This document shows positions 1-64,000 of a stretch of DNA of 64,000 nucleotides, one piece after another; the first letter of the stretch is position 1, and every line of letters begins with the position of its first letter. The DNA comes from Fibrobacterota bacterium. Its GTDB lineage: Bacteria > Fibrobacterota > Chitinivibrionia > Chitinivibrionales > FEN-1185. The notes under the pieces were generated by a model. That model saw nothing but the letters and a program-made list of their open reading frames with translations, did not search any database and had not been told where the DNA came from. The translations under genes were made by a program, and so were the position numbers. The stretch lies in the NCBI GenBank assembly GCA_003165595.1, contig PLWQ01000040.1:62001-126000 (forward strand), written 5' to 3'.

Positions 1-407
1 TAGGGAATATTGGGCATCTGAACGGAATCTTCGGTCTTCTCGTCTTCGCCCGGACCGTACACCGAAATTGAACTTGTAAAGACAATATGGTTGATATTCT
101 TCGCAGCCGCATAGGCGCAGACGTTGCGCGCGCCCAGGATGTTGGTTTCGAAGTATTCGTGGCTGAGATGGCCCGGACTCGTATGGACCGCCGCGAGATT
201 GACGATGCATTCCGGCGTCTCGGCGCAGAGGCCGCCGTCAATGGGTTTCCGGACGTCGCAGGGTATGTATTCGCAACCGTCAATTTTCTCACGAGGAGGG
301 CGGATATCGGCGATATAGGTGGTGCCGTACAGGCCCTGGTCACGAATCATCCTTTGCAAATGCCGTCCCACAAACCCCGAACCGCCGAAAATGACGAGTG
401 ACGACAT
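1..407 (-). CDS. NAD-dependent epimerase/dehydratase, partial
   Basis: This is the N-terminal 135 codons of a short-chain (extended SDR) sugar-nucleotide epimerase or dehydratase; the rest lies beyond the left edge. The translation begins MSSLVIFGGSGFVGRHL, a Rossmann dinucleotide loop (GGSGFVG). It continues with DIRPP at the end of the second strand, NLAAVH, and a TSSISVYG strand carrying the usual catalytic Ser. The start ATG at 407 is preceded by AAAGGA. The gene follows the polysaccharide deacetylase by 13 nt on the same strand, so both probably serve surface polysaccharide synthesis. The substrate cannot be told from this fragment. Confidence 0.85.
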   Translation of the reverse strand, partial: MSSLVIFGGSGFVGRHLQRMIRDQGLYGTTYIADIRPPREKIDGCEYIPCDVRKPIDGGLCAETPECIVNLAAVHTSPGHLSHEYFETNILGARNVCAYAAAKNINHIVFTSSISVYGPGEDEKTEDSVQMPNIP

Positions 408-420
408 GCAGGTTTCCTTT

Positions 421-1269
421 TTACAGAGTGACGACCGGGGCCTTGTCCCAGTCGACGAGTGACGCCGCAGTGCCAAGGTCGGTAAAGGTGAAATCGTTCA
501 GCAGTCTTTCGAATTTCGCGAACGCGCCCCGCAACCCGTAATACGATTTGAATTTTCGGTGAAGCGGAAGACGAGGAAGGACCGGCTGATCCGCGTCGAA
601 ATCCCGCGGATGAAAATAGGTCATGCAATAATTCGCTTTTGCAAAAAGTCTATGCAAAAGAGGATACGGGCACAACCGGAAATAGCCTCCGCCCGAAAAA
701 ACGAACGGCTTGCCGAGAACCGATATGACATTCACCGGAAACTCCTTGAGTGTGATTCCGCGCACCGAGACCAATGCGGGGCGTGCCTGGCCGAATCCCG
801 GAAATCCGCCGTGACCGTGCCGAGCCGGGAACACCGAACAGTCCATGGTGATGCCGCATTCCGCAAGCACCTCGAATGCCCAGGGCGTTGCGGCGCCTAT
901 GGAAAATCCCGGCGCGCGGAACATGGAGACTTTTTTGCCGACGCAGTCCTCGATGGCGTGGAGCGAATCGGCCACGTCTTGCTTGAATGCGGCAGGCGTT
1001 TGCTCGTACACGAGCTGATGCGACGAGGTATGCGAGGCAATTTCGTGGCCCTGCCGGCTTATCCGGCGGATGATGTCGGGATGCGTGCGCGCCACCCAGC
1101 CGAGACAGAAGAACGTTGCCCGCTGCTGCTTGGCGGCCAGGAGGCGGAGGATTCTGTCGACATTGGCGTGTATCCGGGTCTCGAATCCTGCCCAACGGTC
1201 CCGGGTTCTTGACGCGTCGACGTCGAGAATATGGAACCATTCTTCTATGTCAAAAGTGAGTATTTTCAT
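421..1269 (-). CDS. Polysaccharide deacetylase, NodB/DUF3473 type
   Basis: A 282-aa CE4-type deacetylase that should remove N-acetyl groups from a cell-surface or exported polysaccharide. The start at 1269 gives MKILTFDIEEW, placing the catalytic and metal-binding Asp at residue 7. The zinc-binding HxxxH is at 80-84 (SHTSSHQ), and RAPGFS follows as the third NodB motif. The C-terminal part (PLHRKFKSYYGLRGA) resembles the DUF3473 extension found in exosortase-linked exopolysaccharide loci. No signal peptide is seen. It sits upstream of the partial epimerase, 13 nt away, consistent with a polysaccharide operon continuing to the left. Confidence 0.88.
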   Translation of the reverse strand: MKILTFDIEEWFHILDVDASRTRDRWAGFETRIHANVDRILRLLAAKQQRATFFCLGWVARTHPDIIRRISRQGHEIASHTSSHQLVYEQTPAAFKQDVADSLHAIEDCVGKKVSMFRAPGFSIGAATPWAFEVLAECGITMDCSVFPARHGHGGFPGFGQARPALVSVRGITLKEFPVNVISVLGKPFVFSGGGYFRLCPYPLLHRLFAKANYCMTYFHPRDFDADQPVLPRLPLHRKFKSYYGLRGAFAKFERLLNDFTFTDLGTAASLVDWDKAPVVTL

Positions 1270-1334
1270 GGCACAAAGTAAGATACGTTTGCCGGCCGCG
1301 ACAGGCAAGACAATCCCACGGCGGACCCTGCCGG

Positions 1335-1372
1335 AAAAAAGGGCTCCTTACCTTTTGGGCAAGGAACCCCTT
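1335..1372 (-). terminator. Intrinsic terminator after tRNA-Ser
   Basis: On the minus strand, directly downstream of the tRNA, an imperfect stem pairs AAGGGGTTCCTTGCC with GGTAAGGAGCCCTT around a CAAAA loop and runs into a T tract. It should end the tRNA transcript before the deacetylase. Confidence 0.8.
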
Positions 1373-1380
1373 GTACGAAG

Positions 1381-1465
1381 TGGCGGAGGACGAGAGACTC
1401 GAACTCCCAAGCCATTGCTGGCAACGGTTTTCAAGACCGTCGGATTACCATTATCCTAGTCCTCC
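1381..1465 (-). tRNA. tRNA-Ser(UGA)
   Basis: The 85-nt minus-strand sequence folds as a class II tRNA. A 7-bp acceptor stem (GGAGGAC with GTCCTCC) is followed by an encoded CCA end at 1381-1383. The anticodon loop CTTGAAA gives anticodon UGA (plus-strand tca at 1431-1433). A long variable arm precedes the T-arm, whose loop begins GTTCGAG. An intrinsic terminator follows at once. Confidence 0.95.
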
Positions 1466-1697
1466 AGTGATGCACAAAAATATGTTTGAGAATCGGGAAT
1501 TGCAATTAATCGGTGGAGGCGCTCAACGTTACGCTAAACCGTCACCGGTGAATGGGAGATCGCCTGCGAAATCTAGAGGATGGTGTGAAATCTTGAAAGT
1601 TCAAAGTTGAAAGCGAAAAGGCCGGTTGACATTCCGGCCCTCCAAAAAAGCGCACAGCCTTGCCCGCTCTTGCTTTACACTTTCACCTTTTCACTTC

Positions 1698-2258
1698 CTA
1701 ATTTCCGTACAGCGCCTTCAGCTGATCTATGGTCGCATGGCCGGCGTAGAATTCACCCTGCGGTCCCACATACCCGTCCTTGCGCTTAATGAGCTTGACC
1801 GAGGTGAACCCGCCTTTGGAATTCGGCACGCCAATGGTCACCGTGTCGGAGGAAGCCGATTTCGATACGCTCTGCACCGCCGTACCGGAAGTTGTTGCCA
1901 CGGGCTGTTGCACGGTTTGTGCGGGTGCTGCAGGCGCAGCAATCACCTGAGCAGGCGGCTCTGTAACTACGTATCCTGATGACGACGGCAGGAAATAGTA
2001 ACCACCGTAATAGTAATAGGAATCGTTTCCAACGGTGTAAATTGTGTACCCGTCCGGAAGGTAGGGCACATAAGATCCTATGAACCAGGGGCCGCCGTAC
2101 GGCCATCCATAAAAGCCATGGTGATAATAGCCGCCGTGGAAACGCCCGAAATGCCCGCCAAAATGTCCCCATGCGGATGCACTTGAAAAGGACAAGGCTA
2201 CGATGGTTGCCGCAGCGATGGCCAACCTGGTGCGATTTTTCGTCGTGTGATTATTCAT
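1698..2258 (-). CDS. Secreted Gly/Tyr-rich protein, DUF6515-like
   Basis: A 186-aa exported protein. Residues 1-30 form a signal peptide (basic start, AIAAATIVALSF core, SASA cleavage region). Residues 31-95 are rich in Gly, His, Tyr and Phe (GHFGGHFGRFHGGYYHHG). A Pro/Ala linker follows. The C-terminal block has GFTSVKLIKRKDGYVGPQGEFY and ends DQLKALYG, resembling the conserved part of DUF6515-type proteins. Function is unknown. It stands alone between the tRNA and a Spy-like gene and has a clear AAAAGGAGCTCC ribosome site before the ATG. Confidence 0.75.
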   Translation of the reverse strand: MNNHTTKNRTRLAIAAATIVALSFSSASAWGHFGGHFGRFHGGYYHHGFYGWPYGGPWFIGSYVPYLPDGYTIYTVGNDSYYYYGGYYFLPSSSGYVVTEPPAQVIAAPAAPAQTVQQPVATTSGTAVQSVSKSASSDTVTIGVPNSKGGFTSVKLIKRKDGYVGPQGEFYAGHATIDQLKALYGN

Positions 2259-2426
2259 AAGGAGCTCCTTTTCTTGTCTTTATTAGACTGAAAAATGGAG
2301 CATAGCGTTACGGAAATCGTCTTCTGGCTCCGACCATAAATATAACGAAAAAAAACAGCGCCGTGTAAGAAAACGGGGCGCTAGGTGGAGGAGACCCGCC
2401 GAAAAGCCGGGAATAGCAGGTTGCCG

Positions 2427-2891
2427 TTATTCTTTGTCGTTTGGCGTCCAATTTCCGTGGTTGCCGCCATGGCGAAAGCGTTTCATCATCTTTTCCTGCA
2501 TGTCTAGAAACTTCTTGAACTGGTCCTGCGTTAAAATCTGTTTGGTCTTGACCAGGTTTGCTATCCTGTCCTTGATCATCTGCTTGTGAAGCTGCGCCAA
2601 TTGGTCTGCAAGGCCGTCGAGGGCTGCGGGATCCGGGTTGGGCTTGAGAAGCTCGTCCTTCATTTTCTGGCGCAGGGCTTTGGAAGCCTCAAAGGACGCC
2701 TTCATCTTTTCACCCGCGTCCTTGCGAAGTTGCTTCATCTGGTCCTGCTGGGACTGGTTGAGTCCCAGTTTGACCCACATGTGCTGGTGGCTGCTGTCGG
2801 CTTTGGGCGAGTCCTGGGTTCCGTTTGCATAAAGCGGTGAGGCAACAAGGCCTGCGACACAGGCGGCGATAATCGCATAGCGTTTGGTCAT
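2427..2891 (-). CDS. Spy/CpxP-like periplasmic protein
   Basis: A 154-aa secreted helical protein. The ATG at 2891 follows GGAGGGCCTT and gives MTKRYAIIAACVAGLVASPLYA as signal peptide. The mature part is nearly all charged helix (LNQSQQDQMKQLRKDAGEKM, then TQDQFKKFLDMQEKMMKRF), matching the paired LTxxQ-type repeats of the Spy/CpxP fold. Such proteins act as periplasmic chaperones or stress modulators. An upstream in-frame ATG would add 16 residues but lacks this ribosome site. The exact partner is unknown. Confidence 0.75.
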   Translation of the reverse strand: MTKRYAIIAACVAGLVASPLYANGTQDSPKADSSHQHMWVKLGLNQSQQDQMKQLRKDAGEKMKASFEASKALRQKMKDELLKPNPDPAALDGLADQLAQLHKQMIKDRIANLVKTKQILTQDQFKKFLDMQEKMMKRFRHGGNHGNWTPNDKE

Positions 2892-3122
2892 AAGGCCCTC
2901 CTTTTGCAAATAATGTGTATGGAACATGTTCATCGGCATCCCTTTTTCACGTCATTGGACCGCAGCTTTCCCGCGGCTGTTACAAACCGCTGCACGGCAT
3001 CAGGTTACAGGTGCTAAGCAAGCAAAGGTTAAGCAAGAATTTTCCTGTGAGCGCGCATAGTGCGGTTATTGAGGCGATTTTCGCCATCTGCGGCAAGCCC
3101 ACTAAAGGATCCGACAACTGTG

Positions 3123-3150
3123 TAAAGTTTCAAGCAAGCAAAGCCGATAC
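3123..3150 (+). promoter_or_regulatory. Sigma-28-like promoter of the first MDISQ gene
   Basis: TAAAGTTT at 3123-3130 matches the FliA/SigD -35 consensus exactly. After 12 nt, GCCGATAC at 3143-3150 matches the -10 element in 7 of 8 bases. Counted as TAAA-N16-GCCGATAC it lies at the long end of the SigD spacing. The start codon lies 33 nt downstream, after a strong GGGAGGAG ribosome site. Confidence 0.7.
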
Positions 3151-3183
3151 ATGAAATAGTACTTATGCCAGGGAGGAGCTTCT

Positions 3184-3960
3184 ATGGACATTTCCCAGGT
3201 TTCCAACACCAGCACTGCTCTTACGGATTCGCAATGGCTCACGTCCTTCCTGGCCGATTCCCAGTCCGCAAGCACCCAGGACTCGAGCTCTCCGAGCACA
3301 TCTTCGTCCACGACTGTATCGAGCGCGGCTCAGACATCGCAAACCGCGTCTTCTAGTTCGTCAAGCACCTCCAAGACCTCCAGTGCCAGCGAGACTATTC
3401 AGGCGCTGTTGGCAAATGATAAGGCAAATACCGACCTGGCGATAATTGACTCCCTTCCTGGCGCCAGTTCCAGCGGCTCAATCTCCGACACCGGCATGCT
3501 GCAGGCTTTGCAAACCACCTTGCTGGGACTAAGCAACCTGTCGCTGTACAAGGCCGAACAGACCGCCGATGCCGGCAGCAACAGCGCCGGGATCAGCGCG
3601 CTCGAATCGCTGCAAAGCGGGTCCTCCGGAACCAGTGAGTCTTCCACGACAGACGCGCCCAGCATGTCTGGAACCGGCGCTTCGTCGCAACCGGATATTC
3701 TTGACACCCTGCTGCAACCATCCACGGACAACGGCGACCTGTCCGATGTTTTCACGTCGGCCGATGCCTCGAGCGATCTTTCGGCACTTGAAGGCTTTAC
3801 AGACACCGGTTCAACGGAAGGCACGGGCACCGATGCATCGATTCAGGCTCTGGCGAATTCCGACCCCAGCCAGACTCAAGCCGCCACCGGGTACAATTCG
3901 GACGGAACCTCCAGTTCGGATACGGGAAGTACGTCGAGTCTTTTCTCGACCACGGCGTAG
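3184..3960 (+). CDS. Ser/Thr-rich low-complexity MDISQ protein
   Basis: A 258-aa protein of unknown function. It starts MDISQVSNTSTALTDSQW and is about one third Ser and Thr, with few aromatic residues, no cysteine, no transmembrane segment and no classical signal peptide. Its first residues match those of the EF-hand protein at 5041-5610 (MDISQLTSTTAS), and both genes have sigma-28-like promoters. Composition resembles substrates of flagellar or other type III export, which carry disordered N-terminal signals. That role is inferred from promoter and composition only. The ribosome site GGGAGGAG supports the start. Confidence 0.7.
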   Translation: MDISQVSNTSTALTDSQWLTSFLADSQSASTQDSSSPSTSSSTTVSSAAQTSQTASSSSSSTSKTSSASETIQALLANDKANTDLAIIDSLPGASSSGSISDTGMLQALQTTLLGLSNLSLYKAEQTADAGSNSAGISALESLQSGSSGTSESSTTDAPSMSGTGASSQPDILDTLLQPSTDNGDLSDVFTSADASSDLSALEGFTDTGSTEGTGTDASIQALANSDPSQTQAATGYNSDGTSSSDTGSTSSLFSTTA

Positions 3961-4119
3961 CTTACTCCTGTAAGCTTCCCGGTTGTTCCCCTTGCTTTCC
4001 CGCGAGACGTTTGTCACATTTCCGACTCCCGATCGAAACGCACCCCACGGCCGCGCGGTCTAACTATTTTTAGTGCACGCCACAAGATTTGCCACCTATT
4101 TCATGTTGAGGGTACTGGT

Positions 4120-4935
4120 ATGATGAGAGGCTTCTTTGTTATTTGTGCGATTCTCCTGCCTGCTTTCCTTGCGTGCGAGCCCCCGGAAATTATCCAAAGT
4201 AAATGGACTGCTTCGGACAGTGCGCTTGCCGAGGACACAATCGGGTGGAAAGGGATCGTGCAATACCCGGATGACCCGCAATTCGGGGTAGGAGTGAGAA
4301 ACGACAACAAATTCCTTTATCTCTGCATGACTTCGTGGAAACGGGATGTAAACGGGCGCATCCTGCGGTACGGGTTTACAACTTGGTTCACCAGCAAATC
4401 CAAGAAGGGAAAACGGTTCGGCATTCATTTTCCCATTGGTCAAATGGGGAATGCCGAGGGAGCCGGCCGGCGCCACCACAGAGGCGGCAATGACCCGGGC
4501 GCCGAGCGGGCGATGATGCAAGAGTCGTTTCAGCAGATGGAACTCCTGGGCCCTGGGAAAAACGACAGCGTTCCGGTGAAGACCGCTGTTGCCGCAACCT
4601 TCGGCATTGTTGTTACCTTGCTGCCTGCCGAGGAAAAGCTCGTGTACCTGATGAAAATCCCCTTCAATTCCGATTCCATCAGCAAATATGCCATGGATAT
4701 CGGCAAGGACACGCTGATAACTACGTCGTTTGAAACCGGCGTGCCCGATCTCCCGGCCAGCGCAGGCGGTGGAGGTCAGGAGTCCTCGCCTCCCATGGGT
4801 GCTGGCGGGGGCGGCGCTCATGGCGCCGGTGGGGGTGGCATGCACGGCGGCGGCGGCCGCGAAGGTTCCTCCGGAGGGGAAATAGTCGAGCCCTTTACTG
4901 CGGCATTCGAAATCGGGCTTGCGAAAAAACCGTAA
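4120..4935 (+). CDS. Secreted Gly-rich hypothetical (possible lipoprotein)
   Basis: A 271-aa exported protein, not recognised. MMRGFFVICAILLPAFLAC forms a signal peptide ending in Cys19 with a loose lipobox (FLAC), so lipidation is possible. Residues 20-100 look like a folded beta-rich domain (FGVGVRNDNKFLYLCMTSW). An HHRGGN linker and a second structured segment follow. Residues 215-255 are a Gly/His tract (GAGGGGAHGAGGGGMHGGGG) before a short C-terminal strand. It converges on the EF-hand gene with a shared terminator between them. Confidence 0.7.
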   Translation: MMRGFFVICAILLPAFLACEPPEIIQSKWTASDSALAEDTIGWKGIVQYPDDPQFGVGVRNDNKFLYLCMTSWKRDVNGRILRYGFTTWFTSKSKKGKRFGIHFPIGQMGNAEGAGRRHHRGGNDPGAERAMMQESFQQMELLGPGKNDSVPVKTAVAATFGIVVTLLPAEEKLVYLMKIPFNSDSISKYAMDIGKDTLITTSFETGVPDLPASAGGGGQESSPPMGAGGGGAHGAGGGGMHGGGGREGSSGGEIVEPFTAAFEIGLAKKP

Positions 4936-4983
4936 GACTGGCGGGGCGGATCATGCGCACCGCGGATTGAACCGGGCCTTCAA

Positions 4984-5017
4984 ATGAGAAAAGGGAAGCG
5001 TTCGCTTCCCTTTCTCA
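4984..5017. terminator. Bidirectional terminator between convergent genes
   Basis: A near-perfect inverted repeat (ATGAGAAA-AGGGAAGC with GCTTCCCTTTCTCAT, one bulged A, GTTC loop) lies between the stops of the Gly-rich protein and the EF-hand protein. A-rich and T-rich arms make it usable from both sides. Confidence 0.75.
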
Positions 5018-5040
5018 TGTAATCGCTTTGGCAGTATGAG

Positions 5041-5610
5041 CTAGGCCGTTACGGAAAACGTACTCTGCATCTCGGTCATGCTGATCGTTGCCTGCCCGCC
5101 GTAGGTAAGCCCCAGGTTGTTCGCCGAACTTGCGCCCGTGCCGCTTGCGGCCAGGTTGCTGAAGAAAGACGTAAGCTCATCCTTGGAAATGCTGCCGTCG
5201 CCATTCGTGTCCATCGCCTTGAAAATCGCATCGAGTTGCGAAGTCCCCTGTGTGGAGGATGACGAACCAGTCTGCTGCGGGTTGAGCGCAGAAAACAGCT
5301 GCTTGCCGATGTCGCGAAGTTCTTCGCGGATCTTCTGGCGATCATCGGACGACAACTGCGTGGCCGTTGACGTAGCACTGGTCGTGCTGGATGTACCGGC
5401 CTGGCTCAGCATCTGCTTGATGTCATCGAGTTCCTTGGTAATTGTCGAGGCTTGGTCACTGGTGAGTTTGCCTGCCTGCACGGCGCCGTTGATGGCCGAT
5501 TCCATGTCGCTGATCTGATCCGAAATGCTCTTGTGGTGATGGTGGTGGCCGCCCATCCCTTGTACGCCGGAACTGGACGCGGTGGTACTGGTGAGCTGCG
5601 AGATGTCCAT
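5041..5610 (-). CDS. EF-hand protein with MDISQ N-terminus
   Basis: A 189-aa protein. It begins MDISQLTSTTASSSG, has a poly-His patch (residues 22-26), an Ala/Ser-rich helical centre and one canonical EF-hand loop at 134-145 (DTNGDGSISKDE, with Asp1, Asn3, Asp5 and Glu12). Ca2+ binding is therefore likely. No signal peptide or membrane segment is seen. Start at 5610 is set by AAAGGGG 6 nt upstream and by the shared MDISQ motif; longer in-frame starts lack support. A sigma-28-like promoter lies at 5730-5757. Likely an exported, motility-linked calcium-binding protein, by inference. Confidence 0.75.
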   Translation of the reverse strand: MDISQLTSTTASSSGVQGMGGHHHHHKSISDQISDMESAINGAVQAGKLTSDQASTITKELDDIKQMLSQAGTSSTTSATSTATQLSSDDRQKIREELRDIGKQLFSALNPQQTGSSSSTQGTSQLDAIFKAMDTNGDGSISKDELTSFFSNLAASGTGASSANNLGLTYGGQATISMTEMQSTFSVTA

Positions 5611-5729
5611 GCTTGACCCCTTTGAGAGAATTTTGAGCTTTCTTTTCAGTCCCTTGAGTTTCCCGCGTCCTGCAAGCACCGGAGCGGAGTCTGGACGGCA
5701 ACGCATGGCGATCAGCCGGTGTATCTGTA

Positions 5730-5757
5730 GTATCGGCATAAGCAAAATTTTTCTTTA
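5730..5757 (-). promoter_or_regulatory. Sigma-28-like promoter of the EF-hand gene
   Basis: On the minus strand TAAAGAAA (5757-5750) is followed after 12 nt by GCCGATAC (5737-5730). The -10 box and spacer length equal those upstream of the first MDISQ gene. It overlaps a TAAGCAAAA/TTTTGCTTA inverted repeat (5739-5747 with 5759-5767). The leader to the ATG would be about 115 nt. Confidence 0.65.
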
Positions 5758-6083
5758 GTTTTGCTTAAGGAGAAGGGATGGGACTTTGGTGCCCGCCTTC
5801 GGCGGCGGTTTTCGGGCTCGTTTCCGGTCCACCCAGTGCCTATCGGCTGGGTTAGCCGGCAATGCTCTCTGCGCACCCTGCAGTGATAAAGAATATTGGC
5901 TATGCTTCGGGGAACACCTCGAAAGGCAAGAAACCAATGTCTTGCTTGGCGAAAGTGCACTTACCGGGCGCCGGCGCTCCCGCGCTTTCGCCCAGGCACG
6001 AGCCCTTTTGGTTGTCTGCCCGCAAGTCTGATCCGTCAAAAATCACATTGCAACACTTGACTTTTCGACTTTCAGGCCCTCTC
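5758..6083. other. Gene-free stretch with several hairpins
   Basis: No credible gene here. The minus strand can form several stems, for example CCGCCGCC-GAA-GGCGG near 5800, GCAAGA/TCTTGC near 5927-5946, and GGCGAAAG/CTTTCGCC near 5949-5992. The segment 5784-5890 resembles a degenerate copy of element R1 (GCAGGGTGCGC start and GGCAC-core). No known riboswitch class could be assigned. Confidence 0.4.
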
Positions 6084-6302
6084 TCATGCCTTTTCAATCA
6101 CCACGTGGCACGGATCCTCTGCGTCGCGGATTTCCAGGATTCGGTGGCCTTCTTCGGCGGCTGAGCGCGGAACGTTTTCCAGCGGCTCGCCGCGGTTGAG
6201 CACCACGTCAAGAGTATCGCCCCGGTTGAGCTTGGCGAGCATGAGTTTTACTTTCACAAAGGTCATGGGACAATGTTCTCGGGTAATATCGAGGGTAACC
6301 AT
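6084..6302 (-). CDS. TusA/SirA-family sulfur carrier
   Basis: A 72-aa protein of the TusA fold, a small carrier that holds persulfide sulfur on a conserved cysteine. The motif here is HCPMT with Cys11, where TusA usually has CPxP. The body (VKVKLMLAKLNRGDTLDVVLN, then GHRILEIRD) fits the beta-alpha-beta-alpha layout. The ATG at 6302 follows an AGGAGAAG ribosome site. It is the last gene of the sulfur-carrier operon, 14 nt after the DsrE-like gene, so it probably receives or donates sulfur to those proteins. Confidence 0.88.
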   Translation of the reverse strand: MVTLDITREHCPMTFVKVKLMLAKLNRGDTLDVVLNRGEPLENVPRSAAEEGHRILEIRDAEDPCHVVIEKA

Positions 6303-6316
6303 GGCTTCTTCTCCTC

Positions 6317-6793
6317 TCAGATGAACATCACCTGTGCGTCCTGGGAGTATTGGAGAAAGGTGGGGACGCCGATCACCTCCTGCACCTCGTCGATAAGGTC
6401 GCCTCGTTTGATGCCCAGAATGTTCATTGCCATTTCGCAAGCAACGAATTTCACCTTGAGCTCGTGCGCCGCGGCGATAAGCTCGGCAAGCGTCGCGACA
6501 TTGCGGCCGCGCATCATGCCGGTCATCAGACGGGGGCTCAGGCCTCCAAAGTTGAGACGCGACAGAGGCAAATTATTTCTGCCTCCCAGGAGGAAATTGA
6601 AAAACCGGTCCAGTACTCCCCTGCCGATGGCTGCATGCCCTTTGTTTTTCTTGATGAGGTTGAGGCCCCAGAAAGTGAAAAAGAGGGTTACCTCCCAATT
6701 GACGGCCGCGGCGCCTGTCGCAAGAGTAAATGCGGCAACCGCACGGTCGAAATCTCCGCTAAAGACGATCAGGGATAATTTTTTCTTTTCCAT
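6317..6793 (-). CDS. DsrE/DsrF-like family protein
   Basis: A 158-aa protein of the DsrE/DrsH superfamily. It starts MEKKKLSLIVFSGDFDRAVAAF, has the hydrophobic second strand VTLFFTFWGLNLI, and has the putative sulfur-accepting cysteine in FVACEMAMNILG. Longer members of this family with the central insertion (residues 50-95, Gly/Arg-rich) often neighbour TusA genes and are thought to pass persulfide sulfur. It lies between the JAMM protease and TusA genes, 12 nt and 14 nt away. Specific partner unknown. Confidence 0.85.
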   Translation of the reverse strand: MEKKKLSLIVFSGDFDRAVAAFTLATGAAAVNWEVTLFFTFWGLNLIKKNKGHAAIGRGVLDRFFNFLLGGRNNLPLSRLNFGGLSPRLMTGMMRGRNVATLAELIAAAHELKVKFVACEMAMNILGIKRGDLIDEVQEVIGVPTFLQYSQDAQVMFI

Positions 6794-6805
6794 AATGACC
6801 TTCCT

Positions 6806-7213
6806 TTAGGTTTGTTCCCGGCTCACCACGATATCTTCGGGTGTCGCCTGGCAATCGCGAATCCTAAACGACTTGACAACCGGCTCGCTCCCCGCCAGGG
6901 ACACGATGACATAGCTGATGTTCGGGTCGCGCGCAAGCCGAAGGTCTTCCTGGGACGGGCGGGCAGGCGTGTTGGGGTGGCTGTGAACCACGGCGGCAGC
7001 GGTGAGGCCGTCGCTCCGGATGGCGCGGATTACCGAAAACTGTTCGGCGGGGTCAAAAGAGAAATGCTCCGCCGATTGGTCGACGTTCTTGAGCGGAAAG
7101 AACCGCACGATCTGGCCGTCTTTCCCCGCAAGATATCCGCATGCCTCCAGAGGGCTCGCCGCCCGGGCATGGGCGATGATTGCGTCGGCAATTGATTTCC
7201 GGATGGTAAGCAT
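6806..7213 (-). CDS. JAMM/MPN+ metalloprotease for a sulfur carrier
   Basis: A 135-aa Mov34/MPN domain with an intact zinc motif: Glu23 in PLEACGYLAG, then H77-S-H79-P followed after six residues by S87 and D90. Prokaryotic members of this group (Mec+, QbsD, HcyD) trim or deconjugate the C-terminus of ThiS-like carriers. That fits here because the ThiS-like gene in the same operon encodes residues beyond its diglycine. The next upstream gene, the E1-like enzyme, ends 1 nt before this start, so translation is probably coupled. Confidence 0.9.
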   Translation of the reverse strand: MLTIRKSIADAIIAHARAASPLEACGYLAGKDGQIVRFFPLKNVDQSAEHFSFDPAEQFSVIRAIRSDGLTAAAVVHSHPNTPARPSQEDLRLARDPNISYVIVSLAGSEPVVKSFRIRDCQATPEDIVVSREQT

Positions 7214-7214
7214 A

Positions 7215-8039
7215 TTAATCTCCCTCGTGCGCCGCTTTCAGGTCGCATACCGGCGGCTCCTCGTCGATAAGCTCCGTAATTGTGGGATGCTCGCCGCACA
7301 GGGGACAATTCGGGTTCCGGCGAATCTTGATTTTGCGGAAGTCCATGAGCTGCGCGTCGAACGTAAGCATGGCGTCGGCAAGCAGCGTGCCCGCCTTGGT
7401 GACAAACTTGACGGCCTCAACAGCCTGGATGGTGCCCAGCATCCCCGCGATTCCGCCGAGCACCCCGGCCTGGGAGCAGCTCGGCACTGCGTTCTTCGGC
7501 GGCGGCGCCGGGAACACGCAACGGTAACATGCCGACACGCCGGGGAGAATGGTCATGGTTTGTCCGGTGAACCGCAGAATGCCGCCATGGGAAAATGGTT
7601 TCTTGGCCAGCACGCAGGCATCGTTGATAAGGAACTTTGCGGCGAAGTTGTCTGTTGCGTCAATAACAAAGTCGTAATCGCGAATGATGTCGCCGATGGT
7701 GTCCGCACTCACAAACACGTGGTAGGTGTTGACGGTTGTTTCCGGATTGAGGGCCAGGATTTTCTCCTTGGCCGATTCAACCTTCGGCCTGCCGACGTCT
7801 TTGGTAAAATGGATGATCTGGCGCTGAAGGTTGGTGAGGTCAACCGAGTCCGCGTCGGCAATGCCGAGTGTTCCCACGCCCGCAGCCGCAAGATACAACG
7901 CCGCTGGAGAGCCGAGTCCGCCGGCGCCGATGATGAGCACCTTGGAGGCAAGAAGTCTCGCCTGGCCTTCCACACCCACGCCTGCAAGCAATATATGCCT
8001 GCTGTACCGCTGGAGTTGTTCTTCCGTAAAGTCAATCAT
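7215..8039 (-). CDS. ThiF/MoeB/HesA-type adenylyltransferase
   Basis: A 274-aa E1-like enzyme that adenylates the C-terminal glycine of a ThiS/MoaD-type carrier. Start at 8039 gives MIDFTEEQLQRYSRHILL, the standard family N-terminus. The ATP loop is GAGGLGSP (38-45), LTNLQRQ carries the conserved Arg, and the active cysteine lies in SCSQAGVLG (Cys188). A zinc site is formed by CYRC (171-174) and CPLC near the C-terminus. It sits between the carrier gene and the JAMM protease. By sequence alone it cannot be assigned to thiamine, molybdopterin or homocysteine synthesis. Confidence 0.92.
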   Translation of the reverse strand: MIDFTEEQLQRYSRHILLAGVGVEGQARLLASKVLIIGAGGLGSPAALYLAAAGVGTLGIADADSVDLTNLQRQIIHFTKDVGRPKVESAKEKILALNPETTVNTYHVFVSADTIGDIIRDYDFVIDATDNFAAKFLINDACVLAKKPFSHGGILRFTGQTMTILPGVSACYRCVFPAPPPKNAVPSCSQAGVLGGIAGMLGTIQAVEAVKFVTKAGTLLADAMLTFDAQLMDFRKIKIRRNPNCPLCGEHPTITELIDEEPPVCDLKAAHEGD

Positions 8040-8093
8040 ACGCACCTTCCCCGCACGCAGAGGCACCCCGCGTGCCGCGTTGCGTGCCAGTTG

Positions 8094-8306
8094 TCAACGA
8101 CTTCCCCCGCCCATAAAATATAGGAAATCCACTTCGTCGTTTTCCGCCACACGTGACGTGCCGAAATCCTTGGACTGGGCAAAAGCGCCGTTGATCTGGA
8201 CCGACACATACTCGGGCATCTCCACCTTTTCCAGGACAAGAAGTTCGGAAATCGTGGGGCTGCTCGCCGCGATCGTCTTTTCGACTCCGTTTACCTTCAG
8301 ATTCAT
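8094..8306 (-). CDS. ThiS-like sulfur carrier with C-terminal extension
   Basis: A 70-aa ubiquitin-fold carrier. It starts MNLKVNGVEKTIAASSPTISELL and ends with DEVDFLYFMGGGSR. Mature ThiS ends in Gly-Gly, but this one continues with Ser-Arg after a triple glycine. The last residues would need removal before adenylation, which is the expected job of the JAMM protease encoded two genes downstream. This arrangement recalls the QbsE/QbsD and HcyS/HcyD carriers. First gene of the operon, with a GAGGGAG ribosome site. No thiG or metY lies nearby, so the sulfur acceptor is unknown. Confidence 0.88.
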   Translation of the reverse strand: MNLKVNGVEKTIAASSPTISELLVLEKVEMPEYVSVQINGAFAQSKDFGTSRVAENDEVDFLYFMGGGSR

Positions 8307-8681
8307 GATCAGACTCCCTCTGGATCAGGTCGCACCGGAATTCCCGTTATCGAGAATCGTGGTTCGCAAATCGGCACTTGGTTCCTTCCCATCCGTCCCA
8401 TGCGATCCCAGCTCTCTTTGCCTTTACGTCCTCTCTCATGTACGGAATGTTTATGCACTACCTTAATATCCCTCAATTTTTGTGCCAAATTTTGGGAGAG
8501 TCAAGCACCACCACCAGAGGTGGCGGCCTGTTCTAGTGCGGCTGGAAGCACTCCAGTGCTTTTGCGAGGCAACACGCTCCACTGGCGGCGCCAGTGGTTT
8601 CCGGAAATGCGTGTAATGAGCTTGGCTTGCGATAGGGATGGGGCGGAGATCGAGATTGAAGAACCCGCAGCAGAGCTGCTA

Positions 8682-8728
8682 GGACCGCGATTGCAACTGG
8701 ATGTACGCCCCAGTGAGCAGCCTGCAAT
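8682..8728 (+). repeat. 47-nt direct repeat, copy 1
   Basis: Pairs with 8839-8885, differing at 3 of 47 positions by eye. Both copies begin GGACCGCGATT and end CAGTGAGCAGCCTGCAAT. They are 157 nt apart, start to start, in a gene-free region. Confidence 0.8.
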
Positions 8729-8838
8729 CCTTCTTTCCCTAAGGAAAGGTAGACTTAATAGTCGCTTGCTAACCCCGGAGCACCAGGACTACGACTGCAT
8801 ACAACACTGCAGGAGTAGACGCGACAGCGAACCTCCGA

Positions 8839-8885
8839 GGACCGCGATTACAACCGGATGTACACCCCAGTGAGCAGCCTGCAAT
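8839..8885 (+). repeat. 47-nt direct repeat, copy 2
   Basis: Second copy of the repeat at 8682-8728; it leads directly into the R3-type segment GCGCTCGCTGTGGGATTCAA that also occurs at the end of the 18.2 kb repeat. Confidence 0.8.
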
Positions 8886-9059
8886 GCGCTCGCTGTGGGA
8901 TTCAAATGGAAACCGGGAAAGAGGCAACTTTGGCAAAAAGCAGCTGCTCGCGGAAGCCGGGGCATTTCCGGGTCAGTGTGTTCCCGTCTGCCCCGTAACG
9001 GCCTCTACGCTTCCCCAATGTACTTCGTAAACCCTTTAACTTTTCAACTTCTCAACTCG

Positions 9060-9809
9060 CTAGTCCCTCGCCATCGACAGCACCCGCACCGCTCGCGCGC
9101 CCGCATCAAGCAGGGCCCGGGCGCAACCGCTGGTTGTGGCACCGGTCGTCACGATGTCGTCAACCAGCACCACTCCTCTGCCGCGCACCAGGTCCGGTCG
9201 CCGCACGCAGAACGCGCCGGCCAGGTTCCTGAGCCGAAGTTCCTTCGACAATGCGGTCTGGGTCCTGGTCGATCTTCTCCTTTGCAAAGCATTGCCGCAA
9301 AGCGCAATGTTGGTGGCACCGGAACAGGTAATACCGTTCGCAAGGCGTTCCGCCTGGTTGTAGCCGCGTTTGAGCGCGCGCAGGAAGTGGAGCGGCACGG
9401 GCACGGCAATGTCCATGCCTTCCCAGAAATCATTCGGGACGAGGTGCGCATACGTTTTGCCGACGTAAAGGGCCAGGCTCTTGAGATTGCCGTATTTGAA
9501 GGCGTGGGTGATCTCCTTGACGGTATCGTCAAAATCGAACAGGGAATAGATTCGCTCGAAGGGAAAGTCCCAGGCATATCCGCACGCACATGCGGCAAAC
9601 CGGCGGTCTTGGGCGCACAGGGGGCACGCATCGCGGTTGTCATGATTCCGGGCAAGCCGCACCACGCAGCCCTTACACAACCACGGGTTTCCCGGCGAGC
9701 ACGGGCCATTGCACGCGATGCAAAGGGTCGGAAAGAAAAACTCCGCCGCGTTGCGGCCGGCGCTCCGCAGGACGTTGGCGGCAAAGGGCGCCACGTCAGG
9801 CAGCGGCAT
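9060..9809 (-). CDS. comF: ComF-family phosphoribosyltransferase-like protein
   Basis: A 249-aa ComF/GntX-type protein. The N-terminal zinc region has CIACNGPC, WLCKGC and CPLC cysteine pairs. The C-terminal phosphoribosyltransferase fold carries the PRPP loop VVLVDDIVTTGAT. ComF is linked to DNA uptake in competent bacteria, but the family is widespread and its enzymatic role is unclear. The first 14 nt overlap the end of lgt, so it is translated from the same mRNA. No other competence genes are in view. Confidence 0.9.
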   Translation of the reverse strand: MPLPDVAPFAANVLRSAGRNAAEFFFPTLCIACNGPCSPGNPWLCKGCVVRLARNHDNRDACPLCAQDRRFAACACGYAWDFPFERIYSLFDFDDTVKEITHAFKYGNLKSLALYVGKTYAHLVPNDFWEGMDIAVPVPLHFLRALKRGYNQAERLANGITCSGATNIALCGNALQRRRSTRTQTALSKELRLRNLAGAFCVRRPDLVRGRGVVLVDDIVTTGATTSGCARALLDAGARAVRVLSMARD

Positions 9810-10626
9810 GTGGAGGAGCCGGTTTCGCCGGGTCTTCCTCTTTGGAAAGGAAGTTGCGCAGGATGAGCCCGGAGAACAGGATAAAGAACACGATGCAAAT
9901 CACCTGGTTGTGGGAGAGCGGCCCCAGCCGTTCGTGCGTCGTGTAGAACCGTGTGAAATCCACGCCGAAGCGCAGCACGGAGTACATGATGCCCGTAAGG
10001 AAGAACCGGAATCCGACGAACGTTTTTCTCGTTCCGACAAGCAGAATGATAATTGCGATAAGAAGGCCGCCGCCCGATTCGATAAGCTGTGACGGGATGA
10101 GGGCATGCGCATGGATGTCGTGCATGTACGCGCCCGCAGGGCTGTTTGCGGGAAAGGCCACGCCGCAGGAGGACGAGGTTGCCGAGCCGTAGCAGCAGCC
10201 GTTGAGAAAACAGCCGATGCGCGTGAGAAAAATGCCGAACCCCAGGCTTGCGCACGACAGGTCGGCGTAGGGGAGAAACGGCTCCTTTTTGGCGCGAAAG
10301 TACACGACGCCGGCAACGATTGCGCCGATGAAGCCGCCGTACATCACAAGCCCGCCGATGCCGAGGTTGCCGCCGTGAAAAGGATTGAAGATGCCGGTGA
10401 GGTCGCCGGAGAATTCCTCGAAGTGAAGAACCACGTAGTAGAGCCTCGCGCCGACGATGGCGGAGAGGATCACCCAGAATCCGAGGTCCGAAATAACGTT
10501 CGGGTCCAGGCCGGCGCGCTTTGCGCGCCACGCGGCGAACCAGATGCCGATCAAGAACGACATGGCGAGCATGAAACCGTACGAATGGATAGGAAAGCTG
10601 AAAATATGGAATAGTATGGGGTGCAT
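9796..10626 (-). CDS. lgt: Prolipoprotein diacylglyceryl transferase
   Basis: A 276-aa inner-membrane enzyme that transfers diacylglycerol from phosphatidylglycerol to the lipobox cysteine of prolipoproteins. Start at 10626 gives MHPILFHIFSFPIHSYGFMLA, the typical Lgt N-terminus. Further family marks are GARLYYV, GGLVMYGGFIG and the signature RIGCFLNGCCYG, with H-SQLIES nearby. Seven hydrophobic segments are visible. A longer in-frame start at 10770 would add 48 residues without family similarity. Downstream comF overlaps by 14 nt. Element R2 lies between this gene and rodA. Confidence 0.95.
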   Translation of the reverse strand: MHPILFHIFSFPIHSYGFMLAMSFLIGIWFAAWRAKRAGLDPNVISDLGFWVILSAIVGARLYYVVLHFEEFSGDLTGIFNPFHGGNLGIGGLVMYGGFIGAIVAGVVYFRAKKEPFLPYADLSCASLGFGIFLTRIGCFLNGCCYGSATSSSCGVAFPANSPAGAYMHDIHAHALIPSQLIESGGGLLIAIIILLVGTRKTFVGFRFFLTGIMYSVLRFGVDFTRFYTTHERLGPLSHNQVICIVFFILFSGLILRNFLSKEEDPAKPAPPHAAA

Positions 10627-10744
10627 GTAATTGCGTCGTCCTTTCGGAAATGTGCAAAGAGTCCGAGCGAAGAAAATAAAACGAGCGTGGCAGGGAGTGG
10701 TATAGAAGTTTGAACGGCGGCAAAAGGACGCCACCACCATGAAG

Positions 10745-10919
10745 GCGTTGCGGAAACATGACGCGCTCAATGCGCAAGCGTTGAGCTTCGCGCATGTTTC
10801 CGCAGAGAGGGGTGTGGGTGCAGATCACCGCGCGCCCCTTTGAGGCGCGCGGAAGCTGCACCCCAGGATTGCGCCTGCCCAACAGGAAGGGCAGAAAGCG
10901 CATACTTCTCCCCACCAGA
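10745..10919 (+). repeat. Element R2, copy 1: three tandem hairpins
   Basis: Begins GCGTTGCG and ends CCCCACCAG. Hairpin 1 pairs TGCGGAAACATG (10749-10760) with its complement at 10793-10804, with more pairing inside. Hairpin 2 pairs GGGTGCAG (10816-10823) with CTGCACCC (10856-10863), with an inner GC-rich stem. Hairpin 3 pairs TGCGCCTGCCC (10870-10880) with GGGCAG and GCGCA (10889-10902). The same layout with different stem sequences recurs at 46231-46382. It lies antisense to the flanking genes rodA and lgt. Confidence 0.7.
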
Positions 10920-10938
10920 GACATTTGATTAGGAAGAA

Positions 10939-12216
10939 CTAAAAGTCCTGTTTGCTGTATCTCGCATTAAGCAAGAACCCGAGCAGAATCGCAATAGTCA
11001 AAGTGAACGACCCGCCGTAGCTCAGGAAGGGTAGTGGCACGCCCACAACCGGCATCATGCCCAGCGTCATGGACACGTTGATGAATACGTGAAACGCGAG
11101 CAGCGATACCGAGCCCACCACAACCAGGTTGGTGAACCGGTTGCGCACTACCTGTGTGGTGGTGTAACCGCGAATAATGAGAAAGAGGAACAAGAGCAGA
11201 ATAGCGGTGCAGCCGAAAAGGCCGAACTGCTCCCCCAGTACGGAGAAGATGAAATCGGTATGCTGCTCGGGCAGAAACGACAGCCGTGTCTGCGTGCCCT
11301 GAAGGTATCCTTTACCCATCACGTTGCCCGAGCCGATGGCGACCTTGGACTGAATCACCTGGTAGCCAGCGCCGGCAGGGTCCATCTGTGGGTTGATAAA
11401 GGAAAGAATGCGCTTCTTCTGGTAATCCTTGAGCACGCCGTTCCACGCAAAGGTCGTGATGCCCGCCGTTATCAGGTTGAGCGCCACAACGCCCACGAGG
11501 ATGAGCATGCGCGGACGGGTAAAATAGAGCACGGCGCACAGGACCACAAAAAATACGCCCCAGGGAATGGCTTCCCAGATGCCGCCGTGGGTGTTGAAAG
11601 TGAACGCAAGGATGAGCGGAATGGCCGACAGCGCCAGTGACACGGCGGGCGAGAACAGGAAGAAAAGTTCCAGAAACGTGAGGCCGGCCCAGTACAGCAT
11701 CGGTATTGCCATAAGCCCCAGGATGAGCGCGGTGCCAAGGTCCGGCTGCTTGAGAATGAGTCCGAAGGGCACCATTATCATGACGCCCGGAAGCAGAAAC
11801 GAGGGAAGGCGCTCCAGCGAAATTGTCTTTGTGGAAAAATACCGGGCAAGCGCGAGCAGGAGCCCGATTTTCGCAAACTCGGACGGTTGTATGCGCAGAC
11901 CCGCGATGTTCACCCACCGCTCCGCTCCTTTGGACACGACGCCCGTAAAGAATCCGTACAGGAGAAGAAGCAGGGACGCGCCGTACATCACGTACGCGAA
12001 CGAGAAGTAGAATCTCGTCGGAATGGAAGTGACGATGAGGATGATGACGGCCCCGCTTGCAATCCAGATTATCTGATTCCTTGTCGAATGAATAAGCGGG
12101 CCCGAATCGTAGATGTGCGTTGCGGAGAATATCAGAAACACGCCAACGATCCACAGCGCCAGCGCCGTGAGCACGAGCGGCAAATCGAATTCGGTTTTCT
12201 TCTTTATCTCGAACAT
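10939..12216 (-). CDS. rodA: Peptidoglycan glycosyltransferase RodA
   Basis: A 425-aa SEDS-family polymerase that extends glycan strands from lipid II during cell elongation, paired with PBP2. About ten transmembrane helices are visible. Family motifs include GAERWVNIAGLRIQPSEFAK, QPDLGTALI and FLPEQHTDFIFSVLGEQFG, with a C-terminal SYGGSFTLTIAILLGFLLN. Start at 12216 (MFEIKKKTEFDLP) lies 10 nt after the PBP2 stop. A longer start would run into PBP2 without similarity. It belongs to RodA rather than FtsW by its place in the mre operon. Confidence 0.95.
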   Translation of the reverse strand: MFEIKKKTEFDLPLVLTALALWIVGVFLIFSATHIYDSGPLIHSTRNQIIWIASGAVIILIVTSIPTRFYFSFAYVMYGASLLLLLYGFFTGVVSKGAERWVNIAGLRIQPSEFAKIGLLLALARYFSTKTISLERLPSFLLPGVMIMVPFGLILKQPDLGTALILGLMAIPMLYWAGLTFLELFFLFSPAVSLALSAIPLILAFTFNTHGGIWEAIPWGVFFVVLCAVLYFTRPRMLILVGVVALNLITAGITTFAWNGVLKDYQKKRILSFINPQMDPAGAGYQVIQSKVAIGSGNVMGKGYLQGTQTRLSFLPEQHTDFIFSVLGEQFGLFGCTAILLLFLFLIIRGYTTTQVVRNRFTNLVVVGSVSLLAFHVFINVSMTLGMMPVVGVPLPFLSYGGSFTLTIAILLGFLLNARYSKQDF

Positions 12217-12226
12217 GATGGTATTG

Positions 12227-14125
12227 TCAATTCGCCGATCTTGATTTGTGCTTGTCGGCAAGCGCGGTCTGCGCGCAGGAGTCGGCAATTCTCTTGCCTT
12301 CGGGATCGTGGCTGAAGTAATACCGCAGCACCGCGCCCGAGATGGGCGCCGCGATGCTGCCGCCATGACCCGCATTTTCCGCGACCGTCGAAATTGAAAT
12401 CACCGGGGCTTCCGCGGGCGCGCACCCCATAAACAGCGCATGCGTTTTCTCGCCCTGCGGGTTCTGAGCGCTGCCAGTTTTGCCGCCCACCGGCACATTG
12501 GGTACGTTGGCGCGTCCTCCCGTGCCGCCCGCCGACATCACCTCGATAAGCGATTTGTGAAGCGTACCAATGATGGCTGAGTCCAGATTAAGCGTCTTGA
12601 GCACCGTTGGGTTCTGCTGGGCTATCACCATGCCGTCGCTGTTGCGGACTTCTTTCATGAGAAACGGGCGATACACGTAATTGCCGTTTCCCAAAGCGCC
12701 GGCGAGCATGGCGAGTTGCAGCGGCGTAACAAGCTGCGTTTGTCCGATGGCCATATCCATTGCCAGGCCCGGGGTCCATACCCAGTGCCGGGATGCGAAG
12801 CGGCGGTTGTATTCCTCTTCGCCCGAAAGCCATCCGGATTTTTCTCCGTACAGGTCGATGCCTGTCGGCTGGCCAAGGCAGAAGAGATCCGCAGCCTTGT
12901 TGATTATCTTGTCTCCCAGGCGCAAGCCTGCCTGATAGAAATAGACGTCGCACGAGGCTTTTACCGCGCCGATCAGGTCGAGGCTGCCGTGGCCCTTGAG
13001 GTCCCAGCAGTGCGCAATTCGGCCGCCCAGCCGGTAATAGCCGTAGCAGGGCGTGGGCATGTGGGTTGTCCCGGAAATCTTTCCGCTCATGAGACCTGCC
13101 GCTGCCGTGACGAGTTTGAACGTGGACCCGGGCGGATACGTGCCGGCGATGGCGCGGTTGTTGAGCGGAAGGTTCGGATCGAGCGCAACGGTCGCCCAGT
13201 TCCTGGATCGCTGTGCCGCCGCCGCGGAGAAAATATTCGGGTCTACCGACGGGCTCGACACCATCGCAAGCACGCCGCCATCGCGCGGGTCAAGCGCGAC
13301 GGTGGAACCCTTGAACGCCTCTGGAAACGAGTCGGCCGCGACCGTCTGCAGGGCGGCGTCGAGCGTGAGATACACGTTGCCGCCCGGCACCGGGTCGGCG
13401 CGGGGCATGTCTTTAATGGTCCCCAGGCTTTTGCCGTAGGCATTTACCTCCACGTATTCCTGGCCGTCCTTACCGCGAAAGATTTCCTCGTACTGGCGCT
13501 CGATGCCCGCCTTGCCGATGAGGTCTCCGTAGTGGTATCCCTGGTTCTTGAGGGAGTCGAATTGCGTTTCGGGAATTTCGCTCATGTAACCCAGTACGTG
13601 GAACGCCTTGCGCCCCAGAGGATACTCTCGCCGCGATTCGGTTTCCACAGTGATGCCCGGCAGTTCCATGGAATGCTCTTCGATAATGGACACCACTTCC
13701 ATGGACACGTCTTCCTTGAGCCTCGCAGGGTCGAACCGCCGCCGTTGCGCGTCGCGCAGCGCCAGCCACAGGTCGGTGCTGTCGAACACCGGATGGCCGC
13801 TTGAGTCGCGGATCTTAATCAGGTTCTTAACAATATCGGAGCGTTTCTTGACTTTGTAGGGGAGCACACAGATGGAATACGACGGCCGGTTGCGGGCGAG
13901 CACCTGGCCGTTTCGGTCCAGAATGAGGCCGCGTGGGGCCTTGATGACGCGCAGCTGCATCCCGTTTTCTTTTGACAACCTGATGTTAAGCTCGGCCTGG
14001 ACCACCTGGAGGTAGAAAAGACGCGCTACCAAAATGGAGAACAGCGCCGCCACTACGATAGAGAGCCGGAGGCTCTTGCCGGCCCGTTCCTGCTGGTCAT
14101 CTTGAAAATGCGAGCTTATGGGCAT
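12227..14125 (-). CDS. mrdA: Penicillin-binding protein 2
   Basis: A 632-aa class B transpeptidase that cross-links peptidoglycan for lateral growth with RodA. A single N-terminal membrane anchor is at about 20-42. The dimerisation (pedestal) region begins around RVIKAPRGLILDRNG. In the catalytic domain the nucleophile is Ser334 in STFK, the second motif is Ser391-Cys-Asp393, and KTG is at 549-551. All active-site motifs are intact. It lies 9 nt downstream of mreD and 10 nt upstream of rodA, the common elongasome order. Confidence 0.95.
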   Translation of the reverse strand: MPISSHFQDDQQERAGKSLRLSIVVAALFSILVARLFYLQVVQAELNIRLSKENGMQLRVIKAPRGLILDRNGQVLARNRPSYSICVLPYKVKKRSDIVKNLIKIRDSSGHPVFDSTDLWLALRDAQRRRFDPARLKEDVSMEVVSIIEEHSMELPGITVETESRREYPLGRKAFHVLGYMSEIPETQFDSLKNQGYHYGDLIGKAGIERQYEEIFRGKDGQEYVEVNAYGKSLGTIKDMPRADPVPGGNVYLTLDAALQTVAADSFPEAFKGSTVALDPRDGGVLAMVSSPSVDPNIFSAAAAQRSRNWATVALDPNLPLNNRAIAGTYPPGSTFKLVTAAAGLMSGKISGTTHMPTPCYGYYRLGGRIAHCWDLKGHGSLDLIGAVKASCDVYFYQAGLRLGDKIINKAADLFCLGQPTGIDLYGEKSGWLSGEEEYNRRFASRHWVWTPGLAMDMAIGQTQLVTPLQLAMLAGALGNGNYVYRPFLMKEVRNSDGMVIAQQNPTVLKTLNLDSAIIGTLHKSLIEVMSAGGTGGRANVPNVPVGGKTGSAQNPQGEKTHALFMGCAPAEAPVISISTVAENAGHGGSIAAPISGAVLRYYFSHDPEGKRIADSCAQTALADKHKSRSAN

Positions 14126-14134
14126 CGTTTGCCC

Positions 14135-14632
14135 TTACTTTCTGGCCAGGGGCTTCACCAGCATGTCCCACGCGAACCACAGCGCCGCAACGGCAATGGA
14201 GTAGATCGCCCGGGGCAGCGTGTGCAGGAGCAGCCCGCCAAAAATGGTCGACACGGGATCTCCCAGTTTTGCTACCTGGACAATAAGGAAAAGCGAGTCA
14301 TGAAGGATGAACGCAACGAACATGAGCGCCATTTTGATAAGCGGGTCGGTGCGCATCATGCGCTCGTTGAACAGGCCCAGAAACGCACCGGTCGCCATTG
14401 CGACGAGCGCGTTTTGCCCGAGAAGCGAGGGCGAATAAAGGTCGACGCCAAGGCCCATGAAAAAGCCCACGAAAATGCCGGGCATTACGCCGTACCTGAT
14501 GCAGAAGAAAAACAAAACGACAAGGAGCAGGTCGGGCTTGATGCCGGCTATGGCAATAACCGGCACGAACGACGTCTGCAGGATGAGCGACGCCGCGAAG
14601 ACCAGTATCCATTGTGTTATCTGGGCCATCAT
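14135..14632 (-). CDS. mreD: Rod-shape protein MreD
   Basis: A 165-aa integral membrane protein with five or six hydrophobic segments, typical MreD size. It starts MMAQITQWILVFAASLILQTSF and contains IKPDLLLVVLFFFCIRYG and GFFMGLGVDLYSPSLLGQNAL, both conserved in the family. It overlaps the end of mreC by 4 nt, and PBP2 follows 9 nt later. It should join MreC, PBP2 and RodA in the elongation complex. Confidence 0.93.
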   Translation of the reverse strand: MMAQITQWILVFAASLILQTSFVPVIAIAGIKPDLLLVVLFFFCIRYGVMPGIFVGFFMGLGVDLYSPSLLGQNALVAMATGAFLGLFNERMMRTDPLIKMALMFVAFILHDSLFLIVQVAKLGDPVSTIFGGLLLHTLPRAIYSIAVAALWFAWDMLVKPLARK

Positions 14633-15462
14633 TTTCCATTCTCAAGGGAATCGAGTTCGCTCTTGAAGGACGCCCATTGCGGCGACATCTTGATCACAAA
14701 GACCTCCTCCATCCGGTCGAAATCCACTTCCGGTTTTACAAATGCTTTTTTGAAAATCGGATCGCGGTTTTCTTCCAGTTTCACAACGGTGCCTGCAAGC
14801 AGGCCCTTGGGATATATGCCGCCCAGGCCCGACGTGACAATGGTGTCGCCGACCGCCACGTCCGCGTGGGCGCGAAACATGATGAAAAAGTCGCTGCCGT
14901 TTGTCGTCTCCAGAATGCCGATCTCCCGGGTGCGGTCGATCATGACGCTGGTGCGGTTCGCCGGGTCTATAAGGAGCTGCACCAGGCTCATGCGGCCCAT
15001 GACCTGCGCCACCTTTCCGGCAACGCCGCGGCTCGTCATCACCGGCATGTAGGGCACAATGCCGTCGTCTCTGCCGACATTGACAATTGCGCTCCGCGAC
15101 AGGTACGACGGATCCCGCACCACCACGCGGGCGGGTGCCAGGGTAAAGGAAAACTGGCGGGAGATACCAAGCAGGTCGGTGAGGCGCTCGTTCTCACGCG
15201 TGTTTTCGGTGAGCAGGGCGACCTTTACGGAAAGAGAAGCAATCTGCTCTTTGAGCTTGCGATTTTCCGCAAAAATGTTCTTGATGCGCGTGGTCTGGTT
15301 GAAATAGAACTGGAACGGATAGAAGACGCTCACGGTAAGGAACCGCGCAATGCGCTGCTGCTGCATCTGCGGGCTGTTGAGCATCCAGATGCTAACGATC
15401 GACAGGATGAGCAGCGAGGTGATGTTGCGATGAGATGCGAAGAACCGGATAATCCACTGCAT
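14629..15462 (-). CDS. mreC: Rod-shape protein MreC
   Basis: A 277-aa bitopic protein. It has an N-terminal membrane helix (residues 13-30), a coiled coil (about 55-100, RKLKEQIASLSVKVALLTEN) and two beta barrels with family motifs LLGISRQFSF, INVGRDDGIV-like AIVNVGRDDGIVPYMPV, and TSGLGGIYPKGLLAGTV. MreC activates PBP2-RodA in the periplasm. It overlaps mreD by 4 nt and follows mreB by 37 nt. Confidence 0.95.
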   Translation of the reverse strand: MQWIIRFFASHRNITSLLILSIVSIWMLNSPQMQQQRIARFLTVSVFYPFQFYFNQTTRIKNIFAENRKLKEQIASLSVKVALLTENTRENERLTDLLGISRQFSFTLAPARVVVRDPSYLSRSAIVNVGRDDGIVPYMPVMTSRGVAGKVAQVMGRMSLVQLLIDPANRTSVMIDRTREIGILETTNGSDFFIMFRAHADVAVGDTIVTSGLGGIYPKGLLAGTVVKLEENRDPIFKKAFVKPEVDFDRMEEVFVIKMSPQWASFKSELDSLENGK

Positions 15463-15499
15463 GATCTGCTCTGGGGTGGCCCCGAAGGGGGCAAAAAAA

Positions 15500-16531
<1,032 letters not shown>

Positions 16532-16731
16532 ATGGCAAGCCTCTTATAGTCAAAGAGTGGAGATAGCTTATTTAATAAAGTACTGGCAGAAAGGGCGCTT
16601 TTGGCGTTACAAACTAATAGGTTACGCGTGTGCCGACGCTTCAGTCCGTGCCTAATAACGAAATATACAATAATAACCGCCAGTTGGGTATAGAATTGTA
16701 TCCCCTGCCGAGACCTTTGGACCAATGCAGG

Positions 16732-18054
16732 TTACCGGCCGGGTGGAGACGATGGCTGCTTTACGGATGCTGAATCGACGGGGGCCGGACGGGGTTTGGG
16801 CGCCGTGGTCGTTTGCGTGGAGATCGAATCGGCCTTTGGCTGCACCTGCGCAGCCGCCAGGCTGTCCCGCACGGGAGCGGGTGCCGGCGTTCCGATTTTT
16901 GTTTGTGAAGCCGGTACGACCGTGTCCGGCAGCGATGCCGCTGCACCTTTGGCTTCGGCGGGCTTTGCCTCCGTCGGCTTTACTTCTGCGGGTTTCACTT
17001 CCACCGGTTGCATCTCCAGCGGTTTCGTCGTCGCGGGCTGACGGGCGGCGGCCGCCTTCTTGACGGATGCCTGTTTTTGAGGCGCAAGCGTGTAGGTGAG
17101 CGCGAAGTACGGATTGAACTCGATGTCGGAGACCAGCGAGGTCACGGCGCACGCCATGTCGAACGACAGCATGGCAAAGCGCAGTCCTGCGCCCACCGAC
17201 AGGACATCGGTGTCGTAATTGAACCGTTTCCCTATTCGCAAAGCAATATACCTGGTGAGCCAGGCCTCGACGCCCACGGGAACCGAAATCCTGTTCCCCA
17301 GCTGGGACAGCGAGGTTACCTTGTACCCCACGTCGCGATACACAATATCGCCGGTAACGGTGTAGCCGATGCCGAGCAGCGTGTCCGAATATGCCGCGCC
17401 GGCGCGGCCGCTGCGCGGCAGCGGGGCACCCTCTCCGAAAGCTCGCGTTTCGTCAAGGCCGCCCGTGGTGGAACCCAGTTGGAACACGGCAGCTCCGAGC
17501 GCGAGCCTGTCGGGAATGATCCGGTAGGTGAGGCCCGCCGACACCGAGATGCCGTAAGAGGTGGACGACACGATCCTTTCCTGCATGCCGTTGAGGCAGA
17601 TCGCAAGCCCCAGGTTTTCGCCCTTGTAGCCGAAGCAGAGCGACAGGGCCGAGCCGTCGTATGAGCCGGGAACGTTGTAATCGGGACCGTTGATAAAATC
17701 GGACGGAATGATGCCGCCGATAAACTCGTTGGTGAAATTGACGGCGGCGAACATGTTGAGAAATGTCCAGGCGCCTTCGCAAAACGCAATTGTATTCTCG
17801 GAAGGGAGCGGCGCGTAGCCGAGGTTGAGGTACGGCCGCGAGTCAAGCGCGGGCGACGCGGGGTTGTACACGCCGAAACCCGCTCCGCCAAGCGCGGTTC
17901 CGGCATACCCCATGCCAACCTGCCGCGGCGACGGAAGAAAGTCGAGGAACTGGAACCCGGACATGGATGCTTCCTGGTCGGCGGCATAGACCCCGGAAAG
18001 AAGGCCGGCGGCAAGCAGGGAAAGCAGCTGAAGCGATACGATGGATTTCTTCAT
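16732..18054 (-). CDS. PorV/PorQ-like outer-membrane protein with Pro-rich tail
   Basis: A 440-aa exported protein. ATG at 18054 gives a signal peptide ending SGVYA. Residues 30-330 are a predicted beta barrel that starts with the PorV/PorQ-type entry FLDFLPSPRQVGMGYAGTA and ANPA-like YNPASPAL. Residues 335-440 form a long Pro/Lys/Ala linker with imperfect repeats (EVKPAEVKPTEAKPAEAK). Such barrels escort type IX substrates or act in surface assembly. The tail, absent from typical family members, may reach into the periplasm or bind peptidoglycan. It is the last gene of the ftsK-side cluster. Confidence 0.8.
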   Translation of the reverse strand: MKKSIVSLQLLSLLAAGLLSGVYAADQEASMSGFQFLDFLPSPRQVGMGYAGTALGGAGFGVYNPASPALDSRPYLNLGYAPLPSENTIAFCEGAWTFLNMFAAVNFTNEFIGGIIPSDFINGPDYNVPGSYDGSALSLCFGYKGENLGLAICLNGMQERIVSSTSYGISVSAGLTYRIIPDRLALGAAVFQLGSTTGGLDETRAFGEGAPLPRSGRAGAAYSDTLLGIGYTVTGDIVYRDVGYKVTSLSQLGNRISVPVGVEAWLTRYIALRIGKRFNYDTDVLSVGAGLRFAMLSFDMACAVTSLVSDIEFNPYFALTYTLAPQKQASVKKAAAARQPATTKPLEMQPVEVKPAEVKPTEAKPAEAKGAAASLPDTVVPASQTKIGTPAPAPVRDSLAAAQVQPKADSISTQTTTAPKPRPAPVDSASVKQPSSPPGR

Positions 18055-18149
18055 ATTTGGTCCAAAAGATACATCGGGCCGTGAGAATTTCACTATTTAC
18101 CTATGTGATGATCTCCGTAACTTTTCAACTGTCAACTTTTGACTTTGAA

Positions 18150-18270
18150 AGACCTCGCAGCAAGCTGCGAGGAATCTTTCCATCCCTATGGAATGAAAAC
18201 GTACTCATAGCCGCTCGCTAACCCCGAAGCAGAGCTTCGAGAAATACGCTCGCTATGGGATTCAACTAGA
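18150..18270 (+). repeat. R3-type intergenic repeat
   Basis: Contains CCGCTCGCTAACCCCGAAGC (18211-18230) and TACGCTCGCTATGGGATTCAA. Near matches occur in the same order at about 8760-8915. It also has short stems (CCTCGCAGCAAGCTGCGAGG, 18154-18173, and CGAAGC-AGA-GCTTCG). Its last bases overlap the stop codon of the PorV-like gene that ends at 18266. Confidence 0.6.
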
Positions 18271-19375
18271 ACCCGTAAACGACATCAAGTTTCTGATTTA
18301 CCCCCGCCCATACCTTGTCGGTGGTGAGCGCGTAGTTAAGAACCAGCCCCCTATGGAGGAAATCGAGGTCGAGTCCGAACCCGGCGCTGAAGCAGAATGC
18401 GAAATTCTGCCAGTAATAGTGCGTGTCGGACGTCATGTAACGGTTCATGGTGATGTCGCCGATGCCGGCGCGCAGCCGGAACGTCTGCCACCGGCGCCAT
18501 TCCGCTCCCGTGAACAGCACTGCTTCCATGGAGTTAAGCTTCGTGAATGTGCCGTCCACCGCGTACCCGTCGATGTCGATGTCCCACACAAGGGGGTATC
18601 CTGCCAGTATTCCGCGCCAGGAGCTCGCGAGCACAACGGCGGGTAGTATCATATCGGTGAGGGATGTCGGGCTGCCCTGGTCGCTTGCGCCGCCGGAGTT
18701 CTGCTCCAGAGATTGCGACACCTGCCAATTCATGGCGATGCCCGCCGGAGCCCCGGACAGGATTTGCAGCGGGCTGACGTCGCGAATAGCAAGCGCAATT
18801 GTCAGGCTGTCGGTCAATTTGTATTGCGCGGCGAGCGAAAATCCGCCGACCGCCGTGGCGTCTGAATATTGCAGGCTGGTGCCCACATACGAGGTGGGAA
18901 GCTGCTGGTAGAAGAAACCGATGGAGAGCCCGGCGCTCAGACGCCGCGTAAAGAGGTAACTGAACGCGGCTTTGACCGTGAGCGTGGTGTAGGCCCCGTT
19001 GTCAAGCTTTTCTTCGGATGCGTTGTACAGGTCGTTGAGAAAAGGGTCGCCGCGGTACAGGGCACACAGGCCGATTCCCACGCGCGGCGGCAACTTGAAT
19101 TCAAGGTCGGCGAACGCCTCCGTCTGGCCCTGCGAATACAGTCCCGTGCCCGCCGAAAGCACCCTTTTGTCAACGAGGCACAACTGCGCGGGATTCCACC
19201 AGGAGGCCACGTACGACGGAGCCGCGGTTTGCGCGCCGCCCATGGCCGCCGCCTGCGCATCGACGGGCGCGCGCAGATAGGCCCCCGCTTCGCCGCCGGT
19301 CTGCGCCCAGGTCGCGGCCGACCACAACGCGGCAAAAAGAAGTGCCGTCTTACTTTGCAACAATGATTTTTCCAA
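18266..19375 (-). CDS. PorV-like/UPF0164-type outer-membrane protein
   Basis: A 369-aa exported beta-barrel protein. The signal peptide ends ATWAQ. The mature N-terminus GGEAGAYLRAPVDAQAAAMGGAQTA and SWWNPAQL match the PorV/UPF0164 entry signature (GxAxLxxxxxARAxAMGGA, NPA). Alternating hydrophobic strands run to the end, KLDVVYGF, with a terminal aromatic residue. It overlaps the upstream propeller/FlgD-tail gene by 26 nt, which suggests translational coupling and a joint role in export or display of that protein. The stop lies inside an R3 repeat. Confidence 0.82.
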   Translation of the reverse strand: MEKSLLQSKTALLFAALWSAATWAQTGGEAGAYLRAPVDAQAAAMGGAQTAAPSYVASWWNPAQLCLVDKRVLSAGTGLYSQGQTEAFADLEFKLPPRVGIGLCALYRGDPFLNDLYNASEEKLDNGAYTTLTVKAAFSYLFTRRLSAGLSIGFFYQQLPTSYVGTSLQYSDATAVGGFSLAAQYKLTDSLTIALAIRDVSPLQILSGAPAGIAMNWQVSQSLEQNSGGASDQGSPTSLTDMILPAVVLASSWRGILAGYPLVWDIDIDGYAVDGTFTKLNSMEAVLFTGAEWRRWQTFRLRAGIGDITMNRYMTSDTHYYWQNFAFCFSAGFGLDLDFLHRGLVLNYALTTDKVWAGVNQKLDVVYGF

Positions 19376-20933
19376 AAGAACGCTCTCCGCTCTGCGCCGT
19401 TATTCTGAAGTAGTACACGCCGACGGCGACGCGATTTCCCGCGTTGTTCGTGCCGTCCCAAGTGTCCCTCACGCGGTCGGTGCTTCTGCCGTTGCCGAGG
19501 GGATCGTCTGTGCCCGCTTTACGGTCTTCGTTGGTGATTATGTTCTTCACAAGCGCCATGTTCCAGTCGTACACCGCGATGGTTACCTTGGAAGCCTTCG
19601 AAAGGCTGTAGGCGAAAATGGTGCGTGTCTCCTGGGTATAGTCGCCGGTGAGAATGCCGGGATAGGCGTAGGTCTGCTTGAGGCCGGCCGCTATCTTCCT
19701 CTCACGGTGGACGTAGATAAAAGGAATCCTGCCGCGCTCGCCCTTTCGTTCGTCTCTCGTAAAGAAGAGCCCATTATTGACAACACCGGAAGAAGCGGTT
19801 CCGATCCACAGCGAGCCTGAGGAGTCCGACGAGGGAAGATACAGGACATCGGTGACGTTGTCCGGCGTGTATCCGTCCATGGCCGGCGACATCCTGTCGT
19901 TGAGAAACGACTTGGGGCTGCAGATAAGCGTGTCGGTTGCGGTGCGGACAAGAGTGTCGTTCCTGCTGCCGGCAGCGGCGCGAATGTTGTTGGGCTTTAC
20001 GGAAAGATATACGATGCTGTCCGGGCCAAACGTAAGCGACGTCGCGTTCGCGAGAAAGGAATAGGTTGCCCAGCTTCCCGATGCCGTATCGAATCTGCAC
20101 AGTACCGTGTCCAACCCGCCGCTTGCGCCCTTGAGCGCGATGCTTGCGTACAGCAGGAGAGAGCGGCTGCTCGAAAACACGTCGACGTATCCGTTCATTA
20201 CAGCGGAGGAGGAAGAGAGTTTTGCCGGCAGTGTGTCCCACGAGGTGTCCGCAGAATTGAACCGGTATAGGGTCGACGGGGTGAGAACGCACAATACTGC
20301 GGAGGTTGCTCCCGAGGCCAGGACGCTCACGGCGATCACACGCTTCGACGCATCGGGGAACGGGGTAATGCCGCTCACTGTGTCGAGCTTTGTTATGGCG
20401 GGATCGATGCTTCTGTTTACTTTAGGAAAAAACGCGCGCACGGCTTTATCCCCGGGAGCCCATCGCGTCAGGCCGCCGTCCATGCAGGCGAGCCAGAAAT
20501 AGCCGCCTGCCCAGACCACGCTTGCGGCCTTGAACGCCGAGCTGTCCCGCTTGGTGTTGGAAAGCAAGTCGGGCCTGAACGGTAGCGTTATACTGTCGTA
20601 CGAATGGGACGCGTGCGTGTAGTACCAGATTCTGCCCGTCTTAGCAAACGGCGCGGTGTCGAGGCATGCCACGGCCACGCCGCCGCCGAAGCCCAAGGCA
20701 AGAACAGACAGGGACGCCTTGTACCCGTGCCAGTTGAGCGTGTCCGACGTCGCAATGGTGTAATTGAGCCCCTGGTCCGTTACCATCCAGAGCGTGTCGC
20801 CGTTGCCGGCAAACCCGTAGATATTGTTGCTGGTGATTTCCTTTGTGGGCAGGTCGGCCGCGCTTGCGGCGCACCATGCGCATGCGACAAGCAATACCGC
20901 GCACACCACACGGAGGGAATTATCTCTGGTCAA
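19350..20933 (-). CDS. Secreted propeller-like protein with FlgD-like tail
   Basis: A 527-aa exported protein. A TTG start at 20933 is preferred because it sits after GGAG and directly before the signal peptide (NSLRVVCAVLLVACAWCAASA). The first in-frame ATG (21008) would add 25 residues inside the LolA-like gene. Residues 30-410 look like beta-propeller repeats (SNNIYGFAGNGDTLWMVTDQ, SSGSLWIGTASSGV). Residues about 430-527 form an FlgD-Ig-type domain (VYDWNMALVKNI, DTWDGTNNAGNRVAVGVYYF) ending SFGKIIVAK, common at the C-termini of type IX or surface proteins. It overlaps the PorV-like gene downstream. Confidence 0.75.
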   Translation of the reverse strand: MTRDNSLRVVCAVLLVACAWCAASAADLPTKEITSNNIYGFAGNGDTLWMVTDQGLNYTIATSDTLNWHGYKASLSVLALGFGGGVAVACLDTAPFAKTGRIWYYTHASHSYDSITLPFRPDLLSNTKRDSSAFKAASVVWAGGYFWLACMDGGLTRWAPGDKAVRAFFPKVNRSIDPAITKLDTVSGITPFPDASKRVIAVSVLASGATSAVLCVLTPSTLYRFNSADTSWDTLPAKLSSSSAVMNGYVDVFSSSRSLLLYASIALKGASGGLDTVLCRFDTASGSWATYSFLANATSLTFGPDSIVYLSVKPNNIRAAAGSRNDTLVRTATDTLICSPKSFLNDRMSPAMDGYTPDNVTDVLYLPSSDSSGSLWIGTASSGVVNNGLFFTRDERKGERGRIPFIYVHRERKIAAGLKQTYAYPGILTGDYTQETRTIFAYSLSKASKVTIAVYDWNMALVKNIITNEDRKAGTDDPLGNGRSTDRVRDTWDGTNNAGNRVAVGVYYFRITAQSGERSFGKIIVAK

Positions 20934-21579
20934 GAACTCGCGCTCCTTTCGGCGGATCGAATTCGAAGGTTTTCGCCGGCGCGGCTTTGCCCAGCGCGGT
21001 TTTGGCAAACGAATAGGTACTTTCGTTCCCCGTCTTGTCTATCACGAACAGGCGCACCACGGCCCCGGTCTTTTTGTCGGCAACGATGCGCACCAGCAAA
21101 ACCTCCGCGCTTTGTTTGGCTGATGCCGAGTCGGCCTTCCATTCAAGCACGGCGTTTGTGCCTTGTGCGGCCTTGGCCGCAAGCGGATACGAGGAACAAT
21201 ACCTGGACACCGCGCGGGACGGCAGCAGGGCGTCATCGGCGGATGTAAGTTGCTTGATAACTACCTGGCCAAGGGTCTGGTCGTATTGCCACAGGGTTTT
21301 GCCGTTGGACACCCATAGCCCGCTCCCCAGTTGAATGCGGAACCTGTCGCCGGGCGCCAAAACAATCGATCCGTGCCGCGTCTCCTCTTTTTCCCGGACC
21401 TTCCATAAAATATGCACGTCGAACGAGGCCGACAAAGGCGTTTGCCCGGAATAGTTCGCCTTGATCCTGTCCAGCAGCGTGCCTTGTTGACAAAAACAAG
21501 ATGCCGCCGCGACGCACAGGAAAAAGGCCATCGTACGTCGATGGTTCACACTGTCCCCAAAAGAAAGAATTACGCGCAT
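20920..21579 (-). CDS. LolA-like outer-membrane lipoprotein carrier
   Basis: A 219-aa exported protein. The N-terminus contains a signal peptide (RRTMAFFLCVAAASCFC, likely cut before QQ). The mature part has the LolA half-barrel pattern: LLDRIKANYSGQTPLSASFD, then GSIVLAPGDRFRIQLGSGLWVSNGKTLWQYD. LolA chaperones lipoproteins across the periplasm to LolB. The start is uncertain: an ATG at 21579, a GTG at 21549 or an ATG at 21531 all keep the signal peptide. It follows ftsK by 39 nt and overlaps the next gene by 14 nt. ftsK-lolA adjacency is common in bacteria. Confidence 0.85.
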   Translation of the reverse strand: MRVILSFGDSVNHRRTMAFFLCVAAASCFCQQGTLLDRIKANYSGQTPLSASFDVHILWKVREKEETRHGSIVLAPGDRFRIQLGSGLWVSNGKTLWQYDQTLGQVVIKQLTSADDALLPSRAVSRYCSSYPLAAKAAQGTNAVLEWKADSASAKQSAEVLLVRIVADKKTGAVVRLFVIDKTGNESTYSFAKTALGKAAPAKTFEFDPPKGARVLDQR

Positions 21580-21618
21580 GCCGTGAAAATGTTTATGACG
21601 GGCCGCAATCTTCCGGCA

Positions 21619-24102
21619 TTACAGCTGGGGGGCCTGCGTGCCGCCCGCGGCACCAGCCCGGACATTCTGGATAAATCCTTCGAGTTCGTCGGGCTTCATG
21701 CGCACCTCGCGCATCTTGCTGCCCTCGGCCGGCCCCACGATGCCTGCCTGCTCCAGTTCGTCCATGATGCGGCCGGCGCGAGCGTACCCGATTTTCATCC
21801 TGCGCTGCAAAAGCGACGTTGAACCCTGGCCGATGCCCACAATGAGACGCGCGGCCTCTTCGAACAGGTCGTCCCGGCCGCCATCGGTGCTGTATGCATC
21901 GGGCCCTGCCGAAGCGTCGCCCACAAGGTCGGAGAAATTCTCGAATTTCTCCATTTCGTATTTCTGCTTGTTGATTTCATTCACGAGTTTTTCCACGTCA
22001 GCCTCGGAAATATACGCGCCGTGGTATCGCTCGAGGTCGGGTGCGCCGTTGCGCAAAAACAGCATGTCGCCCATGCCCAGAAGCTGCTCCGCGCCTATGT
22101 GCCCGAGGATGGTACGCGAGTCGACGGATTGAATGGTGCGAAATGCGATGCGCGAGGCCAGGTTGGCCTTGATGGGGCCGGTGATGATGTCCACCGACGG
22201 CCGCTGCGTGGCTACCACGAGGTGGATGCCTGCGGCGCGTCCGAGTTGCGCAATACGAAGGATGTGGCTTTCCACGTCTTTGGACGCGGTGAGCATGAGG
22301 TCGGCGAGCTCGTCCACGAAAATTACAAGGTGAGGCATGGGCTTTGTCTCTTCTTCCGTGAGCAACCCCTCCTCGTAATTCTTTGTTTGCAAACGGTTAT
22401 TGAAGGATTCGATATCGCGCGTGCCCTTGAGCTTTTTGAGCAGACCAAACCGGCGCTGTATCTCCATCACGGCCCAGTACAGGGCTTTTACCGCCTCCTT
22501 GGGCTCGGTCACTACGGGGGATACGAGATGCGGAATGCCTTCGTAAATGGTAAGCTCCACTTTCTTCGGGTCTATCATGATGAGCCGTAGCTCTTCCGGG
22601 GTTTTGGTCATGAGCAGGCTGCAGAGAATGGAGTTGATGCACACGCTCTTGCCCGACCCGGTCTGGCCGGCAACCAGAAGATGCGGCATCTTGTCTATGT
22701 CGGTAACAAACGGAAGCCCGGAAATGTTCTGGCCGACTATCATGGGCAGTTTCGCCTTGGCCTTGCGGAACGCCTCGGACAGAAGGATGTGCTTGAAGTG
22801 GACTATCTGCTTGTTTCTGTTGGGCAGCTCGATGCCGATGGCCGCCTTGCCAGGGATGGGAGCTTCGATACGGATTTTTTGCCCGCCCACGGCCATGGCG
22901 ATATCGTTTTGTAAATTGATGACCTTGCTTACCTTGACGCCGGGCGCGAGTTCTATTTCGTAGCGCGTGACAACCGGGCCCGAGCACACGTTGAACACCT
23001 TGCCCTCGATGTCGAAATTGAGCAGGGTCTTTTCGAGGATCTGCGAGTTCTGGCGGATGGCCTCTTCGTCGACCTGCAGGGCGGTTTCGGGCGGGGCCGA
23101 AAGAATGTCCGGGTCCGGAAGTTTGTAGGGTTTTTGCGGGCCGATGGGTTTCTTCGACGCCCCCGGCAAAGCCTCCCTACGGCCGGATTCTGCTCCGTCA
23201 AGGTCTTCCGGCGTCTCGTCTCCGGGCCCGGTTTCGTCGCCTGCCTCCTGCGGCACCTTCATTGTGGTGATCTTGATGGGCTCCTTGAGCTTTGCCCGGA
23301 AGGCCTGCAAGTCCTTTTCCTGCTGCATCTGGTGATCGAGTTCCACCTGGTCGACTCCGTCGTTATCGCGGCCGGCAACGGCCAAAGCGGCGCCTTTCTT
23401 CTGCTTTGCATCGGCGGGCGAGGGCTTTTCCGCGGGTTTGGCGTCGCGTTTTGCAACAATGACCCGCAGCCACAGCACTGCCGCCTTGACAAAACGGTAC
23501 ACTGCCGCGCCCGCAGCAACCATGGTGATACGAAAGCAGAGCAGGCCGGTTATGACGATTGCGAAAAACGACAGGAAATACGGTCCGAACCGGTGCGCGC
23601 CGAACAGGTAATGCAGGGCGTAGGTGAGCGAATTGCCGATGTAATTGTCGCTGACGGCAAACGTTCCCCTGGCCAGGGCCGGCAGGTTGCCGATGGAAAC
23701 GACCAGAGAAATCTCCGCAATAAAAGCGCCCATAAAAATGAGCGTGCTTGCAGGCAGCTCAGAACCGGTGAGATTCTTCCAGCCGACCACGCCAAGCCCG
23801 ACCGGTATGAGGACCGCCGCAACTGCGCCGAACAGGTATACGAGCCCCTTGGACATCGCGGTTCCAAGGTACGGCCCGAGGATGTTCTCGGAGTTATTGA
23901 CAAAATAGGAGAGCAGGGAAATCGAGACGAGCAGTCCCAGAGCAAGGAAGGCAACGCCCCACACCTCGTAGGCGAGATTGGACGGTTTTCTGGGCCGGCT
24001 CTGCCGTTTCTCGCGTGTCCGGTGTTCCCGCTGCGGCGATTCGCCGACCTCTTCGGCTTCGGCCTCTTCGTTTTTCTCGCCGTTTTTTGCCGTTGTTGTC
24101 AT
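21619..24102 (-). CDS. ftsK: DNA translocase FtsK
   Basis: An 827-aa FtsK/SpoIIIE motor that pumps chromosomes at the division septum and promotes dimer resolution. Residues 45-205 hold four or more membrane segments. A charged linker (215-345) leads to the alpha/beta motor. Walker A is GQTGSGKS (479-486) and Walker B is VIFVDELAD (593-601). The C-terminal gamma winged helix is recognisable in STSLLQRRMKIGYARAGRIM, the usual KOPS-binding segment. Start at 24102 (MTTTAKNGEKNEE) follows the ThiD2-like stop by 7 nt; a longer frame upstream overlaps that gene and has no similarity. Confidence 0.96.
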   Translation of the reverse strand: MTTTAKNGEKNEEAEAEEVGESPQREHRTREKRQSRPRKPSNLAYEVWGVAFLALGLLVSISLLSYFVNNSENILGPYLGTAMSKGLVYLFGAVAAVLIPVGLGVVGWKNLTGSELPASTLIFMGAFIAEISLVVSIGNLPALARGTFAVSDNYIGNSLTYALHYLFGAHRFGPYFLSFFAIVITGLLCFRITMVAAGAAVYRFVKAAVLWLRVIVAKRDAKPAEKPSPADAKQKKGAALAVAGRDNDGVDQVELDHQMQQEKDLQAFRAKLKEPIKITTMKVPQEAGDETGPGDETPEDLDGAESGRREALPGASKKPIGPQKPYKLPDPDILSAPPETALQVDEEAIRQNSQILEKTLLNFDIEGKVFNVCSGPVVTRYEIELAPGVKVSKVINLQNDIAMAVGGQKIRIEAPIPGKAAIGIELPNRNKQIVHFKHILLSEAFRKAKAKLPMIVGQNISGLPFVTDIDKMPHLLVAGQTGSGKSVCINSILCSLLMTKTPEELRLIMIDPKKVELTIYEGIPHLVSPVVTEPKEAVKALYWAVMEIQRRFGLLKKLKGTRDIESFNNRLQTKNYEEGLLTEEETKPMPHLVIFVDELADLMLTASKDVESHILRIAQLGRAAGIHLVVATQRPSVDIITGPIKANLASRIAFRTIQSVDSRTILGHIGAEQLLGMGDMLFLRNGAPDLERYHGAYISEADVEKLVNEINKQKYEMEKFENFSDLVGDASAGPDAYSTDGGRDDLFEEAARLIVGIGQGSTSLLQRRMKIGYARAGRIMDELEQAGIVGPAEGSKMREVRMKPDELEGFIQNVRAGAAGGTQAPQL

Positions 24103-24109
24103 GCTGATG

Positions 24110-24541
24110 CTACTCCGAAAATTCCATTTCGAGCGTATACAGGGAAAACCGTAGCGCTTTTGCCTTCTCCGACAGGGCCGGGGCGGTCGAGACTTTTGCA
24201 AATTCTTCGATGACGCGCGCCGCTTCCTGTCCGCGCTTGAAATTCGCCCGCAGGACATCCCTCCCGCTCGTGCGGGTGAGCTCTTCGGGCCGGTTTACAT
24301 TCGCAAAAGGGTCCGAGGCCACATCCCGGCTCGCAAGCAGCGCCTGCGCGCCGAACACAGCTTCAACGCCTTCAAGGGAGTGCCGCATGCGCTTGAGGGA
24401 TGCGGCGAGCCGCTTGTCGGCCGACGCAAACCGGTAATATTCTTCTATCACCCTGAGCGCCTCGCGCAGGCGGTTGAGGTTCGCGTCGATGATGCGCAGG
24501 ACCTGCTTGCCGGTGATGGTTTTTTCGGCGCGTGCGGTCAT
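24110..24541 (-). CDS. Stand-alone ThiD2-like domain protein
   Basis: A 143-aa all-helical protein matching the domain fused N-terminally to some thiamine-phosphate synthases (ThiD2). Its marks are RIIDANLNRLREALRVIEEYYRF and, as an internal second half, NFKRGQEAARVIEEFAKV. ThiD2 has been reported to phosphorylate hydroxymethylpyrimidine phosphate in bacteria lacking ThiD. Here no ThiE domain follows; the gene ends 7 nt before ftsK. Either a separate thiE exists elsewhere or the protein has another role. The family match is by pattern, so activity is inferred. Confidence 0.75.
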   Translation of the reverse strand: MTARAEKTITGKQVLRIIDANLNRLREALRVIEEYYRFASADKRLAASLKRMRHSLEGVEAVFGAQALLASRDVASDPFANVNRPEELTRTSGRDVLRANFKRGQEAARVIEEFAKVSTAPALSEKAKALRFSLYTLEMEFSE

Positions 24542-24752
24542 TGTCGAAGGCGACGCTTCTCTCCGAATAGGTTGTGAGCCTCAATAATTATCCATAAAAT
24601 ATACGTAATGGGACATGGGGCCGAATTTGCAAAATGGCACGAGATGGAAGGATGTGCCGCCGACGATATAGAAATGCACCTGCGCCGGTATTAATTTTAT
24701 CCTGTACCGAAATCGGACCAGTGCAACCGATCAAATTCATTTCCGGAGCCGC

Positions 24753-25121
24753 ATGTTCGAGATCTCTTCCGAGGGCAGTTTTTCCGCCGCGCATCACCTT
24801 AACTGCTACGACGGCCCGTGCGAGAACGTTCACGGCCACAACTGGCTGGTGCGCGCGGTTGTCGCATGCGAAACGCTCAACGAGCTCGGCATCGGCATCG
24901 ACTTCCGGACCCTGCGAACCGCGCTCGCCGACATACTCAAGGAGCTTGATCACACCGACCTCAACACCATCTTTGATGCAAAAAAGCAGAACCCGTCGTC
25001 CGAGAACTGCGCCAAGCACATTCTCGAGCGGCTCGAAATCGCGCTTGCCCGGGAACGATGCCGGGTGATGCGCGTCGAGGTGACCGAAACTCCCGGCAAC
25101 ACGGCAGCCTATTTCCGGTAA
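24753..25121 (+). CDS. queD: 6-carboxy-tetrahydropterin synthase QueD
   Basis: A 122-aa QueD/PTPS-family enzyme that makes 6-carboxy-5,6,7,8-tetrahydropterin from dihydroneopterin triphosphate, the first committed step of queuosine. Zinc ligands are the HH at 14-15 and H27/H29 in CENVHGHNW; Cys23 is the catalytic cysteine. The pair LDHTDLN and the C-terminal VEVTETPGNTAAYF complete the family pattern. First gene of a queD-queE-queC operon, divergent from the thiD2-like/ftsK operon. Confidence 0.95.
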   Translation: MFEISSEGSFSAAHHLNCYDGPCENVHGHNWLVRAVVACETLNELGIGIDFRTLRTALADILKELDHTDLNTIFDAKKQNPSSENCAKHILERLEIALARERCRVMRVEVTETPGNTAAYFR

Positions 25122-25124
25122 CCC

Positions 25125-25763
25125 ATGCTTACCGTATGCGAATTGTTCACGAGCATTCAAGGCGAATCGACCTTCGCCGGAGAGGTGTGCGCGTTTGTGC
25201 GGCTGTCCGGGTGCAACCTGGCGTGTTCGTACTGCGACTCGGCCTATGCCCGCGAACCGGGCACGCCGGAGAGCGTCGATGCCGTGTACGACTGGGTGCG
25301 GTCGCAGCGAAGCCGGCTGGTGGAGATCACGGGCGGCGAGCCGCTGCTGCAAAAAGACATCGAAGACCTGGCCTGCCGCCTGTGCGACGACGGCCACACC
25401 GTGCTCATCGAAACCAACGGGACCGTCGATATTTCGCGCTTACCCGAGCCGTGCGTGCGTGTTGTTGATGTCAAGTGCCCGGGAAGCGGCGCGGGCGGGT
25501 CGTTTCGCATGAACAACCTGAACGAGCTCCGTCCGCACGACGAATGCAAGTTCGTGCTTTCCGACCGCGCGGATTTCGACTGGGCACGCGAGTTTGTCGC
25601 GCGGCACCGGCTTACCGCGAAATGCACCGTTATTTTCTCTCCGGCATGGAGCCTTCTTTCACCCAAGGACCTTGCGGAATGGATGCTTGCAGACAACTCG
25701 GGCGCGCGGCTCGGGCTGCAATTGCAGAAATACTTGTGGGGCGATGCGGCACGGGGACGGTAA
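25125..25763 (+). CDS. queE: 7-carboxy-7-deazaguanine synthase QueE
   Basis: A 212-aa radical SAM enzyme that rearranges carboxy-tetrahydropterin to 7-carboxy-7-deazaguanine. The start [16 protein letters not shown] is typical of QueE. The cluster motif is C30-x3-C34-x2-C37 (CNLACSYC), then the SAM-binding [10 protein letters not shown] and ETNGT. The C-terminal LQLQKYLWG is also conserved. It follows queD by 3 nt and ends 1 nt before queC. Confidence 0.95.
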
Positions 25764-25764
25764 C

Positions 25765-26463
25765 ATGCCAAAGAATGCGGTGGTCCTTCTCAGCGGCGGC
25801 CTCGACTCGGCCACGTGCATGGCTATTGCGAAATCGGAAGGCCTTGAAATCTACGCCCTCAGCTTCGACTACGGACAGCGGCACCGGGTGGAGCTTCGCG
25901 CGGCGCGCCGCGTTGCCAGAGCCTTCGGAGCAAGAGAACACCGCGTGGTGCGCATCGACAAGGCCGCGCTTGCCGGGTCATCCCTTACGTCAAGAAAGGC
26001 GGTGCCCAAGAACCGGTCGCCGTCGCGCATGATTTCCCGCATTCCCAGCACCTACGTGCCCGCCCGCAACACCATTTTCCTTGCGTATGCGCTTGCCTAT
26101 GCGGAACAGATCCGTTCCGCCGACGTCTTCATCGGCGTCAATGCGCTCGACTATTCTGGGTATCCCGATTGCAGACCAGAATTTATCGCCGCGTTCGAGC
26201 GCATGGCAAACCTTGCCACCAAGGCCGGGGTGGCGGGCAGGCGCATTTCGATTCACGCGCCGCTCGTCAAATTGACTAAAGCGCAGATCATCAGAAAAGG
26301 CATCGCGCTCGGCGTGGATTACTCGCTCACGCACTCTTGCTATGATCCGCTGCCCTCCGGCGCCGCATGCGGCGCGTGCGACAGCTGCCTGCTGCGCAAG
26401 AAGGGGTTTCGTGAGGCAGGGGTGGAGGACCCGACGAAGTATCGGCCCACAAATAAGCGGTAA
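25765..26463 (+). CDS. queC: 7-cyano-7-deazaguanine synthase QueC
   Basis: A 232-aa ATP-dependent enzyme converting carboxydeazaguanine to preQ0. The PP-loop is SGGLDSAT (10-17), with [12 protein letters not shown] and [18 protein letters not shown] as family motifs. Zinc-binding cysteines lie near the end ([18 protein letters not shown]). ATG at 25765 follows GGGGACGG; a longer frame upstream overlaps queE and is not used. No queF or tgt is in view, so the pathway must be completed elsewhere. Confidence 0.96.
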
Positions 26464-26578
26464 CTCATCACTCTTTGCAGATCCCGGATTTTGTTTCCCG
26501 CCGCGTATCTACTATTTTCCTGTGGCGGCCGAGAACCGGCCGCCTCTGTTCCCACCAGCATAACCCAAGGGAGGCCCC

Positions 26579-27211
26579 GTGAGACCCATTCGTTTGTTGT
26601 TGTTGCTAGCCGCTTCGGTGCTTTTCTTCGCGAGCGCTGCCGGCGCCAAGTCTTTGCTCGAAAAATCGATCTATTGGGTAAACCCGCAGACCGGAAAAAT
26701 GGACAGCACCAAATACTGGAAGATATACATAGGGAAATATCCGGCCATAACGCTCGTGAGGAAGTTCCCGGGTGAGGATTCCCTTCCTGTCAATTCTGAC
26801 ATCAACCTTACCGTCATGTCCAGCGGCTATATCGAAGGATACGGCTACACGCGCAAGGGCCGCGTCGATTGCATGGCGGTATTTGTGGTCGACACCGGGA
26901 CCGGCGCAATTAAGCTTCCTGTGGACAGCATCGAGTACATGTTCGCGGGCGGCGCAAAGGTAAAGCCGAGGGGCATCAAAGTGTGCGACGCCGCGATCGA
27001 CGTTGAGGGCAACAAGGTTTCCGGCGTCAAAGAGATGCAGCTCACAAAGTACAAACTCGTGATTGACGTGGACGAACGAAACCTCAAGCCGATGGGCGAT
27101 TTCGATATAGACTTTTTTTCGTTTTCCAAGACCGGGCTGGCTGCGGCGCAAAAGGCGCAAAAAGGAACGGCCAGTGCAGCCCCGGCGCCGGCGGAAAAAT
27201 CCGATAAGTAA
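26579..27211 (+). CDS. Secreted hypothetical protein
   Basis: A 210-aa exported protein of unknown function. GTG start at 26579 is set by AAGGGAGG five nt upstream. The signal peptide (RPIRLLLLLAASVLFFASAAGA) is clear. The mature part looks beta-rich (YWKIYIGKYPAITLVRKF, GRVDCMAVFVVDTGTGAIKLP) with two cysteines that could pair, and ends in an Ala/Pro/Lys-rich tail from about residue 190. It is transcribed after queC with a 115-nt gap and converges on the GGDEF gene 24 nt away. Confidence 0.7.
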   Translation: MRPIRLLLLLAASVLFFASAAGAKSLLEKSIYWVNPQTGKMDSTKYWKIYIGKYPAITLVRKFPGEDSLPVNSDINLTVMSSGYIEGYGYTRKGRVDCMAVFVVDTGTGAIKLPVDSIEYMFAGGAKVKPRGIKVCDAAIDVEGNKVSGVKEMQLTKYKLVIDVDERNLKPMGDFDIDFFSFSKTGLAAAQKAQKGTASAAPAPAEKSDK

Positions 27212-27235
27212 AGCTTGGCCCGTTGCGCTGCGGAT

Positions 27236-29425
27236 TTATTCCTGTTGTCCCATCTCGGGCGAAAACAACGTGGTCCTGTTCCTGCCGCGCTCCTTGGAAA
27301 AATAGAGCGCCTTGTCGGCCGCGTCGATAAGCGGCTGCTGCGCCGTGGCCACAAGGGGCATCACCGCGCACCCGAGGCTGATGGTGACGTGGAGCCGGTT
27401 ATCGAGTGAGACGATGGTGTGCTGCTCCACGGTTCGGCGTATGCGCTCCGCGATAACCATGGCGCCCTCCGGCCCCGTTTCCGGAATTATCACCGTAAAT
27501 TCCTCGCCGCCGTACCGCGCAGCAATATCGTTGATCCGGATCGACTGCCGTATGCATCCGGAAATTTCCTTCAAGACAAGGTCGCCCACGGGGTGCCCGT
27601 AGGTGTCGTTGAACTTCTTGAAATGGTCGATGTCCATCATGAGAAGCGACAGCGGCCTTCCGTACCGGCGCGAGCGCTCCACTTCCTTGGCGAGAACCTC
27701 CTGGAACGTGCGGTGGTTGTTGAGCAGCGTGAGGCCGTCGGTGGTGGCGAGCGTCTCCATTTTCTGATACAATTGCGCCCTGGTTATCGCCACGGACGCG
27801 TTGCCGAGCAGCGTTGACAAATATTTCTCGGTTTCCCCGGCAAACTGGTTTGGGGCGTCGCTTTCGATGGACAGCAAACCCAGGATGCGCTGCTCGTCGT
27901 CGAAAATGGGAATGATGATGAGCGACTGAATGGCCGGGTTGGACGACTCGTTGTCCAGGAACCTGTAGTATTTCCCCCGGTAGGCCTGAAATGCGCCGAT
28001 GTTGACTATTGCCCGCTTTGTAAACGAATAGGAGTACAGCCCCGCGTTGATGGGAAACTCAAGGCCTTCCGCAATGTCGGGCGACGGTCCCACAACTTTG
28101 TGCACTACACCGCGTCTTGTCTGCTCGTTGAACGTCACCGTGATCATGCGAGTTGCCGGCGTGAGAAGCCCGATCATCCGGAACAGGACGTCGAACACCT
28201 GGCTCGTGCGCAGCGCGGTAATGAACTGCTGGGAAGCCTCATAAAAAATCTGGAAGCTCTTTGCGGCTTTTTCCTGATAGAGCCGCATCCGGACGTTGGT
28301 GATAAGCGCCGCGGCCAGCACCGAAAACCGCCGCATCGTGTCCTTATTCTGTTCTGTAAACCAGTTTTTGTCCATGCTGTCCACCACGAGCGCGCCCAGA
28401 AGTTCCCGGGCGTCGGACAGGATCGGCACCACAAGCGCAGAATTGATTGCTTCGCTAGCGCCGTAGTACAGGAGCTTTTCGGGGTACAGCGACAGGTCGC
28501 CGCTCATGAACGAGTTTTTTTCCATGCCAACCCGCCCGACAATTCCTTTACCAAGTGGAATTTCGAGCCCGGCGATGATGGAGTAGTTCTTGGAGTGAAA
28601 CGAGTTGAGGATAAAGACTTTCTTCTGGGGATCAAAGACGAAACCGAGGGCCGAATAAGCTTTGAAGTTCCGGCTCATAAAATAAACCACGCTCGACAGA
28701 AGATCGTCCATGCCCGACTTGTTGTAGATGCCGGTGTCCTGTTCCAGCATCATGATCTGAGTCTTGCTGGGCGCCGCCGAAGTGGGGATCGGAGAAGAAG
28801 CCTGTGTCGCGGCGAGGCGGGGCGGCGAAGCCTCCAGCGGCGCCGGTCTGCCCGGACTGGTTGATTTTTGAGATTTCTCGCCGGCGGTCTTGATCCGGCC
28901 GATGACAAAGGGAATGAGCCCCGACAGAACCAGGCCGGCCATCGGACGCACCAGCGGAGAAACCCTGTGAAGAAGCAGTTCCCGCCATTCGGAGGACCCA
29001 AATACGTTGAGGTAACCGGCGGCAAACAGAGACCACAATTCGGTGCACAGGATAAGCGCAACAACGCCGAGCCAGACCTGCGCCGCGCCCAGTGAGGCAT
29101 ACAGGAGAACAACGGCGTAGTACGCAATAAAAAGAGACGATGCGGGATAGCCGTAGGTTGCATCATGTGCGGAGAAATGGACCGCGCAAATCGCGAGAAA
29201 GGTCAATCCGAAGGCGGCACCGAGTCTGGCAAAGGCCGGGCGGCCGACGAAGGCTCCCCGCAGCGCCGTCGCAATACAGGCCAGGAGTATGAGGCCAAAG
29301 CCCCAGGAAAGCAGCGGGACATGCAAAAGGAAGGGGTCCGCTTTACCGGATACCGCAGCGCCAGCCAGGAAGGCGAAAAGTACGGCCAGCCCGGCGTTGG
29401 CGGGGACAGTGTTTTTCTTGGGCAT
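27236..29425 (-). CDS. Membrane GAF-GAF-GGDEF diguanylate cyclase
   Basis: A 729-aa sensor. Residues 1-180 hold five or six membrane helices. A Pro/Ser linker (185-220) leads to two GAF domains (about 225-395 and 400-560). The C-terminal GGDEF domain has an intact active site GGEEF (639-643) and an inhibitory RxxD site (RIND, 630-633), so it should make cyclic di-GMP with product feedback. No EAL domain is fused. The signal sensed is unknown. It stands alone, convergent with the secreted protein gene. Confidence 0.92.
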   Translation of the reverse strand: MPKKNTVPANAGLAVLFAFLAGAAVSGKADPFLLHVPLLSWGFGLILLACIATALRGAFVGRPAFARLGAAFGLTFLAICAVHFSAHDATYGYPASSLFIAYYAVVLLYASLGAAQVWLGVVALILCTELWSLFAAGYLNVFGSSEWRELLLHRVSPLVRPMAGLVLSGLIPFVIGRIKTAGEKSQKSTSPGRPAPLEASPPRLAATQASSPIPTSAAPSKTQIMMLEQDTGIYNKSGMDDLLSSVVYFMSRNFKAYSALGFVFDPQKKVFILNSFHSKNYSIIAGLEIPLGKGIVGRVGMEKNSFMSGDLSLYPEKLLYYGASEAINSALVVPILSDARELLGALVVDSMDKNWFTEQNKDTMRRFSVLAAALITNVRMRLYQEKAAKSFQIFYEASQQFITALRTSQVFDVLFRMIGLLTPATRMITVTFNEQTRRGVVHKVVGPSPDIAEGLEFPINAGLYSYSFTKRAIVNIGAFQAYRGKYYRFLDNESSNPAIQSLIIIPIFDDEQRILGLLSIESDAPNQFAGETEKYLSTLLGNASVAITRAQLYQKMETLATTDGLTLLNNHRTFQEVLAKEVERSRRYGRPLSLLMMDIDHFKKFNDTYGHPVGDLVLKEISGCIRQSIRINDIAARYGGEEFTVIIPETGPEGAMVIAERIRRTVEQHTIVSLDNRLHVTISLGCAVMPLVATAQQPLIDAADKALYFSKERGRNRTTLFSPEMGQQE

Positions 29426-29564
29426 GGGTGCCTGGGCTCGACGATTAAAAATGAGATATCACTTTGATGCGAAACACTCGTATTTTAATATGATTGAACG
29501 ATGTTGTCAAAACAATCCGCCCCGCGGGCGGAATCCCGGACATTGGGCATTGTACTAAGGCTGC

Positions 29565-30674
29565 ATGACAAATTCAAAGACTTTCGGAAGTTTCAAGTCC
29601 TTCTTGTCAAGCGTATTGCCGTCGGGCGCAAGGCTGTCGCTGCTGCGGCGTATCGTGGAGCGAACCTATCACGCGCCACAACTGGTTTTCCCACGTGACA
29701 TCGGTTCGTCGCAACGGCTGCTGGTTATTCTGCCCGGCGATCCGCTGGTTGCCCTTCATCAGCTCACCTGCATCGTGTCGCTTGCCTCGTACGTCAAAGA
29801 CGCGAGCATTGCGCTCTTGTGCGAAAGGCGCGTGACCCCGTTTTTCAAGACCCTGTCGGGAATAAGCGACTTCATCGAATACGACGATGTGGAGCATTTC
29901 CTGTTTTCGCCGAGGTTTGACAAAATAGGAAAAGAGGTCCACGCAGGCAGGTACGATGTCTGCCTGATGCTCGACCCCGCTCCCGATCTTTCTTTGCTCT
30001 ATATTGCCGGCCAGAGCGCCGCGGCAGTGCGCGTGGGCCTTGCGGGAGCGGGCGATTACCCGTTTATCAACCTCCACGTGAACCCCGCCCCCGGCACAAC
30101 CTTCCTTACCGACAAGAGCGTACTCGTCGCCGCCGTTCTGGGCGTGCCCGTACTCGCCAAGGCGAAATGGAGCGTTGCAAAGGAATCGGTTGAAGAAGTG
30201 GGGCACATGCTTCGGGAAGTGAACATCGATCCCGCCTCGCGCCTTATCGGCATAGACGGCCCCTATTTCTTCGGACGGTTCGGAAAAAAATGGACGCAGT
30301 CCTTGGTGGACATGCTGCAGGCCAAGCAGCACCTCTGTTACTTCTTCTCCTACGACCAGCCCGCAGCCGAAGCTTCCGAATGGATGGAGCGCCAGGGAAT
30401 CCCGGTTTTCGCCAACCTCCCCGTGTCCCGCGGCGCGGCGCTCGTTCACAAATCGAAATTTGTGGTGGCGGGGGCCGGCGTGCTGTTCGAGCTGGCCGAT
30501 CTGCTGCGAACGCCGGTGGCCGGCGTGTTTACGGAACAGGAATTCGACGCCTTGTGCAAAGAATCCGATACGACAAGAGGTCTGCGGATCGCATCGCGGC
30601 CCGATAACGCCACGATTGAGTCGGTGGAGCGCATCGTTGACGCATGCGTCGGCCGGCGACTATCCGATACCTAG
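29565..30674 (+). CDS. Glycosyltransferase family 9-like protein
   Basis: A 369-aa protein with the overall two-Rossmann pattern of heptosyltransferases: VILPGDPLVALHQLTCIVSLASYV near residue 55, CLMLDPAPDLSLLYIAG, and a C-terminal half with KSKFVVAGAGVLFELADLLRTPVAGVF in place of the usual ND(S/T)GxxHLA donor site. That motif is altered to AGAGVLFEL, so activity or donor may differ from WaaC/WaaF. No signal peptide. It may act in LPS core or another glycan. It is separated from its neighbours by gaps of about 140 nt. Confidence 0.65.
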   Translation: MTNSKTFGSFKSFLSSVLPSGARLSLLRRIVERTYHAPQLVFPRDIGSSQRLLVILPGDPLVALHQLTCIVSLASYVKDASIALLCERRVTPFFKTLSGISDFIEYDDVEHFLFSPRFDKIGKEVHAGRYDVCLMLDPAPDLSLLYIAGQSAAAVRVGLAGAGDYPFINLHVNPAPGTTFLTDKSVLVAAVLGVPVLAKAKWSVAKESVEEVGHMLREVNIDPASRLIGIDGPYFFGRFGKKWTQSLVDMLQAKQHLCYFFSYDQPAAEASEWMERQGIPVFANLPVSRGAALVHKSKFVVAGAGVLFELADLLRTPVAGVFTEQEFDALCKESDTTRGLRIASRPDNATIESVERIVDACVGRRLSDT

Positions 30675-30830
30675 CGCGCCCGGCGCCATGGAGCGCGCCC
30701 TCCTCAAAGCCCGAAAACACGGCGCTCATGGAAAGAAGGGGAAAAACTGTTTCCTCTGCGGCGGATTCAAATATATAATAGAGAACAGTCCCCGAAAATC
30801 ACTCTTACGTCGACAGGATTGCGTTAGCTC

Positions 30831-32141
30831 ATGTGGCAGACATTTAAGCGTTTGCTGTTGCTCCAGGCCAAGATGCTGGAGATCAGATATGTCACCTGGA
30901 TAAAGCGCCGCGAGATCGCCCGTGCCTACAGGGAGCGAGCGCCTCTAAGCGCAATCGTAAATTTCTGGACGTCGCATGCCCGCGCGATCGCGGTTGTCGG
31001 CGGCCTCATCGTGGTGGCGCTGGTTCTTTGTGCTGTCGCGCCGATTGCCGTCCACTCGATCACTTCGGCGGCCAAAACTTTGAAGCACGCTTTTGCGTCC
31101 GGCGCCAAGCGTCCCCATTCGCAGCAACCGGCAGTGGCTCAGTCGCCTGCACCCACGCCTCCGGAACCTAAGCCCCAACAGACGGCCGCACCGGTACCGC
31201 AGGTGGCAGCCGCGGCGGTTACCGCGCAGCCTCCCCCGGCTCCCTCGCCGGAAGGAGAGGAGCCGTTTCCCGAGCAAATGCTGTACTGCATTGTTGCGAA
31301 CAAGGCCACCAAACAATTGTATTTCCTGGCGAGGGAGGGCGAAGGCGGGCCGTGGCGCGTGGTGGAGCAGTGCCCTGCCGTGATGGGTCGGAACGAAGGG
31401 CAAAAACAGGTGGCCGGTGATAGGCGGACGCCAGAGGGAACCTATTTTGTTATCGGCCGCAAAGACGGATGGGAGCTGAGCGCAATTTATGGGCCCGTGG
31501 CCTATGTGCTCAACTATCCCAACGAGGAAGACCGCCGGGCGGGAAGGACGGGTGAGGGCATTTGGATTCACGGCATGCCCGAGGACAGCAGCCGCATGGT
31601 AACGCACGGATGCATCGTGCTGCACAACGATTACCTGCTTGCCCTGTCGAAATATCTGAAGCTCGGCATTGGAACGCCGGTGGTGATAGTCGACAAAAAC
31701 GACATCGGGCACCCGGAACAGGTTCCCGACTTTCCGACGCTGGAACGGCGAAGGATCCAGATCCTCACTGAGTACCGCAAACGTCAGGAGGACTTTGCCG
31801 GCATGCTGGTGCGCTGGAAACGCGCCTGGGAGACCAAGGATATCGAAACCTACGCTTCATTTTACGACCGCTCCCATTTCGAGGGTGGCGGGCTTTCCTG
31901 GTCCGCGTGGCGCGAGAAGAAACTCAAGACCTTCGAGATGTACAGCACCATCGGAATTTCGCTGGACAAGATACGTGTAGTTGACTTTTCGGAGTCAACC
32001 GCGGTGGTGATTTTTCTCCAGTTGTACGAATCGGACGTGTCGAAGAAGCAGAACGCGAAGAAGCTGTCCCTTGTCAAGAACGGCGGCCAGTGGCTCATCA
32101 ACAGGGAAGAAACATTCTCCAACGAGGAGTTTTTCTTATGA
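30831..32141 (+). CDS. Membrane-anchored L,D-transpeptidase (YkuD)
   Basis: A 436-aa protein. A membrane helix at about 52-72 is followed by a Pro/Ala/Gln linker (95-145). The YkuD catalytic domain (150-290) has H247 and the THGC motif with Cys261 (family consensus SHGC). The C-terminal part (about 310-436) resembles an NTF2/SnoaL-like fold (WKRAWETKDIETYASFYD), seen in ErfK-type enzymes. It should cross-link peptidoglycan or attach proteins to it. The stop overlaps the start of the giant coiled-coil gene (ATGA), so the two are translationally coupled. Confidence 0.88.
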   Translation: MWQTFKRLLLLQAKMLEIRYVTWIKRREIARAYRERAPLSAIVNFWTSHARAIAVVGGLIVVALVLCAVAPIAVHSITSAAKTLKHAFASGAKRPHSQQPAVAQSPAPTPPEPKPQQTAAPVPQVAAAAVTAQPPPAPSPEGEEPFPEQMLYCIVANKATKQLYFLAREGEGGPWRVVEQCPAVMGRNEGQKQVAGDRRTPEGTYFVIGRKDGWELSAIYGPVAYVLNYPNEEDRRAGRTGEGIWIHGMPEDSSRMVTHGCIVLHNDYLLALSKYLKLGIGTPVVIVDKNDIGHPEQVPDFPTLERRRIQILTEYRKRQEDFAGMLVRWKRAWETKDIETYASFYDRSHFEGGGLSWSAWREKKLKTFEMYSTIGISLDKIRVVDFSESTAVVIFLQLYESDVSKKQNAKKLSLVKNGGQWLINREETFSNEEFFL

Positions 32142-34756
32142 AGTTCCCATTGTCGAAGAACAAGGACATCAAGGATCCGGAGGCGCTGTGGGATGCGATT
32201 GTACAGCATCTGGGCGATATCCAGGAGGTCCTGCAAAGCGCCCAGGCGGAGAAGGCCGATCTTCATTCGCTGCTCGCCTCGGCCGCCACCGAGCGAAGCC
32301 AGATTCTGGCCGGCAAGCAGACCGTTGAAGAGACGAGGCAAGGCCTTCTGGAGATGCAAAACGATTTTCTCTCGCTCAAAACCCATGTACAGCAAGCCCT
32401 GTCGCAGAGTGCCGGCCTCGACGACTATTCGCGCAAGGTGGCTGCGATGGAAAAACACCTGACGGAGGTTGACGGCCTTTTCGACCGGATCACCGGGAAG
32501 GAAAGCATGGTTCTCGCCATCAGTTCGAAGATCGATCTCTTGCTCGAAAGCCTTAACAAACAGGACGGCGGGCAGCTCCTCACCCGCACCGTGTCCGAGC
32601 TTTCCCAGATCGAAGACCGCCAGAAGAAGAACACCGATCTCATGGCGCAGCTGGAGAAACAGGCCCGGTCGTTCTCCACCGAGATTGCGGCCATCCAGAC
32701 CAACTTCGGCCAGACCCGGGCGACGGCCGAGTCCGTGGCGGGCCAGGTTTCGGTGATGGAAAAGGAAATGGAGACGTTTCGCCTGCTCAAGGACAAAATA
32801 GACAACCTCAACAATCTTTCCGAATACGTCAAGACAAAAATAAAATATCTCGGCGACCAGAAAGTCGTGGTCGACAAGGCGAACGAAGAGGCCGGAAGGC
32901 TCAACACGCTCACGTGGCGCATCGATTCGGAAATGAAGCTGCTGCAGGACAGGCTCGCCAAACTCGAGAAGACCGAGAAGGCCGTTTCGAAGATCAATGC
33001 GATGCTGGAAGAGAGCCGCACGTCGCTCAACGAGATCCGGCATTTCGAGAAATTCATGGAGCAAACGACGCAGAAGATGTCCGAAATCCGCGCGCTCGAC
33101 ACCCAGCTCGACCAGAAGCTTTCCCAGTTCTCCAAGAACAACGCGCACCTCGACGAGGTGAGCGAGCGCGCGCACGAAGTGCATACCGCCGCGCGCAACA
33201 CCGAGGCGATCCTCAATACCATCACCAAGCACAGCCAGATGCTCGAAAAAACGCATACCGAGGTGATAGAGTACGAGCGTTCACTTGACAAAATAAAACA
33301 GCGTATCGAGGAAGTGAACCAGGAGTGGGGCGCCATCGACAGCATCGGCCAGCGCATCGGCGGCCTGGAAAAACAGGTGTTGGACGCCGAGTCGCGCATG
33401 GACGGCGTGCTCAAAAAGGGCAAGGAGGTCGACGCCGTGGACGCCAAACTCGCCGAGGTGCGCACGATTATCGACGACACGGTGAAAAAGGAGGAAATGT
33501 ACCACCAGTACCGCAAGGAAATCGACAAGCTCGCCGAACGGATAAACGAATTTACGGCAAACGCGGAATCGCTGGAGGGACGGATCGCGGAGCTCCGCAA
33601 GCACGAACAGGACATTCTGTCGGTGGGCCAGCAGATCGAAGAACTCAAGGCCCTGTCGGACCGCACGCGCGACCGCGTGTCCCAGACCGAGGAGAAGGCG
33701 AAGATCATCGAGGAAGTCGACCACAAGATAGAAAGCCTGGGCGCCATGGTGACCGAGATCGACGAACGGATCAACGCCCAGCTGCAGCGGAAGGGGATGG
33801 TTGATAAAACGGAAAAGAGGCTCGATCAGCTCAACTACCTGCTGGGCGACATCAACATGAAGATCCAGAGCCTGGCCAAGGATCAGAAAGTGGTGGACGA
33901 CCTGTCGTCGAAGCTGTCCGCCATTTCGGTCCAGTCCCTTGAGGCCAAGGGCATGATGGAACGGCTTGCGCAGGAGAAGCAGGCGCTATTGACAGAAGAG
34001 AGCCACATCCTCGAAATGAAGAAAGAACTGGAGGACCTGCTTGCCAAGACGCGTCACGGCCTCGACGAATCGCGCAACAACCTGGCCGCGTTCGGCGGCG
34101 CCGTTGCGCAGAACAAGGAGCATTTCTCCGGCGTTCTTGCCGAATGCAACGCGCAGATCGTTGCCGTCGAAAAACACAAGGGCGACATCGACAAGGCCGA
34201 GGAGCAGCTTGCGACCGTGGAGAGAGTGCTCGAAAGCCTCAAGGCCGAAATGGACCAGCTCGGCAGGCGTACGGGCAAGATCGAGGCCATTGACGCGAGG
34301 ATTCAGAACGTGGACACCGTGGTGGCCGATATGGAGATCCGGATCCAGGCTATCGACAAGGGACGGGAACTGGTGAATTCGGCGCAGAAGAAAGTGGACA
34401 TGCTGAGCGAACTCATTACCAAATCGGAAGCACACATCGAGAACATCACCGTTCGGGGCAAGGACATCGAGGCGGTTAAGGTCAAGGTGGAAGACATGGA
34501 AAAGGTGATGGACGCTGTTGAGAAGCGGATGAAAGAACTTACCAGGGAGAAACAGGTTATCAAGGAAGCGGAGAACCGCATCAACAGCCTCAATCTCCTC
34601 ATGGAAGACATCAAGTCGCAGGTAAAGAACCTGTCCTCGGAGGAGGCCCGCATCCAGGATGCCATCCAGAAGACGTCGGAGCTCCGGTTTCTGCTCGGGG
34701 AGGTCGAATCGAAACTGGTGATGTTCAGAAAGGAAAAAGAGAAGCTGGAGGAATAG
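32138..34756 (+). CDS. 872-aa continuous coiled-coil protein
   Basis: Almost the whole protein is charged heptad-repeat helix with no membrane segment, Walker motif or globular domain visible. A short N-terminal segment (MKFPLSKNKDIKDPEALWDAI) leads in. Recurring units near KLAEVRTIIDD, LDQLNYLLGDINMKIQSL and INSLNLLMEDIKSQVKNL suggest internal repeats of roughly 70-100 residues. Annotation pipelines often name such proteins SMC-like, but no ATPase is present. ATG at 32138 overlaps the transpeptidase stop, which suggests a cytoskeletal or envelope-scaffold function tied to cell-wall modification. Function unknown. Confidence 0.8.
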   Translation: MKFPLSKNKDIKDPEALWDAIVQHLGDIQEVLQSAQAEKADLHSLLASAATERSQILAGKQTVEETRQGLLEMQNDFLSLKTHVQQALSQSAGLDDYSRKVAAMEKHLTEVDGLFDRITGKESMVLAISSKIDLLLESLNKQDGGQLLTRTVSELSQIEDRQKKNTDLMAQLEKQARSFSTEIAAIQTNFGQTRATAESVAGQVSVMEKEMETFRLLKDKIDNLNNLSEYVKTKIKYLGDQKVVVDKANEEAGRLNTLTWRIDSEMKLLQDRLAKLEKTEKAVSKINAMLEESRTSLNEIRHFEKFMEQTTQKMSEIRALDTQLDQKLSQFSKNNAHLDEVSERAHEVHTAARNTEAILNTITKHSQMLEKTHTEVIEYERSLDKIKQRIEEVNQEWGAIDSIGQRIGGLEKQVLDAESRMDGVLKKGKEVDAVDAKLAEVRTIIDDTVKKEEMYHQYRKEIDKLAERINEFTANAESLEGRIAELRKHEQDILSVGQQIEELKALSDRTRDRVSQTEEKAKIIEEVDHKIESLGAMVTEIDERINAQLQRKGMVDKTEKRLDQLNYLLGDINMKIQSLAKDQKVVDDLSSKLSAISVQSLEAKGMMERLAQEKQALLTEESHILEMKKELEDLLAKTRHGLDESRNNLAAFGGAVAQNKEHFSGVLAECNAQIVAVEKHKGDIDKAEEQLATVERVLESLKAEMDQLGRRTGKIEAIDARIQNVDTVVADMEIRIQAIDKGRELVNSAQKKVDMLSELITKSEAHIENITVRGKDIEAVKVKVEDMEKVMDAVEKRMKELTREKQVIKEAENRINSLNLLMEDIKSQVKNLSSEEARIQDAIQKTSELRFLLGEVESKLVMFRKEKEKLEE

Positions 34757-34879
34757 GAGTTGCAAAAGGTGGAATATGTTGTTGAGGACATTCGTACTGT
34801 TCCAGGGACGTATTGTTGTGCACGCCACCGGGCGTCCGGGCGGTAGCAGTAACACTGCAGGCCGCAAAAGAAGGATAAG

Positions 34880-37099
34880 ATGGAACTTTCATCCGCGCTG
34901 CTTTCTCCGCAGGTTACGGCCATAGACGAGGCCGCGGCTGCTTTTGTCAAGCAGATTTCGGAGCTCAACCCGAAGATCAACGCCGCCCTCATCGAAAAGG
35001 CCTACCGGTTTTCGTGGAATGCGCACCGCGAGCAGTTGCGGAAGTCGGGCGAGCCGTTTCTGGCCCATCCGGTCGCGGTGGCCATCATTCTTGCCGAACA
35101 GAAACTCGATTCGGTGACTATTGCCGCCAGTCTTCTGCACGACGTGCTCGAAGACACGGCCATCACGCGGGAAAAGATAGGAGAGGAGTTCGGCGAGGAG
35201 ATTTTGCTTCTCGTTGAAGGCGTCACCAAAATCCAGCGTTTCCAGATGAAGTCGCGCGAGGAGCGCCAGGCCGAGACCTACCGTAAGATGCTGCTTTCCA
35301 TGGCCGAAGACATCCGGGTTATTATCATCAAATTCGCGGACAGGCTTCACAACCTGCGCACGCTCAAATTTCTGGAACCCGCCAAGATTCGCCAGATCGC
35401 GGCGGAGACACTCGACATATACGCGCCGCTCGCGCACCGGCTTGGCATGGCAAAAATCAAGTGGGAGCTCGAAGACCTCGCGTTCAAATACCTGTATCCG
35501 GCCGAATACAAAGACATCGTGGGGAAGGTGGTTGCTTCCCGCGACGACCGCGAAGCGCTTGTGGAATCGTTCGCGGAGCCGTTGCGGCAAAAACTCGCCG
35601 CGGAGCAGATTGAGGCGGTGGTGATCGGCAGGCCCAAGCATTTCTACAGCATTTACCGCAAGATGCTCCAGCGAAACAAGCCGTTTGAGGAAGTGTACGA
35701 CCTGCTTGCCATCCGCATCGTCATCGGCTCGATAAGCGACTGCTACCACGCCCTGGGCGTTGTGCATTCAATGTGGAAGCCGATTCAGGAACGGTTCAAA
35801 GACTATATCAGCACGCCCAAATCAAACGGGTACCAGTCGCTCCATACCACGGTATTCGGCGAAAAGGGAAACATCATCGAGGTGCAGATCCGCACTTGGG
35901 AAATGAACCAAGTGGCGGAGGAGGGGATCGCGGCGCATTGGCTTTACAAAGAGGATGGCGGAACCGAAAAGGTCTCCCGCGACGACCGGTCGCTGTCGTG
36001 GCTCCGCAATGTTATCGACTGGCAAAAGGATCTCACCGATTCCAACGAATTCTACGAGTTCTTCAAGATCGACCTGTTTCACGCCGAGATCTTTATTTTT
36101 ACGCCCAAGGGCGATCTTATTTCGCTGCCCAAGGGCGCCACGGTGCTCGATTTCGCCTTTGCCGTCCACACGGAGCTGGGCGTCCATTGCATGGGCGCAA
36201 AGGTAGACGGGAAAATAGAGCCCATCAACAGGGTGCTCAAGAGCGGCATGACCGTCCAGATCCTGCATTCGAGCTCCAAGAAGCCGTCGGTGGACTGGCT
36301 CCGGGAAGTCAAGACGGCCAAGGCGCGATCCAAAATCCGCCGATGGCTCAAGACCGCGGGCCGCCGGGAAAGCATAGAACTCGGCAAACGGATCATCGGC
36401 GCGCATCTCAAGAAATTCAACCGTACAACCGCTTTTATGGAACAGGCGCCGTTTATTCTCACCTCACTCGGGATTAACACGCTCGACAGGCTGTACGAAA
36501 TGACCGGGTCGGGCGATCTTCCGGTTGCGCGGGTGATGGAGTTTGTTCAGGCCAAGCCGGGCCGCCGGTTCGGGCCGTCGTCGGTGGTGTCGCGTCTCGT
36601 TCGCACGTTCCGCGGCGGCAAGCGCAACCGGGGCGTGCTCGTCGGCGGGACCGACAACCTCATGGTCCGCTTTGCCAAGTGCTGCAATCCGATTCCGGGT
36701 GACGCCATCGTCGGGTTCGTCACCAAGGGCCGGGGTATTTCCATTCACCGCGCCGATTGCCCCAACGTGCCCCTGTTCATGGAAGACGAAGACCGCAGGA
36801 TTCAGGTGAGCTGGGAAGACAGCGAAGCGAAAAAATATACGGTTTCGCTGTCGATCACCGGCGGCGACCGGCCCGGCCTCCTGCACGAAATTGCGGAGGT
36901 GTTTTCGGCGCTCGGGGTAAATGTGGTTGAGGGAAATTTGCGCACCAAAGGCCAGCAGGCGACGGCATCATTCACAATAGAGATAAACCATAAGAACCAT
37001 CTCAAGCAGATCTTCCGGAGGATCCAGAGAATCAAGGGCATCGACAATATCACGCGGACCAAGGAACTGGCGGATTTTTCGGATGTTGAGGACGTGTGA
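34880..37099 (+). CDS. rel: Bifunctional (p)ppGpp synthetase/hydrolase
   Basis: A 739-aa RelA/SpoT homolog. The hydrolase HD site is intact (H63 in FLAHPVA, H87-D88 in LLHDVLEDT, then RLHNLRTL). The synthetase has KHFYSIYRKM, the RFKD motif of bifunctional enzymes in QERFKDYIS, and EVQIRTWEMNQVAEEGIAAHW. A TGS domain follows (FTPKGDLISLPKGATVLDFAFAVH), then a zinc-finger-like CCNPIPGD region and a C-terminal ACT domain. It should set stringent-response levels in both directions. prs and a PATAN gene lie downstream. Confidence 0.96.
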   Translation: MELSSALLSPQVTAIDEAAAAFVKQISELNPKINAALIEKAYRFSWNAHREQLRKSGEPFLAHPVAVAIILAEQKLDSVTIAASLLHDVLEDTAITREKIGEEFGEEILLLVEGVTKIQRFQMKSREERQAETYRKMLLSMAEDIRVIIIKFADRLHNLRTLKFLEPAKIRQIAAETLDIYAPLAHRLGMAKIKWELEDLAFKYLYPAEYKDIVGKVVASRDDREALVESFAEPLRQKLAAEQIEAVVIGRPKHFYSIYRKMLQRNKPFEEVYDLLAIRIVIGSISDCYHALGVVHSMWKPIQERFKDYISTPKSNGYQSLHTTVFGEKGNIIEVQIRTWEMNQVAEEGIAAHWLYKEDGGTEKVSRDDRSLSWLRNVIDWQKDLTDSNEFYEFFKIDLFHAEIFIFTPKGDLISLPKGATVLDFAFAVHTELGVHCMGAKVDGKIEPINRVLKSGMTVQILHSSSKKPSVDWLREVKTAKARSKIRRWLKTAGRRESIELGKRIIGAHLKKFNRTTAFMEQAPFILTSLGINTLDRLYEMTGSGDLPVARVMEFVQAKPGRRFGPSSVVSRLVRTFRGGKRNRGVLVGGTDNLMVRFAKCCNPIPGDAIVGFVTKGRGISIHRADCPNVPLFMEDEDRRIQVSWEDSEAKKYTVSLSITGGDRPGLLHEIAEVFSALGVNVVEGNLRTKGQQATASFTIEINHKNHLKQIFRRIQRIKGIDNITRTKELADFSDVEDV

Positions 37100-37221
37100 T
37101 AAGTGTAAAGATGCTGCCAATTTGAGTTGAAGCCTGAATTGCGCCTGCCCAAGTCACGATTGATGGCCTATCTTTACCCTTCAACTCGTCAATCCAACAA
37201 CCCATTTACTATTTTATTGCC

Positions 37222-37689
37222 ATGGACCCCTTCACCATTGCCATTGTCTGCGCGGGATTTGCTGTCGGGACCGGCTGCGGTATCGGCATTCTCGTGCTGG
37301 TCTCGTCCATGGGCCGCAACAAGCCCTTGGTGGAGGAAAAGTACAAGACAACGTTTGCGTTTCAGGGGAACCTGCACCAGACCCATTTGCTCGACGCGAT
37401 CCAGTTCCTTGAAATCGGCCGCCGTGAAGGAATCCTGCACGTGTACTGCGGCCGCAGAAAGGGATACCTGATTTTCGTGAAAGGCCAGGTGGTGGACGCC
37501 TTTTACCGTAACTTTACAAAACGCGAGGCAGTGTTTGCGATGCTCGACCTTGAAGACGGGGATTTTTACTTTGAACCCAAGCTTATTTCCCAGCCCCGCC
37601 TTATTTCCGATACTATCATGGACATCGCGTTCCAATGGGACGCCCGCAAAACCAAGCAGACCGGTGAGGCCCCGTTCGACGAGCCGTAA
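37222..37689 (+). CDS. PATAN/DUF4388 domain protein with membrane anchor
   Basis: A 155-aa protein. An N-terminal hydrophobic helix (residues 4-28, FTIAIVCAGFAVGTGCGIGI) precedes a DUF4388/PATAN domain: FAFQGNLHQTHLLDAIQFLEIGRREGILHVYCG, RRKGYLIFVKGQVVDAFY, and REAVFAMLDLEDGDFYFEP. Such domains occur in GTPase, response-regulator and cyclic di-GMP related proteins as interaction modules. Here it stands alone at the membrane between rel and prs. Target unknown. A hairpin terminator follows. Confidence 0.82.
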   Translation: MDPFTIAIVCAGFAVGTGCGIGILVLVSSMGRNKPLVEEKYKTTFAFQGNLHQTHLLDAIQFLEIGRREGILHVYCGRRKGYLIFVKGQVVDAFYRNFTKREAVFAMLDLEDGDFYFEPKLISQPRLISDTIMDIAFQWDARKTKQTGEAPFDEP

Positions 37690-37711
37690 CGAATACCAAA
37701 GTTTGCGTAAT

Positions 37712-37731
37712 CCCCGAAGCTTGCTTCGGGG
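37712..37731 (+). terminator. Hairpin after the PATAN gene
   Basis: CCCCGAAG-CTTG-CTTCGGGG, followed by TTCTTC, 23 nt after the stop. It may terminate the rel-PATAN transcript before prs. The CCCCGAAGC wording also recurs in the R3 repeats, so it may be a fragment of that family. Confidence 0.5.
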
Positions 37732-37779
37732 TTCTTCACTACCCGTTCCAGTCATGCATCACAAGAGAGGTACCGCATC

Positions 37780-38727
37780 ATGAGAAACAGTCTGAAGATT
37801 TTTACCGGCGGTTCGAACCCCGAGCTGGCCAAGAAGATCTGCAAACACGCGGGCATCAAGCTAGGGAAATGTGAGACCGTCAAGTTCAGTAATGAGAATC
37901 TCAAGGTGCGGATTCTCGAAAGCGTGCGCGGTAAGGACGTGTATGTCGTGCAGTCGTCGTGCCCACCCGTCAACGAGAACATCATGGAACTCCTTATTAT
38001 GATCGACGCTATAAAGCACGCCAAGGCCGACAGCATCACCGCGGTGCTGCCCTACTACCCTTATGTCCGCTCGGACAAGAAGGACGAGCCACGCATATCC
38101 ATCACCGCGCGGCTTATCGCAGACCTGCTTGAGACCGCCGGCGCGGACCGGGTGATGACCATGAACCTCCACTCGCCGCAGATCGCCGGGTTTTTCAGGA
38201 TCCCGGTTGACCACTTGCTCGCGGGAAAATTGCTGTGCGATTATTACAAGAAAAAAGGCGTCGAAAACTGCGTTGTGGTCGCCCCCGACGCGGGCAGTGC
38301 CAAGCGCGCCGGCGTGTATGCCATCACCCTTGGCCTTCCGCTCGCAATTCTTGATAAGAGAAGAAATGACGACTCGGAAAAGGCGAAGATTCATAATGTT
38401 ATCGGCGAGGTAAAGGGAATGCGCGCGCTTATCTTCGACGACGAAATCGCCACGGGCGGCTCGATTCTGGAAGTGGTGAAGGCGCTTGAATCGCTCGGTG
38501 TGCGGGAGATAGAAGCGGCCTGCGTGCATGCCGTTTTGTCGGGCACCGCGGTCGAGCGACTTGGGAAATCCGCCCTGGCTAAGCTCGTGGTGACGGACAC
38601 GGTAACCATACCGCCCGAGAAACGAATTCCGAAGATGGTGATCCTGTCGGTTGCGGAGCTGTTCGCAAAGGCGATCGTATGCAGTAACCGTGGCAGCTCC
38701 ATCAGCGGGCTGTTCGGAAAAATTTGA
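37780..38727 (+). CDS. prs: Ribose-phosphate pyrophosphokinase
   Basis: A 315-aa PRPP synthetase, making phosphoribosyl pyrophosphate from ribose-5-phosphate and ATP for nucleotide, His and Trp synthesis. Family motifs are FTGGSNPELAKKIC, VVQSSCPPVNENIMELLIMIDA, YYPYVRSDKKDEPR, MNLHSPQIAGFF, VVVAPDAGSAKRA and the PRPP loop IFDDEIATGGS (IDDxxxTGGT type). The Asp in DDEIATGG keeps the usual pattern. ATG follows AGAGAGG. An intrinsic terminator lies about 130 nt downstream. Confidence 0.96.
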   Translation: MRNSLKIFTGGSNPELAKKICKHAGIKLGKCETVKFSNENLKVRILESVRGKDVYVVQSSCPPVNENIMELLIMIDAIKHAKADSITAVLPYYPYVRSDKKDEPRISITARLIADLLETAGADRVMTMNLHSPQIAGFFRIPVDHLLAGKLLCDYYKKKGVENCVVVAPDAGSAKRAGVYAITLGLPLAILDKRRNDDSEKAKIHNVIGEVKGMRALIFDDEIATGGSILEVVKALESLGVREIEAACVHAVLSGTAVERLGKSALAKLVVTDTVTIPPEKRIPKMVILSVAELFAKAIVCSNRGSSISGLFGKI

Positions 38728-38854
38728 GAAGCGTGACAAGATAGCTTTGCGGCAGATCATCTTCTTGGCCTGAAGCAACCTTTTATCTATATTATTGGCC
38801 GGAGTCGCGTGGTCCGGCCATATCGGGTATCTGCAGGAACCGACTCTGTCGACG

Positions 38855-38887
38855 GCGGGAACAGTGGCAGTGTTCCGCGCTTTTTTT
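38855..38887 (+). terminator. Intrinsic terminator downstream of prs
   Basis: GGAACA (38858-38863) pairs with TGTTCC (38871-38876) around a GTGGCAG loop, extended by a CG pair, then seven T. Another stem, TGGCCGGA/TCCGGCCA (38796-38820), precedes it in the same gap. The 299-nt gap before the GH16 gene also has a small CGCCC/GGGCG stem at 38933-38947. Confidence 0.75.
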
Positions 38888-39026
38888 GGCATGGAGGTAC
38901 TTTTTTGTTTATATTATCTGCTAAGGTGGGTTCGCCCAAAAAGGGCGGGTAGGTATCATAATTTTGTCTATTGAGTTGCCGGTTTTCATTATTCTCAATT
39001 TAAAACAAATAAGAAGGGGGAAGCGG

Positions 39027-40190
39027 ATGAAAAAATTACTCGTCTTTCTTTCGATGCTGGTTCTCGGCACGGGGGCGGCATATGCCTTGCCGCCGGCAGT
39101 ATCCTCAGGGTATAGCCTTGTATGGTCCGACGAATTCAACGGCACCTCGTTGGATACGGTGAACAGCTGGAGCTACGACACGGGCTCGGGCCAGCCGAAC
39201 GCCGAACAGGAGTTCTACACCCGTGGTTGCGTCGAGGTTTCAAACGGGGCCTTACACATTTGGTCCAAGTACAATCCGAATGGTCAGAACAATGTTAAGG
39301 AGCCCTCACAGGCAAAGTACTTGTCCGGTCGCATTAATTCCGGTGACAAGAAAATTTTCACGTACGGCTATTTTGAAGCCGCCATCCAAGGTCCGACAGG
39401 AACAGGCGGTAAGAATGGGCCGGGTCTGTGGTCCGCTGTCTGGATTCTGGGCAACAGCATCAATCACGGCGTTGCATGGCCCACGTGCGGCGAGATGGAA
39501 CTATACGAACAAAGAACCTGCTCTTGTGTCGTAAACGCGAACGCGGCGCAGCCGGTGCCGATGGTGGCAGGCGATGATGAATTTATCGCGTGCTGTCATT
39601 ACGGGATCAACGGCGGCGCGAGTTATCACAGTTGCCAGCATGATTATCCGAAGGCCCTTAATGACCGCTTTCACACCTTTGGCGTTCTCTGGGATACAAC
39701 CTCTGTACATTATTACTTCGATGATACATTGTTCTGGGGCCCGAATTTCCCAACAGCCGCCTTCACTACCCCCAGCATAACTACCGTTGATAATAAAACG
39801 GCATTTTCTAACCCGTTCTTTTTTATCATAAACGTCGCGGTAGGCGGTGCATATCAAGGACAGAATATCGACAACTCAATTTTCCCCACTCACATGGACC
39901 TCGATTATGTCAGGGTATACCAGAAGGGCCCTCCTACCAATTCTGCCTTCAATTACGTCAGGAAGCTTGCACCGCAGGCGTATGCACTCGTGAATCCGTC
40001 AACAGCCCAGCTTAAGGTATACGATCTGAGGGGGCAACTGGTTGCCGATTATACCAATAAAGTGAGGCAGATGAGGGCGGGCGACAATGTAATGAAGACA
40101 CTGCCTGCCATGTTGTCCAGGGGCGCATATATAGTGCGGTTGATCGATAACGGCAATTCGTTTTCGCAGAATCTCGTGTCGATGAAGTAG
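39027..40190 (+). CDS. GH16 glucanase with type A sorting tail
   Basis: A 387-aa secreted beta-glucanase of glycoside hydrolase family 16. The signal peptide is MKKLLVFLSMLVLGTGAAYA. The catalytic domain spans about 25-310, with GYFEAAIQGP, WSAVWILG and the active-site strand GEMELYEQ (E156, E158, E161). The middle acid is Glu where the family has Asp (ExDxxE). The last 75 residues (LKVYDLRGQLVADYTN to GAYIVRLIDNG) are a type A T9SS-like C-terminal domain. Start is set by AAGGGGGAAG. Likely degrades laminarin-type glucans outside the cell. Confidence 0.9.
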   Translation: MKKLLVFLSMLVLGTGAAYALPPAVSSGYSLVWSDEFNGTSLDTVNSWSYDTGSGQPNAEQEFYTRGCVEVSNGALHIWSKYNPNGQNNVKEPSQAKYLSGRINSGDKKIFTYGYFEAAIQGPTGTGGKNGPGLWSAVWILGNSINHGVAWPTCGEMELYEQRTCSCVVNANAAQPVPMVAGDDEFIACCHYGINGGASYHSCQHDYPKALNDRFHTFGVLWDTTSVHYYFDDTLFWGPNFPTAAFTTPSITTVDNKTAFSNPFFFIINVAVGGAYQGQNIDNSIFPTHMDLDYVRVYQKGPPTNSAFNYVRKLAPQAYALVNPSTAQLKVYDLRGQLVADYTNKVRQMRAGDNVMKTLPAMLSRGAYIVRLIDNGNSFSQNLVSMK

Positions 40191-40212
40191 TCGCTTTTCA
40201 AATATTGTTTTG

Positions 40213-40260
40213 AAAAATGCCCTCCGTCCAGAAATGGCCGGGGGGCATTTTTTTTGTTTT
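40213..40260 (+). terminator. Strong intrinsic terminator after GH16 gene
   Basis: AAAAATGCCC pairs with GGGGCATTTTT, with extra CCG/CGG pairs inside and a long T run, 22 nt after the stop. Confidence 0.9.
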
Positions 40261-40445
40261 GTGCAGCGTGAACGAGTAGAGGTGTAAAGCCTATGACGTT
40301 TCTCGAAGAGAGATCTCGCACTGTGGGCGGTTTGGTAGTGATGCTACGCATCCACTATGCCGTTTGCCCTTTGACCCCTCATCAAGGCGACGGCTATTGC
40401 CGTGGGTCTTTACTCGGATTCTCCGCTGCAGGATGGTGGGAATCG

Positions 40446-42035
40446 TTATCGCTGTTGTTCTCCGGGCATGTTGCCATCAGCTTTTCTCTGGCTGGGGTTC
40501 GCGGGTTCGCTGGCATTTTGGGAAAGGATAGCTCTAATAACCTTGTTCTTGTCGTAATTGACAGGTTCGGTCAGAAGAGAAGCGGTGGTGAAAAGCCTGA
40601 GATCCGTTTCATCCTTCATTGGATCTTCTTGAGGTAGTTCCACGGCGCGCCGGCTTTGGCCGTTTACATCCACATAGGCAAAATAGAGCCGTGTGTACAA
40701 AATGTCCCGGCGCTTGGAACCGAACAAAATCCAGCGGTCGTTGCTTGACCATCGGACCATTGATTCGCTTTGCGGGCTGTTGCAGGCCATTGCCTTGTAG
40801 GTCCGGGTTTTCATATCCATGACATACATGTCACTCTCCGGATTATTGATCGGGAACACTCCGTAATCCGTGAGAAAGAAAGCAACAAACCGGCCATCAA
40901 AGGAAACGCTTGGTTGCAGACAACTCTTCCCGGCATCCTGTGAACTGAGGAGCATTTCAGGCTCACCAAATGTTTTCGTTTCAGTATAGTAGGGCGCACG
41001 CATGAGGTCGTATTTGACATCTTTATAGTTTTTGGGTAGGACTTTTTCCTCACCTGGTTTCGGCATGGGCCAGGTTACCTTGCATCGTGAGAAATAGAGA
41101 TATTTTCCATCACCGGACCAGTTTGGCCACGTCTCGTTGTAATCCGGAGTGGACAATCCCGGAATGAACTTGATCTCACCGGTCTCAATATCGTACAGGC
41201 CAAGGTCGGCGGAATATTCAAATTGCAGCCTGTCGTTATTGCTTCCCCCCCCCATGAATGAAAAAAAACCCATCTTGACCGCGGCAAAGGCCATTACTTT
41301 GCCATTGGGATGAATGCTGGTAAGAGAGATAAGCCCGCGCGGGGTGAGGGAATGGGTTTCGAACCGCACGATTCCATTGTGCACGATAACCATGCCGGGA
41401 CCCATATCGTGAGGACGTCGCACATGGAAAAGCGTGGTACTCGCTTGATTTGCAGAAGAGATATGGCAATTGATGCAATCGTTGCCGACGTCGCGTCTGT
41501 GAAGTAAAACGCGTTCCTCAAAGGTCTCGATGTTTCTTTGGTAAATGCCCATTTCGGGGTTGGGGTTGTAGAACATCGTCGGCAGTTTTCGATAGGTGAG
41601 GTAGGGGTCAATCCTCTCGGCGGCAATGAGATTCGTTATGGGTGCGAACCGGCTCCATTGTTTTCCGCGTTTGACGCAAATGTCCATCTGATACGACCGG
41701 GCTTTGTTGGCAAAGAGCAGTTTCTTCCACTTATTCATGGGAATCTTGACAACGGGATTTTTGGAAATGACGTCTATGCACTGCCCGGCTTCGCCGGTGA
41801 GCCGGACAAAGAAGGCGTCCCCCGGCTCCTCGATGATAAAATTGAGCGGTGCAATATTGGGAGGCACCGTTACATCGACATAATCGGGTTTGATCGAAGG
41901 AGATCGGGCGATAGAGGCGCAGGAATGCAAGTCGGGCCTTTTAACAGCAGCCAAGGAAAAAACGAGGACAATCGCAGCCGTGAGGACAATGCAAGAAAGC
42001 AGAAAATACCATAACCTTGATTTTGTTTTCTTCAT
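40446..42035 (-). CDS. Membrane-anchored propeller protein with one CxxCH
   Basis: A 529-aa exported protein. An N-terminal membrane helix (8-30) anchors it. Residues 50-130 look like a beta sandwich. A single heme-c motif CINCH is at 187-191 (DVGNDCINCHIS). Residues 220-500 carry TolB/PD40-type propeller blades (IHPNGKVMAFAAVK, WPNWSGDGKYLYFSR, QPSVSFDGRFVAFF, VRWSSNDRWILFGS). Similar proteins occur beside DUF6057 proteins in Bacteroidetes; redox or sensing roles are not established. It overlaps the upstream membrane-protein gene by 4 nt. Base composition is visibly more AT-rich than the rest of the window. Confidence 0.75.
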   Translation of the reverse strand: MKKTKSRLWYFLLSCIVLTAAIVLVFSLAAVKRPDLHSCASIARSPSIKPDYVDVTVPPNIAPLNFIIEEPGDAFFVRLTGEAGQCIDVISKNPVVKIPMNKWKKLLFANKARSYQMDICVKRGKQWSRFAPITNLIAAERIDPYLTYRKLPTMFYNPNPEMGIYQRNIETFEERVLLHRRDVGNDCINCHISSANQASTTLFHVRRPHDMGPGMVIVHNGIVRFETHSLTPRGLISLTSIHPNGKVMAFAAVKMGFFSFMGGGSNNDRLQFEYSADLGLYDIETGEIKFIPGLSTPDYNETWPNWSGDGKYLYFSRCKVTWPMPKPGEEKVLPKNYKDVKYDLMRAPYYTETKTFGEPEMLLSSQDAGKSCLQPSVSFDGRFVAFFLTDYGVFPINNPESDMYVMDMKTRTYKAMACNSPQSESMVRWSSNDRWILFGSKRRDILYTRLYFAYVDVNGQSRRAVELPQEDPMKDETDLRLFTTASLLTEPVNYDKNKVIRAILSQNASEPANPSQRKADGNMPGEQQR

Positions 42036-44512
42036 CGGGACCTCATGGATTCTACAAAAAGATCAAGATAAAAGTACGTATTCCGGAAATTATATACGGC
42101 ATCCAGCGGCTCGGATGAACCGCGGTTGTTGTAGGCATCCGTAAATCTCGCAAACAATTCCCGTGTGCGTGGTTCAATCTCGATAGAATCTATTTTGGCT
42201 TGCGGAGCATCTTTGCGCATTAACAAGTATGCCTGCTGGTAAAGCCGATGGTTTCCCGGGACTCCCAGTTCAGTTAACAAATGAAAAGAAACGGCAAGTT
42301 TTTTCTCTCGCAGCATCAGCATATTGAAAGCCATCCAATATTCAAAGGCCATCCTGTTCTTAGGATTATCCTTCAGGATGGTTTCAACCAGGGACAAGGA
42401 ATTGGAATTTGTCTCCATGAGCGCCTCGCCCTTGAACATCTGTTCCTGAAGGTGTTTTATTTCTTCGTCAACAGGCGGAGTGGGTATGCGGTCACAATAA
42501 CTCAAATACGGTTTTGCCCATGAGGCGCATCCCGGCTCCCGTTCCAAAGCTCTCAGGAAAACTCTTGCCGTATTTGTTTGATTCTTAACGAGATGGATTT
42601 TGGCCAAGAGCAGAAGAACAAGGGGATGTTTTCCTTCGGCCAGAATTTGATAGGCCACTTCCTCCGCCGGAGAGGTCAACCCGAGTTCAAACCAAGTTTC
42701 AGCAAAGAGCAATCGTCCATGTGTGTCTCCCCAGTTGGGGAAAAGGCCATCCGGATTTTGGGGAACTATAAGAAAATCATCGCTCATCCGTCCGGTTTGA
42801 TACAATGCCCTGTTTATGTCCCATAGGACATAATTACTCAATGATTCGCTGCTTAAATGACAGACCTCCGGAAGCACGTTGCCCCATTGTCCTGTCCTGG
42901 CCATGTAATTGAGCCGAAAACGGGCATGTCTTTCAACATCGAAGAACATGCCTGCCATGACCAAACTTGCTGTAATGAGAATGAATGCGCTTGTGGTTCC
43001 AATGCCGGCGCTGCCCAATGGACGACTCAAGAAATGTGAAATGGGGGTAATAATAGTGAGAGGGGATCGCTCATCCCGACCATTTTCTTTGACGCCACCC
43101 CAGGCAATCCATAGTCCGAAGAAAGTCATAAGTAGTGGAAAAAACCTCAGAATCTTCAAGACCACCCGACCTTCGTTGTATTCCCGATTCAGCAGAAACG
43201 GATTCAATGGTACAAAGGCTTGGACCCAGTCTCTTCCTGCCATGAGGGAGAAAACGACGGAAAAGACGAGCACCGCGATAATTTGGATTGGAATCCATAA
43301 ATACTTCTTCGTGTAAAGCAACTCGTACAGAATGCAGCCGACGGCAAACAGGAAGACGAAGGGGCCGAATAAATAACAGTTGACAAGGGAAAGAATGAGG
43401 AACACGGACAATCTGGTCTTCGGGCGCTTGGGGAAATGCCAAACGTAAATCAACCATGAGGCCAACAGAGCCAACCCGATTTCAACGAGAATTAGAATTC
43501 CGTATGCCCCGGGAAAAACCGACATGGTTTCTTCGTGGATCCAAAGCCGCGGGCCGGAAACAGCCATAAGGCGCAAATATGAATTGAGAAAGCCGTCAAG
43601 AAGGAAAAGCGCTCCCGCAAAAGCGATTCCTGCGAAAAGCATGGTTCCCAAACGCCAGGAAAAAGTCCGTGCGCCCTGTACTCGTTCCGTCCCGGAAGAT
43701 TCCTCATGCTGGGGGAGCATCCGTTGCAGAATCCAGGCCAACAGCATTGCTACGGGAACAGAAAAAAGGAAAACAAATAGAGCGATGAAATCCTGCCGGG
43801 AGAAATCGGCCCATAAATAGTTATGAAGATTACTCCAGGAATGAAGTTTGGTAGTCCAGACAAATGTCGTACTGATAAAAGGAATCAGAATTGCCGCGAC
43901 AACAATTGCCGTCCCGAGCAAAAACGACTTTCGTCCAAATACTTCGTACACAAAGCATGTGGCACAAAAAACGAAGAGGACATTCTCTCCGAAAAAATAG
44001 ACGATTGCCGCAAAAAGCAGAAGAAAAAGAACCCGCACCGGGGCGCGATTGGGCAGATAAACGTAGATGGTCGCAAAAAAGAGCGCCATGTAAAAAGGAA
44101 GGATATACGCATAGATGAAATCGTGTTCGATAGGCAAAACAAATGTCAGGAGAACAGGCAGGTAGGGAATCACCTTTACAGCTTTGCCGCCCATTGCGGC
44201 CGCAAGGCGTTTGGTGATCCAAAAGAGGCAAACAGCGGAAACAGCGAAAAGCGCCGGACCAAACCATCTGAAGACCAGATGCTTGAGTATAAAATCCGCG
44301 AAGAGCAAACTTAATTGACCGGGACCTTTCCAAAGGTCGAGAAAGAGGACTTCTTTCTGCGTGAATAGATGAAGATCTCCCAAGGTGGTATGAGCATAAA
44401 ACCGCAGCCGCGGGTCAACGAGCAAATAGAAATAGAGGAAGTAAAATATGAAGAAAATGACAGGCGGAAGGATTCGCTGATAGATGGTTTCTTTTGTGGA
44501 ATTCCTAATCAT
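42032..44512 (-). CDS. DUF6057-like large membrane protein with helical-repeat tail
   Basis: An 826-aa protein. Residues 1-520 contain roughly a dozen hydrophobic helices (PPVIFFIFYFLYFYLLVDPRL at the start). Residues 540-826 are soluble and helical, with TPR-like pairs (EEVAYQILAEGKHPLVLLLLAKIHLVKN, RMAFEYWMAFNMLMLREKKL). The layout matches the DUF6057 family known mainly from Bacteroidetes. Function unknown. It is the first gene of a two-gene unit with the CxxCH propeller protein, which begins at the overlap ATGA. Low GC compared with flanks suggests acquisition. Confidence 0.7.
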   Translation of the reverse strand: MIRNSTKETIYQRILPPVIFFIFYFLYFYLLVDPRLRFYAHTTLGDLHLFTQKEVLFLDLWKGPGQLSLLFADFILKHLVFRWFGPALFAVSAVCLFWITKRLAAAMGGKAVKVIPYLPVLLTFVLPIEHDFIYAYILPFYMALFFATIYVYLPNRAPVRVLFLLLFAAIVYFFGENVLFVFCATCFVYEVFGRKSFLLGTAIVVAAILIPFISTTFVWTTKLHSWSNLHNYLWADFSRQDFIALFVFLFSVPVAMLLAWILQRMLPQHEESSGTERVQGARTFSWRLGTMLFAGIAFAGALFLLDGFLNSYLRLMAVSGPRLWIHEETMSVFPGAYGILILVEIGLALLASWLIYVWHFPKRPKTRLSVFLILSLVNCYLFGPFVFLFAVGCILYELLYTKKYLWIPIQIIAVLVFSVVFSLMAGRDWVQAFVPLNPFLLNREYNEGRVVLKILRFFPLLMTFFGLWIAWGGVKENGRDERSPLTIITPISHFLSRPLGSAGIGTTSAFILITASLVMAGMFFDVERHARFRLNYMARTGQWGNVLPEVCHLSSESLSNYVLWDINRALYQTGRMSDDFLIVPQNPDGLFPNWGDTHGRLLFAETWFELGLTSPAEEVAYQILAEGKHPLVLLLLAKIHLVKNQTNTARVFLRALEREPGCASWAKPYLSYCDRIPTPPVDEEIKHLQEQMFKGEALMETNSNSLSLVETILKDNPKNRMAFEYWMAFNMLMLREKKLAVSFHLLTELGVPGNHRLYQQAYLLMRKDAPQAKIDSIEIEPRTRELFARFTDAYNNRGSSEPLDAVYNFRNTYFYLDLFVESMRSR

Positions 44513-44838
44513 TAGCAGCCTGCCATTATGTGCCTTGGAGGATACGTCGGATAATCCGGTTTCAGCGAATAAAATAGTTCATATTTGTGAGATGGACTTA
44601 ATCTTTGTCACGCATTTCAGGGCTCATGAGCAACCGGATGCAAACAAATGCGGTCGCGTTCTACATTTGAAGCGTTTCACAATTCTTCCATTCCCGGCAC
44701 GAAGAAAGGAACTCCTTTCTTGAGGTTCGATCGCGCTAAAGTCGAAGCAGTCTGCGCTGGACTCTGGGCCCTTCCAACCCGCTTCATTTTCGCACGCTCT
44801 TTCCCCCCCAGCTCGCCCCAGCGTATTTTCCTCCTATC
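44513..44838. other. Intergenic region, no gene seen
   Basis: About 325 nt between the divergent DUF6057 and RluA-type genes. No hairpin of note and no credible open frame. It should contain the promoters of both units and marks the right edge of the AT-rich segment. Confidence 0.5.
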
Positions 44839-45813
44839 ATGGTCACCATTCCCGTCACGCTTAACGACTCCAACCAGCGTTTCGACCGCTTCCTGCGCAA
44901 GCGCCTGCCCCTGCGCACCTTGTCGGACATTTATCGCATGATCCGCACCGGGTTTGCGCGTGTAAACGGCAAGCGCGTCAAGGAGAACTACCGTTTGCAG
45001 GAAGGCGACTCGCTGGAATTGCGCATGGCCGAAACCGAGCTTGCCACTGGAAAGGACGACAACTTGGAAAGCCTTGCCGGGCTTTCCAAGACCGAGTTCT
45101 TCCGCCGGAACCTCAAGATAGTCTTCGAGGACGAAAGCCTCATCGCCTGCAACAAGCCGCCGCGCCTCGTGGTGCACTCCGGCACCGGCCACGACGGCAA
45201 CGCTACGCTCATCGACCTTGTCAAGAGCTACATGCTCGCAAAGGACAAGAAGGATCCGGATGCCGACCCCGTTCTCGTTCACCGCCTCGACCGCGACACG
45301 TCGGGAATCATTCTTGTCGCCAAGAACAAGGCCGTTGTGCGGGAGCTTCACACGCTTTTGCGTGACCACGAGCTTACCAAGAAGTATCTGGCGGTGTGCC
45401 ACGGCGCGCCGCCCCAGCAGCAGGGGTTTGTGGAGACGGACCTGATAAAGACCCTTGAGCGCAACGAAGGCACCAAGATGAGAGTGGGCGAAAAGGGGTT
45501 GTATTCGAAAACGGAATATGTCGTTGTCTGGCGGGGAAACAATCTTTGCAAACTGGAGCTCACGCTCGTGACCGGCCGCACGCACCAGATCCGCGTGCAC
45601 ATGGCGCACATCGGGTGCCCGGTGGTAGGCGATATTCGGTACGGGGATCCGGACCGCGATGCCGCGGTTTTCAAGCGAAGCGGCGTGGTGAAGCGGCTCT
45701 ATCTTCATGCGGGCATGATCTCATTTATTAACCCGAAGGACGGCAGGCGGCTCACGCTCACGGTGCCCGAGCCGGAGGAGTTCGACTTTATCATGAACCC
45801 GGCGGCAGGATAA
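44839..45813 (+). CDS. RluA-family pseudouridine synthase
   Basis: A 324-aa RNA-modifying enzyme. An N-terminal S4 domain (residues 10-70: NQRFDRFLRKRLPLRTLSDIYRMIRTG) precedes the synthase domain. The catalytic Asp is in HRLDRDTSGIILVAKN; other motifs are LIACNKPPRLVVHSG and LVTGRTHQIRVHMAHIGCPVVGD. This is the RluC/RluD type that acts on 23S rRNA, though the exact sites cannot be read from sequence. It is monocistronic; gene-free sequence with R1 and R2 follows. Confidence 0.93.
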   Translation: MVTIPVTLNDSNQRFDRFLRKRLPLRTLSDIYRMIRTGFARVNGKRVKENYRLQEGDSLELRMAETELATGKDDNLESLAGLSKTEFFRRNLKIVFEDESLIACNKPPRLVVHSGTGHDGNATLIDLVKSYMLAKDKKDPDADPVLVHRLDRDTSGIILVAKNKAVVRELHTLLRDHELTKKYLAVCHGAPPQQQGFVETDLIKTLERNEGTKMRVGEKGLYSKTEYVVVWRGNNLCKLELTLVTGRTHQIRVHMAHIGCPVVGDIRYGDPDRDAAVFKRSGVVKRLYLHAGMISFINPKDGRRLTLTVPEPEEFDFIMNPAAG

Positions 45814-45925
45814 TTTTGAGGTTTGGGGTTGCAGGGGAAATTGTAAGAGTGGTAAAATAAATTGTTGGGTGATTATTGATCTTGAGGGGGGAAGTTCAGC
45901 CAGTCTCAAATCTTGACAATTGGTT

Positions 45926-46073
45926 TGGGCGTTCCCTTCGCTGCGCTCGGGTCGGCCCTCCCTCCGGACTCGGCCTGTTGGCCTCGGTGCCACACCGCCA
46001 CGATGGCCCTTGGGGCCGTGGTCGGGTGGCCCTGCGCTGTGGCGCACCCTGCGGTCCGTCGTAACGCATGCGT
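45926..46073 (-). repeat. Element R1, copy 1: GC-rich structured repeat
   Basis: Read on the minus strand: GCATGCG start, GCAGGGTGCGC, a CACGGCCC-CAA-GGGCCATCGTG stem, then GGCGGTGTGGCACCGAGGCC, AACA, GGCCGAGTCCGGAGGGAG and an end AACGCCC. The core GGCACCGAGGCC-N4-GGCCGAG is exactly shared with 49219-49241. Its frames give Arg/Pro-rich peptides that do not look like proteins. Confidence 0.7.
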
Positions 46074-46230
46074 GCGAGCGGTGGATGAACATTGATGCTT
46101 TTGAGTGACAAGCGGCGATTGTATGAAGATTGTGGGTTTTGGTTGTTGCGCTTAAATGACCTTGACTTAATGGAACCTCGCCTTTTCGTGGTTGATGTTT
46201 GTAGCCGCGGAGCGGCATTCCGCTGAGGAT

Positions 46231-46382
46231 GCGTTGCGAAGGGCTGACGGCGCGTTTTGCAAAGCAAAACGCCTTGCCGCAGCCCTTTGCAGGAAAGGGT
46301 GTGCCCCAAGACCCCGCAGGCGCGCGAAGCGCGGCGAGGAGGTTTGGGGCCAGGGGAAACCGGATACGGTTTCCCCACCAGG
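46231..46382 (+). repeat. Element R2, copy 2: three tandem hairpins
   Basis: Begins GCGTTGCG and ends CCCCACCAGG as in copy 1. Hairpin 1 pairs AAGGGCTG (46239-46246) with CAGCCCTT (46280-46287) and contains GCGTTTTGC-AAA-GCAAAACGC. Hairpin 2 joins CCCCAA with TTTGGGG around a GC-rich inner stem. Hairpin 3 is a perfect 10-bp stem (GGGGAAACCG, GATA loop). It lies in the leader of the Ser/Thr kinase gene, in sense orientation. Confidence 0.7.
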
Positions 46383-46420
46383 CTTGTATCTTAACTAAAA
46401 AGAAGAAGAACCTTGTAGCG

Positions 46421-49189
46421 ATGTCTGCTCCCGAAACCTCAAAAAACGTCCAGAAGTCCTTTGACAAAGGGAAGCTCAAGATTCATAATCTGCTTCCCTC
46501 GCTCGAACGCACGTATTTGCCCCTGGGCTCGGTTCTCGGCAAGTACCGCATTATCGAGGAGATCGACCGCGGGGGAATGGCGGTGGTGTACAAGGCCTTG
46601 CAGCTCGACCTGGACCGGGAAGTCGCGCTCAAGGTGCTGCCCGCCAACATCACCATAAACCGGCGGTTCGTGGACCGGTTCCTCTCCGAGGCCCACGCGG
46701 TTGCAAAGCTTACGCACCCCGGCATCGTCAACATCCACGAAGTCGCGGTGGAGAACAACGTCTACTATCTGGCAATGGACTATATCCCGGGCGTCAATCT
46801 CTACTACCACCTCAATTACCAGAAGCCCAAGCTCATCGAGGTGCTCGAAATTACGGCCAAGCTCGCCGACGCGCTCGCGTACGCGCACCGGCAGAAAATC
46901 GTGCACCGGGACCTTAAGCTCAACAACGTGATCATGAAGGATAATGTCACCCCCGTGCTCATTGACTTCGGGCTGGCAAAGGCGCTGGAGAGCGATGAGG
47001 GCACCATTACCAAGACGGGTGAGATCATGGGTTCGCCCGCCTACATGGCGCCCGAGCGCCTGTTCGGCACCGGATCCGATGCGCGCAGCGACATCTGCTC
47101 GCTGGGCATCATGCTGTACGAGATGTTGACATTCAAGAACCCCTACCTCGATCCGCGCAGCATCCACCAGACCACCATGAACGTGATAGAGGCCAATCCG
47201 ATACCGCCGCGCAAACTCGTGATGTGGCTGCCTCCGGAGATCGAGGCCATCACCCTCAAAGCCATGAACAAGGACCCGGCCAAGCGGTACCAGACCATGG
47301 AGGAGTTTGCCGAAGATATACGGCGATACCAACACGGCGAACCGGTGCTTGCCAATCCACCCTCGATATGGACAAAAGCGAAGCATTTCGCGCGCAGGCG
47401 CTGGCCGTTTCTTTCCATATTTCTTCTGCTCGCGGTGTTCGCGGGGATATTCGCGTACCTGGGATATGCTCAGTCGAAAAAGGAACGTCCCTATTGGCAA
47501 ATAATGTATCAGAAGCGATTCCTGGGCCTTTCCATCGGCGAGGAATGGTCGCAATATCCCGGCGTGTCGGACAAGAACGAAGGATGGTCTGTCAAGAACA
47601 ATGAACTGCTGTCTCCTTCGGGACCGTCGTTTGTCAGGCTCGACCGTCCCATCACGCGCGACGCGCGCGTGGAGTTCGACATCCGGAGCGTGGGGAGCGA
47701 TTTTTACAATGTAGGGTTTTTCCTGTACGGCAGCACGCCGGACTCGGGATACGGCTTTTACCTGTTCCGAGGTGCTTCGGCCGAGTGCGGCATCACCTTC
47801 CCCGGCAGCTCCCACCTGTTTTCCGACTACAACCCGCTGGAGCTGGTGCCGGCCAAGCGTTACCACGTAACAATCGAGCGCAAGGAGAACGTAATAACCT
47901 ACAAGCTCAACGACATGCTTGTGGGCAGGATCTGCGACTTTTTCCCGCCGGTCGGCGCCGATCACCAGGCCATGGGTTTTTTTGTGAATGGATCGCAATG
48001 CGCAATTGACAACATGAAAATGTACCGGTATGCCATTCCCATGATGCCAAGCCCCACCCTTATCGCCGACCGGTTCGCGGAGCGGGGCGCCGTGGAGACC
48101 GCCATCGAGGAGTACCGGGAACTGCTGATGGATTTCTCCACCCAATCGATTGCCCAGGACATCGTGCTGCGGATTGCGGAATGCTACATCCGGCTTGGAC
48201 GCTACGACAAGGCGACCGAGGCGCTTGAGAGCCCCCGGCTCAAGAAGAATAACGAAACCGCGCATTGCAGGGCGCTGTACCTTACGGGCGTCATGCGGGC
48301 GCGGCAGGGAAACTGGTCGTTGGCCGACAGCGCGTTCCTGGCGCTCGGAAACGCGGCCGGATCGAGCCCGCTGTTTCAGTCGGCCATGCTGGTGATGGCC
48401 AGGGAACTGCTCGACCTGGTGAACAAGGGCGACGGCGCTTCCGCGGAGCGCACCATCGTGATCCTCACGCAGAATTACCCGAAATACTCGCGTCTGCTGG
48501 GCAAACTCCATCTCGCCGTGATGGACCGGTACGTTGCGCAGGGTGCGGTCGATGCGGCCATCGAAACTGGACTCGCAATTATCAAGCTTCACGGCGACGA
48601 CGGCGACATCATGTCGATTGCAAAAGTAAAACTGAGCGAGCTGTATCTGGTAAAGAACAGAAAAGGGCAGGCCGTAGACCTGCTCAACCAGTGCATCGCT
48701 TCCTATGTGCCCACCCCGGGCCTGTGGCTGGCCTGGATGGATCTGGCCACAATTTACGAATGCGATGCGAACTACACCGATGCCTACACCACCTACCGCA
48801 AAGTCTACGAGGACTGTCCCAAGTCGCTGGTTGTCTCCTGGCTTGCCAGGATACGGATGGGGGAATTGGCCGACCGGGCGACGAGCGCGGAATCGTCCAA
48901 GGGAATATTCGAAGACGTGGTGAAGAGCCCGCACCCCTTTGTGGTGCCCCGCACCATTGCCCAGTACTACCGCGGCATCATCACGGGCGACGAACTCAGG
49001 GCTTTCTGGAACACGATGTACCCCGAGGACAAAGGGTATTTGTTCTGTTTCGTGAAGAAAGCGATTCTCGACCGGCAGTGGGACGCCGCACGCGAATACC
49101 TCGACGAGCTCGAAGAGTCTCTCCCGCAGACTTCCTGGCTGCTTGCCCAGGCCGCGGCGTTCCGTGGGATTGTTCACAAACACCAGTGA
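46421..49189 (+). CDS. Transmembrane Ser/Thr protein kinase with TPR-like tail
   Basis: A 922-aa Hanks-type kinase. Start at 46421 (MSAPETSKNVQKSF); a longer frame would translate the R2 element. The kinase domain spans 42-305: Gly loop IDRGGMAVVYKA, Lys71, HRDLKLNN (162-169), DFG (182-184) and GSPAYMAPE. All catalytic residues are present. A membrane helix is at 329-350. Residues 360-590 look like a LamG/concanavalin-type beta domain (DARVEFDIRSVGSDFYNVGFFLYG). Residues 595-915 are TPR-like helices. It probably senses an extracytoplasmic cue; target unknown. Confidence 0.9.
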   Translation: MSAPETSKNVQKSFDKGKLKIHNLLPSLERTYLPLGSVLGKYRIIEEIDRGGMAVVYKALQLDLDREVALKVLPANITINRRFVDRFLSEAHAVAKLTHPGIVNIHEVAVENNVYYLAMDYIPGVNLYYHLNYQKPKLIEVLEITAKLADALAYAHRQKIVHRDLKLNNVIMKDNVTPVLIDFGLAKALESDEGTITKTGEIMGSPAYMAPERLFGTGSDARSDICSLGIMLYEMLTFKNPYLDPRSIHQTTMNVIEANPIPPRKLVMWLPPEIEAITLKAMNKDPAKRYQTMEEFAEDIRRYQHGEPVLANPPSIWTKAKHFARRRWPFLSIFLLLAVFAGIFAYLGYAQSKKERPYWQIMYQKRFLGLSIGEEWSQYPGVSDKNEGWSVKNNELLSPSGPSFVRLDRPITRDARVEFDIRSVGSDFYNVGFFLYGSTPDSGYGFYLFRGASAECGITFPGSSHLFSDYNPLELVPAKRYHVTIERKENVITYKLNDMLVGRICDFFPPVGADHQAMGFFVNGSQCAIDNMKMYRYAIPMMPSPTLIADRFAERGAVETAIEEYRELLMDFSTQSIAQDIVLRIAECYIRLGRYDKATEALESPRLKKNNETAHCRALYLTGVMRARQGNWSLADSAFLALGNAAGSSPLFQSAMLVMARELLDLVNKGDGASAERTIVILTQNYPKYSRLLGKLHLAVMDRYVAQGAVDAAIETGLAIIKLHGDDGDIMSIAKVKLSELYLVKNRKGQAVDLLNQCIASYVPTPGLWLAWMDLATIYECDANYTDAYTTYRKVYEDCPKSLVVSWLARIRMGELADRATSAESSKGIFEDVVKSPHPFVVPRTIAQYYRGIITGDELRAFWNTMYPEDKGYLFCFVKKAILDRQWDAAREYLDELEESLPQTSWLLAQAAAFRGIVHKHQ

Positions 49190-49207
49190 AGGATTTTTAT
49201 AGAAAAT

Positions 49208-49286
49208 TGCGGCGGTCCGGCACCGAGGCCTTTTGGCCGAGCCTAGAGGGAGAACCGCCGCCACGCAGCGGCGGAGCGCCCACATC
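49208..49286 (+). repeat. Element R1, copy 2 (short form)
   Basis: Plus strand, 18 nt after the kinase stop. It carries GGCGGTCCGGCACCGAGGCC, TTTT, GGCCGAG and GAGGGAG as in copy 1, then an ACCGCCGC/GCGGCGG stem with ACGCA inside, and the GCGCCCA end. The 5' part of copy 1 is missing. It could double as a transcription barrier. Confidence 0.65.
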
Positions 49287-49395
49287 TTTGCATCCCTTTC
49301 TTCCTTCATAGGGTTTCTCATTAATAACTTGCACCTCAAAATCGTATTTGCTTATTTTATACCTCTCTCATAAACCATAAACCCATTTCAGGACA

Positions 49396-50262
49396 ATGTT
49401 TCGCGATCTTATTTCAGGCAAGAAATATGTAGACCTGCACATTCACACGAAATTTTCAGACGGCACGCATCCCGTAGAAGAGATTGTAGCGTTGGCTTCG
49501 GCGAAAAAGCTGAAGGCCATTTCGATTACCGACCACGACTGTATCGATGCGTACCCGACAGCCCAGGACCTTGGCGCCGCAAGCGGCATAGAGGTCATCC
49601 CGGGCGTGGAACTTTCGAGTGAAATAGCCGGGGTCGATATCCATATCCTTGGATATTTCTTGGACATTCGCAATCCGCAGCTTATTGCCAAGCTCGCCGA
49701 ATTGAAGAAAGCCCGCTTCGCCCGCGCGGAGAAGATCGTGGAAAATCTGAACCGCCAGGGCATCGATCTCCGCTTTGAAACAGTGCTTAACATTGCGGGA
49801 AACGCCTCCATAGGTCGGCCGCATATCGCGGCCGCGCTTTTGAAGGAAGAACTCGTGTATTCCTTCCGTGAGGCGTTCGACAAGCTCATCGGCTACGATT
49901 CGCCCGCCTATGTTGAGAAGCTGAATATGCAGCCCCAGGAAGTCTTCCAGCTCATCCTCAATGCCGGAGGCATCCCGGTGCTCGCGCACCCGGGAGTGAC
50001 CAAGGTTGACGAACGCATACAGCAGTTCATCCGCGAAGGCCTCCAGGGTATTGAGGTGTTTCACTCGGAGCACGGCGATGCCGCGGAGCGCTTCTACCTC
50101 CAGTTCTGTCGCAAGAACGGCCTGGCCTACACCGGCGGCTCGGATTTTCACAACGGCAACCAGAGCAAATCGGAGATCGGCGTTCCCAAGGTGCCGTACA
50201 GCGCCGTGGAAAGCCTTAAAGACAAACTCGCCACCCTTGTCTCCCGCGTCGCAACCGCATGA
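49396..50262 (+). CDS. PHP-domain phosphoesterase (RNase AM/YciV type)
   Basis: A 288-aa PHP metal-dependent phosphoesterase. Metal-binding motifs are in order: [12 protein letters not shown] (13-24), [31 protein letters not shown] and GSDFHN. This set is that of YciV/TrpH-type proteins, which degrade short RNA or nucleotide 3',5'-bisphosphates. It overlaps the next gene by 4 nt, placing it in a unit with manC-like and lpxB genes, though its function is not tied to sugars. Confidence 0.88.
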
Positions 50263-51335
50263 AAACCGTACCCCTTATTCTTGCCGGCGGCAAAGGCGAA
50301 CGGTTCTGGCCGCTTTCCCGTTCGTCGCGGCCCAAGCAGCTCCATTCCCTGTTCGGGAAGAAAACGATGATCGAGGAGACCGTTGCGCGCGCGCGGGCGG
50401 CCTCGGGCAAAGAGACGCCCCTGGTCATCACGGGCGCCGATTGCGCGGCAGGGATCAGGAAAGCGCTGGCCGGAAGCGGTGCCTACCATTGCATTGTGGA
50501 GCCGGCTGGGAAGAACACGGCTCCCGCGATCGCGCTCGCGGCTGCCTGGATTCAGAAACGCCATGGCGACGCCGTGATGCTTGTCGCCTCGGCGGACCAT
50601 GCCATCGCGCCGCTTGATAAATACGTAAGTGCCGTGCGCGCCGCGGTTGCGGTTGCGCGCGATACTGATTCCCTCGTGGTTTTCGGCATCGGACCCACGC
50701 GCCCCGAAACAGGGTATGGCTACATCCATGTGGGGAAGCAGATTTCCCGTACCGAGGACATTCGCTGCTTTGCGGTGAAACGGTTCGTGGAAAAGCCGAC
50801 CCTGGCCCGCGCTCGCATGTACGCTTCGTCGAGGACCTATCTGTGGAACAGCGGCATGTTCGTATGGAAGACGTCGGTGATTCTTGAAGAATTCAAGCGC
50901 AGCATGCCGGCGCTGTACCGGCTTACCCTGAGGGCTACCCGCGACGGATTTACAAAACGCGCCATCGACTCCTTCTACAGCGCCTGCGAAAGCCAGTCCA
51001 TAGACTACGGGATCATGGAGAATGCCGCCCGCATCGTTGCGGTGCGCGGGACTTTTTTCTGGGACGACATCGGGTCGTGGGAGGCGATGAGCCGGATTCA
51101 CACGGCAAACAAGCGCGGCACCGTTGCGTATGGTGAGGGCGTGTTCGAAAGCGATTGCGAAAAGGCAATTGTGTATAACGCGTCGCAGAGCGCGGTGGCC
51201 GCCATCGGGCTCAAGGACACCGCGATCGTGGTGACGCCGGACGCTGTTCTGGCGATTGCCCGGCCTTTGTTGCCTCATATCAAGAAGTACCTCTCCATGA
51301 TCAAGGAACGCGGGTTTCCGCAGACGCTTTTCTAG
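50259..51335 (+). CDS. manC: Mannose-1-phosphate guanylyltransferase
   Basis: A 358-aa nucleotidyltransferase making GDP-mannose from mannose-1-phosphate and GTP. The signature [22 protein letters not shown] is at residues 6-27. Other family motifs are [42 protein letters not shown] and WNSGMFVWK. Length matches the single-domain form without the isomerase half. GDP-mannose would feed surface polysaccharide. It starts within the end of the PHP gene. Confidence 0.94.
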
Positions 51336-51371
51336 CGGCATGCGAACAATACCGGCGCCACGGCAGCACCC

Positions 51372-52577
51372 ATGAACACAAACGAAGTATCCGTGATGTT
51401 CGTCGCGGGGGATCCCTCGGGCGACCAGCACGCCGCGGCCGTGATCCGGCGGCTGCGCGACATGCTGCCGCAGGTCCGGACCCTCGGGATCGGCGGGCCG
51501 TCCATGAAGGAGGAGGGCTTTGACCAACTCATGCCGTTTGAGCCGTTCAACCGGATGGGCTTTGCGGAGATCGTCGCGCACCTGCCCTTTTTTCTCAACG
51601 CGAAATTCCGCCTTGTCAAAGAACTTTCGTCAAGAAGGCCCGGCGCGCTCGTTTGCGTCGATTATCCCGGGTTCAACATTCCGCTCATGAAGGCGGCCCA
51701 CGGCCTGGGCATCCCGGTTGTCTGGTACATTGTCCCGCAGGTGTGGGCGTGGAAGAGAAAGCGCGCCGCCGTTCTCGGGGCCAACGCAACGCATATCGCC
51801 GTGGTGTTTCCCTTTGAGGAGGAATATTTCCGGAGGTATGCCTCGCCCGTATCTTTTGTGGGACACCCGCTTGTGGAGCTGCTCGACGCAATACGTCCGG
51901 CCCCGGGCGCGGTTTTGCGGAGGCATCCCAACAGCGCGGCGCTGGTGAGGCTGGCGCTCGTGCCGGGAAGCAGACGCCAGGAAATCGTCCGGATGCTGCC
52001 GCCGATGATAGACGCGGCGCTGGTGCTCAAGCGGCGCTACCCCGCGCTTGCCGTGACCGTGTCGACGTGCCGGGGGCTCGAAAGCGACCTGTTCGCCGGA
52101 AGCGTGGCCCGATTCGAAGCCGCGTTTCCGGGCGCGTTGCATACGAGCGACGAGCCGCTGTTCAACCTTGTTTCCAAATGCGACTGCGCCATCGTCACCT
52201 CCGGCACGGCAACCCTGCAGACCGCGCTTGCCGGTGTGCCGCTGGTGGTGGCCTACCGCACATCGCCTCTCACGTTTTCGTTGATGAAGAGCATGGTGCG
52301 ACTTCCCTACATAGGATTGCCCAACATCGTGGCGGGAAGGCCTATCGTGCCCGAATGCATCCAGAACGGTGTCTCCGGCGAGCGTCTGGCGCAGGAGACG
52401 GCCCGGTTTCTTGAATCGAAAGATTTGTACGAGTCCACGAACCGCGCGCTTGTTGCGTTGCGCGGCAAACTCGGCGAAAAGAAACCGTCGCAGGAAGTGG
52501 CCGCGATCATCCGCGACATCGTGGCGGTCAAAGAAGAAAACTCACCACAGAGACACAGAGAACACAGAGAATGTTAG
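51372..52577 (+). CDS. lpxB: Lipid-A-disaccharide synthase
   Basis: A 401-aa GT19 enzyme that joins UDP-2,3-diacylglucosamine and lipid X into the lipid A disaccharide. Family motifs: MFVAGDPSGDQHAA, LGIGGPSMKEEGF, GFAEIVAHLPFF, YPGFNIPLMKAA, YIVPQVWAWKRKR, FPFEEEYFRRY, FVGHPLVE and TSGTATLQTALAGVPLVVAYR. It shows that the cell makes lipid A. The last residues (SPQRHREHREC) are encoded by a simple ACACAGAGA-type repeat and are unlikely to matter. It overlaps the DUF362 gene by 7 nt. Confidence 0.96.
   Translation: MNTNEVSVMFVAGDPSGDQHAAAVIRRLRDMLPQVRTLGIGGPSMKEEGFDQLMPFEPFNRMGFAEIVAHLPFFLNAKFRLVKELSSRRPGALVCVDYPGFNIPLMKAAHGLGIPVVWYIVPQVWAWKRKRAAVLGANATHIAVVFPFEEEYFRRYASPVSFVGHPLVELLDAIRPAPGAVLRRHPNSAALVRLALVPGSRRQEIVRMLPPMIDAALVLKRRYPALAVTVSTCRGLESDLFAGSVARFEAAFPGALHTSDEPLFNLVSKCDCAIVTSGTATLQTALAGVPLVVAYRTSPLTFSLMKSMVRLPYIGLPNIVAGRPIVPECIQNGVSGERLAQETARFLESKDLYESTNRALVALRGKLGEKKPSQEVAAIIRDIVAVKEENSPQRHREHREC
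52543..52571 (+). repeat. Short CACAGAG tandem repeat at the lpxB 3' end
   Basis: CACCACAGAGACACAGAG followed by AACACAGAGAA, three degenerate units. It encodes the last lpxB residues and ends at the ATG of the DUF362 gene, so that gene has no clear ribosome site. Confidence 0.7.
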
Positions 52578-53818
52578 AGGAGAGGCCCGCATCACGCCGA
52601 TCCACGGTTGCTGTTGTCAAATGCAATTCCTACGACCGCGATGAAGTGCTTGCCGCGGTGCGGCGGGGCACAAACCTTATTGGCGGAATCCGCAGCTTCG
52701 CAAAATCCGGCGAAACAATTCTCGTGAAGCCCAATGTGCTTTTGGGTGCAAACCCCGACAAATGCGTCAGCACGCATCCTTCGGTTTTCCGGGCGGTGTG
52801 CATCTGCCTCAAGGAATACGGCTGCAACCTGACCTATGGCGACTCGCCTGCTCTCTACGACGGCTGGGGCAGGAGCGAGCCAGCCTTGCGCAAGTCGGGA
52901 CTTGCAGCCGTTGCCGAGGAACTGGGTGTTTCGTGCGCCGACTTCGCCAGCGGCGCCCCGGTGAAGAACTCCGGCGCCGTTTCGCACCGGTTGTTCATGA
53001 TCGCCGATGGAGTCCGCAAAGCAGACGGCGTGGTGAGCGTGCCCAAACTCAAGACCCACGGCCTCACGCGGATGACGGGCGCACTCAAGAACCAATACGG
53101 GTGCGTGCCGGGAACGCACAAAGGCCAGTACCACGCGCGCGTGCCCAACGTTCACGATTTTTCGAGGCTTCTTGCCGATATAACCGCGTTTGTAAAGCCA
53201 CGGCTGTATGTGATGGATGCGGTGATGGCAATGGAAGGCAACGGGCCCATGAACGGCGACCCCCGGAAGGTTGGCGTGCTGCTCGTGTCGGCCGATCCGG
53301 TCGCGCTCGACGCCACGGCCTGCCGTCTCATCAATCTCGACCCGAGCTTCGTTCCGGTTTTGCAACCCGGAGAAGACGCGGGACTGGGAACCTGGGACGC
53401 GCGCCGCATCGACATCGCGGGCGACGCCGTAGAACAGTTTGTGGTGCGCGACTTCCGCGTTATCCGGTCCGCTCCGCTATCGTTGCCCGATCACGGGGTA
53501 ACGCGATTTATCCGCAACGCCGTGGTCACCCGGCCGGTAATCTCGCGGAGTGCCTGTACGCGGTGCGGCGCCTGCATCCGCGCCTGCCCGGTGGCTCTCA
53601 AGGCGATCGGGTGGGGCGCCGCTGAGAACTCCCGCCCGCCCCTTTACAACTACGGCAGATGCATCCGGTGTTTCTGCTGCCACGAAATATGCCCGAGCGG
53701 GGCGATTACGGTGGCGACGCCGATGCTCGGCAGGCTGCTGCCGTTCCTCTCATATTTTTCGCTGGTGTTTTCGAACATGCGGGCGAAGCGGTGGGTGAGG
53801 CGGGGAAAACGAGGGTAA
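52571..53818 (+). CDS. DUF362 protein with two 4Fe-4S clusters
   Basis: A 415-aa iron-sulfur protein. The DUF362 domain spans about 12-310 (ILVKPNVLLGANPDKCVSTHP, VVSVPKLKTHGLTRMTGALKNQYG, DAVMAMEGNGPMNGDPRKVG). Two ferredoxin motifs follow: CTRCGACIRACP and CIRCFCCHEICP (residues about 330-380). The family is common in anaerobes with unknown reaction. The start codon lies in the CACAGAG repeat and overlaps lpxB by 7 nt; a downstream start near VAVVKCN is possible. Confidence 0.88.
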   Translation: MLEERPASRRSTVAVVKCNSYDRDEVLAAVRRGTNLIGGIRSFAKSGETILVKPNVLLGANPDKCVSTHPSVFRAVCICLKEYGCNLTYGDSPALYDGWGRSEPALRKSGLAAVAEELGVSCADFASGAPVKNSGAVSHRLFMIADGVRKADGVVSVPKLKTHGLTRMTGALKNQYGCVPGTHKGQYHARVPNVHDFSRLLADITAFVKPRLYVMDAVMAMEGNGPMNGDPRKVGVLLVSADPVALDATACRLINLDPSFVPVLQPGEDAGLGTWDARRIDIAGDAVEQFVVRDFRVIRSAPLSLPDHGVTRFIRNAVVTRPVISRSACTRCGACIRACPVALKAIGWGAAENSRPPLYNYGRCIRCFCCHEICPSGAITVATPMLGRLLPFLSYFSLVFSNMRAKRWVRRGKRG

Positions 53819-53867
53819 CGAACCGCAAGACGTTTCAGATGAACTGATTCTTCGACTTCTCAACTCT

Positions 53868-54818
53868 TTAACTTCTCTCCGGCACCAGCTGATGCACGAG
53901 CCCGGCAACCGAATCCGGCGTGATTTTGGCGAGGCATTCCAGATGGCGGTGTTTGCAGGTTCGTTTGAAACAGGGCGAGCAGCCCATCTTTACGTGTGCG
54001 ATCTTTACCCTGCCCCCGAGCGGGCGCGTCCACGCCGGCGACGTCGATCCGAATATGCCCACCACCGGCGCACCCACGTACCCGGCAAGGTGCATGAGCC
54101 CGGAATCGTTGGCAACCACGACCTTCGCGCTTGAGATGATCCGGGCCGCTTCCGCCAGCGACGTCTCGCCGCACAGATTTATCACCCGGTCGGGAGCGAC
54201 CGTCTCGATGGGTTCGGCGGCATCGGCGTCGCCGCCGTCTCCCAGCACCACGATTTCCTTTTCGACAAGCAGCTCGGCGAGTTTGGGAAACCCCTTCCAT
54301 CGTTTCGCGGGGCCGTATTTCGACCCGGGACAGAACACAACGCGGCCGGCGTGAGTCTCCGGTTTGTCTAATTTGACGCCCTGCCAGTATTCGGGCGGGA
54401 CAAAATCGGTTTCGAGCACCATGGCATATTCGTAGGTGAGATGACGCGAGGCGTCGCGCAGGGTGCGCGGCAGGGCCTGCGTGAGCAGGGAAGCCCGGCC
54501 GTCACTCGCGATGCCGCGCCGTTTCCGGATTCTTGTCAAAAAAGAAAAGAGCCCCGAGGAAAACGACGGCGGCAAAACGTAGAGGGTTTCAAAGCGCTCT
54601 TTATTGACTTTTGAAAGCGTTTCCCGGTACTCGCCCCACGTCTTTCGCGTGAACGGAATAACGGGGAGACCGCTTAATCGTCCGCACAGGTCCGCAAGCG
54701 GGGGATGCACCAGAAGCGCAACCTCGGCGTTCTGCATCGTGATCTTGCGGTGGATCACCGACAAAGCAAGCACGCAGTCGCCCAGCCAATTCGGCATGAT
54801 GATAAGTTCTTTTGCCAT
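53868..54818 (-). CDS. waaF: ADP-heptose--LPS heptosyltransferase II-like
   Basis: A 316-aa GT9 enzyme. It starts MAKELIIMPNWLGDCVLALSV, the WaaF-type acceptor region with the GD motif. The donor site is intact: VFCPGSKYGPAKRWKGFPKLAELL, then VVANDSGLMHLAGYVGAPVVGIFGST. The C-terminal MGCSPCFKRTCKHRHLECLAKITPD is the typical cysteine-bearing end. It should add heptose to LPS inner core. By contrast, the GT9-like protein at 29565 lacks this donor motif. Confidence 0.9.
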   Translation of the reverse strand: MAKELIIMPNWLGDCVLALSVIHRKITMQNAEVALLVHPPLADLCGRLSGLPVIPFTRKTWGEYRETLSKVNKERFETLYVLPPSFSSGLFSFLTRIRKRRGIASDGRASLLTQALPRTLRDASRHLTYEYAMVLETDFVPPEYWQGVKLDKPETHAGRVVFCPGSKYGPAKRWKGFPKLAELLVEKEIVVLGDGGDADAAEPIETVAPDRVINLCGETSLAEAARIISSAKVVVANDSGLMHLAGYVGAPVVGIFGSTSPAWTRPLGGRVKIAHVKMGCSPCFKRTCKHRHLECLAKITPDSVAGLVHQLVPERS

Positions 54819-54914
54819 CCCATCCCCCGGCGCCGCAGCGTCAGCCGATAATATATATCACAGGGGATTGCGGGCAAAGCGCGCGCCGCCGCCCTGCGGA
54901 CGGCGCGCGACGTC

Positions 54915-56315
54915 TCAGGGGCGCGCGGTGCCCTTGAGGTACGACAGGTACTGCTTGTTCTCCTTTGTCCATTGACGAAGAAGGCCCTTGCCCACGAACC
55001 GGATAAACGAGGGGTAGAACGACCGTATGTGCGCATTGCGGTACAGGTTCTGCACTGAGGCGACCGCCCCGTGCACGGTAGCGTTGAGAGCGCTGTTTAT
55101 CGCGTTTGTATAAGAGTAGAAGTCGCCGAAGCATTCGATCATGCCACGCTGCAGTTCGTTGGCGGTCATCTGCTTCGGCGCAAAAGTCACGTGCATGCCG
55201 TCATAATAGTTCCAGTTCTTGTGCAGCAGCCTGCCTTCGGTGTCGAGTCTTGTATAGACCTCGGTTCCGGGAAGCGGCGTGAGAACCGAATATTGAACGT
55301 AGTCGAGGTCGCTTTCCTTTGAGAACTCGGCCGTAGTCTTGAACATGTCCTTGGTGTCGGCGTCGCTACCGAGGATGAACATGCCGTGCACCATGATATT
55401 ATTTTCGCGGAAGACCTTTATTGATCGCTTGATATCATCTACGGTTTGCCGTTTGTTCATATCCTTGAGTGTTTGCGGGTTTATCGATTCGAACCCCACG
55501 TACACCACCTTGCACCCCGCCTGCTTCATCTTCTTCACGAATTCGGGCTGCTGTGTCACGTTGGTGCGAACCTGCGCGGTCCATTTTCGTTGGAATCCGT
55601 TTTTGATCATGAGGTCGAGAATCTCGTTCGAGCGTTCCAGGTCGACGCAGAAATTATCGTCCACAAAGAACACGGTGCCCTTGGCCTGGCGCGATATTTC
55701 GCTCCACACCCGGGAAGGGCTCTGTGAGCGGTAGTCTCGTCCGAACATCTTGGTTACCGAGCAGAAATTGCAGTCGAAGGGGCACCCGCGCGAGGTCATC
55801 ACCGGCTTGAGCCCCCGTTTTCCCCATCCTCGGATAAGGGAAAAATCGGGAAAAGGGAGCGAGTCGAGGTTCTCGAGCCGCTGGCCCCTCACGAGAGGCT
55901 CCTTAATGTTGCCTTCCACTAAGTCAAGAAACAGCGTCTCGGCCTCTCCCACAACCACCTGGTCGAAGTGCTCGCTCACGTCTGCCGGTAGCATGCTCGC
56001 ATGGATGCCGCCCACCATAGAGCGAGACGGCTTGTGGAGCGATGCGCGCGTGTTCCGGTACAACGCCGATATTTCCTTGCCCCGTTCGATGGTTGCCGTG
56101 ATGCAACTCACGCATAAGAGATCTACGTCGGCGAGTTCGGCCGCGGAGATGGGCCTTCCAAGGATATTCTCGTTGAGAATCGACACATCGTAGCCGGCGG
56201 CCTTTGCGATGGCGGCGAGATACATGGGCCCAAGCAGGGGGATCGACATAAACTGGGAGAAGATGTTCGCAATCGCCCCGACTGGTTCCACGAAAAGAAT
56301 GGTTTTTGGTTTCAT
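54915..56315 (-). CDS. B12-binding radical SAM protein
   Basis: A 466-aa class B radical SAM enzyme. The N-terminal 130 residues form a cobalamin-binding-like Rossmann domain (IPLLGPMYLAAIAKAAGYDVSILNE). The cluster motif is C178-x3-C182-x2-C185 (CPFDCNFC) within MTSRGCPFDCNFCSVTKMFG. The SPASM-like end is missing, but VYVGFESINPQTLKDMNK, GMFILGSDADT and LTPLPGTEVY match hopanoid/BchE-type members. The substrate is unknown. A predicted membrane protein overlaps its start by 4 nt, so the two may work together. Confidence 0.88.
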   Translation of the reverse strand: MKPKTILFVEPVGAIANIFSQFMSIPLLGPMYLAAIAKAAGYDVSILNENILGRPISAAELADVDLLCVSCITATIERGKEISALYRNTRASLHKPSRSMVGGIHASMLPADVSEHFDQVVVGEAETLFLDLVEGNIKEPLVRGQRLENLDSLPFPDFSLIRGWGKRGLKPVMTSRGCPFDCNFCSVTKMFGRDYRSQSPSRVWSEISRQAKGTVFFVDDNFCVDLERSNEILDLMIKNGFQRKWTAQVRTNVTQQPEFVKKMKQAGCKVVYVGFESINPQTLKDMNKRQTVDDIKRSIKVFRENNIMVHGMFILGSDADTKDMFKTTAEFSKESDLDYVQYSVLTPLPGTEVYTRLDTEGRLLHKNWNYYDGMHVTFAPKQMTANELQRGMIECFGDFYSYTNAINSALNATVHGAVASVQNLYRNAHIRSFYPSFIRFVGKGLLRQWTKENKQYLSYLKGTARP

Positions 56316-56815
56316 TGAGACACTTTCTGTTGAGGGATTTCCTTTTTTGCAAAGAAGTTTATGGAAAGCAGGCTCATGCCGAACACAACGAGCGACAGCG
56401 GCCAGAGCCGAAGAGATACCGAGAACACGAGCCAGAGCGCTCCGAACAAGGCCACGAATAGTATCGAAATGTAGAGAAAAATTCTGTTACGGGTAAGGAT
56501 GGTTGTAACGAGAAAGCATACACCCACAATGCCGAGAAACAGCGGCCACAGGCGTGCCATGTGAGTCCAGGAAGTAAAATTGAGATAGTAAAAGAAGAGA
56601 CCCAATTGAAGCAGGAACGTCCCGAGCCAGACAAGGGCGACATCGCCCCGTTTGCTTTGGAAGTACAGCAGGGTGAATCCTGTTCCCACCAACAGGATAA
56701 AGAGCGGCCAGTGGGAGCTGATTCCCGAAACAATGTTGAAGTTTTCAAGAGTGAGAACCGCTCCTGCTATTATGAAGAGAACCGAGATCGTAGTGAGTGA
56801 CGTGTGGGTTTTCAT
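56312..56815 (-). CDS. Small LiaF/DUF5668-like membrane protein
   Basis: A 167-aa protein with six hydrophobic helices in three pairs (ISVLFIIAGAVLTLENF, WPLFILLVGTGFTLLYF, VALVWLGTFLLQLGLFFYYL, LWPLFLGIVGVCFLV). The recurring WPL motifs are typical of LiaI-LiaF-like membrane domains. Start at 56815 gives MKTHTSLTTISVLF after AGGGGG; longer frames upstream have no similarity. It is translationally coupled to the radical SAM gene. Role unknown; related domains occur in envelope-stress sensing. Confidence 0.75.
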   Translation of the reverse strand: MKTHTSLTTISVLFIIAGAVLTLENFNIVSGISSHWPLFILLVGTGFTLLYFQSKRGDVALVWLGTFLLQLGLFFYYLNFTSWTHMARLWPLFLGIVGVCFLVTTILTRNRIFLYISILFVALFGALWLVFSVSLRLWPLSLVVFGMSLLSINFFAKKEIPQQKVSQ

Positions 56816-57245
56816 GTCGCGCGGAGAAGCCCCCTGCCAATCGGGCGATACGGCTCGATTGCAATATACTCCTTTGCTCGAAAGGAAAGTCGAAAATCCA
56901 GATGAATCCCACAGCGAGCGCATTGCAGACTGCTCACCGGTGCGCATCCGGTCGTAATCGCGCGCTCCCCGCAGGTTCGCTGTCGCGTCTACTCCCGTAG
57001 TGTTGTTTACAGTCTTAGTCATGGTGCGGCGGGGTTTTTCAATGGCCGGCACGTGAGCCCCGCGACCCGTAACAGTACGGATTGTTGACCGGTGAATTTC
57101 TCAAGAAAACGAGAGCGGGGCGAGGCGTTGCAAGAAAATGGTTGTTTCGCAATCATGAGTAACCTATCTTCTTTATAGCATGCCGTGAGCATGCAAACAC
57201 GACTTCATTGCCCGGTATCCTTTTCTGTTGAAGAAAGGAGCGATC

Positions 57246-58817
57246 ATGGCGCCCAAAATTCTAGGCCGCATAGGAGGCCTGATTGCAGTTCTCGGAAGCA
57301 TTGCAGTGTCCTTTGCCGCACAGCCGGCCGCCAGCGACGAAGGCCCGAATCCGACGATTTCCGTCAATGGAACGCGGGGCCTTGTGTACACGCAATCTGC
57401 CGAAACCATGGGCCAGGGCAGGCTGTCATTTTCCATTGAGGGAAACTGGTATAAACAGGCGACCGGATATCCGCTTACCCCGAACTCCGGCTCGAGCATT
57501 ATTGCCGGAACCGGTGCGTTTTCTTTTGGCATCAATCCCTGGTTCGACGTTTTTGCGCTCGGAAGCGGGTTCGGCTCCGTCAATTACAACGAAAGCCCCG
57601 CGGCCGGTGTCGGTTCGGTGCAGGCTGGCATTATGGGCGCTCTGCCTCTGCCGGAGAGCTCACCGTTCCACGTCGCCGCCCAGGTTTCCATCATCGGCGG
57701 GACTTCCGCCAACCAGCTTGACTCGAACAAGGCCGACGGCTACGATTTCTTTGAGACGCGCACGGGCTACGATTTTGTGGGCAAGGTGCTGGAATCGCTC
57801 GTGTTCGGCACTGAGGCGCAGTCTTTTAAAATTCACCTCAACGAAGGCGCGGTGTACTCGCTGCAAAAGAACATGGATCCGCTGCTTCTTCTCGGGCTGG
57901 GGCTGCAGGGAAACGTTCACCCGGCGATTGCCCTGGGGCTCGAGATGAATTCCCGCACTTTCTTCGACAATGTGGCATTCAAAACCGATCCGCTATGGGT
58001 GACTCCGTCAATTATGTTCCGCACGCCATATTTCATGAATTTTCTTCTCGGCGCAGACATCGCCGCTTCACAAGCAAGAAGCTCCGACGCTCTGCGCAGC
58101 CTGGAACAGTACCGGATCTTCGCCGGCATGGACTTCACCTTCGACCTGCTCGCCGGCAAGAGAATGGCCGAGCGCGAGGCAAAGGCCGAGGCGGACAAGA
58201 GGACGGTGATCGAAAGAGACGCCCATCAGAAGAAAGAGGCTCGGCTCAAGGCTATTGCCGACAGCCTTGCCCAGAAGGTGAAGGCCGATTCCGTGGCGGC
58301 ATCGCAGCAGCGAGATGCCGAGAAGCATCGCGCAGATTCGCTCGCCCAGAAAGCCAGGCAGGATTCCATCACGCTTGCCGAGACCAGGCAGCGGCTGCAG
58401 GAGGAGATGTCGAAACGATCGGATGTTGAAAAGAAGCTGCTGTCCACCGGCCTGCTCATTCTCGACGCCGTGTACTTTGAGAGCGGCAAGACCGAGATAT
58501 CCATCAACTCCAAGCCGTATCTAAACATCATCGGCAAGATGCTGCTCAAGTATCCCAAACTCCAGCTTGAGGTAGGCGGCCACACCGACAACATAGGCGG
58601 CTACGAGGCGAATAAGCGGCTTAGTTTTGCGCGCGCCGAATCGGTGCGTCAATACCTCGTGAGCGTGGCTCCCGACCTTGCAACACACCTCAGCTCCAAC
58701 GGCTACGGTCCGGACGTTCCGAAGGCCGACAACCGCACTGCCGCGGGGCGAAAGGTAAACAGAAGGGTGGAGCTGCAGGTGATGAACAAGGACGTGCTTA
58801 AAGAATATAATCCGTAG
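57246..58817 (+). CDS. OmpA-family outer-membrane protein
   Basis: A 523-aa exported protein. ATG at 57246 follows GAAAGGAG; the in-frame ATG at 57228 would place that site inside the gene. The signal peptide ends SFAAQ. Residues 30-290 are a predicted beta barrel (AETMGQGRLSFSIEGNWYK to FAGMDFTFDLLAG). Residues 295-390 are an Ala/Lys/Asp-rich helical spacer. The C-terminal OmpA/Pal domain has VYFESGKTEI, GGHTDNIGGYEANKRLSFAR and NRRVEL, and should bind peptidoglycan. It links the outer membrane to the wall. A terminator follows. Confidence 0.9.
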   Translation: MAPKILGRIGGLIAVLGSIAVSFAAQPAASDEGPNPTISVNGTRGLVYTQSAETMGQGRLSFSIEGNWYKQATGYPLTPNSGSSIIAGTGAFSFGINPWFDVFALGSGFGSVNYNESPAAGVGSVQAGIMGALPLPESSPFHVAAQVSIIGGTSANQLDSNKADGYDFFETRTGYDFVGKVLESLVFGTEAQSFKIHLNEGAVYSLQKNMDPLLLLGLGLQGNVHPAIALGLEMNSRTFFDNVAFKTDPLWVTPSIMFRTPYFMNFLLGADIAASQARSSDALRSLEQYRIFAGMDFTFDLLAGKRMAEREAKAEADKRTVIERDAHQKKEARLKAIADSLAQKVKADSVAASQQRDAEKHRADSLAQKARQDSITLAETRQRLQEEMSKRSDVEKKLLSTGLLILDAVYFESGKTEISINSKPYLNIIGKMLLKYPKLQLEVGGHTDNIGGYEANKRLSFARAESVRQYLVSVAPDLATHLSSNGYGPDVPKADNRTAAGRKVNRRVELQVMNKDVLKEYNP

Positions 58818-58847
58818 AAGGTTCCGTTTCGTAGGTTGACTGAGGAG

Positions 58848-58882
58848 AAAGCCTCTGCCCGCCAAGGGCGGGGGCTTTTTTT
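58848..58882 (+). terminator. Intrinsic terminator after the OmpA-family gene
   Basis: AAAGCC-TCT-GCCCGCC pairs with GGCGGG-GGCTTT around an AAG loop, followed by a T tract, between the OmpA-family and nitroreductase genes. Confidence 0.85.
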
Positions 58883-58917
58883 ACGCGAAGCCCTATACCC
58901 GTCAAAGGAGATGCACC

Positions 58918-59742
58918 ATGTCCTCCATGATCGACTGCATGAAGCGCCGCGTGTCGGTGCGGACCTACGATCCCGCGCCCCTGTCTTCGGACCAGAACGC
59001 CACGATCGCAAAAATCCTGAAAAGCAACAGCCTCGGCCCGTTTGGAACCCAGGTGCGGCTGGAACTTGTCGATTTCGCCGGAGCCGACAAAGCCGAGGCC
59101 AAAAAGTACGGTACCTACGGATTCATCCGGGGCGCGCACTGTTTTATTGCGGGCGCAGTGGCCGACGGGCCTCACGCGCTCCTCGACTTCGGGTATTGTT
59201 TCGAGAAGACCGTTCTTGAATTGACAGATGTGAATTTCGGGACATGCTGGATGGCCCTCACCTACAACGAGAAGGGCTTCCTGGAAAGGATGAACCCGGG
59301 ACCCGGCGAGGCGCTGGTCGCGGTCTCACCGGTCGGGGTTCCCTCGAAGGAATGGTCGGTGCTCGATCGGCTCGTCAAGGCCCTCGCCAGACCCCGCAAC
59401 CGGAAACCGTGGGACCGGCTGTTCTTCGAGACCGCTATGGGGATGCCGCTTTCACCCGACAAGGCGGGCTCGTACGGTGCCGCGCTTGAATGCGTGCGCC
59501 TCGCGCCGTCGGGGGCCAACTATCAACCGTGGCGGATTGTAAAGGCATCTTCGGCGAACGTATTTCATTTCTTCACGATAAGAAAGGGCGCCAGAACATC
59601 CGGCGAACTCCATGCGGGCATTGCGATGTGCAACTTCGGGCTGGCGGCTTCGGAACTGGGGCTTGCGGGAACATGGAATGTGCTGGGTGACGTGGCCTGC
59701 CCGGAACATTTGGACTATTGCGTGAGTTGGATGGGCGAGTAA
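58918..59742 (+). CDS. Nitroreductase-family flavoprotein (TM1586 type)
   Basis: A 274-aa protein. The N-terminus MIDCMKRRVSVRTYDPAPLS carries the RRSxRxY-type FMN phosphate motif. The fold appears to be duplicated within one chain: a second half has LECVRLAPSGANYQPWRIV, the FMN-contact loop of the family. This double-domain form matches TM1586-like nitroreductases, which bind FMN and NAD(P)H. Substrate unknown. Start is set by AAAGGAGATGCACC. It is monocistronic between terminators. Confidence 0.88.
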   Translation: MSSMIDCMKRRVSVRTYDPAPLSSDQNATIAKILKSNSLGPFGTQVRLELVDFAGADKAEAKKYGTYGFIRGAHCFIAGAVADGPHALLDFGYCFEKTVLELTDVNFGTCWMALTYNEKGFLERMNPGPGEALVAVSPVGVPSKEWSVLDRLVKALARPRNRKPWDRLFFETAMGMPLSPDKAGSYGAALECVRLAPSGANYQPWRIVKASSANVFHFFTIRKGARTSGELHAGIAMCNFGLAASELGLAGTWNVLGDVACPEHLDYCVSWMGE

Positions 59743-59838
59743 CCATCGCCCCGTAAGGACAGTGCACGTAGGAGGCGGCATGGGGCAGCAGTTGCGGCAG
59801 GCGCGCACTGCGACCCGCGCGCCGCCTTCTGCCTTGTG

Positions 59839-60420
59839 TCAGTTGATCTCGGGGACCAGCGACCAGCCGTCGTCGGTGCATTTCCCGGTCTTGCCCGTGT
59901 CGCAGGTGAAACGGTAGTGGAGCACGATGCGGCCGCCGGCCGGGGCGTTGATGGCCTTTACCGTGTTCTTCATCTGCTTGAGCTTGGCCTCCATCACGCC
60001 GATGCCGTAAAAGAAGTTCTTATTCTCGTTTGTCATAATGCGCCGGTTAATCTTCTTCTCGTAGTCGTCGATTTCGGCAAGGGAAAACAGGCTCACCTTG
60101 TGCAGCCCCGGGGAAATGGACACCACGTTGCGCTTGGACACCGGGCTCATTTCAACGTCGTCGACGAACACGCGCATGTCCTTCTCCTTGCCGTCGATCA
60201 CTGCGGAATCGATGACCACCACCAGGCTGCACAGGCGCACGGCGTTCTTCTGCGTCTCCTCGATGCAGAACTTTTCCTTGAGCATAAAGTAGTCGAATTC
60301 GCGCTGGCTCATGGCGTCGAGCGGTTTCTTCCTGAGTTCCAGATACCGCGGGTCGTCACATGGAGATTGACAATAGGCAATTGCCGAAAGTGTGAGGATT
60401 AGGAAGACAACGGATCTCAT
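59839..60420 (-). CDS. Secreted hypothetical protein
   Basis: A 193-aa exported protein with no recognised domain. The signal peptide MRSVVFLILTLSAIAYCQ is clear, with a cysteine near the cut site but no good lipobox. The mature part has four further cysteines that could form disulfides, a beta-rich centre (VVVIDSAVIDGKEKDMRVFVDDVEM, SISPGLHKVSLFS) resembling PEGA-like strands, and ends GWSLVPEIN. It converges on the nitroreductase gene; a GGAGGCGGC/GCCGCCTTC inverted repeat lies between them. Confidence 0.65.
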   Translation of the reverse strand: MRSVVFLILTLSAIAYCQSPCDDPRYLELRKKPLDAMSQREFDYFMLKEKFCIEETQKNAVRLCSLVVVIDSAVIDGKEKDMRVFVDDVEMSPVSKRNVVSISPGLHKVSLFSLAEIDDYEKKINRRIMTNENKNFFYGIGVMEAKLKQMKNTVKAINAPAGGRIVLHYRFTCDTGKTGKCTDDGWSLVPEIN

Positions 60421-60724
60421 GGATGCTCCTTTCGGGACGCAGTGACGGGGCGCGATTTCACAAAATAACTAATCGTCCGATGGATGGCACGCAGAAATCC
60501 TGCGCGGCAGCCGTAAATCGACACCCCCAATATGATTCCCGGCGGCGCGGCGGGATGTGACGGCCGTCACACGGACACGAAGAGGAGAAAATGGGACGAG
60601 CGGAAGAGTGTTTCTGCGGCGATGCTTGGAAATGCTGCGGGGGAATCCACGTGTCAATCGTCGTTAGACACTGTTTTTACGGGAATGACGGCGTTGAGGC
60701 ATGCAGGCGTTATGAGAACGTTCC
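60421..60724. other. Intergenic region, no gene seen
   Basis: About 300 nt between two minus-strand secreted-protein genes. The only structure noted is a GTGTC/GACAC stem followed by TGTTTTT at about 60650-60678. This orientation does not serve the flanking genes. Confidence 0.4.
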
Positions 60725-61642
60725 CTAGAATGCCCGCAGCACCGACTGCAATTTCGCTTCTGTGAATACCTGAATGTCGATGCCCGAGCGAACGGCCACG
60801 GTAAAGCGGATTTTTCTGCCCGCATCACTGCGTCCGGAGGGTTTTTCGCCGCGGCTTTTGAGCAGATCCCCGAGGGTACGGTCGAATACCACGAATGCCG
60901 CGAAGTCGCCGTCCCTGCCGTACACCCAGCTGCGTCTGAAGCAGCGGATCGAAAGGGCGCGGTATCGCGCGAGATCGTTCCTGCCGGCTATGGAATCGTA
61001 AACGCCGTTTATCCTCCGGCCGATGTAATCCATAAGCGGCGACTTTGTGTCGTTGAGGTCCACGCAAACCGTGCAGTCGGCCGCGTCGGTACGGTCGCCG
61101 AACTCGCGAAGCAGAATGACGTCCGAGGGCGACTGACGGGTGACTTCCGGCGCGGAAAGCAGCCCGTTTTGCCGGTTTCCGCCGCCGAGGCCCGGGAAAA
61201 CCAGTTTGTAGGGTTTCCTGTACGTAAACGCCGCACCGTACTGGAACGCAGGATACGGCGCGACCGTGGCGGCGGTTACCCGCCACGAAATGCGATCGGG
61301 GAACACCGAATCGGTTTGTGCGCCGGAAGTTGGGTCTTGCAGGAAGGCCACACTGGAGTCTGCCGCGCGGGGCACAAATGCCCGGAATACCCGGTGTGAA
61401 TAGTCGGAGAGAAACCGCGGATCGTCGAACCCGGCGCGCCTGAGGCTGTCCAGGACCCGGATGCCCTCAAAGACTCTTCCGGCGTCCATGAGCCTGCCGC
61501 CCTGCAGCCAGGCGGTGTCCGCCTCCGCCGCGACATCGGCCGCGCAGGGCCGGCACAAGAACACACAGAACAACAGCAGAACGCGCGTAATGCCACGACG
61601 TGTGCCGGCAAGCGGCGTTGCATGCTGCGTGGTACAGTGCAC
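60725..61642 (-). CDS. Secreted hypothetical protein
   Basis: A 305-aa exported protein, not recognised. The N-terminus has a signal peptide core GITRVLLLFCVFLCRPCAADV; the true start may be one of the codons just before it. Residues 40-75 resemble a helical repeat (ADTAWLQGGRLMDAGRVFEGIRVLDSL). The C-terminal part is mixed alpha/beta (FAAFVVFDRTLGDLLKSRGEK, RKIRFTVAVRSGIDIQVFTEAKL). It lies 13 nt downstream of the OrfA-like gene on the same strand; a link is not established. Confidence 0.6.
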   Translation of the reverse strand: MHCTTQHATPLAGTRRGITRVLLLFCVFLCRPCAADVAAEADTAWLQGGRLMDAGRVFEGIRVLDSLRRAGFDDPRFLSDYSHRVFRAFVPRAADSSVAFLQDPTSGAQTDSVFPDRISWRVTAATVAPYPAFQYGAAFTYRKPYKLVFPGLGGGNRQNGLLSAPEVTRQSPSDVILLREFGDRTDAADCTVCVDLNDTKSPLMDYIGRRINGVYDSIAGRNDLARYRALSIRCFRRSWVYGRDGDFAAFVVFDRTLGDLLKSRGEKPSGRSDAGRKIRFTVAVRSGIDIQVFTEAKLQSVLRAF

Positions 61643-61655
61643 GTGAGCCTATCCT

Positions 61656-61964
61656 TTACAAAGAGTATCTTGCGCCGAGGGTTTTCTTGACGATGTTTCG
61701 CAAGTCATCGACGGTTTGCTTGATCGAATCAACGTCTCTTCTGAGGGAGGTGATTTCGGCGTGCTGCGACCCGCCGTGTTCCGCGTCGTCGGGGGGGCAC
61801 GTAAACTCATGGGCGAACTTCTTTTTCCATTTATGAAGATTGCTCTGTTCAATCCCGATGTCGGCGGCCACGGCGGTCACCGGCTTGCCGCTTTCGAGAA
61901 GCGTTTTTACCGCCGCGCGCTTGAAATCGTCGTCGTAGTGGCGTCTGGAAATCGGTTCCGGCAT
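61656..61964 (-). CDS. Orphan IS3-type OrfA-like HTH protein
   Basis: A 102-aa protein. Start at 61964 gives MPEPISRRHYDDDFKRAAVKTLL. Residues 8-48 match the IS3/IS911 OrfA helix-turn-helix (GKPVTAVAADIGIEQSNLHKWKKKF), and residues 65-100 form a leucine-zipper-like helix (ITSLRRDVDSIKQTVDDLRNIV). No OrfB or DDE transposase frame follows, and no terminal inverted repeats were found. It is either a remnant of an insertion sequence or a captured DNA-binding protein. Confidence 0.75.
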   Translation of the reverse strand: MPEPISRRHYDDDFKRAAVKTLLESGKPVTAVAADIGIEQSNLHKWKKKFAHEFTCPPDDAEHGGSQHAEITSLRRDVDSIKQTVDDLRNIVKKTLGARYSL

Positions 61965-62075
61965 TCGAGTGCTCCTGAAATCCTCCAAGGAAACCGGGCA
62001 AACTGCAACCAAGACATTAGACGATTTTGGGCCGGACGATGTTACCGTGAAACGCGTGAAATACATCCAAGAGGG

Positions 62076-62264
62076 TTATAACCACGGCCCGGGAACCAGC
62101 GGGCCGTCCACCCAAGTCGTGACATTCACGTGCTGCAAAGGAGCGACGTCGATGGTCGTGAAGATCGAATGGCCGCCGGCATTGTTCCACCCGAAAATAG
62201 TTGGGGCCGGAAGAGTCATGCCGCCAAACCAATGGGTCGCGATGGTTTTGCCTGTTGTGGCCAT
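62076..62264 (-). CDS. Possible 62-aa small protein
   Basis: An open frame starting MATTGKTIATHWFGGM and ending VDGPLVPGPWL. Its composition (Trp, Phe, Thr, Gly, Pro, few runs) looks more protein-like than chance, and it precedes the OrfA gene on the same strand. It lacks a good ribosome site and has no known relative in my reading. Confidence 0.3.
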   Translation of the reverse strand: MATTGKTIATHWFGGMTLPAPTIFGWNNAGGHSIFTTIDVAPLQHVNVTTWVDGPLVPGPWL

Positions 62265-62437
62265 ATACTACTTCAACTTCGGCCGGAAGGAATCTGTTTC
62301 ATGTTCTTCCCGGTGAGCATTGTTGTGACTCGATCGCGAAACATCCCGCGACAACGCGGCAACCATTATTTACTCCTGCGACATTCCCCGAAGCACGATC
62401 TTTTCATGGCAATCCGCGCGCACCCGGTGTACAATAC

Positions 62438-62473
62438 ATGAGGATGTCTTAGCGGCCGCTGCGACATCCTCAT
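62438..62473. promoter_or_regulatory. Nested palindrome upstream of parA-like gene
   Basis: ATGAGGATGTC (62438-62448) and GACATCCTCAT (62463-62473) form an 11-bp perfect inverted repeat. Between them lies a second palindrome, AGCGGCCGCT (62451-62460). The element ends 18 nt before the GTG start of the ParA-family gene. It could be an operator, a centromere-like site or an RNA hairpin covering translation initiation. Confidence 0.65.
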
Positions 62474-62491
62474 CACTCGAAAACCCTGCCG

Positions 62492-63478
62492 GTGGTCGTC
62501 GTGAAGATCGTATCGGTGCTCAACTACAAGGGTGGCGTGGGCAAGACCACGCTGTCCGCGTGCGCCGGTCAGGCGCTTGCGCTCACCGGCTACCGGGTAC
62601 TCGCCATCGATAATGATCCGCAGCACAACCTCACGGCAATGCTGGGTGCCGGCCTTCACAAGCCGACCATCCGGGACGTTTACCACGCAACATCCATCGG
62701 CCTCGCGTCGCAGCAGTTACTCAAATCGGCCAGGAAAACGAACGTGGCGAATCTCCATGTGGTTCCCTCGACCGGCGAGCTCTGCGCAAACGACATCAAA
62801 GACCCGCTGGTGCTCCAGAAGTGCTTCGCATATTCGCGGCTGGAAAGGTTCTACGATTACGCAATCATCGACAACAGCCCGGGCATGGACATCCTGCAAG
62901 AGGCGGCCATTCACGCCTCAAACGAGATATTTGTCCCTACCGAACTGTCGCAATTCGCGCTCGACGGCATCAGCGAGATGCAAGACCTGCTGTCGCGGCG
63001 TTTCGGCGACGAGCACGTCCTGTCCAAAATCATCCCGAATTTCTACCGCAGCGTCAAGGCACACGACACCTTTATTCGTGCGTTTACGGAACGGTTTCCC
63101 GGTAAGGTGACCGCAACGTGGATCCCGTTCGACAGCGTCTTCGACACGCTGGTAAAGGAAAAGAAGATCCTGTTTGTACACCGGCTCAGTTCGCGGGCCG
63201 CGGCATTTTATCTCAAGCTCGTGCACGAGCTGTTCAACCTGGACGAGCAAACGACATGGAACATGGTGATGAGCAGGCGCAAGGAGCGGCTCACCAGCGA
63301 AGCCACCCAGCGGCTTGTGAAGCTACGGCAGGATGCGAAGGACCTGTCGGCTGCGGCGAATCGCCCGCCGCTGGAAGCGCCGCCGCAGCCGGACCTTCCA
63401 GAGCCGCGGGAAATTACCCCCGACGTTGATTCGGCCCCTGTCCCGAACGGCACGATGACACCGCTTGAACCTGTTTGA
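62492..63478 (+). CDS. Orphan ParA-family ATPase
   Basis: A 328-aa ParA/Soj-type protein. The deviant Walker A is YKGGVGKTT (12-20), Walker A' is IDNDPQHNL and Walker B is YAIIDNSPG. The helix after TELSQFALDGI and the C-terminal domain to about 255 fit the family. The last 70 residues are a disordered Pro/Glu-rich tail (APPQPDLPEPREI) not usual in Soj. GTG at 62492 is the first start after the nested palindrome; no clear ribosome site precedes it. No ParB lies downstream in view, so it may belong to a mobile or plasmid-derived segment. Confidence 0.85.
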   Translation: MVVVKIVSVLNYKGGVGKTTLSACAGQALALTGYRVLAIDNDPQHNLTAMLGAGLHKPTIRDVYHATSIGLASQQLLKSARKTNVANLHVVPSTGELCANDIKDPLVLQKCFAYSRLERFYDYAIIDNSPGMDILQEAAIHASNEIFVPTELSQFALDGISEMQDLLSRRFGDEHVLSKIIPNFYRSVKAHDTFIRAFTERFPGKVTATWIPFDSVFDTLVKEKKILFVHRLSSRAAAFYLKLVHELFNLDEQTTWNMVMSRRKERLTSEATQRLVKLRQDAKDLSAAANRPPLEAPPQPDLPEPREITPDVDSAPVPNGTMTPLEPV

Positions 63479-63751
63479 TCGGTGCTGGGGACTCATCGGC
63501 CTAAGGTATCTACGGAACGGCCTGTGCTGTTGGCATCGGCATAGCCACAAATCTTGTTCGCTGATAAGCTCTAAGTTGTTCACTGGGGTGAACACGATGA
63601 TTTCCCGATCCCTGGAAAAGGCCTTGCATCGTAAGTTCGGATTAACGCACGATGATTTACCCAAGACACCACGACAAAGGTATCCCGGAAGATGATCTCG
63701 CCCTGGTGAAGATCACAATTTTGACCTAAATCGAAAAGGACCACTTAACAA

Positions 63752-63892
63752 GTGATTATCGCCTTTTCCCGGATTGAGGCGGGGTGGCATGTGATACAGA
63801 TGGACGCCACGATTGGAAGCGGCGTCCGCTTCGTGCCTGTGGCGGTGGACGGAATTGCCGGGCAGGTTAAGCCGATGGTGCTGATGCGGTAG
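63752..63892 (+). CDS. Possible 46-aa small protein
   Basis: GTG-initiated frame (IIAFSRIEAGWHVIQMD to VKPMVLMR) preceded by AAAAGGA 10 nt upstream. It could be a gene remnant; no family recognised. The stretches 63479-63751 and 63893-64000 show nothing else I can support. Confidence 0.25.
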   Translation: MIIAFSRIEAGWHVIQMDATIGSGVRFVPVAVDGIAGQVKPMVLMR

Positions 63893-64000
63893 GAATGTGC
63901 GATTTCCGGTCCAAACTTTGGGGCTCTGCTCCGGCAATCCGGCACGGGGCCCTTTCTCTTTCCGGCAGCTAGTTTGCCCGTCTCCCCAGAAACTCCCACG

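Follow-up and report, generated by a model that had tools for sequence, protein, structure and literature searches.

In Campylobacter jejuni, the genes that depend on sigma-28 include those for non-flagellar secreted proteins (PMC4626219), and the Cia and Fed proteins leave the cell through the Campylobacter flagellum (PMC12445086; see also PMC2764114). Among the established substrates of flagellar export is the anti-sigma-28 factor FlgM (PMC2764114). The E. coli sigma-28 consensus is TAAAGTTT-n11-GCCGATAA (PMC2859248). Long held to be non-motile, the Fibrobacterota are a phylum in which flagellar motility is described as ancestral and widespread (PMC4704652).

We analyzed a 64,000-nucleotide stretch of DNA, here called the window, from a Fibrobacterota genome of 5.39 Mb that is 98% complete. 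Two of its genes encode a Ser/Thr-rich protein and an EF-hand protein. Like the FspA, Cia, and Fed proteins of C. jejuni, the window pair would be accessory proteins dispensable for flagellum assembly; secretion has been demonstrated in Campylobacter and is a prediction here. Unlike those proteins, the EF-hand/His-run and Ser-rich families are restricted to a few Fibrobacterota genomes. Like the window pair, the flgM gene of this genome (PF04316) lies behind a sigma-28-type box spaced at 12 nt, and its product also begins MDI, but neither window protein matches the FlgM domain. In related Fibrobacterota, the small proteins of the YjfB_motility family (PF14070) have MDIS or MDGI starts and sigma-28-type boxes, but the window proteins differ from them in length and body; a search prompted by the MDIS start returned zero PF14070 matches in the window proteins and in the whole genome, with B. 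subtilis YjfB detected as a control. The EF-hand protein also bears some likeness to the XopAW calcium-binding type III effectors (NCBIfam NF041410), but the match is weak, partial, and, at 26.5 bits, far under the 120-bit cut-off, and we rejected membership in that family.

Sigma-28-type promoters and the flagellar genes

The Ser/Thr-rich protein (258 aa, MDISQVSNTS...FSTTA) is encoded at 3184-3960 on the plus strand behind a GGAGG Shine-Dalgarno sequence, and its gene starts 33 nt downstream of an exact match to the sigma-28 (FliA)-type promoter, TAAAGTTT-N12-GCCGATAC, at 3123-3150 (+). The EF-hand protein (189 aa, MDISQLTST-GHHHHHKS-helices-DTNGDGSISKDE-FSVTA) is encoded at 5610-5041 on the minus strand and starts 119 nt downstream of a second exact match, TAAAGAAA-N12-GCCGATAC, at 5757-5730 (-). 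Both boxes, with their 12-nt spacers, lie where the sequence-only reading had placed them, and each gene has upstream the TAAA-N15/16-GCCGATA box by which we recognize the sigma-28 (FliA) regulon. The intervening lipoprotein-like gene (4120-4935, +) is without a sigma-28-type box and has a homologue in a genome of the same genus (G031); no sigma-70-like sites were found within 2900-5900. The window also holds a tRNA-Ser (tga) at 1381-1465 on the minus strand, and positions 5811-5884 are a dispersed repeat with at least 10 copies, at 76-84% identity, in G031.

The strict pattern TAAAG-N14..16-GCCGATA occurs twice in the window, compared with a mean of 0.01 in 300 first-order Markov shuffles, and the looser TAAA-N13..18-GCCGATA occurs three times, compared with 0.12 expected. 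The third loose box (17694-17722, +) was dropped for its spacing, with 18 bases from TAAA to GCCGATA. Across the genome, the loose pattern is at background level (22 matches, and 22 for the reversed control), so that a single match means little and its location before a gene decides. We also trained a matrix on the flagellin boxes described below and three other sigma-28-type boxes (L005, L014, and L015), allowing spacers of 10-13 nt. Over the 64 kb, it ranked the boxes of the Ser/Thr-rich gene (24.1) and the EF-hand gene (17.2) first and second, with the next site at 14.8. A covariance-style promoter model (R1) was set aside; it missed the window boxes themselves, probably because its training boxes mostly have 11-nt spacers.

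We looked for fliA and flagellar genes, whose absence would have refuted the sequence-only reading, and both are present in the genome. A single FliA (C14:228912-229589; TIGR02479, 272.8 bits, over cut-off) shares its locus with FlhF (an SRP54-type GTPase), FlhA, FlhB, FliR, FliQ, and FliO, as identified with Pfam, and with an FlhG-like ORF; FlgN is also present in the genome. Six of the eight Flagellin_N matches have a sigma-28-type box upstream: five are TAAAG-type with NCCGATA, and the sixth reads TCAAGCAACAG...GCCGATAC. The flgM gene (PF04316, 35 bits, over cut-off), whose product starts MDIKSVS, is preceded by TAAAGCGA-N12-ACCGATAA. The identical 12-nt spacing of the two window boxes, to which the sequence-only reading had drawn attention, is indeed there, but it is nothing special: flagellin and flgM boxes have 11 or 12 nt (11 in most flagellins, 12 in the flagellin L033 and in flgM), and the EF-hand paralogues also have 12.

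Three further features of these loci are recorded here as side observations. AAGCAA repeats crowd the promoters of the window pair (3010-3150 and 5730-5770) and of the EF-hand paralogues L041 and L043, at 2 to 5 per 200 nt compared with a background of 0.14. They lie immediately 5' of the -35 box or overlap it, and an inverted pair flanks the -35 box of the EF-hand promoter; possibly they form an extra operator, a pattern that we spotted after the fact. Another sigma-28-type box (L064; G000:C39:49338-49364, minus strand) has no ORF immediately downstream. The roughly 157 nt that follow it end in a 13-bp GC-rich stem and nine U, fold at -61.1 kcal/mol compared with -40.7 in shuffles (z -5.6), and have no match in Rfam, making this a candidate FliA-dependent small RNA; Campylobacter offers known examples of ncRNAs that depend on sigma-28 (PMC4626219). 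Finally, a 117-aa probable membrane protein is encoded between the FlhG-like ORF and FliA (L095:7690-8043, minus strand), a position that corresponds to that of FlgV in other phyla (PMC11607428).

Paralogues and relatives of the window pair

Both gene types have paralogues in the same genome. An EF-hand paralogue at C37:658092-658655 (L041) starts MDLTQ. Another, from C37:65674 onward (L043), starts MDPSQ and has lost its EF-hand; calcium binding is therefore dispensable in at least one copy. Just 3' of the latter lies a Ser-rich paralogue (L079; G000:C37:66305-66895) that starts MDVSQVSSSS and is without a box of its own. Given that the two gene types sit side by side at two loci, they make up a duplicated module. 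Two more tandem Ser-rich EF-hand proteins (MSVSSISGSGSFD and MSASIGSVGSFD), at G000 C25:20205-21684 (L098), are without a sigma-28 box.

All three EF-hand genes carry the box, spaced at 12 nt and followed by a leader of 116-125 nt; in the two paralogues it is degenerate in the -10 element (GCCGATTA and TCCGATCA). When their upstream regions are aligned, identity is 80-100% in the -35 block and 60-70% in the -10 block, compared with mostly 0-40% elsewhere; beyond these two blocks and the adjoining AAGCAAA, the DNA is unalignable. This conservation of blocks within otherwise unalignable DNA strongly suggests that the boxes are functional, and it is our strongest single argument.

We then compared these features across related genomes. 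In G031, the genome of the same genus, there is no FliA above cut-off, there are no boxes, and neither window family is present. A promoter profile trained without the window sites found three flagellins, an FlgM-like gene, and one small protein in G032, a genome of the same family with FliA, and returned zero matches in G031 and in G001. Since G001 is FliA-positive, the profile fails to carry over to every relative; across G000, G032, and G031, box occurrence follows the presence of FliA. Together with fliA, the export apparatus, the like boxes at flagellins and flgM, and the conservation of the paralogue boxes, the absence from G031 upholds the earlier assignment of the window pair to the sigma-28, late-flagellar class.

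Neither family is widespread. Of the order's 34 genomes with FliA, 3 have the EF-hand family, which is therefore not a core flagellar part; full-length relatives are found in 3 of 168 Fibrobacterota genomes, with the window genome counted. Among 40 genomes of the order, the Ser-rich family is in the window genome only. The EF-hand homologues are L039 and L046; a profile scan of genome contigs found one Fibrobacteres contig, belonging to the same order (L046), and a single-sequence scan of genome contigs found no EF-hand relatives. In G001, the EF-hand homologue and a short gene of the flagellar rod/hook type (PF00460 and PF06429, both over cut-off) are divergently oriented neighbors. The start of this homologue is not MDIS and it has no recognizable box upstream; in G032, the contig begins too near the gene to include such a region.

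Structure and termini of the products

Ser and Thr make up 41% of the Ser/Thr-rich protein, which matches no family in Pfam or NCBIfam, and 30% of the EF-hand protein; both are free of Cys. As the sequence-only reading had stated, neither has a hydrophobic Sec-type N-terminus: the best 15-residue hydrophobicity mean within residues 1-40 is 0.36 for the Ser/Thr-rich protein and 0.11 for the EF-hand protein. The EF-hand protein scores over cut-off for PF13202 (34.8 bits), PF00036, and PF13405 and has a canonical 12-residue calcium-binding loop, DTNGDGSISKDE; matches to its profile in the PDB were generic EF-hand proteins and were set aside. In a low-confidence model (mean pLDDT 47.9), of insufficient quality for fold comparison, residues 1-28 are without secondary structure, and helices at 29-45, 51-73, and 88-109 precede the EF-hand.

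Both products do start MDISQ (MDISQVSNTS at 3184-3960, plus strand, and MDISQLTST at 5610-5041, minus strand), and the sequence-only reading had proposed this as part of a shared N-terminal signal. The pattern ATG-GAY-NTN-WSN-CAR has 10 sites in the genome, four of which look like real starts with a ribosome-binding site: both window genes, L041, and the Ser-rich gene on C37. In a sample of 80 genes with Shine-Dalgarno sequences from 176 kb, which is enriched in flagellar loci and rests on rough gene calling, four have MD[IVLP][STK] starts, three from the Ser-rich and EF-hand families plus flgM. The start is thus common to both products, but as a specific signal it is weak: what is conserved is looser (MDISQ, MDVSQ, MDLTQ, MDPSQ, and MDISS), M1 is the sole invariant start residue of the EF-hand family, FlgM starts MDIKSVS, and the sigma-28-driven L005 and L015 start MKVD. 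Among four YjfB-family genes over cut-off in related genomes, three have a sigma-28-type box, and of these one starts MDIS and two MDGI. Judging from these sequences, a short charged-aliphatic-polar start is common across the products of the regulon, and MDISQ itself is a trait of the two families; that MDISQ is a discrete export signal is doubtful.

A second pattern lies at the other end of these proteins. Hydrophobic-[DNSE]-[VITL]-x-A closes the products of the window genes, L041, L043, L039, L046, L005, and L095:6545-6850, in the variants FSTTA, FSVTA, LNVFA, LNISA, FEVSA, VDVSA, LNITA, and VDLQA, and it is found in 6 of the 80 sampled genes, again with the enrichment in flagellar loci.

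Export and alternative roles

On the strength of these promoters and their conservation, FliA (sigma-28) very probably controls both window genes in vivo. FliA control and a flagellum-associated role, taken jointly, are the reading we favor, with moderate confidence. FliA is released once FlgM is expelled through the completed hook. FliA RNA polymerase would then transcribe the window pair alongside the flagellins and flgM, making them late-class flagellar genes, a lineage-specific duplicated pair encoding small proteins without a Sec signal. The products, one with a His run and a single canonical loop predicted to bind calcium, the other Ser/Thr-rich and probably largely disordered, would most likely exit through the flagellar type III apparatus after hook completion and FlgM expulsion. 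Export by this apparatus fits the probably disordered Ser/Thr-rich N-termini, the regulon, and the fact that neither protein has a Sec signal; we propose it tentatively, as a possibility close to evenly balanced. If it does leave the cell, the EF-hand protein might bind calcium outside, or while attached to the filament, and aid attachment to a surface or polymer; we offer this extracellular calcium-linked role as a conjecture suggested by the canonical EF loop, and not as a likely one.

The two proteins might instead depend on FliA and yet stay in the cytoplasm, perhaps regulating in response to calcium or assisting the flagellar system as chaperone-like partners. This is the less likely reading, though a substantial one; the promoter evidence is identical for both. 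YjfB, which is small and uncharacterized and falls into one sub-module with sigma-28 (PMC11607428), is perhaps such a case, and the YjfB-family genes of the order, with their MDIS or MDGI starts and sigma-28-type boxes, speak for it, as do the helical segments ahead of the EF-hand. On the other hand, very high Ser/Thr content, the lack of Cys, probably disordered tails, and rapid divergence of the paralogues are traits seen more typically in proteins that are exported or lie on the surface, and no partner domain was found.

Export could also follow another route, type I or otherwise Sec-independent, with FliA merely timing expression. Calcium-binding substrates are frequent in type I secretion, and the pattern shared by most of the C-termini is placed as a C-terminal signal might be. 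However, RTX repeats are absent, the ORF lists, read without a family scan, hold no obvious type I transporter gene beside the loci, and the same C-terminal pattern is found in the flagellar chaperone FlgN (VNTVA) and is missing from the C37 Ser-rich paralogue (QQTT), leaving this route improbable. Least likely by far, and already disfavored, is that the boxes are chance matches before genes outside the flagellar regulon: the loose pattern is no commoner genome-wide than its reversed control, but the excess of strict sites in the window, the conservation of the boxes in the paralogues, and their tracking of FliA in G000, G032, and G031 all argue against it.

Returning to the favored reading, its fullest form would be a sigma-28-driven two-protein module with MD[I/V]SQ starts that serves as a flagellum-exported, calcium-dependent filament or surface accessory, with an MD[IV]S-like start, seen in FlgM and one YjfB of the phylum too, lying within a shared late-export entry tag; that all of this holds at once is improbable. 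FliA control of the pair would in itself add two lineage-specific families to the late flagellar class of Fibrobacterota, a narrow addition to the accessory proteins co-expressed with sigma-28, and the analysis yields a sigma-28 promoter model usable in close relatives. That unrelated products of sigma-28 genes repeatedly begin with a short charged-aliphatic-polar stretch may offer a lead on flagellar export signals. If export proves true, flagellum-secreted accessory proteins, best known in Campylobacter, would reach another lineage and gain a link to calcium.
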